DNA of 64,000 bases from an uncultured Flavobacteriaceae bacterium (lineage in GTDB: Bacteria > Bacteroidota > Bacteroidia > Flavobacteriales > Flavobacteriaceae). Made by a program: the position numbers and the translations under genes. The notes beneath the pieces are model-generated. The model was given only the letters and a program-made list of their open reading frames with translations. It ran no database searches and had not been told where the DNA came from. The stretch's first letter is position 1. The number at the start of each line of letters is the position of its first letter. The stretch lies in contig CANNAN010000001.1 in assembly GCA_947502635.1 (NCBI GenBank), positions 558,001-622,000 on the forward strand. Direction: 5' to 3'. This document shows, piece after piece, positions 1 to 64,000 of the stretch.

Positions 1-393
1 TCACCTTGTGTGCATAGTATCCAAGCAGCTAAATTGGATAGAATGGAACAAGCATATACGTTTTATTTACAGACTTCACGTTTAGATTTAGATGATTATA
101 ATCATGAGGTACATGAAGGGTTGCATATTACTTCAATGGCAGGTACCTGGATGAGTATTGTTGAAGGTTTTGGAGGCATGCGCATTAAGGATGGAAAATT
201 ATTATTTGCTCCAAAAATCCCTAAACAGTGGGAGGAATACTCATTTAAAATAAATTTTAGAAATCATATCATAAAAGTTAACGTCACCCAAAAGCAGACC
301 TATTTTGAAATGCTGAATGGTGATGCCCTTGAAATTTTGTTCAATAACAAACCTTTGCTATTAGAAAACAATGTACTAAAAGCAATAAGTTAA
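1..393 (+). CDS. Glycoside hydrolase family 65 phosphorylase, C-terminal part (cut by left edge)
   Basis: The 3' end of a gene that enters from the left. The frame is open to base 1 and reads S-P-C-V-H-S-I, a typical GH65 stretch, so the GTG start at base 10 in the ORF track is a window-edge artefact. The 130 visible residues hold the end of the (alpha/alpha)6 barrel ('HEGLHITSMAGTW') and the short beta-sandwich C-terminal domain. Known GH65 enzymes are mostly inverting phosphorylases of maltose, trehalose, kojibiose or nigerose. Beside a GH97/GH13 set in Bacteroidota the usual role is cytoplasmic maltose phosphorolysis to glucose and beta-glucose 1-phosphate; that substrate is inferred from context. 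The GH97 gene follows after 44 bp on the same strand, so co-transcription is likely. Confidence 0.85.
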   Translation, partial: SPCVHSIQAAKLDRMEQAYTFYLQTSRLDLDDYNHEVHEGLHITSMAGTWMSIVEGFGGMRIKDGKLLFAPKIPKQWEEYSFKINFRNHIIKVNVTQKQTYFEMLNGDALEILFNNKPLLLENNVLKAIS

Positions 394-419
394 TTGAACA
401 ACATAAGGTGTATTTATAA

Positions 420-2555
<2,136 letters not shown>

Positions 2556-2562
2556 AAATATT

Positions 2563-4542
2563 ATGAAGGGATGTAACCTAAAAAAACGAAAAAATGTAAA
2601 GCCATCACTTTTGATGGGGTTACTGTGTGTATTTGTTTTAAATTTATCTTGTGAAAACCAAAATAAGATTGAGCAAGAAATAGTAAATAAAGCCCCTTTA
2701 ATAATTAATAAAAAAGATATTCGTCGTGTTGAACCCATGAATTGGTGGGTAGGTTTTAAATCAAAAACCTTGCAGCTTTTGGTACATCATCCCAATATTT
2801 CACAAAGAACTCCCGAAATTAGTTATCAAGGCGTTTCCATAAAAAAAGTACACCAGGCCGATAGTCCTAATTACCTCTTTATAGATTTAAATATTTCTGA
2901 AATTACAAAGGCAGGTAAATTTAATATTGTTTTTAAAAAAGAAGGAGCAGAAGATTTAGTGCATACATACGAGTTAAAAGCAAGAGAGAAATTGGCAGAA
3001 GACTACATGGGCTTTAACAGTTCTGATGCCATATATTTAATTACTCCAGACCGTTTTGCAAATGGAAACCCAGGAAATGATACGTTTAAAAATTTAAATG
3101 AAAAAACGATTAACAGAAAAAATGGATATGCCAGGCATGGCGGGGATATAGCAGGTATAACAAACCATTTAGATTATATTGAAGATTTGGGTTTTACAGC
3201 GATTTGGCCATGTCCACTTCTAACCAACAATATGCCTCGTGGTTCCTACCATGGTTATGCTATTACAGATTTATATGAAATAGATCCGCGTTTTGGAACG
3301 CTAGATGAATACAAAACTTTAGCCGCTAAAATGGCAGAAAAAGGTATGAAGTTAGTCATGGATCAAGTAGCAAATCATTGTGGCTTAGAGCATTGGTGGA
3401 TGAAGGATTTGCCATTTAAAGATTGGGTAAATTATCAAGAAGTTTATGAAGCACATAGTAACTCTTGGACAAATGAAAAGACCATAAGCTCTAATCATAG
3501 ACGTACCTCCAATCAAGATTTATATGCATCAGAAAAAGATAAAGAAGGTATGGTAAATGGTTGGTTTGTATCTGGAATGCCAGATTTAAATCAACGCAAT
3601 CCATTTATGGCTCAGTACATTATTCAAAATAGTATTTGGTGGATAGAAACTGTTGAGTTGGGAGGTATTCGACAAGATACGTATCCATATCCCGATAAAG
3701 ATTTTATGAGTAACTGGGCAGGAGCTATAATGAACGAATATCCAAATTTTAGTATCGTTGGCGAAGAATGGAGTTATAACCCATTGCTTATTGGATATTG
3801 GCAAGACGGCGCAAATAATAAAGACGGTTACGATTCTAATTTAAAATCGCCTATGGATTTTGCCATGCAACATACCATTGTACAAGCTTTAAATGAAACC
3901 GAATCTTGGGATAAAGGCTTAGTGAAAATGTATGAAGGATTAGCTAACGATTTTCATTATGTGAAACCAAAAGATATTATGATTTTCCCAGATAATCATG
4001 ATATGAGTCGCATTTTTACACAATTAAAAGGCGATATTGTTAATACAAAAATGGCATTAAGTTATTTGCTTACGCTGCCTAGGATTGTACAAATATATTA
4101 TGGAACAGAAATAGTGATGGACGATTTTGAAAAACCTGGAGATCACGGTTTAATACGAACAGATTTTCCTGGTGGCTGGCAAACTGATACGGTTAATGCA
4201 TTTACAGGTGTTGGTTTAACAGAAGTCCAAAGTGAGATGCAATCATATCTAAAAGCACTTTTGAATTTTAGAAAATCCAGTAAAGCAATTCATGAAGGGA
4301 AAACAGTTCATTTTTCGCCTAAAAATGGTGTTTATGTGTTATTTAGGATGACTGAAAATGAAACCGTTGTTCATATTCTGAATAAGAATGAAGAGGCCAT
4401 TGATTTAGACTTAACCAGATTCGAAGAGATTAATTTACAAGGAAAATCGCTTAAAAATATTATTTCTGGAGAAACTGTGACATGGCATGATAATTTGAAG
4501 TTGGAAACCAAGGGAAGCATTATTTTAACTACTAAATTGTAA
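2563..4542 (+). CDS. GH13 cyclomaltodextrinase/neopullulanase-like lipoprotein (SusA-like)
   Basis: The ORF track starts at a GTG at 2521 inside the GH97 gene. The ATG at 2563 is better: it lies 8 bp after the GH97 stop and opens a lipoprotein signal with lipobox 'LNLSC', giving 659 residues. An N-terminal cyclomaltodextrinase domain ('NWWVGFKSKTLQLLVHHP') is followed by the GH13 barrel and a C-terminal beta domain. The catalytic set is visible: nucleophile D372 ('GIRQDTY'), acid E401 ('VGEEW') and D480 ('DNHDMSR'). Family members hydrolyse cyclodextrins, pullulan and short maltodextrins. As a lipoprotein it sits at a membrane; which leaflet cannot be told. The GH13 gene behind it starts 2 bp after its stop. 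Confidence 0.88.
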   Translation: MKGCNLKKRKNVKPSLLMGLLCVFVLNLSCENQNKIEQEIVNKAPLIINKKDIRRVEPMNWWVGFKSKTLQLLVHHPNISQRTPEISYQGVSIKKVHQADSPNYLFIDLNISEITKAGKFNIVFKKEGAEDLVHTYELKAREKLAEDYMGFNSSDAIYLITPDRFANGNPGNDTFKNLNEKTINRKNGYARHGGDIAGITNHLDYIEDLGFTAIWPCPLLTNNMPRGSYHGYAITDLYEIDPRFGTLDEYKTLAAKMAEKGMKLVMDQVANHCGLEHWWMKDLPFKDWVNYQEVYEAHSNSWTNEKTISSNHRRTSNQDLYASEKDKEGMVNGWFVSGMPDLNQRNPFMAQYIIQNSIWWIETVELGGIRQDTYPYPDKDFMSNWAGAIMNEYPNFSIVGEEWSYNPLLIGYWQDGANNKDGYDSNLKSPMDFAMQHTIVQALNETESWDKGLVKMYEGLANDFHYVKPKDIMIFPDNHDMSRIFTQLKGDIVNTKMALSYLLTLPRIVQIYYGTEIVMDDFEKPGDHGLIRTDFPGGWQTDTVNAFTGVGLTEVQSEMQSYLKALLNFRKSSKAIHEGKTVHFSPKNGVYVLFRMTENETVVHILNKNEEAIDLDLTRFEEINLQGKSLKNIISGETVTWHDNLKLETKGSIILTTKL

Positions 4543-4544
4543 AA

Positions 4545-6005
4545 ATGAAAAAGCTAATCATCGCAACAGCATCATTAATGTTTATTTTTTCTTGTAAAAA
4601 TGAAAAAACATCAAGCCCTAAACCTGAGGTTGAAGATGCTAAAGTAGAATCAATAAGTGAAGCGCAGGAAGTAGCAACTTTAGTTGAAATAGAACCAATT
4701 AATGATGCTATTTTAGAACAAGGAATTATTTACGAAGCTAATATTCGTCAGTATTCACCAGAAGGGACTTTTAATGCATTTACCAAAGATATTCCAGAAT
4801 TAAAGCAATTAGGAGTAAAGATTATTTGGCTCATGCCCGTATTTCCAATATCCCAAACCAAGCGAAAAGCTACAGGAGGTGAATTTGCAAGCTTAATTAA
4901 AGATGAAGCAAAAAGAAAAAAAATGCTAGGTAGTTACTATGCGATTTCAGATTTTACAAAAATAAATCCAGAGTTTGGGACTATTTCAGATTTTAGAGCC
5001 TTGGTTAACGAAGCTCATAAAAATGGTATGTATGTCATTCTGGATTGGGTAGCTAATCATACAGGTTGGGATCATGAGTGGTTAAAAAATCATCTAGATT
5101 ATTATACACATAATGAGAAGGGGGATGTTATACATCCTGAAGAAACAGATTGGACAGATGTTGCCGATTTAAATTATGATAACAAAGAGATGCGTAAAAC
5201 TATGATTGCCGATATGAGCTATTGGATTACAGAAGAAGGCATTGATGGATTCAGATGTGATGTAGCAGGTTCTGTGCCCGTAGATTTTTGGCAAGAGGCT
5301 ATTCCTCAATTACGTTCGAAAAAAGATATTTTTATGTTGGCAGAAGCTTGGGAACCAGAGCTCTTAAAAGCGAACTTATTTGATATGGCTTATGCCTGGG
5401 ATGGGCATCATTTATTAAATGATATGGCTAAAGAAGAAAAGTCTTTAAAAGATTGGGATACCTATGCAACAAAAGTAGTATCAGATTATGAAAAAGATGA
5501 TATTCTTATGAATTTTGTGACAAACCACGATGAAAATTCATGGAATGGTACCATACAAGAGCGTATGGGAGATGCCTCGGAACTTATGACGGTGTTTAGT
5601 TATATAATTCCTGGTATGCCATTAATTTATTCTGGACAGGAATATAATTTAAATCACCGTTTAAAATTTTTCGAAAAAGATGCCATTCCAAAAGGGAAAG
5701 GCAATATGTGGAATGTGTTAGAAAAACTGGGAACACTTAAAAATAAAAATGTAGCCTTAAACGGAGGCAAACAAAGTGCTTCTTACCTTATTTTTGAAAC
5801 AGATAATGAAAATGTTTTAAAATATATTAGAAGTAAAGATGGTAAAAAAATAATCTTTATAGCTAATTTTTCTAGTAAGCCACAAACTTTTAAAATGACT
5901 GATGAAGGCATTTTTTTAGATTATATGGCTAATGAGGATATCCTTTTTAATAACGAAGACGTAACACTTGCCCCATGGGCCTATAAAATTTTAATTGATT
6001 TATAA
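4545..6005 (+). CDS. GH13 alpha-amylase-family lipoprotein
   Basis: 486 residues with lipobox 'FIFSC' and a Ser/Pro/Glu-rich linker of about 45 residues before the catalytic barrel. Conserved GH13 regions are 'DWVANHTGWD', nucleophile D239 in 'GFRCDVAG', acid E267 in 'LAEAWE' and D329 in 'TNHDEN'. The compact 'YEANIRQYSPEGT' opening of the barrel is common in Bacteroidota alpha-amylases acting on maltodextrins. The start codon follows the previous stop by 2 bp and the next gene begins at the base after its stop, so translation is tightly coupled through three GH13 genes. Exact specificity (alpha-amylase or glucan hydrolase) is not decided by the sequence. Confidence 0.87.
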   Translation: MKKLIIATASLMFIFSCKNEKTSSPKPEVEDAKVESISEAQEVATLVEIEPINDAILEQGIIYEANIRQYSPEGTFNAFTKDIPELKQLGVKIIWLMPVFPISQTKRKATGGEFASLIKDEAKRKKMLGSYYAISDFTKINPEFGTISDFRALVNEAHKNGMYVILDWVANHTGWDHEWLKNHLDYYTHNEKGDVIHPEETDWTDVADLNYDNKEMRKTMIADMSYWITEEGIDGFRCDVAGSVPVDFWQEAIPQLRSKKDIFMLAEAWEPELLKANLFDMAYAWDGHHLLNDMAKEEKSLKDWDTYATKVVSDYEKDDILMNFVTNHDENSWNGTIQERMGDASELMTVFSYIIPGMPLIYSGQEYNLNHRLKFFEKDAIPKGKGNMWNVLEKLGTLKNKNVALNGGKQSASYLIFETDNENVLKYIRSKDGKKIIFIANFSSKPQTFKMTDEGIFLDYMANEDILFNNEDVTLAPWAYKILIDL

Positions 6006-7664
6006 ATGAGATGCTTTTTATTAATATTATACTGTTTAGTATGTCTTAATTCGTGTGGTATACAAAAAAATAAAACGACTAAAACAAACAAAGAAACACC
6101 ATTTATATGGGAAGCAGCTAACCTATATTTTTTACTTACAGATCGTTTTAATAATGCAGACTTTTCTAATGATATTAATTTTAATAGAACAGCAAAAACA
6201 GCCAAGCTTCGTGGTTTTAAAGGAGGTGATATAAAAGGAATAACTCAAAAAATTAAAGCAGGGTATTTTACAAATTTAGGAATCAATGCTATTTGGTTGA
6301 CACCAATTGTTGAACAAATTCATGGAGGTACAGATGAGGGGACTGGATTAACCTACGGTTTCCATGGGTATTGGGCCAGAGATTGGACCGCTTTAGACCC
6401 AAATTTTGGTACCAAAGAAGATCTGCACGAATTAGTTGCTGCAGCACATAAAAATGGTATTAGAATTGTATTGGATGCCGTAATTAATCATATAGGGCCT
6501 ATTACAGATAAAGATCCTGTTTGGCCTGAAAATTGGGTTAGAACACATCCAAAATGTAACTATAAAACATACGATGCTACCATAACTTGTACACTTGTTG
6601 ATAATCTACCAGATATAAAAACAGAAGTCAATGCGCCAGTTAGCTTACCAGCTCAAATTATAGAAAAATGGAAAAAGGAAGGACGTTATGAGCAAGAAGT
6701 AGCTGAATTAAATGATTTTTTTAATAGAACAGGATACCCTAGGGCACCTAGGTTTTATATTATAAAGTGGTTAACCGATTATATTACCGAATTTGGAATT
6801 GATGGCTACCGTTGCGATACTGTAAAACATACCGAAGAAAATGTGTGGCAAGAATTTAAGGCCGAGTGTGATTATGCTTTTGCTGAATGGAAAAAAAATA
6901 ATCCCGATAAAGTATTGGATGATAACAACTTTTATTTAGTTGGAGAAATTTATAATTATGGAATCAACACAGGGCAATACTATGATTTTGGAGATAAAAG
7001 AGTTAATTATTTTGATAATGCATTTCAAAGTCTAATCAATTTTCAGTTTAAATGGAATGCTGCTCAACAAGATTATGAAAAACTATTTAGTAGTTATTCA
7101 AATTACTTAAAAACCGACTTAAAAGGTTTTGGCACCCTAAATTATTTAACATCACACGATGACGGGAAACCTTATGATGCATCACGTGAAAAACCTTTTG
7201 AAACGGCAACAAAGCTATTGCTCGCACCAGGAACTTCTCAGGTTTACTATGGTGACGAGTCTGCACGGCCTTTAATTATTGAAGGCACAGAAGGAGATGC
7301 CACTTTACGATCTTTTATGAATTGGGATGCCATTAAAAATGATGTAAAAACAAAAAAAATATTGTTACACTGGCAAAAATTAGGAAGGTTTAGGGTTAAT
7401 CATCCAGCCATAGGTGTAGGAATTCATCAAATGATAAACCAAGAACCTTATGTGTTTTATAGACGTTTTTCAAAAGACAATTATAATGATTTAGTGTTAG
7501 TTGGATTAGGTTTGCCAAAAGGGAAAAAAATACTGGATGTATCTGAAGTATTTAAAAATAATGAAGTGCTTCGTGATGCATATTCAAATAAGAAAGTAAA
7601 GGTTAAAAATGGAAAAGTATTGGTCGATTCCGAGTTTAGTATCGTTTTGTTAGAAAAGAAGTAA
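6006..7664 (+). CDS. GH13 alpha-amylase lipoprotein, MalS-like
   Basis: 552 residues. ATG at 6006 directly abuts the TAA of the previous gene. The lipobox is 'CLNSC'. GH13 motifs: 'VLDAVINHIG', nucleophile D271 in 'GYRCDTVKH', acid E314 in 'LVGEIYNYG' and D385 in 'TSHDDGK'. The 'RCDTVKHTE' form of region II and the long insert with two cysteines after region I resemble periplasmic MalS-type amylases (subfamily GH13_19), which release maltohexaose and shorter products. The subfamily assignment is an inference. This is the last gene of the alpha-glucan operon; the next gene is convergent. Confidence 0.86.
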   Translation: MRCFLLILYCLVCLNSCGIQKNKTTKTNKETPFIWEAANLYFLLTDRFNNADFSNDINFNRTAKTAKLRGFKGGDIKGITQKIKAGYFTNLGINAIWLTPIVEQIHGGTDEGTGLTYGFHGYWARDWTALDPNFGTKEDLHELVAAAHKNGIRIVLDAVINHIGPITDKDPVWPENWVRTHPKCNYKTYDATITCTLVDNLPDIKTEVNAPVSLPAQIIEKWKKEGRYEQEVAELNDFFNRTGYPRAPRFYIIKWLTDYITEFGIDGYRCDTVKHTEENVWQEFKAECDYAFAEWKKNNPDKVLDDNNFYLVGEIYNYGINTGQYYDFGDKRVNYFDNAFQSLINFQFKWNAAQQDYEKLFSSYSNYLKTDLKGFGTLNYLTSHDDGKPYDASREKPFETATKLLLAPGTSQVYYGDESARPLIIEGTEGDATLRSFMNWDAIKNDVKTKKILLHWQKLGRFRVNHPAIGVGIHQMINQEPYVFYRRFSKDNYNDLVLVGLGLPKGKKILDVSEVFKNNEVLRDAYSNKKVKVKNGKVLVDSEFSIVLLEKK

Positions 7665-7682
7665 GACATGGAGCGATTATAC

Positions 7683-7708
7683 AGGATTTCACAATACTAC
7701 AAAATCCT
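7683..7708. terminator. Possible weak terminator between convergent genes
   Basis: A 7-bp inverted repeat (aggattt / aaatcct) with a 12-base loop lies in the 59-bp gap between the convergent GH13 and ThuA-domain genes. The T-rich tract behind it is interrupted, so termination is only suggested by position. Confidence 0.3.
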
Positions 7709-7723
7709 CAATATGTGTTTTTG

Positions 7724-9631
7724 TTAGTCTTTAATAGAAGGTCTTAATACAGGATTTTTGCTAGTAGGAAAATCTGATGCAACGTAGTTGTCTACCTCAT
7801 TTCCACTTAACCATTGCAGCGACCGTGTCATACTTTGTTGAAAAGCAGCACAACGCATGCTAGGAGGCCATTCTTGATTATGCCATAAATGACCATATGT
7901 TGAACAGTAAACTTTCCCTTTACCATACTTAACAACCCATTCCATTGGGAAGTTTAAACCAGTTTTTTCATCTTTTGCATACGAGATTACTTTTAGGTTT
8001 TGCTTTGTACCTCTTCCATAGCGATATACTTCTATATCTGCTCCTAGCCACTTTTTTGGCATTCCAAGATGAATTGGGTGATTGCCCAGCCTAGTAATCA
8101 ATACATCTCTACGTTTACCATGTCCTGTATTTTCGCCTGTTCCTTTAGGTATAATCTTTAACTTTTCAGATTCATCAATGGTTATAGCAATACCAAAATC
8201 TTTATTACGCCAACCTAAACCTATTATGTCATTGTAGGCCTGCCAGCCTTTAAAAGCATTAGTGGCACCATGGTACATATACACACCACCACCTTCTTTA
8301 ACATATTTTTCAAATGATATTTTTACTGCATCTGGCCATTGAAGACTGGCTTCTTTATTAATATTATTACATGTTTGAATGACGACAGGATAATTTGAGA
8401 AATTAGGACGCCATTTTTCCCATTCAGATGGATTGCTCATTTGATTAGGACAGGTGCTAACTGATACATCAAATTTCCCACTAGCTTCCAATATTTTCTT
8501 CAAATACGTTGTATTCAATTGCCAATGATGATTACTAAAACCATCTACTATTAGAACAGGTATTTTTTTGGGAGTAACAAGATCACTTATTTTTTCAATT
8601 CGAATGTTGTCATATAAAATACCCCCTCCAACGGTGAGTGCTGTAGAAAACATAGAAAGTTTTACTTTCCCATTTGGCGGTGCTATAAAGTCATAAGTAA
8701 CTTCCTCCCAACGTGGTGCTTTTACTAGTTTATTGCGACTTAGACTCAATACCAATTTATCATTAAGAAAAATCTCGCCAGTAAGTGAATCTTCTTGATT
8801 CCAATATTTATGGCGAGCGTATAAAAACGATAACCTATAATTTGTTTTTGGAATCAAATGACTAACAGTTTGTGCAATGCCTCCTGGGCCATGACCACCA
8901 AGATCAATAACCCATTTTCCATGCGGAGTACCGTAATGGTCAATAGCAATAAGGTCGATGTTTTCTCTCATAATCAACCATCCAGGAAGTTGTTGACCAA
9001 AAAGATGAGGATTACTAGCATTATTATCTACTGTCATCTCAAAACTTCCATTAACCAAATGATTGCTAACAGGAGGCGCTAATGGTAAGCCTTCTTCTAT
9101 TCGAAGATTATCAATTATTAAACCCGTTTTTCCAATTGTAGTAGATACAAACTCTAGTGAGGCAACTCCTTTAGTTGATGATTTAAATGCAAAGCCAATA
9201 CCTCCAATATAGTTTGGAGCATGAGAAAGGTTACGAAGTGTCGTTATTTTTTCACCATTTACAAAAATGTCTGCAGTAGCCAAAGTTCCTGACTCATCAC
9301 GATTTCTGGTTTTTTGATCTGCATATTCGAATTTTAAAGTATAATCGCTGTTCTTTTTTAAGCCTTTAATTGTTTGTTGAATGGCTCCTGGTTGATTGCC
9401 GTTTAAATCCAGTACTTGGTTCCCGTTAGCAGCCGAAAATACTGAGCCAGTAATTAATTCTACATTACCTCTACTTACTTTCCAACCGTTTAGTTTTTTT
9501 ACAATTTGTCTTTCAGACTTAATTACTTTCTTTTCAAATGAAGCATTCTTTATTTGAGCTTGCGTAAAAATCGTGTTACTTAGCAAAATAAGATTTAACA
9601 CGATAAGTTTTTTATAACAAATGGTCTTCAT
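7724..9631 (-). CDS. Secreted protein with two DUF642-like domains and a ThuA domain
   Basis: 635 residues with a signal peptide (about 1-25, 'TIFTQAQ'). Two related beta-sandwich domains follow (about 26-185 and 190-350). Both start with an 'NASFE'/'NGSFE' motif and contain 'VLDLNGNQPGAIQQT' or 'VIDLGGHGPGGIAQT', which is the DUF642 carbohydrate-binding signature. From about 354 on comes a ThuA (trehalose-utilization, class I amidotransferase-like) domain: 'KIPVLIVDGFSNHHW', 'GGGVYMYHGATNAF', 'GKGKVYCSTYGHLWH'. ThuA works with ThuB in rhizobial trehalose use through 3-keto sugars, and many ThuA domains occur in secreted Bacteroidota proteins of undefined role. It is transcribed behind an AraC gene and near the PQQ/DUF1080 fusion, which suggests a shared keto-sugar function. 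Confidence 0.8.
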   Translation of the reverse strand: MKTICYKKLIVLNLILLSNTIFTQAQIKNASFEKKVIKSERQIVKKLNGWKVSRGNVELITGSVFSAANGNQVLDLNGNQPGAIQQTIKGLKKNSDYTLKFEYADQKTRNRDESGTLATADIFVNGEKITTLRNLSHAPNYIGGIGFAFKSSTKGVASLEFVSTTIGKTGLIIDNLRIEEGLPLAPPVSNHLVNGSFEMTVDNNASNPHLFGQQLPGWLIMRENIDLIAIDHYGTPHGKWVIDLGGHGPGGIAQTVSHLIPKTNYRLSFLYARHKYWNQEDSLTGEIFLNDKLVLSLSRNKLVKAPRWEEVTYDFIAPPNGKVKLSMFSTALTVGGGILYDNIRIEKISDLVTPKKIPVLIVDGFSNHHWQLNTTYLKKILEASGKFDVSVSTCPNQMSNPSEWEKWRPNFSNYPVVIQTCNNINKEASLQWPDAVKISFEKYVKEGGGVYMYHGATNAFKGWQAYNDIIGLGWRNKDFGIAITIDESEKLKIIPKGTGENTGHGKRRDVLITRLGNHPIHLGMPKKWLGADIEVYRYGRGTKQNLKVISYAKDEKTGLNFPMEWVVKYGKGKVYCSTYGHLWHNQEWPPSMRCAAFQQSMTRSLQWLSGNEVDNYVASDFPTSKNPVLRPSIKD

Positions 9632-9806
9632 GATATAAATTTAATGTTTCTTGAAGTACATCAAAATTTCTTTGAGCACTCATTATTTGCAAATAAAGCA
9701 ATAGTAATAACAAATACCTATCTCTACATTATCTATAAACGACAATATCTTGTCATATACAACATCACTATGTGGCTAATGAGTAGTTATAAAATAGTAC
9801 TCCATA

Positions 9807-10661
9807 CTATTTCTTATATTCTTTTTTAAATTCTATAGGAGATCTTTTGGTTATAGCTCTAAATTGTTTATTAAAATTCGACAAGGTTCTAAATCCACTA
9901 GAATAACATGCTTGTGATGCATTCATTTTTTGTTCGATGAGTAGTTTGCAGGCGTAACCTATTCGTATTTCACTAAGAAAATCTGAAAACGTTTTATTAG
10001 CATGCATTTTAAAATAACGACTAAAAGAGGTGGAAGTCATATTCGTTAATTCTGCCATTTCTGAAATAGAAATTTTTTGCTTAAAGTGTTTTGTAACATA
10101 AGTGTATACTTTATTCATTCGTTCTGAATCACCTTCTTTTAATGAATTGGTATAGCCAGCACTGGTCAGTGTTTCTATTTCATCGCTTTTAGAGAGACAA
10201 TTTAAAATATTTAATAACTCTAAAACGCCATCAAAACCTTCCAGATATGGGAGGTTTAAAAGCATTTTTGTAATATCTTTTAATGTTTTACCTTTAACAG
10301 ATATCCCTCTTAAACTTAGTTTTAAGAGATGTTTCAATTTTATAACTTCTACTTTATTAAAAAAAATGTTATCCATAAAATTATCATGGAAATAGACTAC
10401 AATGCCTTCAGACCAATCTTGAGGGCTTTCATAATCGCTACGCCAAAGATGCGGTAAATTAGGGCCAGTAAAGGTTACACTTCCTTCTTTATATCGTTCT
10501 ATATTATCACCAATAAATCGTGTTCCACTTCCCTTTAAAACAATAAAAAGTTGATATTCTGAATGAAAGTGCCAATTGGGGTCAAAAAAAGGCTGTTTAA
10601 GCTTTTCGACAATATAAATACGTGTTTTTGGTATGGGTGATTTTTGTAAAGCCGATTTCAT
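9807..10661 (-). CDS. AraC-family transcriptional regulator
   Basis: 284 residues. The N-terminal half is an AraC-type cupin ('WHFHSEYQLFIVLKGSGTRF'). The C-terminal 100 residues are a double helix-turn-helix with 'ISISEMAELTNMTSTSFSR' and the second motif ending 'FRAITKRSPIEFKKE'. Cupin-type AraC regulators usually bind a sugar. The gene is divergent from the PQQ/DUF1080 fusion (257 bp between starts) and lies upstream of the ThuA-domain gene in the same direction, so it most likely controls these flanking genes. It is not a hybrid two-component regulator. Confidence 0.9.
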   Translation of the reverse strand: MKSALQKSPIPKTRIYIVEKLKQPFFDPNWHFHSEYQLFIVLKGSGTRFIGDNIERYKEGSVTFTGPNLPHLWRSDYESPQDWSEGIVVYFHDNFMDNIFFNKVEVIKLKHLLKLSLRGISVKGKTLKDITKMLLNLPYLEGFDGVLELLNILNCLSKSDEIETLTSAGYTNSLKEGDSERMNKVYTYVTKHFKQKISISEMAELTNMTSTSFSRYFKMHANKTFSDFLSEIRIGYACKLLIEQKMNASQACYSSGFRTLSNFNKQFRAITKRSPIEFKKEYKK

Positions 10662-10690
10662 TTAAATAATGGTAGAATTTCAATAAGAGA

Positions 10691-10720
10691 GATAAGTCTT
10701 ACGCCCTGTGCGTTAGTAAG
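10691..10720. promoter_or_regulatory. Candidate operator in divergent AraC/PQQ gap
   Basis: An imperfect inverted repeat (cttacgccctgtgcgttagtaag) lies about 30 bp in front of the AraC start and in the control region of the divergent fusion gene. It is the only GC-richer dyad in the gap, hence a possible binding site for the AraC protein. Function is inferred only from position. Confidence 0.3.
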
Positions 10721-10819
10721 ATGCTAATTTATCATTAAATTTTATAAACAAAAGTTTTTATGATATAATAAAGTCTATTATGGGTAAAAAACAGTTCTTT
10801 TTCTTACAAGGAATTGAAT

Positions 10820-10827
10820 TAATTTTG
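10820..10827 (+). promoter_or_regulatory. Candidate -7 promoter element of the PQQ/DUF1080 gene
   Basis: TAATTTTG matches the Bacteroidota -7 consensus TAnnTTTG exactly and lies 90 bp before the chosen start at 10918. No clear -33 TTTG is seen at the usual spacing, which would fit a promoter needing an activator such as the neighbouring AraC protein. Confidence 0.45.
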
Positions 10828-10917
10828 TCACGAAATCATGAAAACTATTATTCTAATAAGAAGGTTTGAATTAAATCTTGCAACTTTAATATGTTAAAAT
10901 CATATTACATATATACT

Positions 10918-13743
10918 ATGAGATACATTTTTTTACTGTCTGCCTTTTTTATGATAGGATGTTTAGAAGAAGAAAAAACAAAGCATCGTAATGATGTGGT
11001 TCATGAACAAGATGCGCAACAAAAAACAGATTATACTAACTGGCAGGTATATCGAGGAGATAAAAAAGGCAACCAGTTTGCAGAATTAGCGCAAATTCAT
11101 GCAGCAAATGTTAATAAATTAGAACTTGCCTGGCAATACCGCACTGGAGATGCAAGTGAGCGCTCATCCATGCAGTGTAACCCTATTATGATTGATGGTC
11201 TATTATATTTTTCTACATCAACTTTAAAAGCTATTGCTCTGGACGCTACTACAGGTAAAGAAGCTTGGGTTTTTGAATCTTCAAAGTATAACAAAGACGG
11301 AAAGGTTTTTAGAGGTAGAAGCCGAGGGGTTACTTATTGGCAATCAAAAGATGGTACAGACCGTCGTATATTCCATTATGTTAAAAATAGAGTGTATGCA
11401 ATTAATGCAAAAACGGGAGAGCTTATAGAATCTTTCGGCTCAAATAACAAAGGTTTTATTGATTTACGAGAACATTTGGATATGGAACTAGGTAAAGCTT
11501 CCATTGAAGTTACCACGCCTGGAATTGTATATAAAAATACATTAATAGTAGCATCAAGGGTTCCAGAAGGCTATAAATCTACACCAGGTCATATTAGGGC
11601 TTTTGATGCTATTACTGGACAATTTAAATGGATATTTCATACCATACCAAAAGAAGGTGAGTTTGGTTATGATACTTGGGAGTTTGTGGAAGGAGAAACT
11701 TATGGAGGAGCCAACGCATGGGGAGGATTTACTTTAGATGAAAAAAGAGGTTGGGTATTTTGTGCAACAGGCTCGCCAGCATACGATTTCTATGGAGGTC
11801 ATAGAAAAGGACAAAACTTATTTGGTAATTGTGTGTTAGCCTTAAATGTTGAAACAGGAGAACGTGTTTGGCATTATCAAACTGTACACCATGACTTATG
11901 GGATTATGATAATCCATCAGCTCCCATATTGGTAACTATAAGAGATGAAGGGAAGCAAAAAGACGCCGTTGTACAATTAACAAAAATGGGACTTACTTTC
12001 GTTTTAGATCGTGAAACAGGAAAACCAATATTTCCTGTAGAAGAAATGGAAGCACCCCCATCAACTCTTGAAGGAGAAGAAGCTTTTCCTACACAGCCCA
12101 TACCTCTTAAACCACTACCATTAACCCATTTGGGAATGACTGAGGCTAATTTAACAAATGTGTCTCCAGAAGCAAGAGCAGCTGTACTTAAAAAGTTTTC
12201 AAAGCTAATACCTGGAGTTTTATACGAACCGCCTTCAGAGGTAGGTACTATTTCTGCTCCTGGAACACTAGGAGGTGTCGAATGGCAAGGGGGATCTTTT
12301 GATCCTTACTCAAACATTTTATATGTAAATTCTAATAATGGCGCTTCTATTTTAAAAATGAAAAAAGTAAAGGATTTAAAGAATAAGAAGCTATCAAAAC
12401 TCCAACAAGGCCGTCAATTGTATGTGCAAAATTGTGCGTCTTGTCATGGTATTGAAAGGGAAGGGGTACCACCTGTATATCCTAGTTTGCTAAATCTAAA
12501 AAAATCAAAGGAGGAGATTACTGAAGTTATTAAAAATGGACGAAATATCATGCCTGCATTTCCTCAGTTTAAGAAAGAAGAATTTGTTTTGTTAGCTGAT
12601 TATTTGTCTAGTAATAAGGTTGTTAAAGATACTGCTGTAACCAGTGAAGGAGCGGTGAGGTATCACCATACGGGGTATGCTAATTTTTTAGACCATCAAG
12701 GGTATCCAGGAGTTGCTCCGCCTTGGGGGACTTTAAATGGTATTGATTTAGCTACAGGTAATTTTGTTTGGAGAAAGACTTTAGGCGAATACCCCGAACT
12801 TGTAAAACAGGGGATACGCAATACAGGCACAATGAATTACGGAGGAGCAGTAGCTACTTCTGGTGGCGTTATTTTTATAGCAGCTACAGCCGATGAAAAG
12901 ATTAGAGCTTTTGAAAAAAGCCGAGGTAAATTATTATGGGAGTATAAGCTCCCCGCTGGGGGGTATGCAACGCCGACTATTTATATGAAAGATGGTAAAC
13001 AATATGTTGTTATTGTTGCTGGAGGCGGTGGCAAAAACGGTACGCCATCTAGTGATCATGTTATGGCGTTTGCACTCCCTGATAATTACTTAAATACCAC
13101 TAAAGTAGATTTAGAAGGAAAAAAGGACAACCAAGGCTGGATTTCACTTTTTAATGGAAAAAATTTGGATGGTTGGGTGCATATGAATGGATCTCATAAG
13201 TATAGAGTTGAAAATGGTGCTATTATAGGAAGAACAACTCCAGAAAGCCAAAATTCTTTCCTGTGTTCATTGCAGGAATTTGATGATTTCGAATTTGAGT
13301 GTGATGTTATGGTAGATGATATTACGAATCAAGGCATACAATTTAGATCTTCCGCACGACCTGTCACAGAAAAAGACCATAGTCTTTTTAGAGCTGGACG
13401 GGTATGGGGGCCGCAACTTGAGATTAGACGTAAAATGGGAGAAGGCAAGGTGACAACGGGTTTAATTTATGGTGAAGCTATGGGAATAGGCTTCCTTTCT
13501 TCGGAAGAAAAAGTAAAAAACAGTCATGACTTCTATATCTCTGAGGGGTGGAACAAAATCCGTATTGTAGCAAAAGGGCCAAGGGTACAAACTTTTTTGA
13601 ATGGACATCAAATAGATGATGTTGTTAATGAAGAAGTATATAAGACACACCCCAAAGGTTTTATAGGCTTGCAAATACATGGAATGAAAGGTAAGAAGCA
13701 GTTTACTATGGGGTGGAAAAATATAAAAATAAAACCCATTTAA
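10918..13743 (+). CDS. PQQ dehydrogenase with inserted haem c and C-terminal 3-keto-disaccharide hydrolase (DUF1080) domain; lipoprotein
   Basis: The ORF track starts at 10891, but the ATG at 10918 opens a proper lipoprotein signal ('FFMIGC') and gives 941 residues. From about residue 35 comes an eight-bladed quinoprotein propeller of the membrane glucose dehydrogenase type ('WQVYRGDKKGNQFAEL', repeated 'A.D..TG...W' blades). A cytochrome c domain with CxxCH (C506-H510, 'CASCHG') is inserted before the last blades. Residues from about 739 to the end form a DUF1080/3-keto-disaccharide hydrolase lectin-like fold ('GWISLFNGKNLDGW', 'GIQFRSSARP', 'GFIGLQIHG'). Such an enzyme would oxidise a sugar with PQQ, pass electrons through haem c, and could act on the keto-sugar with the same chain. 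PQQ would have to be made or scavenged. Confidence 0.88.
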   Translation: MRYIFLLSAFFMIGCLEEEKTKHRNDVVHEQDAQQKTDYTNWQVYRGDKKGNQFAELAQIHAANVNKLELAWQYRTGDASERSSMQCNPIMIDGLLYFSTSTLKAIALDATTGKEAWVFESSKYNKDGKVFRGRSRGVTYWQSKDGTDRRIFHYVKNRVYAINAKTGELIESFGSNNKGFIDLREHLDMELGKASIEVTTPGIVYKNTLIVASRVPEGYKSTPGHIRAFDAITGQFKWIFHTIPKEGEFGYDTWEFVEGETYGGANAWGGFTLDEKRGWVFCATGSPAYDFYGGHRKGQNLFGNCVLALNVETGERVWHYQTVHHDLWDYDNPSAPILVTIRDEGKQKDAVVQLTKMGLTFVLDRETGKPIFPVEEMEAPPSTLEGEEAFPTQPIPLKPLPLTHLGMTEANLTNVSPEARAAVLKKFSKLIPGVLYEPPSEVGTISAPGTLGGVEWQGGSFDPYSNILYVNSNNGASILKMKKVKDLKNKKLSKLQQGRQLYVQNCASCHGIEREGVPPVYPSLLNLKKSKEEITEVIKNGRNIMPAFPQFKKEEFVLLADYLSSNKVVKDTAVTSEGAVRYHHTGYANFLDHQGYPGVAPPWGTLNGIDLATGNFVWRKTLGEYPELVKQGIRNTGTMNYGGAVATSGGVIFIAATADEKIRAFEKSRGKLLWEYKLPAGGYATPTIYMKDGKQYVVIVAGGGGKNGTPSSDHVMAFALPDNYLNTTKVDLEGKKDNQGWISLFNGKNLDGWVHMNGSHKYRVENGAIIGRTTPESQNSFLCSLQEFDDFEFECDVMVDDITNQGIQFRSSARPVTEKDHSLFRAGRVWGPQLEIRRKMGEGKVTTGLIYGEAMGIGFLSSEEKVKNSHDFYISEGWNKIRIVAKGPRVQTFLNGHQIDDVVNEEVYKTHPKGFIGLQIHGMKGKKQFTMGWKNIKIKPI

Positions 13744-14007
13744 TTGTTTTGTAAGACCTTTTAAATCGTATTTCAAAAGTATTTTTTTTAACCTAAGTTC
13801 ATTGTTTGGGCATAAAATTCATGGAATTTTGTCGATTAGTTATCCTTTTTGTTTTAAAAAGCATTGATCAGTGTTTTTTAATTTAAATAGTTTTCATTTT
13901 AAATAAGTTTAATTAAAAAAGAAGTTATGAATACAAGTTAGAAAGTGAAAAAACAAAAACGCAAAAAATTAAATTATTAATTCTTTAAATAAACCCCAAA
14001 TATTATC

Positions 14008-15690
14008 ATGAAGTATTTAAAAGTAAATAAGTCATTAGCAAAAAGAGCTTTTGTCTTACTAGTATTATTTTTTATCAATTTTGTATCTGCAAGAACCTAT
14101 TATGTTGACAAAGACAACAGATTTGGAAATGGAGCACGAAATGATTGGCCTGGAACAAAAGAACAACCAAAACGTGATTTTGACGGCTCTTGGTTTAAGA
14201 ATAATTTACAGCCAGGAGATACCGTTATAGTCAGAGAAGCTTCATCATCTTATAAAGCGATGTCTTTTGAAACAAGTGAAGGAAGCGAAGGGAATCCTAT
14301 TGTTATAATGGCTTACCCTGGTGAGACTATTATATTCGATAACAGGAAAAATTCAGGTCCTTTTGCTATAAAAATAGCCTCAGGGCTATCAAACATAAAT
14401 TTAGAAGGTCCTTTTTTTATCTCTCATAAAGATAAATCACTTAGTGTTTTAGGAAATTGCAAGAATATAAACTTCTCCAATGCTAAAATTACTAATGGAG
14501 GGCATGGACCTCGTTTAGAAGGTCTGGTAAATGGTGTTTTTAAAAACTTAGAAATAAGCCATCTTTCAGCAAATGGATTACAGTGTAGAGGATCTATTTC
14601 AACTCATAAAGGAAACCCTTGTCGAAATCTACGTTTTGAAAATATTAAAGTTTATGATGTTGATGATGGAAAACACCCTTCAAGTAGTGATGCAGATGGA
14701 TTTGTTAGCTCTGCAGGAGACAATTTGGTTTTTATAAATTGTACTACATGGGGTAATAGAGAAGATGGCTTCGATTTAGCTAGTAATTCTATAATGATTA
14801 ATTGTAAAGCTTATGATAATGTAGGATCTGGCTTAAAAGTGTGGAGAAGGTCTGGCGATAGTTATAAAGAGAAGACGGTAACTGTAATTAATGGCGTTTT
14901 TGCAAATAATGGTCATCATTATGATGATACCAATCCAGGTGTAAAAGTAAGCCGAGGTGCAGGGCTCAATTTATATAACTCTGTAGTATCAGGAGGCCAT
15001 GATCAAGGAATAAATATAAAAGTGTCTAAATCTGATGATCCTTCAGGATTGAATTATTTACCAGTAAGAGTATATAATACAATTGTTACTAATACGACCA
15101 ATGGGGCAGCTATTAAAGATGGTGGTAAGTCAATAGGGATTAGTATTTTAGAATCTGATTATAATCTTTATTATGGCAATGTTAGAGTAAATGATGGGTT
15201 CGAAATTGGAGATCATTCTATTATTAGCAAAGATCCATTATTTGTAGATGAAGATCATGTTGATTTCAAGTTAGAACCTGGTAGTCCTGCCATTAATTCT
15301 GGAACAAATATTGCTGCTTTTGATAGTGATTATGCAACACATGGTATGAAAGATTATGAAGGGAAATCAAGACCTGCTGGAGGTGGTTTTGATATAGGAG
15401 CTTTTGAAAGTTCTGGTACTTTGTCTTCTCCTAATATAGACTTAGAAGAAAGTATAACTGCTTACCCTAACCCAACAAGTACAGGTGTTAAAGTTGTTGT
15501 GCCTAGTACGGTTAATGATAGTAAAGTATCGATATCCGTACACAATATTTTAGGAACAATGGTGTCGGAAGAGCTCTATGAAATATCTAATGACCAAGTA
15601 TATGTACCAATGAACAATTTATATAAAGGTGTATATTTTGTAAAGTTAAGTTATGAAAATTCAAAAGCAATTAGAATAATCAAGCGTTGA
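14008..15690 (+). CDS. T9SS-secreted right-handed beta-helix protein, PL9-like polysaccharide lyase candidate
   Basis: 560 residues with a signal peptide (about 1-29, 'FINFVSA'). The body is a parallel beta-helix with many 'N.....N' turns. Acidic clusters D228/D230 ('SDADGF') and D253/D256 ('EDGFD') followed by K277 ('SGLKVW') recall the calcium site and lysine base of family PL9 lyases, although spacing to the lysine is shorter than in Pel9A. A 'choice-of-anchor Q' type stretch ('SPAINSGT', 'GFDIGAFE') precedes a type IX sorting domain ('AYPNPTSTG', ending 'KAIRIIKR'). It should be secreted to the surface and act on a uronic-acid polymer, but the substrate is unknown and a non-catalytic helix is possible. 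A terminator follows. Confidence 0.75.
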   Translation: MKYLKVNKSLAKRAFVLLVLFFINFVSARTYYVDKDNRFGNGARNDWPGTKEQPKRDFDGSWFKNNLQPGDTVIVREASSSYKAMSFETSEGSEGNPIVIMAYPGETIIFDNRKNSGPFAIKIASGLSNINLEGPFFISHKDKSLSVLGNCKNINFSNAKITNGGHGPRLEGLVNGVFKNLEISHLSANGLQCRGSISTHKGNPCRNLRFENIKVYDVDDGKHPSSSDADGFVSSAGDNLVFINCTTWGNREDGFDLASNSIMINCKAYDNVGSGLKVWRRSGDSYKEKTVTVINGVFANNGHHYDDTNPGVKVSRGAGLNLYNSVVSGGHDQGINIKVSKSDDPSGLNYLPVRVYNTIVTNTTNGAAIKDGGKSIGISILESDYNLYYGNVRVNDGFEIGDHSIISKDPLFVDEDHVDFKLEPGSPAINSGTNIAAFDSDYATHGMKDYEGKSRPAGGGFDIGAFESSGTLSSPNIDLEESITAYPNPTSTGVKVVVPSTVNDSKVSISVHNILGTMVSEELYEISNDQVYVPMNNLYKGVYFVKLSYENSKAIRIIKR

Positions 15691-15703
15691 TTTTTTCTGT
15701 GGT

Positions 15704-15767
15704 GTAGTCTTTAAAAGACTACGTTAGTGGTTGCTAAGGTGGGTTTAAAAGCCCACCTTATTTTTTT
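15704..15767 (+). terminator. Tandem hairpins, rho-independent terminator
   Basis: A perfect 7-bp inverted repeat (gtagtct / agactac, 15704-15722) is followed by a strong stem aaggtggg / cccacctt (15736-15759) and a T7 run. It lies just behind the beta-helix gene and before a convergent gene. The T-run supports termination of plus-strand transcription. Confidence 0.85.
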
Positions 15768-15793
15768 ATTATAAATACTTAATAATTTATAAC

Positions 15794-16996
15794 TTAAAAC
15801 TTTGGAATAAGATTCAAACTTACCCCGAGTACTTTTTGACTAATTGCGTTGAGATCTTCAAAAGAACCTTCAAAATGATAAGTTGTATGTTTATGGTACA
15901 TCGTTTCATTTGTATTAAGTTCTTTCGCGCTAGATGATGTTTCAAACTCATAAAATGGCCAGTTTCTATCTAAGGGTTCATTAACTTCACCATTAAAAAT
16001 ATTGGTTACATCACCATCGTAAGGCGTTTCATTTTTAGGTAATGAGTTTACATACAAAGAATCGTTTTTAAAAGTAAATTTTACAATATTTAAAAGATTA
16101 TTTTTTTCAGAATAACTACCTATAATGTTTTTAGATAAATCTGATTTTATCCCAATCTTATTTACCCCATCTGCATCAGCTTTATAAAAAACGACACGAT
16201 CTTTTGTAACCAACCTATCTGAGGTTACAGGGGTAAAATATCCAGTAACCGAATCGGTTTCTTTTTGAACAGGTATAATTACTCTATTATCAGGACTTGT
16301 ATGCATGCATCCTAATTCCCAAATGCATAGAAGACCATTTTCTTTACGCCATTGTTCGCCTAAGTTTTTCACATTTGTTTCAGCACTAAACCCAACAAAA
16401 GTAGTATGGTTGTTTAAAAAAATATTTAAATCGTTTTCAATTTGAGACTTTGTTAAAAGTGAAATTTTTCGCTTGGCATTAATATTAAAAATATAACCGT
16501 AATTGTTTCTTATTTGTAAATCGGCTCCATAGGTTGCAGATAATTTGTCCTTTTCAATTAAAGAAAACTTTTTAGAGTCTAAATCGGGAGAAATTTTCAT
16601 GTTTTCAATCTCTCGTTTTATCCCTTCATCAAAAAAAACAGAATATTTACCAAACTCAGGACCAAACCATAATCTGCTCTCTCCACCTAATTTAGACATA
16701 GTATGTCCATGGACGCCTTCATCAAACAATTTCCAATTAATGTAACCATAAGATTTTCCATTTAAACCATTGGAAGTACTTGTAAATACTTTAGCTTGGT
16801 AGCTCCCAGAAAAAGCAATAGCAGCATTACCGTGCTCTAAAACTTGTAAGTCATTTATAACGGCAAGTTTTTTTACATCATCAGCAAAGTTTGTGCTATT
16901 GGAAACTTTAGTTTCAGGGTTTTTACAATTAAAAAATGATGTTATTACAAGTATGAGAAGTACAGTGTTAGTAATTATATTATGTTTTTGAGTCAT
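15794..16996 (-). CDS. DUF6786-family lipoprotein
   Basis: 400 residues with lipobox 'SFFNC'. The stretch 'SGSYQAKVFTSTSNGLNGKS', 'GGESRLWFGPEFGKYSVFF' and 'NWPFYEFETSSSA' match what I remember of DUF6786, a Bacteroidota family with a galactose-mutarotase-like beta-sandwich fold. No enzyme activity is established for it. Such genes are common near carbohydrate-active enzymes. Here it is convergent with the beta-helix lyase candidate, so it may be part of the same sugar region. No catalytic residues can be assigned from the sequence. Confidence 0.7.
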   Translation of the reverse strand: MTQKHNIITNTVLLILVITSFFNCKNPETKVSNSTNFADDVKKLAVINDLQVLEHGNAAIAFSGSYQAKVFTSTSNGLNGKSYGYINWKLFDEGVHGHTMSKLGGESRLWFGPEFGKYSVFFDEGIKREIENMKISPDLDSKKFSLIEKDKLSATYGADLQIRNNYGYIFNINAKRKISLLTKSQIENDLNIFLNNHTTFVGFSAETNVKNLGEQWRKENGLLCIWELGCMHTSPDNRVIIPVQKETDSVTGYFTPVTSDRLVTKDRVVFYKADADGVNKIGIKSDLSKNIIGSYSEKNNLLNIVKFTFKNDSLYVNSLPKNETPYDGDVTNIFNGEVNEPLDRNWPFYEFETSSSAKELNTNETMYHKHTTYHFEGSFEDLNAISQKVLGVSLNLIPKF

Positions 16997-17153
16997 TAGT
17001 TTTTTATTAAAGTAGACTAAAGATACATTTTAAATTCAAAAAGATAATAAAGAAGCTAATTCTTAGGAGAATTGAGCTATTTAAATAAAAACCATCCCAA
17101 ACTTTTTAAGGTTTGAAATGGTTTTAAAGTATAGAGGTTTGGTTGACTTAAAT

Positions 17154-17882
17154 CTATTGTTTTTTTACACTGCCAGAAGAGCTGTTGTTTGTATCAACTT
17201 TTTCTGGATTTCCATAATATTTTATATCACCACCACTTGTTGCTTTTGCTGTAAGTTCTTTAGAGGTGTTTACTGTAATATCGGCACCACTTGTAGCCTT
17301 TACATGGCTGGATTCTGCTATTAAATCGGCCGCCTTAATATCACTACCACTAGTGGCTTCTACGATAAGTTTTACTGTTTTTCCAGATAACCGTAAATCA
17401 CTACCGCTAGTAGATTTGCAATTCAATACAGACGTATCGACTTCAAGTTTCATATCGCTGCCACTGGTTGATTTAAGATCTAAATTTTTAGTAGTTATAA
17501 CATTTGTAGAGTATACATCACTTCCGCTAGTAGATATAATACTTGAAATATCTTTAAAACTTACCAAGACTTTTTTAGACTTAGCGCGACCTATACTTTC
17601 TCTGGTATGTATTTTTAAAACACCATTTTCAACTTCTACCATAATAAGATCGTGTAAATTTTCATCAGCTTCAACCGTAATACTTTCGTTATCGCTTTGT
17701 GTTAAATATACATCTAAACCTTCGGTAGCTTTAATGGTTGAAAAAGGTTCGTGAATGGTTCTTTCCTCAGTTATAACATTTCCGTTTCCGCTAACTCCAG
17801 CACTGAAATTCATATCGAAGTTGCATGAAAAGAGTGTTAAACTTAAAATAGTCGCTAAAATAAATTTTACTAGTGTTGTCAT
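17154..17882 (-). CDS. GIN-domain (DUF2807) lipoprotein
   Basis: The ORF track starts at 17921; the ATG at 17882 is preferred because it opens directly on a lipoprotein signal ('LTLFSC') and leaves 242 residues. The mature part is a 'head GIN' auto-transporter adhesin-like domain ('ISSIISTSGSDVYS'). A (T/S)SG(S/A/G)D motif recurs about every 20-21 residues, one per beta-helix rung. The domain is widespread in Bacteroidota envelopes without known biochemical function. It is the last gene of a PadR-PspC-GIN set (106 bp behind PspC), which suggests an envelope-stress or surface role. Confidence 0.85.
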   Translation of the reverse strand: MTTLVKFILATILSLTLFSCNFDMNFSAGVSGNGNVITEERTIHEPFSTIKATEGLDVYLTQSDNESITVEADENLHDLIMVEVENGVLKIHTRESIGRAKSKKVLVSFKDISSIISTSGSDVYSTNVITTKNLDLKSTSGSDMKLEVDTSVLNCKSTSGSDLRLSGKTVKLIVEATSGSDIKAADLIAESSHVKATSGADITVNTSKELTAKATSGGDIKYYGNPEKVDTNNSSSGSVKKQ

Positions 17883-17988
17883 AATTGTTCGTTTTTTGAT
17901 TGATGATTTTTTATTATTCAAATATCTAATTAAATATGGTTGATTAGTAATTTAACTATCTGAATTGTATGTTTTTATAGATGAATTG

Positions 17989-19815
17989 TTATTTGTCTTT
18001 TGATTTTATATTGATACCGTCTGAATCTATTTTAACTTCAACAGTATCATCTTCTCCTGTAACACCTTTTCCGTTCACTTTTATATTGACATCATCATCT
18101 TTTATCTCTAAGCCAGTACTGTCTATTTTGACGCTGGATTTATCATCATGAACATCAATTTCTACTTTGTAAGGTTTTTCAACAGGACAATCCAAACATT
18201 TAATACCATCGTGTATGATTTGTAAATAGTGGTTGGCATCACCAGACGATACAATATTTCCGTTATAGGTTCTGTAATTTAAAAATGACTTGGTGCTATT
18301 ACTAAAATTAACAATACTTCCTTCTGGCAAATAGAGAATAACAACAATCTCTTGATCACTAAATTTATTTTCAGAAAGCGTAGATAAATAAGAGTCTAAT
18401 AATAATTCGCTCCCATTAAAAGTATAGTTGTAGCTTATGTTTTTAGCACGTTTAATAGCTTTTTCATAATTACTTCCGTCGGCTCTTTTCTCAATACCAA
18501 TTTTGGCTAAAGAATCGTTAGTGGATTTAACTATGATTTTTATGTCTGATCTATAAAGAGTTTTTTCCCCATTTTCATTATTTAATACCTTAAAGGAGTC
18601 GCTTCTATAAAGATTATTCATATAAAGATCGTTTTCTGCCATTTTAACTCTTAAAGTATCATTTGCAGCTATATTTAATTCCTGTTTTACAATAACACGT
18701 TCATTAAAAGTATGTTCACTTGCTTGTCGTATGCCCATAACAACCAGACCAATAGTGCCTATTATCCACAAGCCTAATAAAGTGAATTTAGCAATATTAC
18801 CAATTGATTTTAAGTTGTTTATCAGTATTTTTAATCCTAGATAGAAAAGAAAAAAGAAAGGAATCCCAACTGTAAAAAAGATAAATAGAGATACTAACCA
18901 AACTGGTGTATTTCCTGCATTAAGAACATCGACCAGATCAAGACCTGGAATATGAATAACATTAAAAACACCTAAAGAGAACAATGCAATTATTAGGCAT
19001 ATAATGGCTATGGCTCCAGCAAACATAAGTATAACACCAATAAATTTTGAGAATATCTTAAGGAAGAACATGATAACCTCTCCAAGTGTGTCGAAAAATG
19101 TTTTAGAACTTGATTTAATCTTGTTACCTTGTTTCTGAAAATCTACATTTTTGGCTGCATTTGAAACAGATTCCGAAACATTTTTAGCAGCAGCTCCCAC
19201 TGAATCGGTAACATTTTTAGCAACATCTGTAACGTTTTCAAAACCGTCTTTAATTTTTTTTTCAATGTTGCTAATGTTAACAGGTTCTCCTGTCATCATT
19301 ATTTTCTCTGCTGTAGTTTTTGCTTCTGGTACTAAAACCCACAGTAAAATATAAAGTAAAATACCTGTTCCAGCGGCGCTAAACAATATGATCCAAGCTA
19401 AACGAATCCAAATAGCGTCAATACCAAAATAATGTCCTAACCCAGAAGATACCCCACCAATATAAGAGTTGTCTGTATCTCTGAATAGTTTTTTAGAAGG
19501 CGACGTTTTACGCTTGTAAGAGGTTTGAGGCTCATCTTCAAAAATTTCATCGTCAACCAAATAATCTTCTGGTTGTCCCATGATTGAAATAACTTCGTCT
19601 ACCTCTTTAATACGTATAACCTCTTTATTGTTTTGAACACGCTCATTAAAGAGTTCTGCAATGCGCGCCTCAATATCTGATATAATTTCAGAACGTCCTT
19701 GAGAATCTGTAAATGAACGTTTTATAGCCTCAAGATAGCGTTGTAATTTTAAGTATGCATCTTCATCAATATGAAAAAAGATACCAGCTAAATTTATGTT
19801 GACAGTTTTATTCAT
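17989..19815 (-). CDS. PspC-domain membrane protein
   Basis: 608 residues. Residues 1-100 are a cytoplasmic head. A PspC domain follows (about 107-165: 'LFRDTDNSYIGGVSSGLGHYF', then 'WIRLAWIILF' and a transmembrane hairpin). A linker with repeated 'KNVTDSV/KNVSESV' segments and further membrane segments (about 235-370) lead to a C-terminal beta-rich region of about 230 residues that ends in repeated 'VKIDS.G..I' units. In proteobacteria PspC senses membrane stress with PspB; in Bacteroidota it is usually found with PadR regulators as here. Its start overlaps the PadR stop by 4 bp (ATGA), so the two are translationally coupled. Confidence 0.88.
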   Translation of the reverse strand: MNKTVNINLAGIFFHIDEDAYLKLQRYLEAIKRSFTDSQGRSEIISDIEARIAELFNERVQNNKEVIRIKEVDEVISIMGQPEDYLVDDEIFEDEPQTSYKRKTSPSKKLFRDTDNSYIGGVSSGLGHYFGIDAIWIRLAWIILFSAAGTGILLYILLWVLVPEAKTTAEKIMMTGEPVNISNIEKKIKDGFENVTDVAKNVTDSVGAAAKNVSESVSNAAKNVDFQKQGNKIKSSSKTFFDTLGEVIMFFLKIFSKFIGVILMFAGAIAIICLIIALFSLGVFNVIHIPGLDLVDVLNAGNTPVWLVSLFIFFTVGIPFFFLFYLGLKILINNLKSIGNIAKFTLLGLWIIGTIGLVVMGIRQASEHTFNERVIVKQELNIAANDTLRVKMAENDLYMNNLYRSDSFKVLNNENGEKTLYRSDIKIIVKSTNDSLAKIGIEKRADGSNYEKAIKRAKNISYNYTFNGSELLLDSYLSTLSENKFSDQEIVVILYLPEGSIVNFSNSTKSFLNYRTYNGNIVSSGDANHYLQIIHDGIKCLDCPVEKPYKVEIDVHDDKSSVKIDSTGLEIKDDDVNIKVNGKGVTGEDDTVEVKIDSDGINIKSKDK

Positions 19816-20153
19816 TTTTTTGTTGTTTTTTGGCTTGTTACTATATTCACTGCGTTTTGCAATTCGCTCCAGGTTGTATTCAATTCTTTAAGAAACAATT
19901 TTCCAGTTTCTGTTAATCCATAATATTTCCTTGGCGGTCCAGAGGTGGACTCTTCCCATCTGTAGTTTAAGAGTCCTGCATTTTTAAGTCGGGTAAGTAG
20001 TGGGTATATAGTACCTTCTACTACAAGCAACTTAGCGTCTTTAAGCGTGCTTAAAATTTCGGCTACATAGGCATCATCGTCCTTTAAGACAGAAAGTATG
20101 CAAAATTCTAATACACCTTTACGCATTTGTGCTTTTGTGTTTTCTATCTTCAT
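19812..20153 (-). CDS. PadR-family transcriptional regulator
   Basis: 113 residues with the complete PadR winged helix: 'MRKGVLEFCILSVLKDDDAY', 'VEGTIYPLLTRLKNAGLL', 'GPPRKYYGLTETG'. PadR proteins are repressors that usually control the gene cotranscribed with them. It overlaps PspC by 4 bp, so autoregulation of the PspC-GIN unit is likely. It belongs to the short subfamily without a long C-terminal dimer domain. Confidence 0.93.
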   Translation of the reverse strand: MKIENTKAQMRKGVLEFCILSVLKDDDAYVAEILSTLKDAKLLVVEGTIYPLLTRLKNAGLLNYRWEESTSGPPRKYYGLTETGKLFLKELNTTWSELQNAVNIVTSQKTTKK

Positions 20154-20234
20154 ATTCTAAAGCGTTTTAATATTAAGAAACTGTTCATTTTTTGATTGAT
20201 TATTGATGAAATACTGAAACTAATTCAGCATATG

Positions 20235-20681
20235 TTATTTTAAAAAGTTGATGGTTAATGGATATTTATAAAGTTCGCCATCTCTAGCTTTTAAACTAGC
20301 ATTGATAATAAAAACAAGCTCTAGAATGAAGCCTATAATTGCTAAGGCACCTAAACCACCACCAATATAAAGTAGGGGAGAAGGCTTGCCAATATTAATA
20401 TGGAAATTATTAAACCCATGAAAATCTATAAAATCAATGCCGTTAAAGATTTTAAAAATAAAAAAGGGAATAGTTAAAGTTCCTAAAACTAGTGCATATA
20501 GTAAAATACTAATTTGAAAATTAATAGCTTGTTTACCATGTGTGTCTATAAACTCAGATTTTTCCTTATTGGCTATCCAAAGAATAATAGGACCAATAAA
20601 GTTTCCGAATGGAATTATAAACCTGCTAAAGGTTGATAAATGAATAAATGTGGCGATGTTTTTTTGATGATTGTCTAGCAT
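20235..20681 (-). CDS. DUF4870 membrane protein
   Basis: 148 residues with three to four predicted membrane helices and the DUF4870 signature 'HLSTFSRFIIPFGNFIGPIILW' plus 'DTHGKQAINFQISI'. Function is unknown; the family is often encoded with PadR/PspC genes, as here (81 bp ahead of PadR on the same strand). It is probably the first gene of that operon. Confidence 0.88.
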   Translation of the reverse strand: MLDNHQKNIATFIHLSTFSRFIIPFGNFIGPIILWIANKEKSEFIDTHGKQAINFQISILLYALVLGTLTIPFFIFKIFNGIDFIDFHGFNNFHINIGKPSPLLYIGGGLGALAIIGFILELVFIINASLKARDGELYKYPLTINFLK

Positions 20682-20710
20682 GATTTTAAAACATATAATA
20701 GTTTCTTATA

Positions 20711-20718
20711 CAAATATA
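20711..20718 (-). promoter_or_regulatory. Candidate -7 element for the DUF4870-PadR-PspC-GIN unit
   Basis: On the minus strand the sequence reads TATATTTG, a full match to TAnnTTTG, 30 bp before the DUF4870 start. No good -33 element was found. Confidence 0.45.
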
Positions 20719-20828
20719 TGTCTAAAAGAAGGTATTATGTTACGCATAGTACTTAATTTTAACATAATATTAACATTTAATGCTGACTAATAATTTTATA
20801 ACTTAGTAAAAAAATAAACTGGTACATA

Positions 20829-21284
20829 ATGAACATAACACCCAGAAAACTAAATACTTTCATAATATTTAAATTGCCTGCAGCCTATTTTTGTGGGGTT
20901 AGAACAAAACATATTGATGATTCTAAATGCATTGTATCGGTAAGGTATAAATGGATAAATCAAAACCCATTTAAATCTATGTTTTGGGCTGTACAGGGTA
21001 TGGCGGCAGAATTTTCTACAGGAGCTTTGATGATTTCTAAAATTAAAGCATCAGGAAAGCGTGTCTCCATGTTAGTGACCTCCAATAAAGCCATATTTAC
21101 TAAAAAAGCAACTGGTAGAATAACATTTACTTGTAATGATGGCCATCTTATAGATGCTGCTATAAAAGAAGCGATAGAAACAAGGGAAGGACAAACTATT
21201 TGGGTTAAATCTATAGGTGTCAATGAAGAAGGGGTAGACGTTTCAACTTTTGATTTTGAATGGAGTATTAAAGTGAAGCAGTAG
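20829..21284 (+). CDS. DUF4442 hotdog-fold protein (thioesterase-like)
   Basis: 151 residues matching the DUF4442 pattern: 'KLPAAYFCGVRTKHIDD', 'VRYKWINQNPFKSMFWAVQ', 'AAEFSTG'. DUF4442 belongs to the hotdog thioesterase superfamily; a role on acyl-CoA or acyl-ACP is inferred only from the fold. It is divergent from the DUF4870 gene, with 147 bp between starts. Confidence 0.82.
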   Translation: MNITPRKLNTFIIFKLPAAYFCGVRTKHIDDSKCIVSVRYKWINQNPFKSMFWAVQGMAAEFSTGALMISKIKASGKRVSMLVTSNKAIFTKKATGRITFTCNDGHLIDAAIKEAIETREGQTIWVKSIGVNEEGVDVSTFDFEWSIKVKQ

Positions 21285-21325
21285 TTCAGTATTCAGTCTC
21301 AGTGTTAAGTGAGCAGTGTTTGGTA
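21285..21325. repeat. Degenerate AGTGTTCAGT-type short repeats
   Basis: Directly behind the DUF4442 stop the sequence is a chain of related units (agttcagtattcagtctcag, tgttaagtgagcagtgtt). The same motif on the opposite strand occurs at 35554-35592 behind ccoG. Confidence 0.5.
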
Positions 21326-21423
21326 TTTGGAACTTGAAATTTAAAACATTGGAATTTCATAAATAGTGTAACAAAACTTAAAAAAAAATAACATATAAAC
21401 GAATCAACAAAAAACAATAAAAA

Positions 21424-22224
21424 ATGACAGCACACGAAATTGATTATAGAATTTATGGAGAAGAAATGCAATATGTGGAAATTGAACTTGACCCACAAGA
21501 AGGCGTTATAGCAGAAGCGGGTAGTTTTATGATGATGGACGATGGTATAAAAATGGAAACTATTTTTGGTGATGGTTCTCAAAAAGACTCCGGGTTTTTA
21601 GGTAAAATTTTAGGAGCAGGAAAACGTATTCTTACAGGTGAGAGTTTATTTATGACGGCTTTTTATAATAATTTGGTAGGTAAAAGAAACGTTTCCTTTG
21701 CTTCTCCATATCCAGGAAAAATTTTGCCAATAGACTTAACAGCATTTGGAGGGAAGTTTATTTGCCAAAAAGATGCTTTTCTATGTGCAGCCAAAGGGGT
21801 GAGTGTAGGTATTGAGTTTTCGAAAAAACTAGGAAGGGGCTTATTTGGTGGCGAAGGTTTTATTATGCAAAAACTAGAAGGTGATGGTATGGCATTTGTT
21901 CATGCGGGTGGCACCATGGCCAAAAAAGAGTTATTAGCAGGAGAAACCTTAAAAGTAGATACAGGATGTATTGTTGGTTTTACACAAGGCGTAGATTACG
22001 ATATAGAATTTGTTGGGGGGATTAAAAATACCATTTTTGGAGGTGAAGGTCTATTCTTTGCAAAATTACAAGGACCAGGAACCGTTTATATTCAATCATT
22101 ACCATTTAGTAGATTGGCGGGACGTGTTTTGGCTTCTGCTTCACAAGGTGGTGGAAAACGTAAAGGAGAAGGAAGTGTTTTAGGTGGCTTAGGAGATTTA
22201 TTAGATGGGGATAATAGTTTCTAA
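21424..22224 (+). CDS. TIGR00266/AIM24-family protein
   Basis: 266 residues with family hallmarks: '[20 protein letters not shown]', '[13 protein letters not shown]', '[12 protein letters not shown]', '[21 protein letters not shown]'. AIM24-like proteins form a beta-helical fold of unclear function in bacteria; the yeast relative is mitochondrial. No signal peptide is seen, so it should be cytoplasmic. The Gly/Lys-rich C-terminal tail is usual for the family. Confidence 0.9.
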
Positions 22225-22262
22225 AATGTTAAATTTACATTAAACGAAAAAACTTATGTAAT

Positions 22263-22294
22263 TTTTCATTAATTTTAGAGTTCATTAATGAAAA
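22263..22294. repeat. 11-bp inverted repeat between AIM24 and the 65-residue gene
   Basis: ttttcattaat / attaatgaaaa form a perfect dyad with a 10-base loop. It lies 39 bp behind the AIM24 stop and 57 bp before the next start. It could be an operator or an RNA hairpin; there is no T-run. Confidence 0.4.
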
Positions 22295-22350
22295 GACATA
22301 GCCTATAAAAAGATCTACTTTTACAAACCTATAAACCTTATAAACAAATT

Positions 22351-22548
22351 ATGGCAAGAGCAATGCTAGAGTATACCAAAACAATACTAGGAAAAGTTAG
22401 TTTTGATTCATCACTGTTTTGCAAAGAAGTACAAAAGGCAGTACAGCGTTTACTACCTTATGAGCTAGAAGAGCTTAAAATATATATTCTTTCTCTCGTA
22501 CAGCAAAACCCAGAGTTAAATCAATGTTTAATTTATTTAAAAGCATAA
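22351..22548 (+). CDS. Small conserved-looking hypothetical protein, 65 residues
   Basis: Unrecognised small protein, rich in amphipathic helix ('KEVQKAVQRLLPYELEELKIYILSL'), no signal peptide or cysteine pair. It has its own ATG, codon use like its neighbours, and is closed by one of the best terminators of the window, so it is likely real. The 'pelnqCliyLK' end resembles short flavobacterial proteins of unknown role. Confidence 0.65.
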   Translation: MARAMLEYTKTILGKVSFDSSLFCKEVQKAVQRLLPYELEELKIYILSLVQQNPELNQCLIYLKA

Positions 22549-22583
22549 AAAAAATCAAATAGAATAAAACCCCAAATAATAAA

Positions 22584-22624
22584 TAAAACGAGCCCGATTC
22601 TAAATCGGGCTCGTTTTATTTTTC
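22584..22624 (+). terminator. Strong rho-independent terminator
   Basis: A perfect stem of about 16 bp (taaaacgagcccgatt / aatcgggctcgttttat) with a 3-base loop runs into a T-rich tail, 36 bp behind the 65-residue gene. Symmetry with A- and T-runs means it could act in both directions. Confidence 0.92.
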
Positions 22625-22949
22625 CTAATTATTATCATTTGCTGAAACAAGAATATGAAATGCCAAAAAAGGAAGAAAAAAAAAGACACCGTGTTATCTG
22701 GTTATTTATTTTGAGATTTCATTAACAAACATATATAGAATAACAAAATCTTACAGTTTTGTATTTAATTTCGAGTTTGAAATAGGCATAATATATAATA
22801 ACGAAATGGCTTAGTTTTCACTAGTGGAAACTAATTTTGGAATTTCAGGAGCATTAGCAAAGAGAGAATTTTACTAACCTTTAAAAAGGCGCTTTAATTT
22901 ACTTTAAGCCTGATAGCATTAACAAAATAATTAGAATTTATTTAAAAAA
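22625..22949. other. Intergenic stretch without recognisable gene
   Basis: About 325 very AT-rich bases before the GIY-YIG-like gene. No ORF, tRNA or clear promoter was found; only a short dyad (ttttcactagtggaaac, near 22815) stands out. Confidence 0.5.
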
Positions 22950-23285
22950 ATGAAAACAAAAAAAGAACTTAAGGACGAATACAAACAAATGAAGTTTCCA
23001 ATAGGCGTTTTTCAAGTAAAGAATATTTGTAATAATAAAGTCCTAATTGACTACAGTCTGGATATGGAGTCGAAGTGGAACAGACATAAGATAGAACTTA
23101 AATTTGGGAATCATAGAAACAAGGATTTTCAAAATGACTGGAACGAATATGGAGAGGATAATTTTGTTTTTGAAGTTTTATCCGAACTTAAGGAAAAAGA
23201 TGGGGAAAATATAAATTACAATAAAGAATTAAAAACGCTTCAAAGTTTAGTAATTGAAGAACTTAGTGTTGAAAATTTTTATTAA
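22950..23285 (+). CDS. GIY-YIG-related small protein
   Basis: 111 residues. 'FPIGVFQVKNICNNKVLIDYS', 'WNRHKIELKFGNHRNKDFQ' and 'WNEYGEDNFVFEVLSEL' match the group annotated in Bacteroidota as GIY-YIG nuclease family. The first motif is GVF rather than GIY, and the second is L-I-D rather than Y-I-G. The basic R/H helix and the E of 'FEVLSE' are kept. Whether it cleaves DNA is doubtful. It stands alone between unrelated genes. Confidence 0.7.
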   Translation: MKTKKELKDEYKQMKFPIGVFQVKNICNNKVLIDYSLDMESKWNRHKIELKFGNHRNKDFQNDWNEYGEDNFVFEVLSELKEKDGENINYNKELKTLQSLVIEELSVENFY

Positions 23286-23447
23286 AAAAATAGCATAAGT
23301 ATCTATTTTAGAGTTTTTTATTTTGGTTTTCATGTCATCACAATCTAAGTTTTATAGGATATAGTATAAAAAATCACTGAATTCAGGGTAGTTTACTATA
23401 TACAGTATCATGTAAATTAGCAGCGATAAACCCAAAAAACATAGAAA

Positions 23448-24458
23448 ATGAAAAAAGAAAAAATTGGAGAAATAAAAGGAATAAAAGGAATAGAAGAAAT
23501 ACGTAAGCATATTGGAATACACCAAATTAATCTGGCTGGGGCTAACAATGAGTTAGAATTACAGGATGACATGCCTATTTTTATTTTTGATTATTTGTCC
23601 ATGGATAAGTCTTTACGTACCCGGTTATCGATCTATACTTGCGAACTTAGTGGTAATAAATTTGGTTCATTAGATGTCGTATGGGTTGATGGATATGATA
23701 AGATATTAAAAGAGGATTTAAGTTCCTTAGAAAATGACAGCTATTTTTGGTTTTGGGATCGTAACGGTCTTATTCCTTTTGCTTATATAGGTAAGGGAGC
23801 AGAAAAAGGCCCTTTTAATGAACATGAAGGTGTTTTATTTTTGGATGCAACAAATAATTTCAGGTTTGAAGAAAATCATACAGGATTTGAGGACATGCCA
23901 ATTGTACTGCTTAATGTAGAAAAAGATAATGTCAAGCTAGTGCCTATTGCAGATAATTTTAATGCCTTAAAAATTGCTAAAAATAATACAGATCGCCAAC
24001 TTTCCGAACAAATAAAACAAGAAGGCAATGCTTTATTTGGAGAAGGTGATTTTGAAGCCGCCGCTGAAAAATTTTATGAAGCCATGCAAGCCGATTACAC
24101 AAATCCCAATGCCTATAATAATCTAGGTATGATTTCTCAAATAACTAATGAGTATTTAGATAGAGGCGAAGCTTTTTTTCAATTATCTTTTTTAGTAGAT
24201 CCTGAGTTTACCCATGGAATGAGAGGTTATATTAGTTTTCCTACCAGTAGAGGAGATTTTGAAAGCGCGATAAAAATCATGACCAAGTGTATTGAGATTG
24301 AAAAAGACGCATTAAATTATGCTATTTTGAGTCGTTTATACTTAGATAACGATGATATAGAAACCGCCGAAAAATTTTATGAGGAAGGGCTAGAAATTGA
24401 TCCAGACCATCCAGAATTGCTTAAAGTGGAGGAAAGATTAGAAGAGCATTCGCTTTAG
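23448..24458 (+). CDS. TPR-repeat protein with uncharacterised N-terminal domain
   Basis: 336 residues, cytoplasmic. The first 180 residues form an unrecognised domain with many aromatic residues ('DSYFWFWDRNGLIPFAYIG'). The rest consists of tetratricopeptide repeats ('EGNALFGEGDFEAAAEKFYEA', 'PNAYNNLGMISQITNEY', 'DIETAEKFYEEGLEIDPDHPE'). TPRs bind partner proteins; the partner is unknown. The N terminus repeats 'GIKGIEEI' units from near-duplicate codons. Confidence 0.8.
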   Translation: MKKEKIGEIKGIKGIEEIRKHIGIHQINLAGANNELELQDDMPIFIFDYLSMDKSLRTRLSIYTCELSGNKFGSLDVVWVDGYDKILKEDLSSLENDSYFWFWDRNGLIPFAYIGKGAEKGPFNEHEGVLFLDATNNFRFEENHTGFEDMPIVLLNVEKDNVKLVPIADNFNALKIAKNNTDRQLSEQIKQEGNALFGEGDFEAAAEKFYEAMQADYTNPNAYNNLGMISQITNEYLDRGEAFFQLSFLVDPEFTHGMRGYISFPTSRGDFESAIKIMTKCIEIEKDALNYAILSRLYLDNDDIETAEKFYEEGLEIDPDHPELLKVEERLEEHSL

Positions 24459-24485
24459 GTGTTATTAAAAAATAATAAAAGTTAG

Positions 24486-24573
24486 GCTGTATTAAAAGTA
24501 AGTGCATTATCGCATTGAATGTAATCGAAGTGCTCAAGCTGTACAACTAAATTACAGAGACTTTTTATACAGC
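24486..24573. repeat. Intergenic palindromic element, TGTNTAAAAAGT-end family (copy 1)
   Basis: Ends gctgtattaaaagt (24486-24499) and actttttatacagc (24560-24573) pair in 13 of 14 positions. The core contains 'gaatgtaatcgaagtgctcaa', resembling the cores of copies at 31536 and 43963. It starts 27 bp behind the TPR stop, between convergent genes. Confidence 0.6.
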
Positions 24574-24737
24574 GCAATTTTTATTATAAGTGGTATTCGA
24601 AAAAGGGCTTACTAAACGCCCTCGAATTAATAGTCTATTTACGCAACCTTTTGATTTTTTAATAGCTTATGTGTAAAAACCAATATTTAAGCTTCAAAAA
24701 ACAAATACTAAATTCCAAAATATTAATAGCAGATAGT

Positions 24738-26285
24738 TTATAGTTTGGTTACTTTCATAAAAACAATATCATTTTCATTCAAATTAATTACATGCTCCCA
24801 CTTACCACTTTTAATTTCCACGACCTTTTGTTCAATAGGCTGATTATTGGAAGCTCTTTTGAGGTCGTTTAGGATACCGTTAGAAAGTACTGATGGCTGT
24901 CCCATCTCATAATAAGCAGTATAGGCATCATTGTGTTTGTATCCTGTTTTATGTACTTCTAGGGTATACAGTCCATCTTCCATATTACTAACTTTGATGT
25001 TTACGGATGCCTTCTGTTTAGATGCTATATTTTCTTTATAAAAAGTCTGGTTGCTTTTACTACCTTGATCTAGATAGGTATAGTCCCAGAACAATAACTG
25101 TAAATCGTGTCCTTGCTTGCAGACCCAAGATTCTGCATCCGAGTTTTGTAATTCAATATCTCCTAACTGGTTTAAATAATGATAAGAGTAATAAGTCGGT
25201 TTTTTTATGCCTTGAAGATTCATCAACCCAAACCCTCCATGAAAAGGTGTTGTTGGAATGCCCGATTCTTCAAAAATATCGGTAAAAACCCAATAAGACA
25301 TGGAGTTGGCTATACCTTCAACATTTTTTAGTGTGTTAAGTACAAATGCAGCATTTATATAAGTATCATGTATAGGATCTCTCGAGCTATATGAAGAAGA
25401 CCATTCTGTAAAATGCAACTCTGTACCCTTAAATTTTGAATCTTGAATTTTTTTATAGGCATATTTTACACCATTTATTACCTGAGGATATTTTCTTAGC
25501 TTAAGTTGCTTGTCCCCAAATTCATCTAAAAAACCATTTACATTATACGAATGTGTTGAGACGAAATCAATCGGGACATCATTATTATCTAAATAATCAA
25601 GAAAATCTTTTACCCAACCAACGCCAGCTGTTGAAGGACCTCCAACTTTATAATTTGAAGAAACTTCTTTAATTGCATTTACAGCATTTTTATATATTTT
25701 AAAATAATCTTCTTTAGAGCCAGAGAAAAAACTTGAATGATTAGGCTCGTTCCATACCTCGAAATACCATGTTTTTAATTCCTCTTCACCATAACGCACT
25801 GTAAGATGAGATATAAATGCCTTAATAAAATTGCGATACTTTTCATAGGATTTTGGAGGTGTTACATTAGCTTTCCACCAAAATACAGTTTGTTTGCCAC
25901 TTGCCAGTGCTTTTGGCATAAAAGATAATTCAATAAATGGTTTCATCCCGATTTTAAGAATAAAGTCATATAGTTTATCAATGTATTGCCAGTTGTAAAC
26001 AGCCCGCCCGTCTTTAGTTTCAGTATAAACGCCCATGTCATCATGAAAAATACCATGAAAACGAATGTATTTAAAGCCACACCCTTGTTTCACTATTTTT
26101 AATTGATTTTGCCAATCAGCTCTTAACCCTTCATTTGCTCTACCAGCACCAATACATTCGTTAAAGAATTTATTGTGTTTTCCTTTCTCTTTTTGAAAAT
26201 CAATATCAATATGCCTGACTTGTTGCGCGCTTAAAGTTGAAAATAGAAGAAATATGAAATTGCAAATTAAAACGAATCGTTTCAT
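24738..26285 (-). CDS. GH39 glycoside hydrolase (beta-xylosidase-like), secreted
   Basis: The ATG at 26285 is chosen over 26309 because it directly opens a signal peptide ('LLFSTLSAQ'), giving 515 residues. The TIM barrel carries the acid/base E180 in 'FEVWNEPNH' and the nucleophile E294 in 'HFTEWSSSY', the clan GH-A pattern of GH39. A C-terminal beta domain (from about 400) follows. GH39 enzymes act on xylosides, iduronides or related glycosides; substrate cannot be told. It is monocistronic, with a dyad in its leader. Confidence 0.85.
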   Translation of the reverse strand: MKRFVLICNFIFLLFSTLSAQQVRHIDIDFQKEKGKHNKFFNECIGAGRANEGLRADWQNQLKIVKQGCGFKYIRFHGIFHDDMGVYTETKDGRAVYNWQYIDKLYDFILKIGMKPFIELSFMPKALASGKQTVFWWKANVTPPKSYEKYRNFIKAFISHLTVRYGEEELKTWYFEVWNEPNHSSFFSGSKEDYFKIYKNAVNAIKEVSSNYKVGGPSTAGVGWVKDFLDYLDNNDVPIDFVSTHSYNVNGFLDEFGDKQLKLRKYPQVINGVKYAYKKIQDSKFKGTELHFTEWSSSYSSRDPIHDTYINAAFVLNTLKNVEGIANSMSYWVFTDIFEESGIPTTPFHGGFGLMNLQGIKKPTYYSYHYLNQLGDIELQNSDAESWVCKQGHDLQLLFWDYTYLDQGSKSNQTFYKENIASKQKASVNIKVSNMEDGLYTLEVHKTGYKHNDAYTAYYEMGQPSVLSNGILNDLKRASNNQPIEQKVVEIKSGKWEHVINLNENDIVFMKVTKL

Positions 26286-26347
26286 TTTTATAGTTACGTT
26301 AAGTGTCATTTATTTGAAATTAGGATAGATAGAGGTGCTTAAAATTA

Positions 26348-26379
26348 AATCTTAACAACTAATTTTAATTGTTAAGATT
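26348..26379. promoter_or_regulatory. 11-bp perfect dyad upstream of the GH39 gene
   Basis: aatcttaacaa / ttgttaagatt, separated by 10 bases, is centred 78 bp before the GH39 start. Its size and place fit a dimeric regulator site or a leader hairpin. No regulator gene lies beside it. Confidence 0.45.
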
Positions 26380-26512
26380 ATTTTAGAATCTATCTTAAAT
26401 TTGTAGAAAACGTCTTGTAAATTGTTTAGAAAATGTTTTGTTTTTTATTTAAAATAAATACCTATATCATTCAGGTTTTAACGTCTCGAAAATAATAAAG
26501 ATCAAATAGAAA

Positions 26513-26566
26513 GAGGGTGTCTAAAAAGTCAAAATGATATGCCATTTTGTCTTTTTAGACACCCTC
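26513..26566 (-). terminator. Long hairpin behind yceI gene, same repeat family (copy 2)
   Basis: gagggtgtctaaaaagtcaa.. pairs with ..ttgtctttttagacaccctc over 24 bp with one mismatch and a 6-base loop. It lies 34 bp behind the YceI stop and in front of the GH39 promoter region. The ends match the TGTNTAAAAAGT family seen at 24486, 31536 and 43963. Confidence 0.7.
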
Positions 26567-26599
26567 TAGGTATAAATAAGAAAAAATTAGTTTTTGAAA

Positions 26600-27223
26600 T
26601 TAATTCTTACGAAGAAAAGTACTTACTTCAATAGCGACGTCTTCCCAAGTTTTGCTAACACCATCAGCTCCTTTGTGTAAATCAAAACAAGCTTTGTTGA
26701 TTGATTCTAAGGCACCTAAGGCATTCCAATCTTTAAGATTCATCGTGCCAGTCATACTTACACGCCTTTCTTCTGTAATACTAACCTCTAGAGGTAAATC
26801 GTTAGTAACCCCATTCATGGTAATTGAAGCAACATAGGCATCATTAGCATATTTAATGGTGCCTTTTAGAAACTCAGTATCTAACATGGCTCCAAAGAAA
26901 AACTCTTTTAATTTAGCATCACGGCTTTCATCTTTAGTAATAAGGCTACTAATAGGGATTGAAAAGCTTAAATTATTTAAAGCTTCCTGAGGTGTATTAC
27001 CTTCTTTATTTTCAAAATTTAGAGTAGTAAATTCACCACCTACACCTTTTTTTTCAGTGGTCTTATAGGCAGTCCATTTTACGGATGTTGCTTCAGGTTT
27101 TACTACAAATTTTTCTGCTGCTTCTACCTGAGCAGGTACTTCTGGTTTAGGGTCTTTTTTTTCTTGTTTACAAGAAGTTGTTCCTATAAAAACAACAATT
27201 AATAAGGCGATTATTCTTTTCAT
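26600..27223 (-). CDS. YceI-family lipoprotein
   Basis: The ATG at 27223 (not 27274) opens a lipoprotein signal ('FIGTTSC') and gives 207 residues. The mature part is a YceI lipocalin-like beta-barrel ('TSVKWTAYKTTEKKGVGGEF', 'FFGAMLDTEFLKGTI'). YceI proteins bind isoprenoid-type lipids and are often linked to respiratory chains. The gene is divergent from hemN, and the FNR-like palindrome between them fits the hemN promoter rather than this one. Confidence 0.88.
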   Translation of the reverse strand: MKRIIALLIVVFIGTTSCKQEKKDPKPEVPAQVEAAEKFVVKPEATSVKWTAYKTTEKKGVGGEFTTLNFENKEGNTPQEALNNLSFSIPISSLITKDESRDAKLKEFFFGAMLDTEFLKGTIKYANDAYVASITMNGVTNDLPLEVSITEERRVSMTGTMNLKDWNALGALESINKACFDLHKGADGVSKTWEDVAIEVSTFLRKN

Positions 27224-27283
27224 TTTTTTTATTTTTTGGAGATGTGAAATTAAGGAATAATAATCGAATTGCAAATATTCACT

Positions 27284-27327
27284 ATGACATATATCATATT
27301 TTTAAAGCTGTGTATACTATACTTTTG
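27284..27327 (+). promoter_or_regulatory. hemN promoter with FNR-like palindrome
   Basis: ATGAC-ATAT-ATCAT (27284-27297) is centred at 27290.5. A full -7 match, TACTTTTG, ends at 27327, which is 36.5 bp downstream. If transcription starts about 6 bp beyond, the palindrome is near -42, the class II activator position. The same palindrome type and spacing occur at ccoS and ccoI. Confidence 0.75.
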
Positions 27328-27344
27328 AAATATAAATGTTAGGT

Positions 27345-28709
27345 ATGTTAAATTCGTTAGTAAATAAGTATAATATTGCGGGACCTCGTTATACGAGTTA
27401 TCCAACTGTTCCTTACTGGGACAATGAGACGTTTTCTTTAAAAAAATGGAAATCATCTTTGATAAGATCATTTAAGGAAAGTAATTCCGAGGAAGGTATA
27501 AGCCTTTATATTCATTTACCTTATTGCGAGAGTTTGTGTACGTTTTGTGGGTGTAATAAGCGTATAACAAAGCAACACGGTGTGGAGTCTCCATATATAA
27601 CTGCTGTTCTAAAAGAATGGGATTTATATTTAGAATTATTTGATGAAAAACCAATAATAAAAGAATTGCATTTAGGAGGTGGTACACCAACCTTTTTTAG
27701 TCCTGAAAATTTACAGCGCTTAATTAATGGTATTTTGAGACGTTCTACCCTTGCCGATAAGTATGAGTTTAGCTTTGAAGGACATCCTAATAACACGACT
27801 CGAGAACATTTACAAGCACTTTATGATGTTGGATTTAGGCGGGTAAGCTATGGTGTACAGGATTATAATGAAACAGTGCAAAAAGCGATACATAGAATCC
27901 AGCCTTTTGAACATGTAAAACGAGCAACCGATATGGCTAGAGCTATTGGTTATACATCGGTAGGTCACGATATTATTTTTGGACTGCCTTTTCAAACGTT
28001 AGCGCATGTAAAAGAAACTATTTTAAAAACGAAAACATTATTACCAGATAGACTGGCATTTTATAGTTATGCACATGTGCCATGGATTAAAGGTAATGGG
28101 CAACGAGGATTTAATGATTCCGATTTACCATCAGCCGAATTGAAAAGACAGCAATATGAATTGGGGAAACAATTACTTTCCGAAGTTGGTTATAGAGAGA
28201 TAGGGATGGATCATTTTGCTTTAACAACAGATTCATTATATGGGTCTATGGTAAATGGGAATTTACATAGAAATTTTATGGGCTATACTGCCTCAAAAAC
28301 TCAGGCTATGATTGGTTTAGGTGTATCATCAATTAGTGATAGTTGGTATGGATTTGCACAAAATGTTAAAAGTATTGAAGCGTATTACGATTTACTAAAA
28401 GACCATATTTTACCAGTTTATAGAGGACATATTCTTAAAGAGGAAGACCTAATTATAAGAAAACATATTCTTAATTTAATGTGTCGTTTTAAAACAGTAT
28501 GGGGGCAAGACGATCTTTATTTTGATGACATATCGGAGGTTATTGATCGATTAAAAGAAATGGAAGTAGACGGATTACTCAATGTGGGTTCAAATACCAT
28601 TGAGGTGACTAAAAAAGGCCAACCATTTGTTAGAAACATTTGTATGGCTTTCGATTTATTACTGCAAAGAAAACAACCAAACACCCAGTTGTTCTCTATG
28701 ACAGTTTAA
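27345..28709 (+). CDS. hemN: Oxygen-independent coproporphyrinogen III dehydrogenase
   Basis: Radical SAM enzyme converting coproporphyrinogen III to protoporphyrinogen IX without oxygen. The [4Fe-4S] motif is 'CESLCTFCGC' around residues 61-70, followed by 'LHLGGGTPTF', 'FEGHPNNTTREHL' and 'GHDIIFGLPFQT'. 454 residues from the ATG at 27345, the normal HemN length. That start is chosen because the ATG at 27336 would lie almost on the predicted transcription start. 'PRYTSYPTVPYW' is the HemN N-terminal signature, separating it from HemW. Low-oxygen control is expected from the upstream palindrome. Confidence 0.95.
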   Translation: MLNSLVNKYNIAGPRYTSYPTVPYWDNETFSLKKWKSSLIRSFKESNSEEGISLYIHLPYCESLCTFCGCNKRITKQHGVESPYITAVLKEWDLYLELFDEKPIIKELHLGGGTPTFFSPENLQRLINGILRRSTLADKYEFSFEGHPNNTTREHLQALYDVGFRRVSYGVQDYNETVQKAIHRIQPFEHVKRATDMARAIGYTSVGHDIIFGLPFQTLAHVKETILKTKTLLPDRLAFYSYAHVPWIKGNGQRGFNDSDLPSAELKRQQYELGKQLLSEVGYREIGMDHFALTTDSLYGSMVNGNLHRNFMGYTASKTQAMIGLGVSSISDSWYGFAQNVKSIEAYYDLLKDHILPVYRGHILKEEDLIIRKHILNLMCRFKTVWGQDDLYFDDISEVIDRLKEMEVDGLLNVGSNTIEVTKKGQPFVRNICMAFDLLLQRKQPNTQLFSMTV

Positions 28710-28794
28710 CAAAAGAGGAATACCTAAATATTTAATAAAGAGGTGTTTTTTAAATTAACCCTTCCCTTAAAAAGGAATCTAAACCTACAAAATT

Positions 28795-29625
28795 ATGAAG
28801 AAGATTATTGTACCAATTGATTTTTCAGAATATTCAGAATATGCTTTAAAAACAGCTTCTAAACTGGCTAGAAACAACAATGCTGAGTTGTTGGTATTGC
28901 ATATGCTGGAAATGTCTGAAGTTATGCTCACAGCTAGCGGAGAAGAACCTCAAAAAGTAATTTATTTTTTAAAGCTAGCAGAGCAAAGATTTGAGGATTT
29001 TCTTAAAAAAGATTATTTAGAAGATATTAAAGTAACCCCAATTGTTAAACATTTTAAAGTGTTTAGTGAAGTTAATGAAATTGCAAAAAAATATGATGCA
29101 GATCTTATCGTCATGGGATCACATGGCGCAAGTGGTGTTAAGGAGTTTTTTGTTGGCTCTAATACAGAACGGGTTGTAAGGCATGCAGACATTCCAGTAT
29201 TGGTGGTTAAGAATGATTTATCTCAAGTTAATTTTGAAGTTGTTGCATACGCATGCGATTTTTCAGAAGCATCTATTACAGCTTACTTAAAAGCAGTTAA
29301 AATGTTTGAAAAGATGGGCTCTAAGTTGTATTTGGTTTATGTGAATTTACCAAATGATAAGTTTAAGAATTCTTTAGAAATTGAAAAATTGGCGGTTAAT
29401 TTCTTTACCAAAGCAGAAGGGAATTTAGATAAAATGGATGTTGTTTATTACACATCAGATTACACCGTAGAGGATGGGATTTTAAGTTCAGCAATAAAAA
29501 TAGGAGCAGATTTAATTGCTATTCCAACGCATGGAAGAAAAGGCTTGTCTCATTTTTTCGAGGGGAGCGTAGGAGAGGATGTTGCAAATCATTCAACATT
29601 ACCAGTAATCACATTTAAAATATAG
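28795..29625 (+). CDS. Universal stress protein, two-domain UspA type
   Basis: 276 residues with two Usp domains. The first begins 'KKIIVPIDFSEYSEYALK' and keeps the ATP-loop 'GSHGASGVKEFFVGSNTERV'. The second ends with 'PTHGRKGLSHFFEGSVGEDV'. Tandem UspA proteins bind ATP and support survival under starvation or oxygen shortage. It lies 85 bp behind hemN and could be read from the hemN promoter; a terminator closes the unit. Confidence 0.92.
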   Translation: MKKIIVPIDFSEYSEYALKTASKLARNNNAELLVLHMLEMSEVMLTASGEEPQKVIYFLKLAEQRFEDFLKKDYLEDIKVTPIVKHFKVFSEVNEIAKKYDADLIVMGSHGASGVKEFFVGSNTERVVRHADIPVLVVKNDLSQVNFEVVAYACDFSEASITAYLKAVKMFEKMGSKLYLVYVNLPNDKFKNSLEIEKLAVNFFTKAEGNLDKMDVVYYTSDYTVEDGILSSAIKIGADLIAIPTHGRKGLSHFFEGSVGEDVANHSTLPVITFKI

Positions 29626-29652
29626 GTTAATAGTTAGCCATTTATTTTTGTG

Positions 29653-29695
29653 AACAGACGATCTAAGCTACTTGTTTTAGGTCGTCTGTTTTTTT
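29653..29695 (+). terminator. Rho-independent terminator behind Usp gene
   Basis: aacagacgatctaa pairs with ttttaggtcgtctgtt (about 14 bp with one G-T pair) and is followed by T6. The T-run is on the plus strand, so it ends hemN/usp transcription. Confidence 0.88.
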
Positions 29696-29718
29696 GTGCT
29701 AATAGAAAAATATCAATA

Positions 29719-30555
29719 TTATTTTTCATCTTCAGTTACAATAGCAACAATTCTTAAAGGTGCTCCAGTGCCTCCTTTTATTTTCATGGGTAATGCAATT
29801 ATTTCAAATCCATTTAAAGGCAATCTGTCCAGGTTGGTAAGGTTTTCGAAAACAGGAATGTTTTCCTCAAGAAGTATAACATGACTTTTAAAGTATTCAG
29901 ATTGGCCATAATCAATACTAGGTGTATCAATACCAATAGATTTAATATTACGATTTTTAACTAGCCATTCGGCAGCTTCTGGTGAAAGTCCTGGGAAATG
30001 CAAGAGTTTAACCGCATGCTCACCACGTTTATCCGTTCCTAAGTATTTGACTTTATCTGGATAATATTTCGAAAAACCAGTTTGTAATAAAACAATACTA
30101 CCATCAGGAATTGTACTACCTTGCCTTTTTTCCCAAGCCTTAATATCTTGTATGCTTACTAAATAGTCAGGGTTATTAATGGCTGTTGAATATATATCAA
30201 TCTTAATAGCAGGCCCAATTAATTTCTCAAGAGGTATTTCATCTACTGTTAGTCCGTTTTTTGCAAAGTGAATCGGAGCATCTATGTGGGTTCCACCATG
30301 TTCTGAAGTACTAAAATTATTCGCTGAATAATAATAGCCTTTATCTGTTTGCCCTTCAAAAACAGTATCCAATTTAAATTCCTTAGAGGTTACCCAATAG
30401 ATAGTTTCATCAGAATAAGAATGAGATAAATCAATAATCTTTTTTTGAGAAGCTTTAGGTGGTGGTGTCGTATGGGGTTTTTCTGTAGAGGTTGGCTTAT
30501 TATTACACGCCATGAAGACTAAAAATAATAGTAAATAATAAAGAAGTGTTTTCAT
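29719..30555 (-). CDS. Cyclase-family (kynurenine formamidase-like) lipoprotein
   Basis: 278 residues with lipobox 'VFMAC' and a Thr/Pro/Lys linker. The metal-binding signature is 'HGGTHIDAPIHF', with 'DLSHSYSDETIYW' at the start of the domain and 'GIDTPSIDYG' later. PF04199 proteins hydrolyse amide or lactone bonds (kynurenine formamidase, isatin hydrolase). An exported lipoprotein form is unusual compared with cytoplasmic kynurenine formamidase, so kynurenine is unlikely to be the substrate. Monocistronic, divergent from the SDR operon. Confidence 0.85.
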   Translation of the reverse strand: MKTLLYYLLLFLVFMACNNKPTSTEKPHTTPPPKASQKKIIDLSHSYSDETIYWVTSKEFKLDTVFEGQTDKGYYYSANNFSTSEHGGTHIDAPIHFAKNGLTVDEIPLEKLIGPAIKIDIYSTAINNPDYLVSIQDIKAWEKRQGSTIPDGSIVLLQTGFSKYYPDKVKYLGTDKRGEHAVKLLHFPGLSPEAAEWLVKNRNIKSIGIDTPSIDYGQSEYFKSHVILLEENIPVFENLTNLDRLPLNGFEIIALPMKIKGGTGAPLRIVAIVTEDEK

Positions 30556-30731
30556 TTTAATAGTTATTTATAAAATACAATGACAATTCCATTATACATT
30601 ATACGTGTTTGCCTACAAATTTAAGGTATTTATGATTAATCTAAAATCATTTTTTTTGAAAAAAACAGATGGTTTCTCAAAATTACCATTCTTTATCCTT
30701 TTATAACAGTTAGTTGATTAAATACCTGTTC

Positions 30732-30739
30732 TATTTTTG
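30732..30739 (+). promoter_or_regulatory. Candidate -7 element for the SDR operon
   Basis: TATTTTTG matches TAnnTTTG, with GTTG at 30713-30716 as a possible -33 element (15-bp spacer) and the ATG 26 bp downstream. Confidence 0.55.
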
Positions 30740-30764
30740 CGGTATTAATTTAAAACATAAAAAA

Positions 30765-31514
30765 ATGAATAAAAGAGCATTAATTATAGGAGGAAGTAGC
30801 GGAATTGGTAAAGCAACCGCACAAAATTTATTAAACGAAGGTGTAGAGGTACATGTGGTAGGAACTAACGATGCAAAGTTAGAAGCATTTAAAAATGAAG
30901 CTGGATCAAATTTACACACACACAAAGTAGATATTACTAACGAAGCTGAGGTTGCTAAATTAAATGAAGCAATTAATGGATTAGATAATTTAGATTATTT
31001 AGTAAATGCTTCAGGTATTTTTGGACCTAAAGCATTTTTAGAACACACAACTCAAGATTACAACTCTTATCAGGATCTTAATAGAGGATTCTTTTTTATC
31101 ACACAAGCAGCAGCTAAAAAAATGTCTGCAACTAAAGGTGGTGCCATTGTAAATGTTGGTTCTATGTGGGCTAAGCAATCGGTTAAAGCAACACCTTCTT
31201 CTGCATATTCAATGCAAAAAGCTGGTTTACATAGTTTAACACAGCACTTGGCAATGGAATTAGCAGATCACAAAATTCGTGTCAATGCAGTATCTCCAGC
31301 AGTAGTTGAAACACCTGTTTACGAAAGTGTATTTGGAGGGAAAGAAGAGGCACATGATGCATTGCAAAGTTTTCATGGTTTTCACCCAATAGGAAGAAAT
31401 GGTAAAGCACAAGATGTTGCAGATACTATTTCATTTTTATTGTCTGATAAAGCATCATGGGTAACGGGAGCTATCTGGGATACAGATGGAGGTGTTATGT
31501 CTGGTAGAAACTAA
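30765..31514 (+). CDS. SDR-family oxidoreductase
   Basis: ATG at 30765 is preferred over 30714, which lies upstream of the -7 element; it gives 249 residues. Classical short-chain dehydrogenase: '[11 protein letters not shown]' cofactor motif, 'NASGIFG', catalytic Ser in 'VGSMWA' and Y/K in 'YSMQKAG', end '[11 protein letters not shown]'. The residue pattern after the second beta strand ('GTND') suggests NADP(H) but is not decisive. It leads an operon with an AhpD-like protein, an FAD oxidase and an AraC regulator. A substrate cannot be named. Confidence 0.9.
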
Positions 31515-31535
31515 AAATAAATATAAAATTTTAAT

Positions 31536-31655
31536 AAGATTGTTTAAAAAGTATTCATAATTTGATATGTCAGATTGTGTACTTTAATAAGTACTGAACT
31601 GAGAGCGTAGCGAAAGTGCTCAATATGACATTGAACTTACTTTTTAAACAGTCTT
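31536..31655. repeat. Palindromic element, TGTNTAAAAAGT-end family (copy 3)
   Basis: aagattgtttaaaaagta (31536-31553) pairs with tactttttaaacagtctt (31638-31655) with one mismatch. The about 120-bp element carries the core 'actgagagcgtagcgaaagtgctcaa'. It lies 22 bp behind the SDR stop and just before the AhpD-like start, so it splits the operon. Confidence 0.65.
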
Positions 31656-31678
31656 TTTTATTTAAAAAACTTTTGATT

Positions 31679-31981
31679 ATGTACGATATGAACAACCTAA
31701 AAAAATTAGGTACACTAGGGAAGCATGCAGAAAATGCTATGAAAGCTTTTCAATCTTTAGATAAAGAAGCATTGGCTGATGGTGCAATTCCTAAAAAATA
31801 TAAAGAATTAATAGCTATAGCAGTCGCTTTAACAACACAGTGCCCTTATTGCCTTGAAATTCATGAGAAACATGCTATTGAAGCAGGGGCTACTCAAGAA
31901 GAATTGGCGGAAGTTACTTTTGTAGCTGCAGCGTTGAGAGCGGGAGCAGCTGTTGTTCACGGTACACATTTGATGCGCTAA
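31679..31981 (+). CDS. Carboxymuconolactone decarboxylase/AhpD-like protein
   Basis: The upstream start in the ORF track runs through the palindromic element; ATG at 31679 gives a normal 100-residue protein. 'YKELIAIAVALTTQCPYCLEIHEKHA' has the AhpD redox CxxC and histidine. Such proteins act as peroxidase partners or thiol-dependent decarboxylase-like enzymes. It is followed after 5 bp by the FAD oxidase gene. Confidence 0.88.
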   Translation: MYDMNNLKKLGTLGKHAENAMKAFQSLDKEALADGAIPKKYKELIAIAVALTTQCPYCLEIHEKHAIEAGATQEELAEVTFVAAALRAGAAVVHGTHLMR

Positions 31982-31986
31982 TTTTA

Positions 31987-33036
31987 ATGAAAATAAAACA
32001 CTCAAAATATATCATTATTGGAGCTGGTTTATCTGGCTTAACAACCGCTTACCAGCTAAAAAAAGCAGGGGAGGATGATTTCATTATTTTGGAAGGACGT
32101 TCTCAATTTGGAGGAAGAATTAAAACCGATCATGGGGTTGAATTAGGAGCCACATGGTTTCAAAAACATCACACATATTTAAATGCTTTGTTAGATGAGC
32201 TGAAAGTACCTAGTTTTCCTCAGTTTACTAATGGGAAAAGTGTTTTGGTTTATAGTTCGATGGCCCCTGCTCATTATTTTGAAGTGGATAAAAATACGCC
32301 ACCAGCTAATAGGATAGCTGGTGGTTCTATTGCTTTAATAGAAAGGTTGTCTGAACTATTAAAAGACAACATCACTTTAGACTCTAAAGTGATGGAGTTT
32401 ATAGATCAAGACAATAAAATTGTTATAAATACAGATAAGAACACGACATATTCTGCAGAAAAGGTGATTGTAACTGTACCTCCAAAATTAACATCGGCAT
32501 TGAAGTTTATACCAGAATTACCTAGTCACTTCATAGAGACCATGGAGCAAACACATACTTGGATGAGTAATGCTATTAAGGTGGGACTGACTTTCAATAC
32601 ACCATTTTGGAGAAAGAATAAATTTTCTGGAACTGTAATAGGGCAAATTGGACCCGTGACCGAACTATATGATCATTGTTCTGCAAATGATAAAATTTAT
32701 GCCTTAAAAGGGTTTGTAAATGAAGGACTAAGAGATGAATCTTCAGAAGTTAGAAAAGAACGTATTTTAAGTTATTTAGAATCTTATTTGGGTAAAGACG
32801 TTAGATTGTACACAAATTATTTTGAGAAAGATTGGTCTCAGGATAATTTTACTTCGTGTGAAGAATTAAAATCGGTTTACATGAGTCCTCAATACGGAAA
32901 TAAATTATTTAATGAGTTTTATATGCAGGGTAAATTATTCTTTTCAGGTACAGAAACGTCTCCTGTCCATGGCGGCTATTTGGACGGTGCTGTGTATAGT
33001 GGATTAAGAGCAGCAGAGTATATTCTCAATAATTAG
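31987..33036 (+). CDS. FAD-dependent amine-oxidase-like oxidoreductase
   Basis: 349 residues. N-terminal Rossmann 'KYIIIGAGLSGLTTAYQL', then 'ILEGRSQFGGRIKT' and the C-terminal FAD contact 'FFSGTETSPVHGGYLDGAVYSG'. This is the flavin monoamine oxidase/protoporphyrinogen oxidase superfamily, somewhat shorter than typical (about 450). The stop of the AhpD-like gene is 5 bp upstream. With an SDR and an AhpD-like partner it fits a small oxidative pathway, possibly on an amine. Confidence 0.87.
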   Translation: MKIKHSKYIIIGAGLSGLTTAYQLKKAGEDDFIILEGRSQFGGRIKTDHGVELGATWFQKHHTYLNALLDELKVPSFPQFTNGKSVLVYSSMAPAHYFEVDKNTPPANRIAGGSIALIERLSELLKDNITLDSKVMEFIDQDNKIVINTDKNTTYSAEKVIVTVPPKLTSALKFIPELPSHFIETMEQTHTWMSNAIKVGLTFNTPFWRKNKFSGTVIGQIGPVTELYDHCSANDKIYALKGFVNEGLRDESSEVRKERILSYLESYLGKDVRLYTNYFEKDWSQDNFTSCEELKSVYMSPQYGNKLFNEFYMQGKLFFSGTETSPVHGGYLDGAVYSGLRAAEYILNN

Positions 33037-33065
33037 TTTAACTTTGAAGTTAAAGATTATTAGTA

Positions 33066-33950
33066 TTGGATAAAGACTCAACAAAAATAGAGCAATATCA
33101 TCTTCATAAAGGGCATCCTGAAAAACTTCAATTTGAAGTTCATAATTTGAAAGATTATTTAGAGACTAGTGGCGTGCATGCACAGTTACCTCACTCGCAT
33201 AGTTTTTATCAAATTTTATGGGTCTATAATGAAGGCGGTGTCCATTTTATAGATTTTGATGCACATCCAGTAAAAACAAATTCTATATTCTTTATTTCTA
33301 AAAATCAAATTCATTATTTTGATAAAGCGGCTAATCATGAAGGGGTTCTTATCCATTTTAATGAAAGCTTTTTAATGCAATCTGATGTCGATATTTTCCT
33401 CAAATATAATGTGTTTAATAATCAAGGCAAGCCTTGCTATTGTATTACTGATGATATTATTGATTTGGCAAATTCATATATCAGTCTTATTAAAAAAGAG
33501 AAAATTAAAGCGACTGGTTTTGGACATCAACAAGTCATCAGGTATTTATTGAAATCATTGCTTATTGTTTTAGAAAGAGCACACCGACAAAATGATGAAG
33601 AAAATATTCATTTAACGAAACAATACGAACTACAATATTTACAATTTAGAGAGTTGATCGAGCAGTATTATAATAAAAACTATACAGTTAGCGACTATGC
33701 CGATTTATTGCACATTTCTACTAAAACACTCACAACAATTACTAAGGCCATTACAACAAAACCACCTTCAGCACTAATATCAGAGCGGATTATTCTAGAA
33801 GCGGAGCGTTTATTAGCTTTTACTTCTTTGAAAATTAATGAAATAGCTTATGAATTAGGGTTTGAAGATGCTTCATATTTTGTAAAGTATTTTAAAAGGC
33901 ATCTTAAGAAATCACCGACGCAGTACAGGGAGTTAATACTTAATACTTGA
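33066..33950 (+). CDS. AraC-family transcriptional regulator (TTG start)
   Basis: 294 residues starting at TTG 33066. The frame is closed by TAA at 33051 and has no early ATG, so TTG is the only plausible start. N-terminal cupin ('LPHSHSFYQILWVYNEGGVHF') and C-terminal double HTH ('YTVSDYADLLHISTKTLT', 'ASYFVKYFKRHLKKSPTQYRE'). It is the fourth gene of the SDR unit (29 bp behind the FAD gene) and likely controls it. Confidence 0.88.
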   Translation: MDKDSTKIEQYHLHKGHPEKLQFEVHNLKDYLETSGVHAQLPHSHSFYQILWVYNEGGVHFIDFDAHPVKTNSIFFISKNQIHYFDKAANHEGVLIHFNESFLMQSDVDIFLKYNVFNNQGKPCYCITDDIIDLANSYISLIKKEKIKATGFGHQQVIRYLLKSLLIVLERAHRQNDEENIHLTKQYELQYLQFRELIEQYYNKNYTVSDYADLLHISTKTLTTITKAITTKPPSALISERIILEAERLLAFTSLKINEIAYELGFEDASYFVKYFKRHLKKSPTQYRELILNT

Positions 33951-33963
33951 TACTTGTACATTT

Positions 33964-34665
33964 TTAATGGCACTCAATACCACTAGAAACACTATCTATC
34001 ACAGGAGCAGGGGATAGGTAAGGTATTCCGAGGCCTAAACCACGAATAATAAAAAGAAGACCTACACAGACTATGAAAACAGGAATTACCTTTTGTATTT
34101 TTTGTCTGGCTGTTCCTTTTAAAAAATTGCTAAAGTAAATAGCAGTGGTCATTAAAGGTATAGTTCCTAAACCAAAAAGGATCATATAGAAACTACCTTT
34201 CAATATATCCCCACCAGCAATAGCACCAAATAAAGCCATGTAAACAAGACCACAAGGTAAAAAACCATTTAAGAAACCGATAGTTAGAAAGGTATCGGGT
34301 GTTTTCTTCTTTAGAGCATTGCCTAAAGCCGATTTTACTTTCGATATGAGTTTGTAAATAGGTTTGGAAACATTGTATTTGTTAAATGTCTTTTGGGGAA
34401 TTAAAACAATTAAAATCATTAAAAGCCCAGTTATAATAGAGAGTTGTTGTTGGAATCCGAAAATATACAAGCTCTTACCAATTAGCCCAAAAATTAAACC
34501 AATAATACCGTATGCTAATAGCCTACCAGCATGATAAATTGTAATTTGTGATACTTTCTTATAAGCATTTGTTCGATTTAAAGGAAGCATGAAAGCAATG
34601 GGTCCACACATGCCTAGACAGTGAAAACTTCCTAAAAGCCCTAATATAAATGCTGAAATTAGCAT
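33964..34665 (-). CDS. TauE/SafE-like membrane protein of the cco locus
   Basis: 233 residues with six predicted membrane helices. The signature 'LLGSFHCLGMCGPIAFML' with a C-x4-C pair and 'GFLNGFLPCGLVYMALFGA' is that of the sulfite exporter TauE/SafE branch found beside ccoI/fixH in many bacteria, where a role in copper handling for cbb3 oxidase is suspected. Last gene of the minus-strand oxidase cluster; its start lies 3 bp past the stop of the fixH remnant. Confidence 0.85.
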   Translation of the reverse strand: MLISAFILGLLGSFHCLGMCGPIAFMLPLNRTNAYKKVSQITIYHAGRLLAYGIIGLIFGLIGKSLYIFGFQQQLSIITGLLMILIVLIPQKTFNKYNVSKPIYKLISKVKSALGNALKKKTPDTFLTIGFLNGFLPCGLVYMALFGAIAGGDILKGSFYMILFGLGTIPLMTTAIYFSNFLKGTARQKIQKVIPVFIVCVGLLFIIRGLGLGIPYLSPAPVIDSVSSGIECH

Positions 34666-34667
34666 AC

Positions 34668-34835
34668 TTAATAGTTCATGTTTTTTTTATAAATAATAAA
34701 TTCCGTTATATTGTCAACGAATTTAATGTTCCAACGACCATCTACCAAACAATTGTCAGGTATGAGCAAAGTGGGTTTAGATAATGAAACAATATCAAAA
34801 TCTAAGTGTTTGATAGATGGCCTGTATAGGAACAT
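34668..34835 (-). pseudogene. Partial, frameshifted copy of the fixH 3' end
   Basis: Begins about 6 bp behind the fixH stop and repeats its last 55 or so codons. The copy reads 'MFLYRPSIKHLDFD' and 'PDNCLVDGRWNIK', against 'VFLYRPSNKHLDFD' and 'PDNRLVDGRWNIK' in fixH. A one-base loss in an A-run (aaaatt to aaatt) shifts the frame, so the end differs. The rest is clearly alignable at DNA level. It lacks the membrane helix and is below the ORF-track limit. A tandem duplication remnant is the best reading. Confidence 0.85.
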
Positions 34836-34849
34836 TTTTCTAGTATAAT

Positions 34850-35296
34850 TTAATAATTAATGGACTCTTTAAATAAATAAGAAACACCATTATATTGCCA
34901 ATCAATTTTAATGTTCCAGCGACCATCTACCAAACGATTGTCAGGTATGAGCAAATTGGGTTTAGATAATGAAATAGTAGTATCAAAATCTAAGTGTTTG
35001 TTAGATGGTCTATATAGGAACACTTTTCCAGTGATCTTTTTAATGTCTATAGTTTCAGGAAATTGAATAATTAAGCCCTCAGCTGTTTTTTTATAAGTGA
35101 TATTTTTGTTTAAATTTTTAGCATTTTTTAGTTTATCAATATCTTTTTGATAGTCTAATTCTTCAGCATAATAATCCTCGGTCACTAAATCATGATCGTA
35201 TGCATCGTCTACATTCATTGTAATAATGAAGTACATTATAAAGCTTATAAAACCTATAAAAGCAATTATAATACCTGTTCCCCAATTTATTTTCAT
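34850..35296 (-). CDS. fixH: FixH/CcoH cbb3 oxidase assembly protein
   Basis: 148 residues (ATG at 35296; 35299 is an adjacent alternative). One N-terminal membrane helix ('GIIIAFIGFISFIMYFII') and a periplasmic FixH domain ('LVTEDYYAEELDYQKDIDK', 'VFLYRPSNKHLDF'). FixH assists maturation of cbb3 oxidase, probably by copper delivery to CcoN. It follows ccoG and is followed by a broken copy of its own 3' end. Confidence 0.9.
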   Translation of the reverse strand: MKINWGTGIIIAFIGFISFIMYFIITMNVDDAYDHDLVTEDYYAEELDYQKDIDKLKNAKNLNKNITYKKTAEGLIIQFPETIDIKKITGKVFLYRPSNKHLDFDTTISLSKPNLLIPDNRLVDGRWNIKIDWQYNGVSYLFKESINY

Positions 35297-35394
35297 CACT
35301 TATATTTTTTATTCTCTCGGTGAAGAGAATCTTATTAATTTTTATTTCAAAACCTCTCAAGAGACAGTTAACTAAATACTATTAACTCTTTTTA

Positions 35395-35500
35395 TTATAG
35401 CATTCCCTTTCAGGTCAGGCTTTCTGCTATATCTTTTTTGCTTTAAGGGCAAAAAAGGATGCCGCTTCAATCCCTAATGCACCTATCCGCCAGAGGTACT
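35395..35500. repeat. Intergenic block resembling a flavobacterial dispersed repeat
   Basis: The 293-bp ccoG-fixH gap holds no ORF. It contains 'gcattccctttcaggtcagg', a hairpin-like 'ccttttttg.. tttaagg' / 'gcaaaaaagg' stretch and 'atgccgcttcaatccctaat'. It is GC-richer than its flanks and recalls repeats I know from other flavobacterial intergenic regions. No second copy occurs in this window. Confidence 0.35.
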
Positions 35501-35553
35501 TCTTATTTCTAGCCTTATTAAAATCCTATAAGATTTTTAAAACCTTACAGGAA

Positions 35554-35592
35554 ACTACTAACTGATGACTGAACACTACCAACTGAACACTA
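35554..35592. repeat. Degenerate AGTGTTCAGT-type repeats behind ccoG
   Basis: On the minus strand the units read tagtgttcagttggtagtgt and ttcagtcatcagttagtagt. The same motif occurs at 21285-21325. It overlaps the ccoG stop codon by its last bases. Confidence 0.5.
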
Positions 35593-37014
35593 TTTATAAC
35601 TCCTGGGTCCTAAAAAATTAGCTGTTGTCGTTTCAATTAATTTACCTTCTTCGTATACGCCTATTTTTATTTTATTTCTATCACCAGTTAAGGCTGAGTT
35701 GTTAATCTCTATAAACAATGTCCCTTCTGCAATTCCTTGACTAGGTACCACAAAACTATCGTGTGTTGCTACCAGTTTTAAATTACCTTTATGTGACATT
35801 AATTTAAAACTGACATTATCAATATCGTTCGTTGTTTTATTAACTAATTTATAGGTAAATACATTACTAATTATATTGTTTTCTTTGTGTTCATACAATT
35901 GCCCTGGTAGTCTTAAAACATTTGCTTCAACATCATTTCTCAAGAATAACATACCAGTTAGTAAGCCAATTAAAATAGAAAGTACTGCAATGTAGCCTTT
36001 CATTCTAGCTGTTAATTCAAAAGGTGTTTTCTTCTCAATATTATCTTCGCTAGCATATCTAATTAAACCTTTTGGAAGATTAATGCTTTCCATTATATGA
36101 TCGCATTCGTCAATACAAGCCGTACAGTTTACACATTCCAGTTGTGTGCCGTTTCTAATATCTATTCCTGTAGGACATACATTTACACATTGAAAACAGT
36201 CAATACAATCACCGTGACCTAAAGCCTGTCTGTCTTCATTTTTTCTGAATTTCTTTCTACCATTTTCTGCTTCACCGCGTTTATGGTCATAAGCTACTAC
36301 CACAGACTTTGTATCTAAAAGCACGCCTTGCAGTCTACCATAGGGACAAGCGATAATACATACCTGTTCTCTAAACCATGCAAAAACAAAATAAAATACT
36401 GCCGTAAAAATGATTAACGAAATAAGGGTGCTTACATGGCTAAAAGGACCGTCAGTTATATATTGAATGAGTTTGTCACTTCCTATTAAGTAAGCTAAAA
36501 ACACATTAGCAATAATGAAAGAAATGATAAGGAATATAATTAATTTTAAACCTTTTTTTCTGATTTTTTCGGTATTCCATGGCTGTTTAGATAGCCTTAT
36601 TTGTTTCCCTCTATCACCTTCAATCCAATATTCTATTCTACGGAATACCATTTCCATGAAAATGGTTTGCGGACAAATCCATCCACAAAAAATACGACCG
36701 AAAGCAACAGTAAAAAGAGTAATAAAAATAATACCAATAATCATGGATACCACAAACAAATGAAAGTCTTGCGGCCAAAATGGAAATCCGAAAATATTAA
36801 AACGACGTTCTAAAACATTGAACATTAAAAATTGATTCCCGTTTACTTTTATAAAAGGAGACAGTAATAAAAAAGCTAACAATCCATAACTTACCCATTT
36901 TCGATATTTATAAAATTTCCCACTTGGTTTTTTTGGAAATACCCAAGCACGCTTACCTTCTTCGGTAACCGTGCCTATAGAGTCTCTGAACGTTTCGTTT
37001 TCTGGGGTTTCCAA
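35590..37014 (-). CDS. ccoG: CcoG/RdxA cytochrome c oxidase accessory protein
   Basis: 474 residues with about five membrane helices and two ferredoxin-type clusters. 'FGRIFCGWICPQTIFMEMVF' is the CcoG core motif; 'CIDCFQCVNVCPTG' and 'CVNCTACIDECD' bind 4Fe-4S. A C-terminal Ig-like domain ('NNIISNVFTYKLVNKT') follows. CcoG reduces Cu(II) for cbb3 assembly. It lies between ccoP and fixH; a palindromic repeat fills the ccoP-ccoG gap. Confidence 0.95.
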   Translation of the reverse strand: METPENETFRDSIGTVTEEGKRAWVFPKKPSGKFYKYRKWVSYGLLAFLLLSPFIKVNGNQFLMFNVLERRFNIFGFPFWPQDFHLFVVSMIIGIIFITLFTVAFGRIFCGWICPQTIFMEMVFRRIEYWIEGDRGKQIRLSKQPWNTEKIRKKGLKLIIFLIISFIIANVFLAYLIGSDKLIQYITDGPFSHVSTLISLIIFTAVFYFVFAWFREQVCIIACPYGRLQGVLLDTKSVVVAYDHKRGEAENGRKKFRKNEDRQALGHGDCIDCFQCVNVCPTGIDIRNGTQLECVNCTACIDECDHIMESINLPKGLIRYASEDNIEKKTPFELTARMKGYIAVLSILIGLLTGMLFLRNDVEANVLRLPGQLYEHKENNIISNVFTYKLVNKTTNDIDNVSFKLMSHKGNLKLVATHDSFVVPSQGIAEGTLFIEINNSALTGDRNKIKIGVYEEGKLIETTTANFLGPRSYK

Positions 37015-37028
37015 TGTTTTTTAGATTT

Positions 37029-37063
37029 AAAACCTGCCAAATTTCATAAACCTGACAGGTTTT
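37029..37063. repeat. AAACCTG..CAGGTTT palindromes between ccoP and ccoG
   Basis: A perfect 15-bp palindrome, aaacctgacaggttt (37048-37062), and a partner half aaaacctg (37029-37036) can form alternative hairpins. There is a T-run on the plus side and an A-run on the other. It could reduce read-through into ccoG or act as a bacterial interspersed repeat. Confidence 0.6.
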
Positions 37064-37068
37064 TCAAT

Positions 37069-38013
37069 TTAGTTTAGTTTAGTAGTTTGTGTTGAATCTA
37101 TAGTAATTTCATTAACAGTTTCTGTTGTTACTTCAGCATTTACATCTACCCATACATCTCCTTCTGGAGCTTTAGGGTTGGCAGGTGTTGTGCCTTGTAA
37201 TGTTAAAACATAACTTGCCACTTGTGCGATTTGTAAAGGTTTTAGTTGTTGTTTCCAAGCAATCATTCCTTTACCAGAACGACCTCCTTCTGAAACTGTT
37301 TTAAAAATATTTTTAATACCACCTCCTAAGATCCAATTTGGATCTGTTAAATTTGGGCCAATACCACCGCCGCCATCTGCCATATGACAAGCAACACATG
37401 TGGTTTCGAATATTGCTTTACCAGCATTTAAATCTGCCGCATCAGTTAGTTGAGTTACCGTATTAATATCTACTAAATTCTTAGCCGTTTTTTTATAAGC
37501 TTCTATAGCAGTTTTTGCTTCAGCCAATTCGGTTTCTAACTCGTCAATTTGATTATCACCATTAAAAACGTGGTATTTCAATAAATAAACAGCAGCGAAA
37601 ACAATAGAGATGTAAAAACCATATAACCACCAAGGTGGGAGGTTATTATCTAACTCTTTTATACCATCATAATTATGGTCTAAGATAATTTCCCCTTCTT
37701 CTTCAAGCGGCTTTTGTCCAAGAAGTTTTTTATATGTGTTTTTTAACCAAGTAAATTCATACGATTTCTCTTTGTCTGCTAAATAAATAGCCTTAGCATC
37801 ATCATCTAGTTTCTTAAACAATATATCTTCTAATATATTACCAATAGCTTCTATAGCAACTAAAATTAAAAGCACTAAGACTAGAAAAAGCAGAATTATA
37901 GGATATTCAATAAACGCTGGTTTTTCTCCAGAATCTATAAAAAATTCTATAACTCCAAAAATGATGAAGAGTATCGTAGGGATTCTTACCCAGGCTGGTA
38001 TTGATTTTTTCAT
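37069..38013 (-). CDS. ccoP: cbb3 oxidase subunit III, mono-haem CcoP
   Basis: 314 residues. Two N-terminal membrane helices, a hydrophilic stretch, a third helix ('WWLYGFYISIVFAAVYLL'), a short coiled coil ('IDELETELAEAKTAIEAYKK') and one cytochrome c domain with C206-H210 ('CVACH') and axial Met 'KGMIAWK'. Proteobacterial CcoP has two haems; only one CxxCH is present here, as in other Bacteroidota. It accepts electrons for the ccoNO core. Confidence 0.93.
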   Translation of the reverse strand: MKKSIPAWVRIPTILFIIFGVIEFFIDSGEKPAFIEYPIILLFLVLVLLILVAIEAIGNILEDILFKKLDDDAKAIYLADKEKSYEFTWLKNTYKKLLGQKPLEEEGEIILDHNYDGIKELDNNLPPWWLYGFYISIVFAAVYLLKYHVFNGDNQIDELETELAEAKTAIEAYKKTAKNLVDINTVTQLTDAADLNAGKAIFETTCVACHMADGGGGIGPNLTDPNWILGGGIKNIFKTVSEGGRSGKGMIAWKQQLKPLQIAQVASYVLTLQGTTPANPKAPEGDVWVDVNAEVTTETVNEITIDSTQTTKLN

Positions 38014-38119
38014 TTGATGGCTTTTTTTGTTATTTAATGGACATACTTCAACTGCGTTCTGAACAAGTTGTAACCTGCAATTCTATTCAGATGTAAATTC
38101 ATATTTTGAACAGTCGGTT

Positions 38120-38305
38120 TCATAATATATCGTCGTTTTGGTTGTCTAATGGAATATTACTTACGGTTTTTATATAGTCTTTTTTAGCAGTGATTACCCA
38201 CCAAAAAAGGGCTACAAAAAAGATGAAAAAGATAAGTAAAGAGATCATCGGATAAATTTCGATCCCTGTAATACTCTCCATATGGTTTTTTACAAATTTT
38301 AACAT
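38120..38305 (-). CDS. ccoQ: CcoQ-like small cbb3 oxidase subunit
   Basis: 61 residues with one membrane helix ('MISLLIFFIFFVALFWWVI') and a charged cytoplasmic tail. Identified by size, topology and place between ccoNO and ccoP. CcoQ stabilises the oxidase complex. Confidence 0.8.
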   Translation of the reverse strand: MLKFVKNHMESITGIEIYPMISLLIFFIFFVALFWWVITAKKDYIKTVSNIPLDNQNDDIL

Positions 38306-38324
38306 GTTTGTTCGTTTTTGATGG

Positions 38325-40517
38325 TTATTGTTGTGCTGTTTCTACTTTAATATCGGTTCCTAAACGCTGCAAATAGGCTATAAGAGCTACAATTTCTCTG
38401 TTCTTCATTTCAACAAATTTTTCACCATTTTCAGAAGCATATTTTTTATCGGCTTCATAAGTTTTTGCGAAATCAGGATCTGTATAAAGGTTTTGCTCTA
38501 TTTGTGCTCCTTGTACTAACATCGCTTTCTGGGCATTAGTAATGTCTTCTTCCGTATAAGGAACTCCTAATGATACCATAGCTTCCATTTTGGCTTCGGT
38601 CATCGATTTATCCAATTCACTACTGCTACCAGTTATTAACCAAGGATAACGCGGCATGATAGATCCTGATGATGTACTTTGTGGGTCGTACATGTGGTTA
38701 AAGTGCCAATTATCAGAATATTTGCCACCTAATCTATGTAAATCTGGTCCCGTACGTTTACTTCCCCAAAGGAATGGATGGTCGTAAACAAATTCACCTG
38801 CTTTTGAGTATTCTCCATAGCGTTCTACTTCACTTCTAAAAGGTCGAATCATTTGCGAATGACAACCAACGCACCCCTCACGAATGTAAATATCACGTCC
38901 TTCTAACTCAAGTGGTGTATAAGGTTTCACACTGGCTATGGTTGGAATATTAGATTTCACCATAATGGTTGGTACAATTTGAATAATACCACCAATTAAA
39001 ATAGCTACTGTTGCTAAAAGCGTTAATTGAACAGGTCTACGCTCTAACCAAGTATGCCATCCTTCGCTTGCAGTACGTCTTTTAGTAACACGTTCCAGAG
39101 CTGGAGCTTCAGCTAGTTCGTTTTCAACTTTACTACCTTGTCTAATAGTTACAATAACATTGTAAACCATAATAAGCATCCCTATAAGGAATAATGTACC
39201 TCCAATAGCACGCATCCAGTACATAGGCATAATTTCTGTTACAGTTTCTAAGAAGTTACCATATACTAATGTGCCGTCAGGATTGAATTGTTTCCACATA
39301 CTTGCTTGTGTAAATCCTGCAACATACATTGGTAAAGCATACATGATGATACCTAGTGTGCCTATCCAGAAATGTAAATTTGCTAATCCAATAGAGAATA
39401 ATTTTGTTTTGAAAAGTCTAGGGACTAACCAATATATCATACCAAAAGTTAGGAACCCATTCCATGCAAGGGCACCTACGTGTACGTGAGCAATAATCCA
39501 ATCTGTAAAGTGGGCAATAGCATTCACATTTTTAAGCGATAACATCGGCCCTTCAAATGTTGCCATACCGTAACCTGTAATAGCTACTACCATAAATTTT
39601 AAAACAGGGTCTGTACGTACTTTATCCCAAGCACCTCTAAGTGTTAAAAGCCCGTTTATCATACCGCCCCAAGATGGCATTAATAACATGATTGAAAATG
39701 CAACACCTAAGTTTTGTGCCCATTCAGGTAATGCTGTATATAATAAGTGATGAGGCCCTGCCCAGATATATATAAATATTAATGACCAGAAGTGAACAAT
39801 AGATAATCTATATGAGTATACAGGTCGGTTAGCCGCTTTAGGAATAAAATAATACATCAATCCTAAAAATGGCGTGGTTAAAAAGAATGCCACAGCATTA
39901 TGTCCATACCACCATTGTACTAAAGCATCTTGTACCCCTGCGTATACCGAGTAACTTTTTAAAGCACTAACTGGTAATTCTAAACTATTAAAAATATGAA
40001 GTACAGCAACAGTAACAAAAGTTGCTATATAAAACCAAATAGCAACATATAAGTGGCGTTGTCTTCTTTTTAGAATAGTACCAATTAAATTCCATCCAAA
40101 AACAACCCAAATAATAGCAATAGCAATATCAAAAGGCCATTCTAATTCGGCATATTCTTTAGATGTTGTATAACCTAAAGGTAATGTGATTGCTGCGCCT
40201 ACTATAATAAGTTGCCAACCCCAAAAGTTAATCTTGCTTAAAGTGTCATTAAACATTCTGGCTTTTAATAAACGTTGTGTAGAGTAATACACCCCCGCAA
40301 AAATGGCATTACCAACAAAAGCAAAAATAACGGCATTGGTGTGTAACGGTCTTAATCGACCAAAACTAAGCCAAGAAATGCCATCTGTTAGATTAGGGAA
40401 TAAAAACATAAATGCTAGTAGTAAGCCTACCAACATGCCCACAACACCCCAAAGCATGGTGGCATAAATGAAATTTTTAACGATCTTATTATCGTAATGA
40501 AATTGCTGCATTTCCAT
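38325..40517 (-). CDS. ccoNO: Fused cbb3 oxidase subunits I and II
   Basis: 730 residues. Residues 1 to about 500 are CcoN with twelve membrane helices and haem-copper ligands ('PLHTNAVIFAFVGNAIFAG', 'WWYGHNAVAFFLT', 'PHHLLYTALPEW', 'DWIIAHVHVGALAWNG'). From about 500 comes CcoO with its membrane anchor and haem c site C549 ('CVGCHSQMIRPFRSE') and 'TGPDLHRLGGKYSD', 'SIMPRYPWL'. N-O fusion is typical in Bacteroidota. It reduces oxygen to water with high affinity and pumps protons. ccoS precedes it by 9 bp. Confidence 0.97.
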   Translation of the reverse strand: MEMQQFHYDNKIVKNFIYATMLWGVVGMLVGLLLAFMFLFPNLTDGISWLSFGRLRPLHTNAVIFAFVGNAIFAGVYYSTQRLLKARMFNDTLSKINFWGWQLIIVGAAITLPLGYTTSKEYAELEWPFDIAIAIIWVVFGWNLIGTILKRRQRHLYVAIWFYIATFVTVAVLHIFNSLELPVSALKSYSVYAGVQDALVQWWYGHNAVAFFLTTPFLGLMYYFIPKAANRPVYSYRLSIVHFWSLIFIYIWAGPHHLLYTALPEWAQNLGVAFSIMLLMPSWGGMINGLLTLRGAWDKVRTDPVLKFMVVAITGYGMATFEGPMLSLKNVNAIAHFTDWIIAHVHVGALAWNGFLTFGMIYWLVPRLFKTKLFSIGLANLHFWIGTLGIIMYALPMYVAGFTQASMWKQFNPDGTLVYGNFLETVTEIMPMYWMRAIGGTLFLIGMLIMVYNVIVTIRQGSKVENELAEAPALERVTKRRTASEGWHTWLERRPVQLTLLATVAILIGGIIQIVPTIMVKSNIPTIASVKPYTPLELEGRDIYIREGCVGCHSQMIRPFRSEVERYGEYSKAGEFVYDHPFLWGSKRTGPDLHRLGGKYSDNWHFNHMYDPQSTSSGSIMPRYPWLITGSSSELDKSMTEAKMEAMVSLGVPYTEEDITNAQKAMLVQGAQIEQNLYTDPDFAKTYEADKKYASENGEKFVEMKNREIVALIAYLQRLGTDIKVETAQQ

Positions 40518-40526
40518 AATTATAGT

Positions 40527-40712
40527 TTAATCTTTTTTGGTTAGTATTGTTTTTTTGGAATTGTCTTTTACGAGTTCGTCTTCAAATAGCATTCTTACAG
40601 AAGGCGTATAACTGTCATCATACTGTCCTTTTTTTACAGCTATAATAAAGGCTATAAAAAAACTAACAGCTACAATAATACTTATAGCCAATAAAATATA
40701 AATAACACTCAT
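40527..40712 (-). CDS. ccoS: CcoS cbb3 oxidase assembly protein
   Basis: 61 residues: one membrane helix ('VIYILLAISIIVAVSFFIAFIIAV') followed by 'KKGQYDDSYTPSVRMLFED', the CcoS signature. CcoS is needed for haem and copper insertion into CcoN. Its start is about 15 bases past the predicted transcription start of the promoter at 40733-40740. Confidence 0.93.
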   Translation of the reverse strand: MSVIYILLAISIIVAVSFFIAFIIAVKKGQYDDSYTPSVRMLFEDELVKDNSKKTILTKKD

Positions 40713-40732
40713 ACCTACTTGAAGTTATGGTT

Positions 40733-40776
40733 CAAAATTACTGTCATACCTATTGTTAAAAAATGACTTTTGTCAT
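40733..40776 (-). promoter_or_regulatory. ccoS-ccoNOQP promoter with FNR-like palindrome
   Basis: Perfect palindrome ATGAC-TTTT-GTCAT (40763-40776, centre 40769.5). The minus strand carries TAATTTTG (40740-40733), a full TAnnTTTG match ending 36.5 bp from the centre. Same geometry as at hemN and ccoI. It lies just behind the ccoI stop, giving the oxidase genes their own promoter. Confidence 0.8.
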
Positions 40777-40786
40777 GTTCTATTCT

Positions 40787-43162
40787 TTAATTTAGTTTTT
40801 TACCTAAAATGTTTGTTGCTATCGTTGTAAATGCGACGATACTAATAGAACTAAGCGGCATCAAAATAGCTGCTACCACTGGTTCTAACTGGCCTGTTAC
40901 GGCAAAATAGAGTCCGATGCTATTATATATGAATGAGAGTAAAAAACTCCATTTAATAATTTTTATAGCGGATTTAGATATTTTTATATAATTAAATAAT
41001 TGATTGAATTTTGAGGCATCTAAGATAGCATCACAAGCAGGGGAAAAGACATTCACATTCTCCGAAATAGCAATACCTACATTGCTTTGGGCCAAGGCAC
41101 CAGCATCATTTAATCCATCACCAATCATTAATACATTGGCGCCTTCGTTTTGATGGTATTTAATGTATTCTAATTTGTCTTCTGGTTTTTGATTGAAAAG
41201 TAACTTTGTTTTAGTTGGAAGCAGTTTTGTCAAGTTGTCTTTTTCACCAGCATTATCGCCAGAGAGAATGACCAGATCATACTCTTTTTTAAGCGTGTTA
41301 AATAGTTGAGAAATCCCTTTTCTATAGGTATTATAGAATGTAAACTTACCTTTGTACTTATTATTAGTGCTTATATGAACAGCAGTATTCAATGTTGTAG
41401 TTTCTGTTGTATGGCCAACAAAAGGGGCAGAGCCTATTTTTATGTTATGGCCTTTGTATTTTGCTTCAATTCCTTTTCCTAAAAATTCTTCATAAGTATC
41501 TAAAGTAAGAATGTCATGTTTATTTAGGATACTATATAAGGATCTGCTTAATGGATGATTAGATCCTCGTAATGTACTCTTTAATAAAGTTTCTTCATCT
41601 AAAGAAAGTTCAGAGCCTTCGTAGTTTATAGACGTTTCTTTATTGGCAGTTATAGTACCTGTTTTGTCAAAAATAATAGTGTTTATTTTAGCTAATTGTT
41701 CAATGACACTGGCATTTTTTAGATAGCATTTTTTCTTACCTAAAATCCGTAATATATTCCCAAAAGTGAAAGGTGCAGATAATGCAATGGCACATGGACA
41801 TGCGATGATTAATACTGAAGTAAAAACATTTAATGCTTTACTTGAGTCTGTTAATAGCCAAAATGTGGTAGCTATTAATGCAATTAATAAAATGACAATT
41901 GTAAAACGCTTACTAATACTATTGGTAATATTAGTAAACGATAATTCTTTGTCTTTTTTAAATACATCATTACTCCAAAGTTGTGTTAAATAACTTTGCT
42001 CAACCGATTTTAATACATCGACTTCAATACTACCCTCTAACTGTTTACCTCCTGCAAATAATTTATCACCTGATTGTTTTGATACCGTTTTAGATTCACC
42101 TGTTACAAAACTATAATCGATACGAGCTGTTCCTTTTATTAAAATACAATCGACAGGAATAAGTTCCTCGTTTCTAATAAGTAACCGATCGCCTTTTTCA
42201 ATATCATATACTTGGACGGATTCTTCTGTGCCTTCTGTTGTTATTTTCGTAATACCGATAGGGAAATACGATTTGTAATCGCGCTCAAAAGATAAAAACG
42301 TATATGTCTTTTGTTGAAAAAACTTCCCTAATAATAAAAAGAAGATGAGTCCTGTTAAGCTATCAAAAAAGCCAGAACCTGCATCGAAAATGATTTCAGC
42401 AGAACTTCTAACAAATAATACCAAAACACCTAAAGCAATTGGAACATCAATATTTAAAATTTTAGATCGTAGTCCTTTAAAAGCAGAAATAAAATAATCT
42501 TGTGCTGAATAGAAAACAACGGGAAGTGAAAAGAAAAACATCAGCCATCTAAAAAGAGGTTTATACTTTTCTATCCAAAAGCCATCGACTTGAAAGTACT
42601 CTGGAAAAGATAAAAACATGACATTTCCAAAAGCAAAACCTGCGATTCCTAATTTATATATTAAGGAGCGGTCAACATGCTTTTTTCCAATACTATAATC
42701 GTCTAAACTTATAAAAGGTTCGTAGCCAATACTACTTAATAATGCGACAAGGTTTTTTAATGTTAGTGATTCGCTGTTAAAAGAGACGCGCACATTTTTT
42801 TTGCCAAAATTGACTATAGATGTGCTTATCGCAGGATTTAGTTTGTTTAAATTTTCTAAAATCCAGATGCAGGAACTACAATGAATATGTGGAATATATA
42901 ATGTGACTATTTGAGTTGTATCATTATTAAATTCTAATAATTGCTCAACAATTTTAGCGTTATCTAAAAAGTTATATTTACCTTCAATATCTTTAGGAGT
43001 CGCTCCTGGGGCTTGTTGTAAATCGTAATAACAAGTTAAATCATTTACTGAAAAAATTTCGTAGACAGTTTTACAACCATTACAACAAAATGATTTATCA
43101 TCAAATGTAATTGTAGAAGAAGTAGCATCTAACCCACAATGAAAACATGTGTTGTTGCCCAT
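40787..43162 (-). CDS. ccoI: CcoI copper-transporting P-type ATPase
   Basis: The ORF track starts at 43210, but the predicted promoter places transcription start near 43183, so ATG 43162 is chosen (791 residues, starting 'MGNNTCFHCG'). An N-terminal metal-binding region ('CFHCG', 'CCNGCKTVYE') and a ferredoxin-like HMA domain with 'HCSSCIW' precede eight membrane helices. P-type motifs: 'ACPCAIALSAP', 'FDKTGTIT', 'GDGLNDAGAL'. It exports Cu(I) to load the cbb3 active site (FixI/CcoI group). Confidence 0.94.
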   Translation of the reverse strand: MGNNTCFHCGLDATSSTITFDDKSFCCNGCKTVYEIFSVNDLTCYYDLQQAPGATPKDIEGKYNFLDNAKIVEQLLEFNNDTTQIVTLYIPHIHCSSCIWILENLNKLNPAISTSIVNFGKKNVRVSFNSESLTLKNLVALLSSIGYEPFISLDDYSIGKKHVDRSLIYKLGIAGFAFGNVMFLSFPEYFQVDGFWIEKYKPLFRWLMFFFSLPVVFYSAQDYFISAFKGLRSKILNIDVPIALGVLVLFVRSSAEIIFDAGSGFFDSLTGLIFFLLLGKFFQQKTYTFLSFERDYKSYFPIGITKITTEGTEESVQVYDIEKGDRLLIRNEELIPVDCILIKGTARIDYSFVTGESKTVSKQSGDKLFAGGKQLEGSIEVDVLKSVEQSYLTQLWSNDVFKKDKELSFTNITNSISKRFTIVILLIALIATTFWLLTDSSKALNVFTSVLIIACPCAIALSAPFTFGNILRILGKKKCYLKNASVIEQLAKINTIIFDKTGTITANKETSINYEGSELSLDEETLLKSTLRGSNHPLSRSLYSILNKHDILTLDTYEEFLGKGIEAKYKGHNIKIGSAPFVGHTTETTTLNTAVHISTNNKYKGKFTFYNTYRKGISQLFNTLKKEYDLVILSGDNAGEKDNLTKLLPTKTKLLFNQKPEDKLEYIKYHQNEGANVLMIGDGLNDAGALAQSNVGIAISENVNVFSPACDAILDASKFNQLFNYIKISKSAIKIIKWSFLLSFIYNSIGLYFAVTGQLEPVVAAILMPLSSISIVAFTTIATNILGKKLN

Positions 43163-43188
43163 TATTTTTTGCTCATTTATACCTGCAA

Positions 43189-43232
43189 CAAAAGTCATAA
43201 ATGATTTCACTTTATAATATGATAATTGTCAT
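43189..43232 (-). promoter_or_regulatory. ccoI promoter with FNR-like palindrome
   Basis: ATGAT-AATT-GTCAT (43219-43232, centre 43225.5). The minus strand has GACTTTTG (43196-43189), one mismatch from TAnnTTTG, ending exactly 36.5 bp from the centre. The site lies between ccoI and the divergent Crp/Fnr gene and could also affect the latter, where no matching -7 is seen at that distance. Confidence 0.7.
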
Positions 43233-43269
43233 GTTTTATTTATTTTTACAGAACTTCAATTAATATATT

Positions 43270-43947
43270 ATGGGTAAATGTGAACAATGCATTATCAAAC
43301 AGTTTAATTCACTTAAGTCTTTGACTAAAGATGAGTTGGTGCGTATTTCTAATTGTAAAACGTCTCACATTATAAAAAAAGGGACTGTTATTTTTGAAGA
43401 GGGAGATGCTGTAAATGGCGTGTACTGTGTTAAAGATGGCATTTGTAAACTTTCTAAGTTGAGTGAAAATGGTAAAGATCAAATAGTCAAAATGGTTGTT
43501 AAAGGCCAATTACTTGGTCAGCGCTCTCTTGTAAGTGATGAGAATTCTAATTTACAGGCAACAGCTTTAAATGATATGGAAGTTTGTTTTATTCCTAAAA
43601 GTGAAATAATGGCGGATCTTCAAAAGAATCCCAAATTTTCATTTGATGTTTTGAAAGACATGGCCCATGATTTAAAAGAAGCTGACGATATTATAGTTAA
43701 CATGGCTCAAAAATCTGTAAGACAACGTTTGGCAGAAGCATTAATTTATATACATGATAGCTTTGGGGTTAACCCAGATGGTACACTTAGTGTTTTGTTA
43801 TCTCGTGAAGATTTTGCTAATATAGTCGGTACTGCTACAGAGTCGGCAATAAGAGTTTTGTCTCAGTTTAAAAAAGAAGGTCTTATTTCTACTATAGGGA
43901 AACAAATTAAGATTGAAAGCTTAGAAGGGCTAAAACGAATTGAATAG
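43270..43947 (+). CDS. Crp/Fnr-family regulator, candidate oxygen-responsive activator
   Basis: 225 residues: cyclic-nucleotide-binding-like beta roll (about 20-140), dimer helix and winged helix with 'LSREDFANIVGTATESAIRVL'. C4 and C7 ('CEQC') and C106 ('VCFIP') correspond in place to three of the four FNR iron-sulfur ligands; the third N-terminal FNR cysteine is not in the usual spot, although C29 is near. The recognition helix keeps Glu and Arg (E-S-A-I-R) but has Ile where FNR has Ser. It is divergent from ccoI and is the natural candidate to bind the ATGAY-N4-RTCAT sites. Confidence 0.9.
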   Translation: MGKCEQCIIKQFNSLKSLTKDELVRISNCKTSHIIKKGTVIFEEGDAVNGVYCVKDGICKLSKLSENGKDQIVKMVVKGQLLGQRSLVSDENSNLQATALNDMEVCFIPKSEIMADLQKNPKFSFDVLKDMAHDLKEADDIIVNMAQKSVRQRLAEALIYIHDSFGVNPDGTLSVLLSREDFANIVGTATESAIRVLSQFKKEGLISTIGKQIKIESLEGLKRIE

Positions 43948-43962
43948 TTATTAAATATAAAA

Positions 43963-44068
43963 GAGGCTGTCTCAAAAGGTAAATAAAAATATAATGTCCA
44001 GTTGAGCGCAGTCGAAACCTCTTTCTTTAAATGAGGTGCTTTAGTTCTCGACTGCGCTCGAACGGACA
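43963..44068. repeat. Palindromic element between convergent genes (copy 4, with GAGCGCAGTCGA core)
   Basis: Starts gaggctgtctcaaaaggt 15 bp behind the Crp/Fnr stop, like copies 1-3. A large dyad follows: tgtccagttgagcgcagtcg (from 43995) pairs with cgactgcgctcgaacggaca (to 44068) with a few mismatches; the loop contains cctc / gagg. The 'gttcgagcgcagtcgagaac' type core is one I know as a frequent flavobacterial repeat. Confidence 0.7.
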
Positions 44069-44101
44069 AAAATTAGATTTTTCTGAACGTTTTTACTTTT
44101 T

Positions 44102-46048
44102 TTAACTTGCTGTTTCCGCTTCCATTTCTTTTACAGGAATTTCACCATCTATAGGAATATTTTCTTTTTTAAGATAAGTATCCAGAAATTTAAGAATACT
44201 ACTGTAAGCTTCAATTTGATTTTCTTTCTTTACAAAACCATGACCTTCATCTTCAAATAAAACATATTCAACAGGGACCCCATTTTTACGAACACCAGCA
44301 ACGATTTCATCAGACTCTACTTGTAAAACTCTAGGGTCTGTGGCGCCTTGTAAAACAATTAAAGGTTTAGTTACTTTATCGGTATGAAATAAAGGAGATA
44401 TTTTATGCAGTCTTATAGAATCTGCTGTATGAGGATTTCCTAATTCTTTATAAAGAGCCTCTTTAAAAGATTCCCACCATGGCGGGATACTTTTTAGTGT
44501 ACGAATCCAGTTTGTAACTCCAAATAAATTAACACCTACAGCAAATTCTTCTGGCGTATAGGTTAATGCGGCCATCGTCACATAGCCACCATAAGATCCA
44601 CCCATAATACCAATTTTATCAGCATCAATTTCTGGCTGTGCGGCTAGCCAATTTTTACCTTCTACACAATCTTGTAAATCTTTTTCACCATGATTTAGAT
44701 CGTCCATTTGATAAAATGTTTTTCCATAACCACTACTTCCACGGTTATTTACAGCGAGTACTGCATAACCATGGTTGACAAGATATTGTGTTAAAGAACT
44801 AAAATTTTGTCTACTTTGTCCACCTGGTCCGCCGTGTACTAAAACAAGCGCAGGTACTTTATCTTCAGCAGATGCCTTATGTGGTAAATAATAAATGGCG
44901 GGAATTTCTAAACTATCAAAGGATTTATATCTAATGACTTTAGCGGTTACTAAATGATTGACATCTATATCTTTATTAAGTACATTAGTGAGTTGGTGTT
45001 GTTCTTTGTTGGCGAGATTGTATGTGAATAAATTTGAAGGGCTATTAGAACCGCCAACATACATACGCATCATAGTTTCGTCTCTAGAAAGACCAACACT
45101 CGTTATACTTCCATTTTGAAAATCTGGAAGTTCTATATTTTCACCTGAACCCATATCCAATATTTCTATGGCGTTTTTGGCATCTTCATTTATAAAACTT
45201 ACCATGTATTTCTCATTGTGAGTAAAATAAATACCATTTATGTCCCAAGGTTTTTCTAAAACTTTTTCCTTTTTTTCTGTAGCAATGTCATATTTCATCA
45301 CATATGAAAACTCCGCACCATCATCTGTGGTATAATAAAGTGTTTTGTTGTTTAAAGTGAAGTCCTGAGCAGAATTACCACTTTGATTTTCGTTTATTTT
45401 TGTTAGCGATTTGTCAGTTCTATTATAAATAAAAATATCACTATCATTTGTGTTTATGACTTTACTTAAAGCCAAGAGGTTCTTATTACTAGAAATAGCG
45501 TTAAAATTGTAACCTTCATCATTTTGGTAAATGAGTTCGGAAGACATATTTCCAATGGTCATTTCATAAACGTCCATATAACGTTTGTCTCTTTTATTAG
45601 AGCCATACATAAAACTCTTGCCATCATGAGACCAACCGTAAAAAGAAGCTCTGGCGCCTTCATCTGGGGTTAGTTCTGTAATGGTACTATCAATGTCCCG
45701 TAAGTATAAATGATAAATTTCATCACCATTATTATCGGCTCTATATAACATACGTCCATCATTTGGAAAATAAGAAATGCCAAAAATTGATGAAGAATCT
45801 GAAGCCGTGATAGGCATAAAGTCACCTCCTGTTGTAGGAACCGTATACATATTATAAATTCCAGATCGATTACTAGAGACTAATAATTTAGATTTGTCAG
45901 GAGAAAAACTTCCTCCACCCACAGCTTCATTATCCATGAACTGTTCAATCGTGTACTCTTTTAAATTAAGAGCGATTTCTTTTGTTTGTTTTTCTTTTTT
46001 ACAAGAGATAAACAAAACCAAAAGGACTAAGGTTACCAGTTTATTCAT
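44102..46048 (-). CDS. S9-family (prolyl oligopeptidase) lipoprotein peptidase
   Basis: 648 residues with lipobox 'VLFISC'. A beta-propeller of about 350 residues ('FSPDKSKLLVSSNRSGIYNMY') precedes the alpha/beta-hydrolase domain. Catalytic Ser is in 'GGSYGGYVTMAAL', Asp in 'GATDPRV' and His in 'DEGHGFVKK'. This is the acylaminoacyl/dipeptidyl peptidase branch. It begins 2 bp behind the large VPS10/BNR gene, so the two are one operon; peptide breakdown at the envelope is the likely role. Confidence 0.92.
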   Translation of the reverse strand: MNKLVTLVLLVLFISCKKEKQTKEIALNLKEYTIEQFMDNEAVGGGSFSPDKSKLLVSSNRSGIYNMYTVPTTGGDFMPITASDSSSIFGISYFPNDGRMLYRADNNGDEIYHLYLRDIDSTITELTPDEGARASFYGWSHDGKSFMYGSNKRDKRYMDVYEMTIGNMSSELIYQNDEGYNFNAISSNKNLLALSKVINTNDSDIFIYNRTDKSLTKINENQSGNSAQDFTLNNKTLYYTTDDGAEFSYVMKYDIATEKKEKVLEKPWDINGIYFTHNEKYMVSFINEDAKNAIEILDMGSGENIELPDFQNGSITSVGLSRDETMMRMYVGGSNSPSNLFTYNLANKEQHQLTNVLNKDIDVNHLVTAKVIRYKSFDSLEIPAIYYLPHKASAEDKVPALVLVHGGPGGQSRQNFSSLTQYLVNHGYAVLAVNNRGSSGYGKTFYQMDDLNHGEKDLQDCVEGKNWLAAQPEIDADKIGIMGGSYGGYVTMAALTYTPEEFAVGVNLFGVTNWIRTLKSIPPWWESFKEALYKELGNPHTADSIRLHKISPLFHTDKVTKPLIVLQGATDPRVLQVESDEIVAGVRKNGVPVEYVLFEDEGHGFVKKENQIEAYSSILKFLDTYLKKENIPIDGEIPVKEMEAETAS

Positions 46049-46050
46049 AT

Positions 46051-49000
46051 TTAATTGATTTTAAATGATTTCACATCTTTAAATGGGGATAATTGTATGT
46101 TTTCTATCGAATTTTTGTAGGTTTTCCAGTCTTCATTAAAAAATGTATTTGTTTTGTCAAGTCCATTTTTTAGAGCCTCTTTTGCATGTTTTATAAGTGC
46201 GGTTTCAGTTGAGGTTAATCCATTCTGTCTGGATCTTACATAACCCTTTGCTGAATTAATACGTTGATTAATATTAACTTCAGGGTTCCGTGTAATACCT
46301 TGTCTTTTATCTTCTTTTCCTAAAAATAGATTAATAATAGTATCAATTTTCTTAGTAATATCCTTCGAAACTTTTATTTGATCTTTGTATAATTCCTTAT
46401 CCAATTTTTTAAAATCAGATTGATACTTTTTGGCAATTTGTTTGCTTTCAACTAACTGTTTTACTACATCTGCCATAGTTTGTATCATGTTTTCAATATC
46501 TTTAGAAGCCTCGTAGACTTCATTAATTGCTTCATCAGATTTATTTAAACGTGGATCGTTCTTAACAAGAATCATTTCTTCAGAGGTCTGGTCTCCAAAA
46601 CTTAATACTATTTTATAAGTGCCTGGTTTAACTTTAACGCCTCCAGGTTCATTTTTATTTTTACTAATTTTTCGAGAAGGGCTTTCAGGACCTTTTTCAT
46701 TCATGTACCAAGTCCATTTATGCATCCCCGTTTCTTTAGGTGCTTTTTTCTTTAATGTTCTTATTAAACGGTCTCCATCATAAATTTTCATAGTTAAAGA
46801 ATCCCATTTGACTACATTTTTGTCGTCAGCCTGAACTTGTTTCAGGGGTTCATCGTCTTTTTCATCATCATCTTCATCCGCTTCCTTGTTTTTATCAGAC
46901 GTCTCTTTTTTATCAATGGTTACATAATAGGATATTTGTGCTCCAGACTTTCTGTTTTCTCCATGATATATGGCATCGCCACCAAAACGACTTCCAGTAG
47001 GTTGTAGATAAGCAGCTAGGTAAGTAGTTGGAGGTTGAAATAATTCTAATTTTTGATTAAGGATTTGTTGATTTTTCGAAATATCTCTCAATGGACGAAT
47101 ATCATCTAAAACCCAGGCTGCACGACCAAAGGTTCCAATAATTAAATCATGTTCACGTGGGTGAATAACTAAATCTTTTACTGGAACTGTAGGGAACCCT
47201 TGAGTCCATTTAATCCATTTATTTCCAGCGTTTAATGATATGTATAAACCATCATCTGTTCCTAAAAACAACAAGTTTGGGTTTTCAATGTCTTCTACTA
47301 TTGATAATGTATAGCTTTTTACATCCTTAGCATCAACAATACGTTGCCATGTTTTACCATAATTCTTAGTTCTGTAAGCATAAGGTGTGTAGTTAAAACG
47401 TCTATAATCATTAGCTATTAAAAGTGCTTCTCCTTTGTTTTTATTGGAAGCTTTTATTTGAGGAATCCAACTTCCAGAAGGTAGATCTTTAATATTTTTT
47501 GTAACATCGGTGTAGGTTTGTCCACCGTTTTGAGTAATATGAACACGCCCATCATCCGTACCAATCCATAGCATGTCTTTTTCTACAGGAGAAGGTTCAA
47601 TTACTAAAATAGTACAGTGGTTTTCTGCTCCTGTAGCATCCAAAGTCAGTCCGCCACTATCACTTTGTTTTTGTTTTTCAGGATCGTTTGTTGTTAAATC
47701 TTCAGAAATGATCTGCCAGGTTAAACCTTTGTTGGTAGATTTATGAACAAATTGACTTCCAAAATAGATAGTGCTAGAATTAAATGGGTCTATGTTAATA
47801 GCGGCATTCCAGTTAAACCTAAGTTTTACATTAGCATTGGGATGTGTTGGTTTTACTGTATAATTATTTCCAGTTTCAGAATCGTATCTACTTACATAAC
47901 CTTGTTGGCTCATAGACCAACCAAAACGAGCATCTTCTTTATCTGGAATTACATCAAAACCATCACCAAAACTTATTTCTTGCCAGTAAGAATTTCTAAT
48001 ACCTTGCGAACGCCAAACATAAGCAGGACCTTTCCAGGAACCATTATCTTGCATACCACCATAGACATTGTATGGAATGTCATTATCCACATTAATATGA
48101 TAAAATTGAGCTACAGGCAAGTTCCCTATAAATCGCCAGGTTTTACCACCATCTTTAGTGATGTTTAATCCGCCATCATTACCATCTATCATAAAATCAC
48201 CGTTTGCAGGATGTATCCACCAGGCATGATGATCTGGATGAATGCCATTATTAGCTCCATAGGCTGGCATAAGTTGCGAAAAGTTTTTTCCGCCATCTTC
48301 GCTAACGTTTACATAGGTATATATGGAGTAAAGACGATTTTCATTTTGTGGGTCTACGTAGATTTCAGAATAGTAGAAAGGACGATTGCCAATATCACTT
48401 TTATCATTTATTTTTTTCCATTTAAAGCCTCCATCTTCACTTTTATATAGCGCATTTTTTTTAGCTTCAATAAGCGCATAAATAATATTGGGTTTATTTG
48501 GAGCGATAGCGATACCAATACGTCCCAGATTTCCTTTTGGTAAGCCGTCCGCATCACTTAGTTTCTTCCAGGTTTCACCACCATCATGCGTGATGTGCAA
48601 TCCAGAGCCTTCACCACCCGAATTAAAAAACCAGGGATCACGTTTATGTTCCCACATAGCTGCGATAAGTTTATTTGGATTTGTTGGATCCATGACTAAA
48701 TCTGCTGCTCCAGTTTTATTATTGATGAATAATATATTATTCCAGGTTTTACCACCATCGGTCGTTTTATAAATACCGCGTTCTGCATGTTCCCCCCACG
48801 GAGAACCAATAGCAGCAACATAAACAGTATCTGGGCTTGTTGGATCAATAACAACACGATGTATATGACGCGTTTGTTCTAAGCCCATTAGCTCCCAGTT
48901 TTTTCCGCCATCTAAAGATTTGTATATACCATAACCGCCATTTAAGCTATTTCTAGGGTTTCCTTCACCAGTTCCAGCCCAAATAACACTAGGGTTTGAT

Positions 49001-49281
49001 TGTTGAATGGCAAGAGCTCCAATAGAAGAGGTGATTTCTTCATCAAAAATAGGTTGCCACTTAATGCCCCCAGAAGTAGACTTCCATAAACCACCAGAAG
49101 CAGTGCCTACATACATGATATCAGGATTAGAATTTACAACGTCAATAGCTGTAACGCGACCAGACATACCACCAGGGCCAATATTACGTGGCTGCATGTT
49201 TTTTAATAAGTCCATTGAAAATTCTTGAGATAATACAGAAATTGATGCGAATAGCATCAAGAGGCAAAGTACTTGTTTCAT
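46051..49281 (-). CDS. Large VPS10/BNR-repeat beta-propeller protein
   Basis: 1076 residues with signal peptide ('FASISVLSQ'). Residues about 20-720 form two sortilin/VPS10-like propellers with many Asp-box motifs ('S.DGG..W': 'KSLDGGKNWE', 'KTTDGGKTWN', 'HITHDGGETWKK'). The C-terminal 300 residues are charged ('DKNKEADEDDDEKDDE') with helical segments. Such proteins are often mis-named glycosyl hydrolases; no sialidase catalytic residues are apparent. It is cotranscribed with the S9 peptidase, suggesting binding or presentation of peptides. Confidence 0.85.
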   Translation of the reverse strand: MKQVLCLLMLFASISVLSQEFSMDLLKNMQPRNIGPGGMSGRVTAIDVVNSNPDIMYVGTASGGLWKSTSGGIKWQPIFDEEITSSIGALAIQQSNPSVIWAGTGEGNPRNSLNGGYGIYKSLDGGKNWELMGLEQTRHIHRVVIDPTSPDTVYVAAIGSPWGEHAERGIYKTTDGGKTWNNILFINNKTGAADLVMDPTNPNKLIAAMWEHKRDPWFFNSGGEGSGLHITHDGGETWKKLSDADGLPKGNLGRIGIAIAPNKPNIIYALIEAKKNALYKSEDGGFKWKKINDKSDIGNRPFYYSEIYVDPQNENRLYSIYTYVNVSEDGGKNFSQLMPAYGANNGIHPDHHAWWIHPANGDFMIDGNDGGLNITKDGGKTWRFIGNLPVAQFYHINVDNDIPYNVYGGMQDNGSWKGPAYVWRSQGIRNSYWQEISFGDGFDVIPDKEDARFGWSMSQQGYVSRYDSETGNNYTVKPTHPNANVKLRFNWNAAINIDPFNSSTIYFGSQFVHKSTNKGLTWQIISEDLTTNDPEKQKQSDSGGLTLDATGAENHCTILVIEPSPVEKDMLWIGTDDGRVHITQNGGQTYTDVTKNIKDLPSGSWIPQIKASNKNKGEALLIANDYRRFNYTPYAYRTKNYGKTWQRIVDAKDVKSYTLSIVEDIENPNLLFLGTDDGLYISLNAGNKWIKWTQGFPTVPVKDLVIHPREHDLIIGTFGRAAWVLDDIRPLRDISKNQQILNQKLELFQPPTTYLAAYLQPTGSRFGGDAIYHGENRKSGAQISYYVTIDKKETSDKNKEADEDDDEKDDEPLKQVQADDKNVVKWDSLTMKIYDGDRLIRTLKKKAPKETGMHKWTWYMNEKGPESPSRKISKNKNEPGGVKVKPGTYKIVLSFGDQTSEEMILVKNDPRLNKSDEAINEVYEASKDIENMIQTMADVVKQLVESKQIAKKYQSDFKKLDKELYKDQIKVSKDITKKIDTIINLFLGKEDKRQGITRNPEVNINQRINSAKGYVRSRQNGLTSTETALIKHAKEALKNGLDKTNTFFNEDWKTYKNSIENIQLSPFKDVKSFKIN

Positions 49282-49386
49282 TTATTAATTGATTAGTTTT
49301 AATAAAGATAAGAAAAACTAGTTGTGAGATTCTTAACGAGATGTTAATATCACTTTTTAGAAAAAATATAGTATTTTTATACGGCT

Positions 49387-50517
49387 ATGAAACACAATGA
49401 AACTATAAGAAAAGGGTTTGTATTTAAAAAATATGAAACACCTTACCAATCTCCTTTTGATAAAATTTTTGAAGTTTTCAAAGAACTCATTACACATACG
49501 TCGGGTGATTTTGATGAAGCTATTGACTGGTTGCGGGAATTAGATAAAGAATATAAACTGAGTACAGAGGACTATACCATTGATGATTTTATTGAAGACT
49601 TAAAAAAGAAAGGCTATATAAAAGAAGAAATAGATCCAGATGGTAATGGAGGTGGTATGGCTATTACAGCAAAAACAGAACGCGCTATTCGACAGCAAGC
49701 ACTGGATCATATATTCGGGAAAATTAAACGTAGTGGACAAGGAAACCATAAAAGTAAGAGCCCAGGAATAGGAGATGAGCATACAGGCGATTTTCGAAAT
49801 TATCAATTTGGAGATGCTTTAGATAAAGTGTCCATAACAGAGAGTTTAAAAAATGCCCAAATCAATCATGGTATTGGAGACTTTAGTTTGTCTGAAGAAG
49901 ATTTAGTCGTTGAGGAGACACTCCATAAATCTCAGATGAGTACTGTTTTAATGATTGATATTAGCCATAGTATGATTCTTTATGGAGAAGACCGAATTAC
50001 ACCAGCAAAAAGAGTAGCCATGGCATTAGCTGAGTTGATTACAACACGTTACCCAAAAGATACTTTAGATATTTTAGTGTTTGGAAATGATGCGTGGCAG
50101 ATTGAAATTAAAGATTTGCCTTATTTAAAAGTAGGACCATATCATACTAATACTGTAGCTGGTTTACAATTGGCTATGGATTTACTCCGAAGAAAAAGAA
50201 ATACTAACAAACAAATTTTTATGATTACTGATGGAAAACCAAGCTGTTTGCGTTTACCAGATGGTCAGTACTATAAAAACAGTAATGGATTAGATAAACA
50301 CATTGTAAATAAGTGTTATGCGATGGCACAGCAAGCTAGACGTTTGCATATTCCCATTACAACGTTTATGATTGCACAGGATAGTTATTTGATGCAATTT
50401 GTTAGAGAGTTTACTTATGCTAATCAAGGAAAAGCATTTTATACAGGATTGAAAGGATTGGGTGAAATGATTTTTGAAGATTACGAAACGAATAGGAAAA
50501 AAAGAATTAGAGGGTAA
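49387..50517 (+). CDS. von Willebrand factor A domain protein
   Basis: 376 residues, cytoplasmic. N-terminal 170 residues are charged and helical. The vWA domain (about 185-360) has the MIDAS motif 'DISHS' (DxSxS), a Thr in 'NTVAGL' and 'ITDGKPS'. With the AAA+ ATPase 146 bp downstream it forms a pair like MoxR/vWA or ViaA/RavA, in which the ATPase uses the vWA partner to remodel a target complex. The target is unknown. Confidence 0.88.
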   Translation: MKHNETIRKGFVFKKYETPYQSPFDKIFEVFKELITHTSGDFDEAIDWLRELDKEYKLSTEDYTIDDFIEDLKKKGYIKEEIDPDGNGGGMAITAKTERAIRQQALDHIFGKIKRSGQGNHKSKSPGIGDEHTGDFRNYQFGDALDKVSITESLKNAQINHGIGDFSLSEEDLVVEETLHKSQMSTVLMIDISHSMILYGEDRITPAKRVAMALAELITTRYPKDTLDILVFGNDAWQIEIKDLPYLKVGPYHTNTVAGLQLAMDLLRRKRNTNKQIFMITDGKPSCLRLPDGQYYKNSNGLDKHIVNKCYAMAQQARRLHIPITTFMIAQDSYLMQFVREFTYANQGKAFYTGLKGLGEMIFEDYETNRKKRIRG

Positions 50518-50528
50518 TCCCCTTCCAA

Positions 50529-50545
50529 CCTCCTCGAAAAGGAGG
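50529..50545. repeat. C-rich hairpin repeat (copy 1)
   Basis: cctcc tcgaaaa ggagg, just behind the vWA stop. One of four C-rich hairpins with related flanks in the window. Confidence 0.5.
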
Positions 50546-50630
50546 AACCAATATCCACTATCAGTTTTAAAAAAGAAAATTTTAGTAGAAATAATATAAA
50601 GTTAAATTATAATATACCCATAGCAATTCT

Positions 50631-50658
50631 CTCTCCTTTGGAGAGGGTTAGGGTGAGG
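50631..50658. repeat. C-rich hairpin repeat with 'ggttagggtgagg' tail (copy 2)
   Basis: ctctcc ttt ggagag followed by ggttagggtgagg, ending 5 bp before the AAA+ gene start. Same design as the copies at 63793 and 63866 in opposite orientation or related form. Confidence 0.55.
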
Positions 50659-50663
50659 AAAAA

Positions 50664-52124
50664 ATGAAAAACATAAAAACATTAGGCGACTTAAAAAAGT
50701 CAGGTTACCAATCAAAATCAATTAAAGATGAATTGAGAGAAAACCTCATTCAGAAAATAAAAAATAAAGAAACGACTTTTGAAGGCGTTCATGGTTATGA
50801 AAATACCGTGATTCCTGAGTTGGAACGTGCCATTTTATCACGTCATAACATCAATCTTTTAGGGTTGCGAGGACAGGCAAAAACCCGTTTGGCCCGTTTG
50901 ATGCTAAATTTATTAGACGACTATATTCCTTATGTGGAAGGTTCCGAAATTAACGATGATCCGTTACAACCTATTTCAAGGTTTGCAGTCGAACTGATAA
51001 AAGAAAAAGGAGATGATACGCCTATTTCCTGGTTGCATAACAGTGAACGTTTTGCAGAAAAGCTAGCAACTCCCGACGTTACAGTAGCCGATATTATTGG
51101 GGATGTAGATCCCATTAAAGCTGCTAATCTAAAATTAAGTTATGCTGATGATAGAGTGATTCATTATGGGATGATACCTAGAGCGAATCGCTGTATTTTT
51201 GTAATTAATGAATTACCTGATTTGCAAGCTAGAATCCAAGTAGCGTTATTTAATATTTTGCAAGAAGGTGATATTCAAATTAGAGGTTTTAAATTACGAT
51301 TACCGCTAGATATTCAATTTTTATTTACAGCAAACCCTGAAGATTATACCAATAGAGGGAGTATTGTAACACCTTTAAAAGATCGAATTGGTTCTCAAAT
51401 TTTAACGCATTACCCAGTAGATATCGAAACGGCTCGTTTAATAACAGAACAAGAAGCTAAACTGGTTGAAGGGCAAAAGCAAACTGTTTTGGTACCTGAT
51501 CTAGCTAGAGATTTATTAGAACAGATTGTATTTGAAGCTCGTGAAAATGATTTTATTGATGCCAAAAGTGGTGTCAGTGCTCGATTGAGTATTACCGCCT
51601 TAGAGAATTTGCTAAGTACTGCCGAACGTAGGGCTTTGATATCGGGCGATAAAATTACCATGTTACGTTTAAGCGATTTTGTTGGTATTATTCCATCCAT
51701 TACAGGAAAGGTAGAATTGGTTTATGAAGGCGAGCAGGAGGGGGCAGCTGTTGTTGCTTATAATTTAATAGGTGAAGCTGTTAAGAGTTTATTTGGTGAA
51801 TTTTTTCCTAAGCTTGAAAAACTAAAAAAGCAAGAAGATGAAAGTCCTTATGATGATATTATATCTTGGTTTTTTAATCAAAAAGATGGTTTTGAGATGT
51901 TAGATGATTTGCGTGATAAAGAATATAGAAACTTATTAGATTCTATTAGCCCTCTAGATGATTTGTTAGGCGAATATCAACCTAATTTATCTAAGCCAGA
52001 TAGCTATTTTGTAAAGGAATTTGTGCTTTGGGCCTTGGTAGAATTTAAACAGTTAAGTAAACAACGATTTACAGAGGGTATTCAGTTTAAAGACCCCTAT
52101 GGAAGTTTTATAAGCGGGATTTAG
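50664..52124 (+). CDS. MoxR/Mg-chelatase-like AAA+ ATPase
   Basis: 486 residues. Walker A is 'GLRGQAKTRLARL' (GxxGxxKT). The Walker B place reads 'CIFVINELPDL', the ChlI-like 'NELPDL' variant. Sensor and arginine motifs 'FTANPEDYTNRG' and 'PLKDRIGSQILTHYP' follow, and a helical C-terminal part ends the protein. The group is annotated as magnesium chelatase, but no chlorophyll genes are expected here; it works with the vWA protein upstream. A terminator follows. Confidence 0.88.
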   Translation: MKNIKTLGDLKKSGYQSKSIKDELRENLIQKIKNKETTFEGVHGYENTVIPELERAILSRHNINLLGLRGQAKTRLARLMLNLLDDYIPYVEGSEINDDPLQPISRFAVELIKEKGDDTPISWLHNSERFAEKLATPDVTVADIIGDVDPIKAANLKLSYADDRVIHYGMIPRANRCIFVINELPDLQARIQVALFNILQEGDIQIRGFKLRLPLDIQFLFTANPEDYTNRGSIVTPLKDRIGSQILTHYPVDIETARLITEQEAKLVEGQKQTVLVPDLARDLLEQIVFEARENDFIDAKSGVSARLSITALENLLSTAERRALISGDKITMLRLSDFVGIIPSITGKVELVYEGEQEGAAVVAYNLIGEAVKSLFGEFFPKLEKLKKQEDESPYDDIISWFFNQKDGFEMLDDLRDKEYRNLLDSISPLDDLLGEYQPNLSKPDSYFVKEFVLWALVEFKQLSKQRFTEGIQFKDPYGSFISGI

Positions 52125-52156
52125 TATTTGTTGAAGTTACTACTATTTAAAAAGAT

Positions 52157-52207
52157 TTAAATGCTGTAGGGAATCGTTTGTTTTTCTTGCAGCATTTTTG
52201 CTTTTTT
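52157..52207 (+). terminator. Rho-independent terminator behind the AAA+ gene
   Basis: aaatgctg / cagcattt with a long loop, followed by ttgcttttttata. It lies 34 bp behind the stop and closes the vWA/AAA+ unit. Confidence 0.65.
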
Positions 52208-52395
52208 ATAATTATCAAATATTCAAAAACTTAGGAGCCATTTTTATGAATTCATAATCTATTACCTTCTATTTGTCACATTCAGATTACTTATCATAAT
52301 AGGCCAATTTTACTTGGTTTTCATACTTGAAAGCTTTATTTTTTTTACCAAATGGATGTTTAAATTATCAATAAAAACTAAAAAACAATCTCCAT

Positions 52396-54480
52396 ATGGA
52401 TCAAAATGAAGACAATATTGCAAACAATATCGGGCTTCTTTCATTCGATATTGATAACACATTAATAGATTTTCATACGTACAAAAGTAATTTTCGTAAA
52501 ATATGGGAGAAGTATAGACCAGAAGATGTTTTGCTTACCTATAACACAGGGCGTTTAATCGATGATGTTCTTAATTTAATCAATAAAGGAATTCTGCCAG
52601 AACCAGATTATATAATTTCGGGTGTGGGAACACATATCTATAATTATAATAATAAAAGCGTAGTCAAAGAATTTAATGATGTCCTTGACGAGGGTTGGGA
52701 TCTTAAATCTGTAGAGCAAGTTATTCAAAATATAAACCATCCCATAATTGAGCAGCCTACAAAATTTCAACATGCTTATAAAAGAAGCTATTTTTTCCAT
52801 GATGCAAGCCCCGAACTAATCGCTAGCGTTGAACAGGGTTTTGCCGATGTCAACATGCATATTAATGTGGTCTATTCTGGTGATAAGTTTTTAGATATTC
52901 TTCCAAAGTTTGCCAATAAAGGAAATGCATTGTTGTGGCTGCTTAAAAAATTAGATATTAAATCTAATAAGGTAATGGTAGCAGGAGATAGTGGTAATGA
53001 CTCTGCCATGTTTGATGTAAAAGAAGTGAAAGGTATAGTAGTTGCAAATGCCCATGAAGAACTTTACAGATATACAAAGCACCGACAGGTTTATCATTCG
53101 GAAAAAGAAAAAAGTAATGGTATTATAGAAGGTTTAGTTTATTATGGCGTGTTGCCAGAAGATGCTATAGTTGATACCAATGTTGATCATACGGATGACT
53201 TTTTTATAAAGCAAGAGCTAAGCAACCTGGCATTGGAGAATGATAATGAAAAAGTAGCCTTAATTCTTGAGGGTTATGAAAAAGCGATCGAGGCTTTAAA
53301 AAAAAACATCACACCCCTTGGCTTTTCAGCGTGTTCTATAAAAGATAATGTGGCTCATGGTACCGATGAAAATTATTATAGCGTTTGGGCACGTGATGGA
53401 GCTATAACTGTTATTGGTTCTTTACCATTGGTTCATGATGAAGAAATCCATCAATGTCAACGCCAAACGTTATTAACCTTATTTGAGCATATTTCTCATA
53501 ATGGTCAAATTCCATCCAATGTCCGTATTAAAGATAATGTACCAGATTATTCGGGAGTTGGGGGTATCTGTTCTATTGATAGTGGAATTTGGGTGGTTAT
53601 TGCATTCTACGAATATGTTAATGTTACCAAAGATATTGAGTTTTTAAGAACACATATTTCAGATATTAAAGAAACAATGCGTTGGCTCGGCGCTCATGAT
53701 AGTAATAATGATGCATTATTGGAAATACCAGAAGCAGGAGATTGGACAGATTTATTTGGTAGAAGTTATAACATCCTTTACGATGAAATTCTTTGGTATC
53801 GTGCTAATGTATGTTTTGGTCGTATGATGGAAATGTTAGGCGATCACAAACAAGCGGGCGAGTATATTAGATGGTCTCAAGTTATTAAGAAAGAGATATT
53901 AAATAATTTTTGGCCTTCAACGCAACAGCAATTATTCCAATCGGTTTCTTTTGCTGAAAAACAATTCACATTGGGAGACACCTCCTACTTAATAGCACAA
54001 ACAACACCGTTTGATTTCAGTTGGCGTTGTGATGTTCTAGGAAATGTTCTTGCATTTTTACATGGAACTATTGATTCTGAAAAGGCACATCAAACTTTTA
54101 AATTTATGTTGGGAGTTGGAGTTAACGATCCTTTTCCTGTGGCGAATGTGTATCCTGTAGTAAGTCCTGGTGATCCAGACTGGAGACCTTATTATACTGT
54201 GAATCTTTTAAACTTGCCTAATCACTATCATAATGGAGGTATATGGCCTTTTGTAGGTGGTTTTTGGGTTAAATTCATCAATAAACTAGGACTAAAGGAT
54301 ATTGCTATTGCCGAATTACACAAGTTGGCTTTAATAAATAAAGAAGGCATAAATGTAGAATGGGAGTTTACAGAATGGGCTCACGGAACAACTGGTAAAC
54401 CTATGGGTAAAGCATATCAGGCATGGTCTGCGGCACAGTATATTTCTGCTTGTCATGATTTGAAAATAATAAAAAAATAA
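52396..54480 (+). CDS. Fusion of sucrose-phosphate-phosphatase-like HAD domain and GH100-like (neutral invertase-like) hydrolase
   Basis: 694 residues, no signal peptide. Residues 15 to about 260 are an S6PP-type HAD-IIB domain: 'SFDIDNTLID' (DxDxT), 'LTYNTGR', 'IISGVGTHIY', Lys in 'FANKGNALL' and 'GDSGNDSAM'. Residues about 290-690 are an (alpha/alpha)6 hydrolase resembling cyanobacterial/plant neutral invertases: 'YSVWARDGA', 'ICSIDSGIWVVI', 'WRCDVLGNVLAFL', 'NHYHNGGIWPFVGGFW', 'TEWAHGTTGKPMGKAYQAWS'. A glycogen-debranching (GH63/GH133-like) assignment is the alternative. The start follows 271 bp of gap; the GT gene is 15 bp downstream. Confidence 0.8.
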   Translation: MDQNEDNIANNIGLLSFDIDNTLIDFHTYKSNFRKIWEKYRPEDVLLTYNTGRLIDDVLNLINKGILPEPDYIISGVGTHIYNYNNKSVVKEFNDVLDEGWDLKSVEQVIQNINHPIIEQPTKFQHAYKRSYFFHDASPELIASVEQGFADVNMHINVVYSGDKFLDILPKFANKGNALLWLLKKLDIKSNKVMVAGDSGNDSAMFDVKEVKGIVVANAHEELYRYTKHRQVYHSEKEKSNGIIEGLVYYGVLPEDAIVDTNVDHTDDFFIKQELSNLALENDNEKVALILEGYEKAIEALKKNITPLGFSACSIKDNVAHGTDENYYSVWARDGAITVIGSLPLVHDEEIHQCQRQTLLTLFEHISHNGQIPSNVRIKDNVPDYSGVGGICSIDSGIWVVIAFYEYVNVTKDIEFLRTHISDIKETMRWLGAHDSNNDALLEIPEAGDWTDLFGRSYNILYDEILWYRANVCFGRMMEMLGDHKQAGEYIRWSQVIKKEILNNFWPSTQQQLFQSVSFAEKQFTLGDTSYLIAQTTPFDFSWRCDVLGNVLAFLHGTIDSEKAHQTFKFMLGVGVNDPFPVANVYPVVSPGDPDWRPYYTVNLLNLPNHYHNGGIWPFVGGFWVKFINKLGLKDIAIAELHKLALINKEGINVEWEFTEWAHGTTGKPMGKAYQAWSAAQYISACHDLKIIKK

Positions 54481-54495
54481 CTAAAACTTAAAACT

Positions 54496-55770
54496 ATGAA
54501 ATCTATATTAATGATCTCTTTACATGGCTATGTAGCTGCGAATCCAGAATTAGGAAAACCAGATACAGGAGGACAAGTTGTTTACGTACTGGAACTTGCA
54601 GACCGATTTAGTAGATTGGGAAAAAGAGTAGATTTGGTAACACGGCAGTTTGAAGATCAGCCAGAATATGATTTCGTAGACGAAAATTTTAGCGTATGGC
54701 GAATTCCTTTTGGCGGAAAAGAGTTTATAAGGAAAGAGGACATGCACGACTATTTAAAGAAGTTCGTTACCAATACTTTGGCTGCTATTAAAAAAGAACG
54801 CAAAAAGTACGATATTGTATATTCACATTATTGGGATGCTGGCTGGGCTGGACAAAAAATAGCTGAAGAACTAGGGATTTCTCATGTACATACACCACAT
54901 TCTTTGGGATGGTGGAAACAGCACACTATGGGAAACGATATGGACGAAAAGAAGATGGAAAAAACATATCGATTCAAAGAACGTATCAGAAAAGAATATT
55001 TTGTGTTTCAAATGTGTAACCATGTTATCGCTACTACATTGCCTCAGGTAGACTTGCTAACACAACAATATGATGTATTGCCGCGTAATTGTAACATGAT
55101 TCCTCCTGGGATAGATGAAAATCGTTTTTATCCAGTGCCTACCAAAGAGAACGATAAAATCAGGGCGAAGTACGATATACATCCAACCGATATTTTAGCA
55201 TTGGGAAGAATGGCCCACAACAAAGGTTACGATTTGCTTATTAAATCATTACCAACTGTTTTTGAGTTATGCCAAGAAGCAAGATTGGTAGTGGCTATTG
55301 GGGGAGATTCAGAGCAAGACAAACAAGGTATTGCCAAATTAAAAAAACTAGCAAATGAACTTGGTGTAAAAGACAAAATAAAATGGAAAAACTATATTGC
55401 AGACGAAGATTTAGCGAATGTGTACCGTTCAGCTAATATTTTTGCAATGCCTTCAAGGTATGAACCTTTCGGCATGGTTGCGATCGAAGCTATGGCTTGT
55501 GGAACCCCAAGTATAATAACAGTACATGGTGGTTTATATGATTTAATTGATTTTGGAAATCAGGCTTTATTTGCAGATCCACATAGACCAGTAGAGTTTG
55601 GAGCCATGATGTCCATGCCTCTTTTGTACCCAAATTTAAGAAATGAACTATCCGTTGAAGGTGCTCGTTTTGCACGTCGTAATTTTGGTTGGACTGGTAT
55701 AGCAAAAAGAATGCTTCAGGTCTTTAGAAACTCTATTAATCAACGTACTATGGAATCTAATATTTACTAA
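54496..55770 (+). CDS. GT4 glycosyltransferase, sucrose-phosphate-synthase-like
   Basis: 424 residues, cytoplasmic GT-B. 'NPELGKPDTGGQVVYVLELA' is the signature shared by sucrose-phosphate and sucrose synthases, with 'VHTPHSLGWWK' and 'NMIPPGIDENRF'. The nucleotide-sugar site is 'SRYEPFGMVAIEAMACGTP' (E-x7-E). It would join UDP- or ADP-glucose to fructose 6-phosphate. The fused phosphatase gene lies directly upstream and a fructokinase-like gene 21 bp downstream, supporting sucrose as product. Confidence 0.85.
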   Translation: MKSILMISLHGYVAANPELGKPDTGGQVVYVLELADRFSRLGKRVDLVTRQFEDQPEYDFVDENFSVWRIPFGGKEFIRKEDMHDYLKKFVTNTLAAIKKERKKYDIVYSHYWDAGWAGQKIAEELGISHVHTPHSLGWWKQHTMGNDMDEKKMEKTYRFKERIRKEYFVFQMCNHVIATTLPQVDLLTQQYDVLPRNCNMIPPGIDENRFYPVPTKENDKIRAKYDIHPTDILALGRMAHNKGYDLLIKSLPTVFELCQEARLVVAIGGDSEQDKQGIAKLKKLANELGVKDKIKWKNYIADEDLANVYRSANIFAMPSRYEPFGMVAIEAMACGTPSIITVHGGLYDLIDFGNQALFADPHRPVEFGAMMSMPLLYPNLRNELSVEGARFARRNFGWTGIAKRMLQVFRNSINQRTMESNIY

Positions 55771-55791
55771 AATATTTTTAAAGTAAGGTTT

Positions 55792-56673
55792 ATGTCAGAT
55801 ATAGTTTGCTATGGTGAAGTATTGTGGGATATTTTTCCCAACAAAAAGAAAGTGGGAGGTGCGCCACTAAATGTTGCCATGAGATTGAATTCTTTTAACC
55901 ATAATGCTACTATAATTAGTGCGGTTGGGAAAGATGCTCTTGGAAATGAATTGCTAGCATACCTAGATGAGAATAATGTAAATATAACTTGCGTTGAAAT
56001 TCTTGATGCATACCATACGGGAGAGGTCAATGTTAAGTTGAATGATAAGGGGGCAGCTACTTATGAAATTATGTGCCCGAGAGCTTGGGATAAAATAAGT
56101 TTAACAGAAGCTATTGAAAACACAGTAAAAGAATCGGATGCTTTAGTATTTGGAAGTTTGATTACCAGGGATGAGGTTTCCAGAAAAACACTTTATAAGA
56201 TTCTAAAAGTAGCAAAGTACAAGATTTTCGATGTTAATTTAAGACCTCCACATTATACTTGGGATATTCTTCTTCGACTTATGAAAAAAGCTGATTTTAT
56301 TAAATTTAATGACGATGAACTTTATAAGGTCGGTCATTATTTGGGTTCAAAAAATCGTTCCTTGGAACAAAACCTACATTTTATAGCAGAACAAACCAAT
56401 ACAGAACATATTTGTGTAACAAAGGGAGAACATGGAGCTGTTTTGTTGTACAATAATACACTATATTATAACAGCGGTTATAAAATAAAAGTAGTGGATA
56501 CTGTTGGAGCAGGTGATTCTTTTTTAGGAGCCTTAATTAGTCAATTGTTGAATAATATAAATCCGCAGCAAGCCATTAATTTCGCTTGTGGTGTTGGTGC
56601 ATTGGTTGCACAAAGTGAGGGTGCTAATCCTACATTGGAGCTTTCGGATATTGAAACTTTTATTAATCCATAA
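55792..56673 (+). CDS. PfkB-family carbohydrate kinase, fructokinase-like
   Basis: 293 residues with both ribokinase-family signatures: 'KKVGGAPLNVAMRLNSF' near the N terminus and 'DTVGAGDSFLGALIS' with the catalytic Asp. 'CYGEVLWDIFPNKK' is the usual fructokinase opening. It would phosphorylate fructose freed by the invertase-like domain. Third gene of the sucrose-type operon. Confidence 0.88.
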   Translation: MSDIVCYGEVLWDIFPNKKKVGGAPLNVAMRLNSFNHNATIISAVGKDALGNELLAYLDENNVNITCVEILDAYHTGEVNVKLNDKGAATYEIMCPRAWDKISLTEAIENTVKESDALVFGSLITRDEVSRKTLYKILKVAKYKIFDVNLRPPHYTWDILLRLMKKADFIKFNDDELYKVGHYLGSKNRSLEQNLHFIAEQTNTEHICVTKGEHGAVLLYNNTLYYNSGYKIKVVDTVGAGDSFLGALISQLLNNINPQQAINFACGVGALVAQSEGANPTLELSDIETFINP

Positions 56674-56759
56674 TTTTAGTGTTGATATTGAAATTCGAGA
56701 TTTAAAAAGTATTCATTTAGGTCTAACAAAATTGCTAGTTCAAATAAGAAATGATGTAA

Positions 56760-56776
56760 AATCTATTTCATAGATT
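56760..56776. other. Short perfect hairpin before the GH8 gene
   Basis: aatctat ttc atagatt, a 7-bp stem with a 3-base loop, 33 bp before the GH8 start and 86 bp behind the kinase stop. Weak terminator or leader element; no T-run. Confidence 0.35.
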
Positions 56777-56808
56777 ATTATCGTATATACATAAAAAAAT
56801 ACCTACTT

Positions 56809-58206
56809 ATGAATAAACGTTATCCTACACTCGTTTACCTTTTACTTTTATTGATTAACTTTTCTAATGCCCAAATTTCGGAAGTGAGTTTTCTGAATAG
56901 GGATTATGATTATGGCATACAGCCAACAAATATTCAAGCTAATGATTTATATGATGTCTATGTCGCATGGCGAAATGCTTTTGCAACACCATGCACAAAT
57001 GGGAGATATAGAATAAAATTTGATACACCTACCGAGACAGTTTCAGAAGGTGTGGCCTATGGTATGCTATTGTCTGCTTATGCAAACGATAAAGAACTTT
57101 TTGATGGTTTATGGCTTTATTATCAGGATTTTTCCAATGCAAATGGCGTTATGAACTGGAAAATAGATGGCTGTTCCAGCGTTATTGGCCAAAATGGTGC
57201 TACTGATGCCGAATTAGATGCTGCAATTGCCCTGATTGTAGCAGAAAAGCGTTGGGGAAATACAGGAGCTATACATTATCAAAATGATGCAAAAACGTTA
57301 ATAGCAGCTATAAAAAATCATGAAGTTGAAGCTAATACAAATGTTTTAAAGCCAGGTGATGCCTGGGGAGGGAGTGTTAACACAAATCCATCCTATTTTA
57401 CAACAGGTTATTTTAGAGTATTTGGAGAATATACAAACGATATTCCATTTTGGAATGACGTTGCCGATAAAAGTTATGATATTATTAATGCTAATTTGTC
57501 TAAACATAATGCGGTTTACAATTTAGTATCGGATTGGAGTGAAGCAGATGGTGATTATTCAACTATTGTTTCTTGGGCTTATGATGAAGGAAAATCTTAT
57601 TATTATGATGCAGCAAGAACACCATGGCGAATCGCTATAGATTATGTATGGTACGGCAGTTCGAAGGCACTAGACTATTCCGTTTTATGTAATAACTTCG
57701 TAACAGATAAAGGTGGCTTTGATCAAATATATCCAGGTTATAATCAAGCTGGTGTTGCGATTAACACAACTTATAAAGACCCAACATTTACAGGCGCTTA
57801 TGCCACAGCCGCCATGTCTTCTAGCACCCAAAGTTTTGTGAATAATGGTTATGCTGAATTGAAAAATCAATCGACCAGTGCTTACTTCGGAGCTACATTG
57901 AGAGCTATTTATATGTTTGCCCTTTCAGGTAATGCTTATAATCCATTAAAGGAGTCTGTTTTGAACATAACAGAACTGGATGATCTGTCTTTTGAAATAT
58001 ATCCTAACCCAGTTTCAGATTATTTATTTGTGGATTTTAGATCTTTTTCAAGACCAAAAACGATTAGTCTGTATTCAATTAATGGTAAAAAGTTGTTAAG
58101 TAAACCTATTAATACCTCAGAAATAAAATTAGACATTAGCCATCTAAACACGGGTATTTACCTTTTAAACATTGATGAGGAAAATTTTAAGATCGTAAAA
58201 CTATAG
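56809..58206 (+). CDS. GH8 endoglucanase/xylanase-type enzyme with T9SS sorting domain
   Basis: 465 residues with signal peptide ('INFSNAQ'). The (alpha/alpha)6 GH8 barrel has the acid E80 in 'VSEGVAYGMLL' and D133 in 'GATDAELDAA'; 'PWRIAIDYVWYG' is also conserved. A type IX sorting domain ends the protein ('IYPNPVSDYLFVDF', 'GIYLLNIDEENFKIVKL'). GH8 enzymes cut cellulose, beta-1,3-1,4-glucan, xylan or chitosan. It is exported to the surface, unlike the cytoplasmic sucrose genes ahead. Confidence 0.9.
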   Translation: MNKRYPTLVYLLLLLINFSNAQISEVSFLNRDYDYGIQPTNIQANDLYDVYVAWRNAFATPCTNGRYRIKFDTPTETVSEGVAYGMLLSAYANDKELFDGLWLYYQDFSNANGVMNWKIDGCSSVIGQNGATDAELDAAIALIVAEKRWGNTGAIHYQNDAKTLIAAIKNHEVEANTNVLKPGDAWGGSVNTNPSYFTTGYFRVFGEYTNDIPFWNDVADKSYDIINANLSKHNAVYNLVSDWSEADGDYSTIVSWAYDEGKSYYYDAARTPWRIAIDYVWYGSSKALDYSVLCNNFVTDKGGFDQIYPGYNQAGVAINTTYKDPTFTGAYATAAMSSSTQSFVNNGYAELKNQSTSAYFGATLRAIYMFALSGNAYNPLKESVLNITELDDLSFEIYPNPVSDYLFVDFRSFSRPKTISLYSINGKKLLSKPINTSEIKLDISHLNTGIYLLNIDEENFKIVKL

Positions 58207-58211
58207 ATCTT

Positions 58212-58784
58212 TTACCAATTACCTCTATCTTTTATATTCGCATTGCAGAGTTTTATAATTTCTGCAATGCGTTTTTGTTTGGTTTCTTCTCTTTTAGCTT
58301 GATTCAGCCAATATAAATAGCCTTTTTTGTATGAAGGCGCAAAGTTTTGATAATTTTTAAATGCTATTGGGTTTTTATTAAAGGCCAATTGAAGGGTTTC
58401 TGGGATGATGCCTTTTTCTACATCATCCTGAGCAGTCCAGCTGCCATTTTGCTTTCCAATTTCAATAATTTTAAGACCGCTTTCATGCATTAAATTATTG
58501 GCAGTTAACTCTTTTATGTACCTTTTGTTTAGGGCACTCCATACACTTTTTTGTTTCCTTGGTGTGAAGCGTTGTTGACGCTTTCCATTTCCTAAGCTTT
58601 TTGCTGTAGAATCTATCCAGCCATAACAAAGGGCAACTTTTACAGCTTCTTCCCATCGCATGGATGGTTCTTTGTTTTCTACTTTATAAAAAATAAGATA
58701 CACACCCTTAGAAATATCATGGTTTTCATGTAACCAGTTACGCCATTCAGTATCTGTCTTAAAATAGAGTTCTTTAATTTCCAA
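58212..58784 (-). CDS. YdeI/OmpD-associated family protein
   Basis: 190 residues, cytoplasmic. 'EAVKVALCYGWIDSTAKSL', 'QRFTPRKQKSVWSALNKRYI' and the C-terminal 'GYLYWLNQAKREETKQKRI' are the YdeI/OmdA signature. Members are linked to peptide resistance or bacteriocin protection by association only. It ends 5 bp from the GH8 stop (convergent) and starts 5 bp behind the M1 peptidase stop. Confidence 0.9.
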   Translation of the reverse strand: MEIKELYFKTDTEWRNWLHENHDISKGVYLIFYKVENKEPSMRWEEAVKVALCYGWIDSTAKSLGNGKRQQRFTPRKQKSVWSALNKRYIKELTANNLMHESGLKIIEIGKQNGSWTAQDDVEKGIIPETLQLAFNKNPIAFKNYQNFAPSYKKGYLYWLNQAKREETKQKRIAEIIKLCNANIKDRGNW

Positions 58785-58789
58785 TAGAG

Positions 58790-60436
58790 TTAGAGTTTAT
58801 TTACTTCAATATAAAAATCGCGATCCACTTCAAAAGATATGATTTTTAATTCTGATGTTATTGTTTTCCAATCAGATTTCGGAAAGAGCCATTGGTCATT
58901 TCCATTAATAGTCACTTGAACTGGCATATCAAATTTATCAACAATGTGTGTCCAACGATATTTCAATTCATTATTGTCAATAGAATATTCCAATGTTGGA
59001 ATTTTTGTTGTCCTTAGATATTGATTAAAAAATTCTGTTAGATCAATACCTGTTTGTTTACTTAAGTAATTTTCGATTTGTTGTGTAGTAACTGTTTGGT
59101 GAAAGAAATCTTTATTTAATCCACGTAAAATTTGGCGCCACTTTTCATCATCTTCAATAAGTTGTCTGAGCGTATGCAGCATGTTGGCACCTTTAAAATA
59201 CATATCACTTGAACCTCCATTATTAACATTATAATGTCCTATTAAAGGTCTGTCGTTTAAGATTTTTCTACGTGTACCAATAACATACTCAGCTGCCGCT
59301 TTTTTACCATAATAGTAATCCAAAAACAGGTTTTCAGAATAGGTTGTAAAGCTTTCATGAATCCACATGTCTGCTATATCTTTACTAGTAATATTATTAG
59401 CAAACCATTCATGTCCAGATTCATGTATAATAATAAAATCAAATTTCAACCCCCATCCTGTATCAGATAAATCACTGCCTAAATAACCTTTTTTATATTG
59501 ATTACCGTAGGTTATACAGCTTTGATGCTCCATGCCCAAATAAGGCACTTCTACCAATTTAAAACTATCGGCATAAAAAGGATACTGGCCAAACCAATGC
59601 TCGAAAGCTTTCATCATTTTAGGGGCATCTTTAAAATGTTCTTTGGCTTTGTCTAAGTTATCTTTTAAAACATAATAATTAAGATCCAAGCGACCTCCTT
59701 GTCCATTATAAACCTCAGAAAAATTAACATAGTCACCAATGTTTATATTGACTCCGTAATTATTTATAGGGTTTTTAACAAACCAACGGTATGTTTTTGA
59801 ATCTGTATATTGTTCTACACGTTTTAATCTGCCATTAGAAATATTCATCAAACCTTTGGGAACATTAACGCTAATAAGCATACTATCTACTTCATCATAC
59901 ATATGATCTTTGCAAGGCCACCATACACTAGCTCCGAGACCTTGACAAGATGAAGCTATAAAATGGTTACCATTTTGGTCTTTTTTCCATGAAATTCCAC
60001 CATCCCAAGGCGCTCTAACAGCTTCTTTAGGAGTGCCTTCATAATGAACTTCAATAGTATTTATAGTACCTGTTTTTTGCTTTTCAAGAAGATTTATAAA
60101 ATGAGCATTACCATCATGTTTTATACTTAATTCTTTACCATTTTGAATGGCTTTGGTAAGGTTTAATGGTGTTTGTAAATCAATTTGCATCACCGAATAA
60201 TCTTCTAAAACAGTATAATGAATGGTGTTTTTTCCTGAAATAAATTTTTTGTCAGGATCTACTTTGATATCCAGATGATAATAGTTTAAATCCCACCAAG
60301 AGCGTTCAGGAGTTATAGAACCTCTTAAAGTATCTTGTCTTGTGAAATTATTTTTCTCTGAAAGTATTTCTTGAGCACTCAAAGAAAAACATGAAATTAT
60401 TGAAAAAAAGAGTAGTAGATGTAAACGATCGAACAT
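58790..60436 (-). CDS. M1-family zinc metallopeptidase
   Basis: 548 residues from the ATG at 60436 (an ATG at 60454 is possible), with signal peptide ('ISCFSLSAQ'). M1 zinc site 'IIHESGHEWFANN' (HExxH) with the third ligand in 'WIHESFTTYSE', and the substrate motif 'GMEHQSCITYG' in place of GAMEN. About 100 residues shorter than PepN-type proteins: it lacks the C-terminal helical domain and ends with a beta-rich part. Probably a periplasmic aminopeptidase. It follows the M28 gene after 37-55 bp. Confidence 0.92.
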   Translation of the reverse strand: MFDRLHLLLFFSIISCFSLSAQEILSEKNNFTRQDTLRGSITPERSWWDLNYYHLDIKVDPDKKFISGKNTIHYTVLEDYSVMQIDLQTPLNLTKAIQNGKELSIKHDGNAHFINLLEKQKTGTINTIEVHYEGTPKEAVRAPWDGGISWKKDQNGNHFIASSCQGLGASVWWPCKDHMYDEVDSMLISVNVPKGLMNISNGRLKRVEQYTDSKTYRWFVKNPINNYGVNINIGDYVNFSEVYNGQGGRLDLNYYVLKDNLDKAKEHFKDAPKMMKAFEHWFGQYPFYADSFKLVEVPYLGMEHQSCITYGNQYKKGYLGSDLSDTGWGLKFDFIIIHESGHEWFANNITSKDIADMWIHESFTTYSENLFLDYYYGKKAAAEYVIGTRRKILNDRPLIGHYNVNNGGSSDMYFKGANMLHTLRQLIEDDEKWRQILRGLNKDFFHQTVTTQQIENYLSKQTGIDLTEFFNQYLRTTKIPTLEYSIDNNELKYRWTHIVDKFDMPVQVTINGNDQWLFPKSDWKTITSELKIISFEVDRDFYIEVNKL

Positions 60437-60491
60437 TATTTTTACTTTGTTCAAAATTAAATAAAAAGGTTCTTAATAGTTTGTTAATGTT

Positions 60492-61826
60492 TTAATCTCT
60501 AAAAACTTTATTGGGAAATACCACAACACTTTCGAATTCGTTTTCACTAATAGAAGCTATTCCGAAAAAATAATTATCAATAATAATACCATCTAGTGTG
60601 AATTCTGAAACATCTCCAACATACCTACTATGATCCCAAGTGGCTGAAGTAGTGTCTCTCCAGTAAATTTTATAACCTTTAGCTCCGTCGACTTTTTTCC
60701 ATTTAAATTTTACAGAAGGTGCTACGATCCCTCCAATACTAACATTTTGTGGCGCTGGAGGAGCAGAAGCTAAACTAGCCATGTTTATAGCGTTTACAGA
60801 GGTGAGCTTTTTGGCATAATCGAAATTCACATGCTCAATAACATCACCATATTTTATACCATTTTCTTCACGAATATCTTGATGTTGTTGTGTGTAATTT
60901 TCATGAGCTTCCATGATACGAATACCAGCATAACCTAAGTCATTAAAGGGACGATGATGACCACCACGACCAAACCTGTCTAACCTATATATCATCATAG
61001 GATTCATTTCAGGCATATATGCTTTTGTGGTTTTATAAACATAACGCGCCAATTGGCGGGAAATACCATCTATTTCACCACCATAAAATCTGCGGAGTCT
61101 CCTTTCCTGCTCTGTTTCGTTTGGAGGAACAGGTTCGGAAAATATTCTAAAAGTTCTATTATCAATCACACCATCAACACCTTTAATATTGCCTATCATA
61201 TCATTGTTAAAAACTCCAATAATGTCCCATTTTTTTTCTTGAGCGTATTTTGCTAATCCTGCACCACCAAAAAGACCCTGCTCTTCACCAGATAAGCCTA
61301 CATAAATTATGCTACTATCAAATTTATATTTAGATAAAACTCTGGCAGTTTCAATAGTCCCAGCCATACCAGAAGCATTATCATTTGCCCCAGGAGCATC
61401 GGTAGTAAAATCCATGGTATTGCTGGCACGGGAATCAATATCACCACTCATAATGATATATCGATTCGGATATTTAGTACCCTTTTGAATAGCTATAACA
61501 TTAACCACCCAGGCATCATGAGGCACACGATCATTATTTTTTTTGGTAACAAAATCTTTTTGAAAAAAGACATTCAGACAATTATTACAGTCTTTTGATA
61601 TGGTTTCAAATTCTGATTTTATCCACCGTCTCGCAGCTCCTATACCTCTGGTGTTTGAAATGGTGTCACTAAAAGTATTTCTTGTTCCAAAATTTACTAA
61701 AGTTTGAATATCTTGCTTAATACGTTCAGATGAAACAGTGTTAATAATATCATACAGTAGTTCGTTGGTTTGTGCAGATAAGAACGAACTAAAAAATAGC
61801 AATAAGCTCATAATAGTTAGTTTCAT
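60492..61826 (-). CDS. M28-family peptidase with C-terminal fibronectin type III-like domain
   Basis: 444 residues with signal peptide ('FFSSFLSAQ'). Metal-site regions are 'SGDIDSR', 'GANDNASGMA', 'LSGEEQGLFG', 'FNNDMIG' and a late His ('MEAHENY'). The usual first ligand His (GxHxDS) is Asp here. Residues about 355-440 form a Fn3-like domain ('KFKWKKVDGAKGYKIYW'). It probably acts as a periplasmic aminopeptidase together with the M1 enzyme behind it. Confidence 0.88.
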   Translation of the reverse strand: MKLTIMSLLLFFSSFLSAQTNELLYDIINTVSSERIKQDIQTLVNFGTRNTFSDTISNTRGIGAARRWIKSEFETISKDCNNCLNVFFQKDFVTKKNNDRVPHDAWVVNVIAIQKGTKYPNRYIIMSGDIDSRASNTMDFTTDAPGANDNASGMAGTIETARVLSKYKFDSSIIYVGLSGEEQGLFGGAGLAKYAQEKKWDIIGVFNNDMIGNIKGVDGVIDNRTFRIFSEPVPPNETEQERRLRRFYGGEIDGISRQLARYVYKTTKAYMPEMNPMMIYRLDRFGRGGHHRPFNDLGYAGIRIMEAHENYTQQHQDIREENGIKYGDVIEHVNFDYAKKLTSVNAINMASLASAPPAPQNVSIGGIVAPSVKFKWKKVDGAKGYKIYWRDTTSATWDHSRYVGDVSEFTLDGIIIDNYFFGIASISENEFESVVVFPNKVFRD

Positions 61827-61898
61827 ATTTTATCTAATTTATTTAGTATAATGAGGGTTTAACATAACTAGATTTAAAAGATACAGTAATGTGAAATA

Positions 61899-61942
61899 TA
61901 AAAAAAATAAAAGCGCCCCGAAAATAAATCCAAAGCGCTTTT
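61899..61942 (-). terminator. Terminator behind the acyl-CoA dehydrogenase gene
   Basis: On the minus strand aaaagcgc pairs with gcgctttt across an 18-base loop and is followed by attttttttat. It lies 35 bp behind the stop and separates beta-oxidation genes from the M28/M1 genes. Confidence 0.8.
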
Positions 61943-61976
61943 AAAATTGAGTTAGTCACAAATTATGTCATTTATA

Positions 61977-63788
61977 CTAAAAACAGTATTTATTTTCTTT
62001 AATCACTTTTTCGGCAATAATATGTCTTAATTCAATGATGTTTGGCATATTAACATACTTGATATAACGTTTCAATCCCATAAGCATCATACGTTGCTCA
62101 TCGCCAGTAGAGAATGAAATGATGGAGTGTTTGCCAGCTGTTTCAATAACATCAATAGCATGGAATAAGTTTAGTTTTGCCATAGCTATTTGCTCTTTAG
62201 CATGGTCTTCACCTTCTTTTTTTGCTATTTTCTCTGCACGGAGAATGGCAGATTCAGCTAAATAGATTTGAATTAATATATCTGATGCAGCCAACATTAA
62301 TTGCTGCTGTTCTTCAATTTTTTCACCGTATTTCTGTAAAGCGGCTCCAGCTACCATTAAGAAGAGTTTTTTTAGATTCTTTATGATATTTTTTTCTTCA
62401 GAAAATAATTCAGAATAATCAGGTACGTCAAAAGATGGAATACCTACCAATTCATCTTTAACTGCCATGGCAGGTGTTAAAACATCTACATGCCCTTTCA
62501 TAGCTTTTTTGATAAGCATACCTATTGAAAGCATTCTGTTTATTTCATTGGTACCTTCGTAAATTCTTGCTATACGGGCATCCCTCCATGCAGATTCAAT
62601 TGGCGTTTCTTCCGAAAAGCCCATGCCTCCAAAGATTTGAATACCTTCATCTGTACACCTTTGCGTATATTCTGAAACAGCCACTTTTAGAATAGAACAT
62701 TCAATAGCATATTCTTCTACACCTTTTAGTTCAGCTTCTTGATGTGTATCCTTTCCATTATTTTTTCTAAGGTCAATACGCTCTTCAATATTTTTCGCAG
62801 CTCTATAACTACCAGCTTCACCAACCCAACAATTAGTAGCCATTTCTGCTATTTTCTGGCGAATTGCACCAAAACTGGAAATGGGTGTTTTAAATTGAAT
62901 TCGTTCATTGGCATATTTAACAGATTCTGTAATAGTACGCCTTTGGGCATCTAAACATGCAGCTGCTAATTTAATTCTGCCTACATTTAAAGCATTCATA
63001 GCTATTTTGAAGCCATTTCCTCTTGTAGATAACATATTTTCAATAGGAACGACAGTGTCATTGAAGAATACTTGTCTTGTTGACGATGCGCGAATCCCTA
63101 ATTTGTGTTCTTCTTCACCCATGGTAATGCCATTAGGTTTTTCTGGGTCATATTCAACAATAAATCCTGTAATATTTTTATCGTCTTCGATACGTGCAAA
63201 AACGATCATTAAACTACAAAAACCAGCATTAGAAATCCACATTTTTTGTCCAGTAATACTGTAACTTTTTCCATCAGCAGCAAGTACTGCTTTGGTTTTA
63301 CCAGAATTGGCATCACTACCAGCGCTAGGTTCTGTTAAGCAATAGGCGCCAAACCATTCACCAGAAGCCAATTTTGGAACATATTTTTGCTTTTGCTCTT
63401 CGGTACCATAAAGAGTAATAGGCATCGTTCCTATTCCAGTATGTGCTCCAAATGCCGTACTAAACGAGCCGGTAGCTCCAGAAATATAATCACAAACTAG
63501 CATGGTATCTACAAAGCCCATACCCATACCACCGTATGCTTCGGGAACTGAAACACTTAAAAATCCGAGCTCTCCAGCTTTTCGCATACAGGATTCGGTT
63601 AATGCATAATCCTTTTTTTCAAATTGTGCTTTATTAACCCAAATTTCTCTATCAACAAATTCAGTGACAGCTTCTTTCATCATCAGCTGATCTTCATTGA
63701 AATCTTCGGGGGTGAATATATCTTCACAATTGGTTTCTTTAACTAAGAATTGTCCGCCGCGTAAAATATCTTTTTTTGTTGCTTCCAT
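61977..63788 (-). CDS. Acyl-CoA dehydrogenase, long form
   Basis: 603 residues. N-terminal helical domain, flavin-binding 'YCLTEPSAGSDANSGKT' and 'KMWISNAGF', and catalytic Glu in 'IYEGTNEINRM'. The C-terminal extension of about 150 residues makes it longer than the 380-residue type and like VLCAD-type enzymes of Bacteroidota. It oxidises acyl-CoA in fatty-acid breakdown. A thiolase gene lies upstream on the same strand, 107 bp away. Confidence 0.93.
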   Translation of the reverse strand: MEATKKDILRGGQFLVKETNCEDIFTPEDFNEDQLMMKEAVTEFVDREIWVNKAQFEKKDYALTESCMRKAGELGFLSVSVPEAYGGMGMGFVDTMLVCDYISGATGSFSTAFGAHTGIGTMPITLYGTEEQKQKYVPKLASGEWFGAYCLTEPSAGSDANSGKTKAVLAADGKSYSITGQKMWISNAGFCSLMIVFARIEDDKNITGFIVEYDPEKPNGITMGEEEHKLGIRASSTRQVFFNDTVVPIENMLSTRGNGFKIAMNALNVGRIKLAAACLDAQRRTITESVKYANERIQFKTPISSFGAIRQKIAEMATNCWVGEAGSYRAAKNIEERIDLRKNNGKDTHQEAELKGVEEYAIECSILKVAVSEYTQRCTDEGIQIFGGMGFSEETPIESAWRDARIARIYEGTNEINRMLSIGMLIKKAMKGHVDVLTPAMAVKDELVGIPSFDVPDYSELFSEEKNIIKNLKKLFLMVAGAALQKYGEKIEEQQQLMLAASDILIQIYLAESAILRAEKIAKKEGEDHAKEQIAMAKLNLFHAIDVIETAGKHSIISFSTGDEQRMMLMGLKRYIKYVNMPNIIELRHIIAEKVIKENKYCF

Positions 63789-63792
63789 TTTT

Positions 63793-63820
63793 CCTAACCC
63801 TAACCCTTTCCAAAGGAAAG
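63793..63820. repeat. C-rich hairpin repeat (copy 3)
   Basis: cctaaccctaaccctttcc aaaggaaag: a ctttcc / ggaaag hairpin with a 'ctaaccctaaccc' flank, directly in front of the acyl-CoA dehydrogenase start. Confidence 0.5.
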
Positions 63821-63865
63821 AGAACTTGTGGGTGCTTTTTAATTAATAATTTATTTTCAATTGTT

Positions 63866-63892
63866 CCTCCCTTTAGGGGAGGTTAGGTGGGG
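63866..63892. repeat. C-rich hairpin repeat (copy 4)
   Basis: cctccc ttta ggggagg followed by ttaggtgggg, in the thiolase/acyl-CoA dehydrogenase gap. Same type as the copy at 50631. Confidence 0.55.
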
Positions 63893-63895
63893 CTT

Positions 63896-64000
63896 CTAAT
63901 TTAAAAATTCGAAAATCCCACAAGCGCCTTGACCAGTACCTACGCACATGGTGACAGCACCATATTTTCCTTTCATATCGCGTTTACGCATTTCATCAAA
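63896..64000 (-). CDS. Thiolase (acetyl-CoA acyltransferase), C-terminal end (cut by right edge)
   Basis: Too short for the ORF track. The minus strand reads 34 residues to a TAG at 63896-63898, including 'GAVTMCVGTGQGACGIFEF', the conserved thiolase C terminus whose Cys is the proton-transferring residue. It catalyses the last step of beta-oxidation and precedes the acyl-CoA dehydrogenase in a usual Bacteroidota order. Confidence 0.92.
   Translation of the reverse strand, partial: FDEMRKRDMKGKYGAVTMCVGTGQGACGIFEFLN

Follow-up and report, generated by a model that had tools for sequence, protein, structure and literature searches.

A sucrose-phosphatase-like domain fused to a GH100-like glycosidase in a probable sucrose turnover unit of Bacteroidota and other bacteria

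Most of what is known about sucrose synthesis comes from plants and cyanobacteria. A locus in the genome of an uncultured Flavobacteriaceae bacterium raises the question of why a single polypeptide should resemble a sucrose-phosphate phosphatase (SPP) in its first half and an invertase in its second, and what the genes around it would make and break. The locus lies in a window of 64,000 nucleotides (the whole stretch of DNA analysed; contig CANNAN010000001.1, positions 558,001 to 622,000), where three closely packed ORFs on the plus strand fill positions 52396-56673. The spacers are 15 bases between the fusion gene and the GT4 gene and 21 bases between the GT4 gene and the kinase gene. The coordinates and the description of this three-gene segment in an earlier note on the sequence agree with the ORFs and Pfam domains found here. 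The features are as follows.

52125-52395, no strand: upstream intergenic region, presumed promoter region (sequence only)
52396-54480, plus strand: fusion gene, 694 aa, one uninterrupted frame
52429-53154, plus strand: N-terminal part of the fusion, SPP-like HAD domain, aa ~11-253
53236-54477, plus strand: C-terminal part of the fusion, GH100-like (alpha/alpha)6 glycosidase, aa ~281-694
54496-55770, plus strand: GT4 glycosyltransferase, SPS-like, 424 aa (Q27, K80, H135, R163, R238, E323)
55792-56673, plus strand: PfkB sugar kinase, probable fructokinase, optional member of the unit, 293 aa

Promoter and terminator scans of the operon gave results at or below chance. The Bacteroidota -33/-7 pattern had no match in 52125-52395, and the sigma-70-like matches upstream of the fusion gene were at chance level, with no significant promoter motif.

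Phosphatase, glycosyltransferase and kinase

By its matches, the HAD domain appears to be sucrose-phosphate-phosphatase-like. Pfam S6PP (PF05116) matches aa 14-251 at 5.9e-62 (209.9 bits, cut-off 20.3), the top PDB sequence match is the Synechocystis SPP 1s2o (6.6e-23), and the predicted model matches the same structure with a Z of 24.7. The HAD catalytic residues (DxD, K and GDxxND) were inspected in an alignment of 31 diverse homologues of the fusion family: D20, K175 and D202 are present in 31 of 31, D18 in 30 and D198 in 29. The SPP equivalog TIGR01485 gave 162 bits, below its cut-off of 184, whereas the mannosyl-phosphoglycerate phosphatase models gave only 41.

The second ORF carries GT4 domains in Pfam and matches TeSPS (2.7e-41) and HoSPS (2.9e-37) in the PDB. 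In TeSPS, H158 and E331 are catalytic, R178 is assigned to the phosphate and Q51 to the acceptor (PMC7264703). These residues are retained as H135, E323, R163 and Q27 in 20 of 20 sequences, as is K80, a residue of sugar-phosphate binding; the position of Gln51 is Met in MshA and Gln (Q27) in the window GT4. TeSPS R253, located next to the nucleotide phosphate, is replaced by N in all 20. The SPS model TIGR02472 gave 204 bits for the window GT4 against a cut-off of 576, but the proven TeSPS reaches just 145 bits. The cut-off therefore does not define SPS, and the low score is not evidence against SPS identity. The MshA model TIGR03449 gave 222 bits (cut-off 462), and an assignment as MshA from this family-level score was ruled out since the proven TeSPS behaves alike. 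In a phylogenetic tree the GT4s form one clade, on long branches, flanked by two groups, each with a proven SPS among its members. Because the clade stands apart on a long branch, we infer the donor sugar, and GDP-mannose would be possible.

The third ORF belongs to PfkB (Pfam 5.8e-44, 151 bits), and its top PDB match is 2qhp, annotated as a fructokinase (2e-49). The fructokinase equivalog NF006957 gave 106 bits (cut-off 450) and the ribokinase model 107. The SPP-like, SPS-like and fructokinase-like calls of the earlier note stand up to these tests; the HAD domain and the GT4 fall outside the mannosylglycerate and glucosylglycerol enzymes, a grouping which that note had named as counting against its proposal.

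The glycosidase half and its stand-alone relatives

Six-hairpin glycosidase families of Pfam match aa ~315-685, GDE_C at 2e-15 and GH100 at 2e-13. For the fusion protein, GH100 (PF12899) gave 52.5 bits (cut-off 23.6) and GDE_C 59.4 (cut-off 21). Across the fusion family GH100 is the top Pfam match (7.4e-20), and likewise for the stand-alone relatives. When a profile built from 26 family members was run on 177,635 PDB sequences, it matched four GH100 invertase sequences (InvA, InvB and AtCINV1) at 9e-11 to 7e-9 and, beyond GH100, only one rhamnosidase, marginally (4e-4).

Asp188 and Glu414 are the catalytic residues of GH100 (PMC6995568). D452 and E660 of the fusion align with them, and both are invariant in the 31 homologues, as is the YHNGGxWP motif of the pocket; D452 is probably the catalytic acid and E660 the base. 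The invertase Arg430 (GK(E/Q)AR segment) is absent, judging from a 3-residue gap in the PDB alignments. Because this segment is deleted we do not file the glycosidase as GH100; it probably works like a GH100 enzyme without being a proper member. A full-length AlphaFold model of the fusion (31 sequences, mean pLDDT 74.5), in which the active-site loops of the glycosidase are of low confidence, has InvA, InvB and AtNIN2 among its structural matches (Z 22-24, identity 18-20%). Other (alpha/alpha)6 enzymes match at similar Z, and many tie, so that Z does not decide the family. The hydrolase had been called GH100-like, with structure prediction and family assignment proposed as a check. That call survives in its looser sense, by the PDB invertase matches and the structural match to InvA, InvB and AtNIN2, but not as GH100 proper, given the missing Arg430 and the equal match to GDE_C.

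Stand-alone homologues in other Bacteroidota share 24-30% identity with the glycosidase half. An MFS transporter adjoins the homologue in 16 of 21 loci and PfkB kinases do so in 7 of 21; a TonB receptor is frequently present too, and the sucrose/proton symporter model TIGR01301 recognises one of these transporters at 1.4e-29. The gene content suggests that such loci serve to take up and cleave sucrose. Locus L097 (7271-13701, minus strand), which holds a PfkB kinase, a GH100-like hydrolase, a sucrose-symporter-like MFS and a TonB receptor, is a probable Bacteroidota sucrose uptake locus. At L096 (7028-9187, minus strand), a stand-alone glycosidase relative and a C-terminal PfkB kinase form one 719-aa protein, a second independent fusion tying this glycosidase to sugar phosphorylation.

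Distribution and synteny of the fusion

A search for relatives in contigs of ~85,000 species genomes yielded 182, from which the best 80 loci were kept. All of these best 80 are full-length fusions with 55-89% identity, and their hosts are Flavobacteriaceae, Saprospiraceae/Lewinella and Rhodothermia of the Bacteroidota, as well as SAR324 and Chloroflexota, so that marine flavobacteria share the fusion with far more distant bacteria. Since the frame is uninterrupted and the same full-length fusion stands at 80 independent loci, chance, frameshift and misassembly are ruled out as its source; the fusion is real and old. In one homologue (L054, genome G274) a TGA close to the C-terminal end cuts the protein short at 635 aa, a possible decay or sequencing error.

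The GT4 gene lies directly downstream of the fusion in 78 of the best 80 loci. Of the other two, L174 is cut off by the contig edge; in L168, the only fusion locus with room yet without GT4, a ROK-family kinase (2426-3166) takes its place. A PfkB gene comes next in 34 of the 80 and is missing in 46. The conserved core is thus the fusion and the GT4, and the kinase is optional. The earlier note had described the three genes as one compact operon and proposed a search for the same fusion and synteny; the search bears out the fusion and its GT4 and leaves the kinase outside the core. In 18 fusion genomes tested for a canonical SPS-SPP, the sole matches were the fusion and its GT4 (18/18). Transporters, DUF1800 and GH2 genes occur near distant fusion loci, with no common theme among these neighbours. 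Within the literature searched, of which coverage was partial, we found no description of an SPP fused to a GH100-like glycosidase, in keeping with the earlier note, to whose author no described enzyme with this domain pair was known.

The VWA and MoxR-like AAA genes directly upstream of the unit in the window (49387-52124) also precede it in many flavobacteria; this pair is conserved across Flavobacteriaceae even without the operon. None of the 11 sister species searched within the genus has the fusion or the GT4. The flanking genes are retained there, and wherever the junction is clear the AAA gene directly adjoins the GH8 gene with ~70-90 bases between, which marks a precise presence or absence of ~4.6 kb (52125-56808) between this genome and the 11. 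Such a pattern might suggest a recent horizontal arrival, but the G+C content of the operon equals that of its neighbours and other genera carry it at the same locus; loss within the genus is therefore as likely as gain.

Canonical SPS-SPP genes occur in other Bacteroidota, and in 8 of 14 loci a homologue of the window kinase lies directly upstream of them. Among these 14, SPS-SPP is followed by a sucrose synthase in four loci by similarity (one Pfam-confirmed) or by a GH32-like protein (two Pfam-confirmed). As a cleaving enzyme follows SPS-SPP, each arrangement appears to pair synthesis with cleavage; in the family of the window the cleaving enzyme would appear to be joined to SPP instead. 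A non-flavobacterial family of the Bacteroidota has operons (L211, L213, L215 and L217) in which SPS-SPP stands together with a PfkB kinase and a gene resembling sucrose synthase. At L208 (7389-8900) and L212 (7288-8754) a ~500-aa protein with a weak GH32/GH43 match stands right after SPS-SPP and is possibly an unrecognised sucrose-cleaving enzyme.

Proposed sucrose turnover and comparison with known systems

We consider it reasonably probable that the SPS, SPP and invertase-like activities constitute one cytosolic sucrose turnover unit, with the cleaving activity fused to that of the final synthetic step. The sucrose reading has good though indirect support, from the relationships and conserved residues of the HAD domain and the GT4, the invertases matched by the glycosidase profile, the transporters and kinases beside its stand-alone relatives, the kinase homologues upstream of canonical SPS-SPP genes, and the 18 fusion genomes with no further SPS-SPP match. 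Against it count the missing Arg430, the GDE_C score, the SPP equivalog score below its cut-off, the separate GT4 clade and the 46 loci that lack the kinase. The fusion, its synteny, its catalytic residues and its nearest structural relatives are observed directly, and the substrates, the donor, the osmolyte role and the regulation are deduced. The GT4 would transfer glucose from UDP-glucose, the presumed donor, to fructose 6-phosphate to yield sucrose 6-phosphate, from which the HAD domain would remove the phosphate to release sucrose. The glycosidase domain would then hydrolyse sucrose, giving glucose and fructose, by the inverting mechanism of neutral invertases, in which D452 would be the acid and E660 the base, and the PfkB kinase, where present, would return fructose to fructose 6-phosphate. 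Placing the last synthetic and the first degradative step on one polypeptide would give both the same expression. All steps running at once would waste UDP-glucose and ATP, and one would therefore expect the glycosidase to have a high Km or to be under control. The sucrose level would then depend on how the affinities differ or on such control, for example when the salt concentration changes.

A more specific proposal, which we put forward only tentatively, is that reciprocal control of its SPP and invertase-like domains makes the fusion a regulated bifunctional switch, and that the glycosidase founds a family beside GH100. Effectors such as ionic strength, sucrose or fructose 6-phosphate would then set the sucrose pool, much as PFK-2/FBPase-2 sets fructose 2,6-bisphosphate. 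It is far more doubtful that the glycosidase no longer cleaves and acts as a sucrose sensor or scaffold controlling the phosphatase. The lost counterpart of Arg430 would fit such a role, and a making and a breaking enzyme in one chain invite a regulatory one, but the invariance of both catalytic acids and the YHNGGxWP pocket in the 31 homologues would be unusual for a dead enzyme.

Two other readings change the substrate. The mannosylfructose operon of Agrobacterium comprises a GT4, a HAD phosphatase and a fructokinase, and the window unit might likewise make and break a fructose-containing disaccharide other than sucrose, with the glycosidase cleaving that product. Q27, K80 and R163 suit fructose 6-phosphate with any donor, the GT4 clade is distinct, and the N in place of TeSPS R253 is found throughout its 20 sequences. 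We nevertheless regard this as unlikely, because the sole strong PDB relatives of the glycosidase are hydrolases that attack sucrose from the glucose side, and its stand-alone relatives adjoin sucrose-symporter-like transporters. That the glycosidase acts on another alpha-glucoside or a short alpha-glucan in the manner of GH133 or GH63, so that the fusion ties the making of sucrose to glycogen or some other solute, seems to us about as unlikely. GDE_C at 57-59 bits lies slightly above GH100 for the window protein, and the many (alpha/alpha)6 glucosidases of similar Z point the same way. The debranching model TIGR01561, however, gave 27 bits (cut-off 364) and the GH63-type mannosyl/glucosylglycerate hydrolase model NF047898 19 bits (cut-off 550), neither a debranching enzyme nor a GH63 turned up in the PDB profile search at E 0.01, and GH100 leads the Pfam matches of the family and of the stand-alone relatives. 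The debranching or trehalase-type family that the earlier note had weighed against its own proposal thus does not firmly claim the domain.

For the sucrose turnover unit that we favour, the domain architecture, of which the literature searched gave no description, appears new and the pathway is known. The arrangement is widespread among heterotrophic bacteria and joins the enzyme domain that would complete sucrose synthesis to one that probably splits sucrose. Should the activities be borne out, it would offer a compact and testable case of one protein making and breaking the same solute, and would correct the likely automatic names (debranching enzyme, plain HAD phosphatase).

The bidomainal SPS-SPP of bacteria and cyanobacteria shares with the unit both expected synthetic activities, a homologous HAD domain and, in other Bacteroidota, the adjoining kinase homologue. 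In SPS-SPP the phosphatase is joined to the synthase, whereas in the window its partner is a hydrolase, and a separate, distantly related GT4 would be the synthase. The GH100 invertases (Anabaena InvA/InvB and Arabidopsis CINV1) have the fold, the catalytic Asp and Glu and the YHNGGxWP motif in common with the window domain, which at 18-20% identity lacks the Arg430 segment and is fused to a phosphatase. The sps-spp-fruK-ams sucrose operon of Methylomicrobium brings together synthesis, dephosphorylation, fructose recycling and sucrose cleavage, but leaves cleavage to a separate GH13 amylosucrase rather than to a GH100-like domain fused to the phosphatase. Making and breaking on one polypeptide under reciprocal control is known from 6-phosphofructo-2-kinase/fructose-2,6-bisphosphatase and from Rel/SpoT, proteins that resemble the window fusion in this respect and are unrelated to it.
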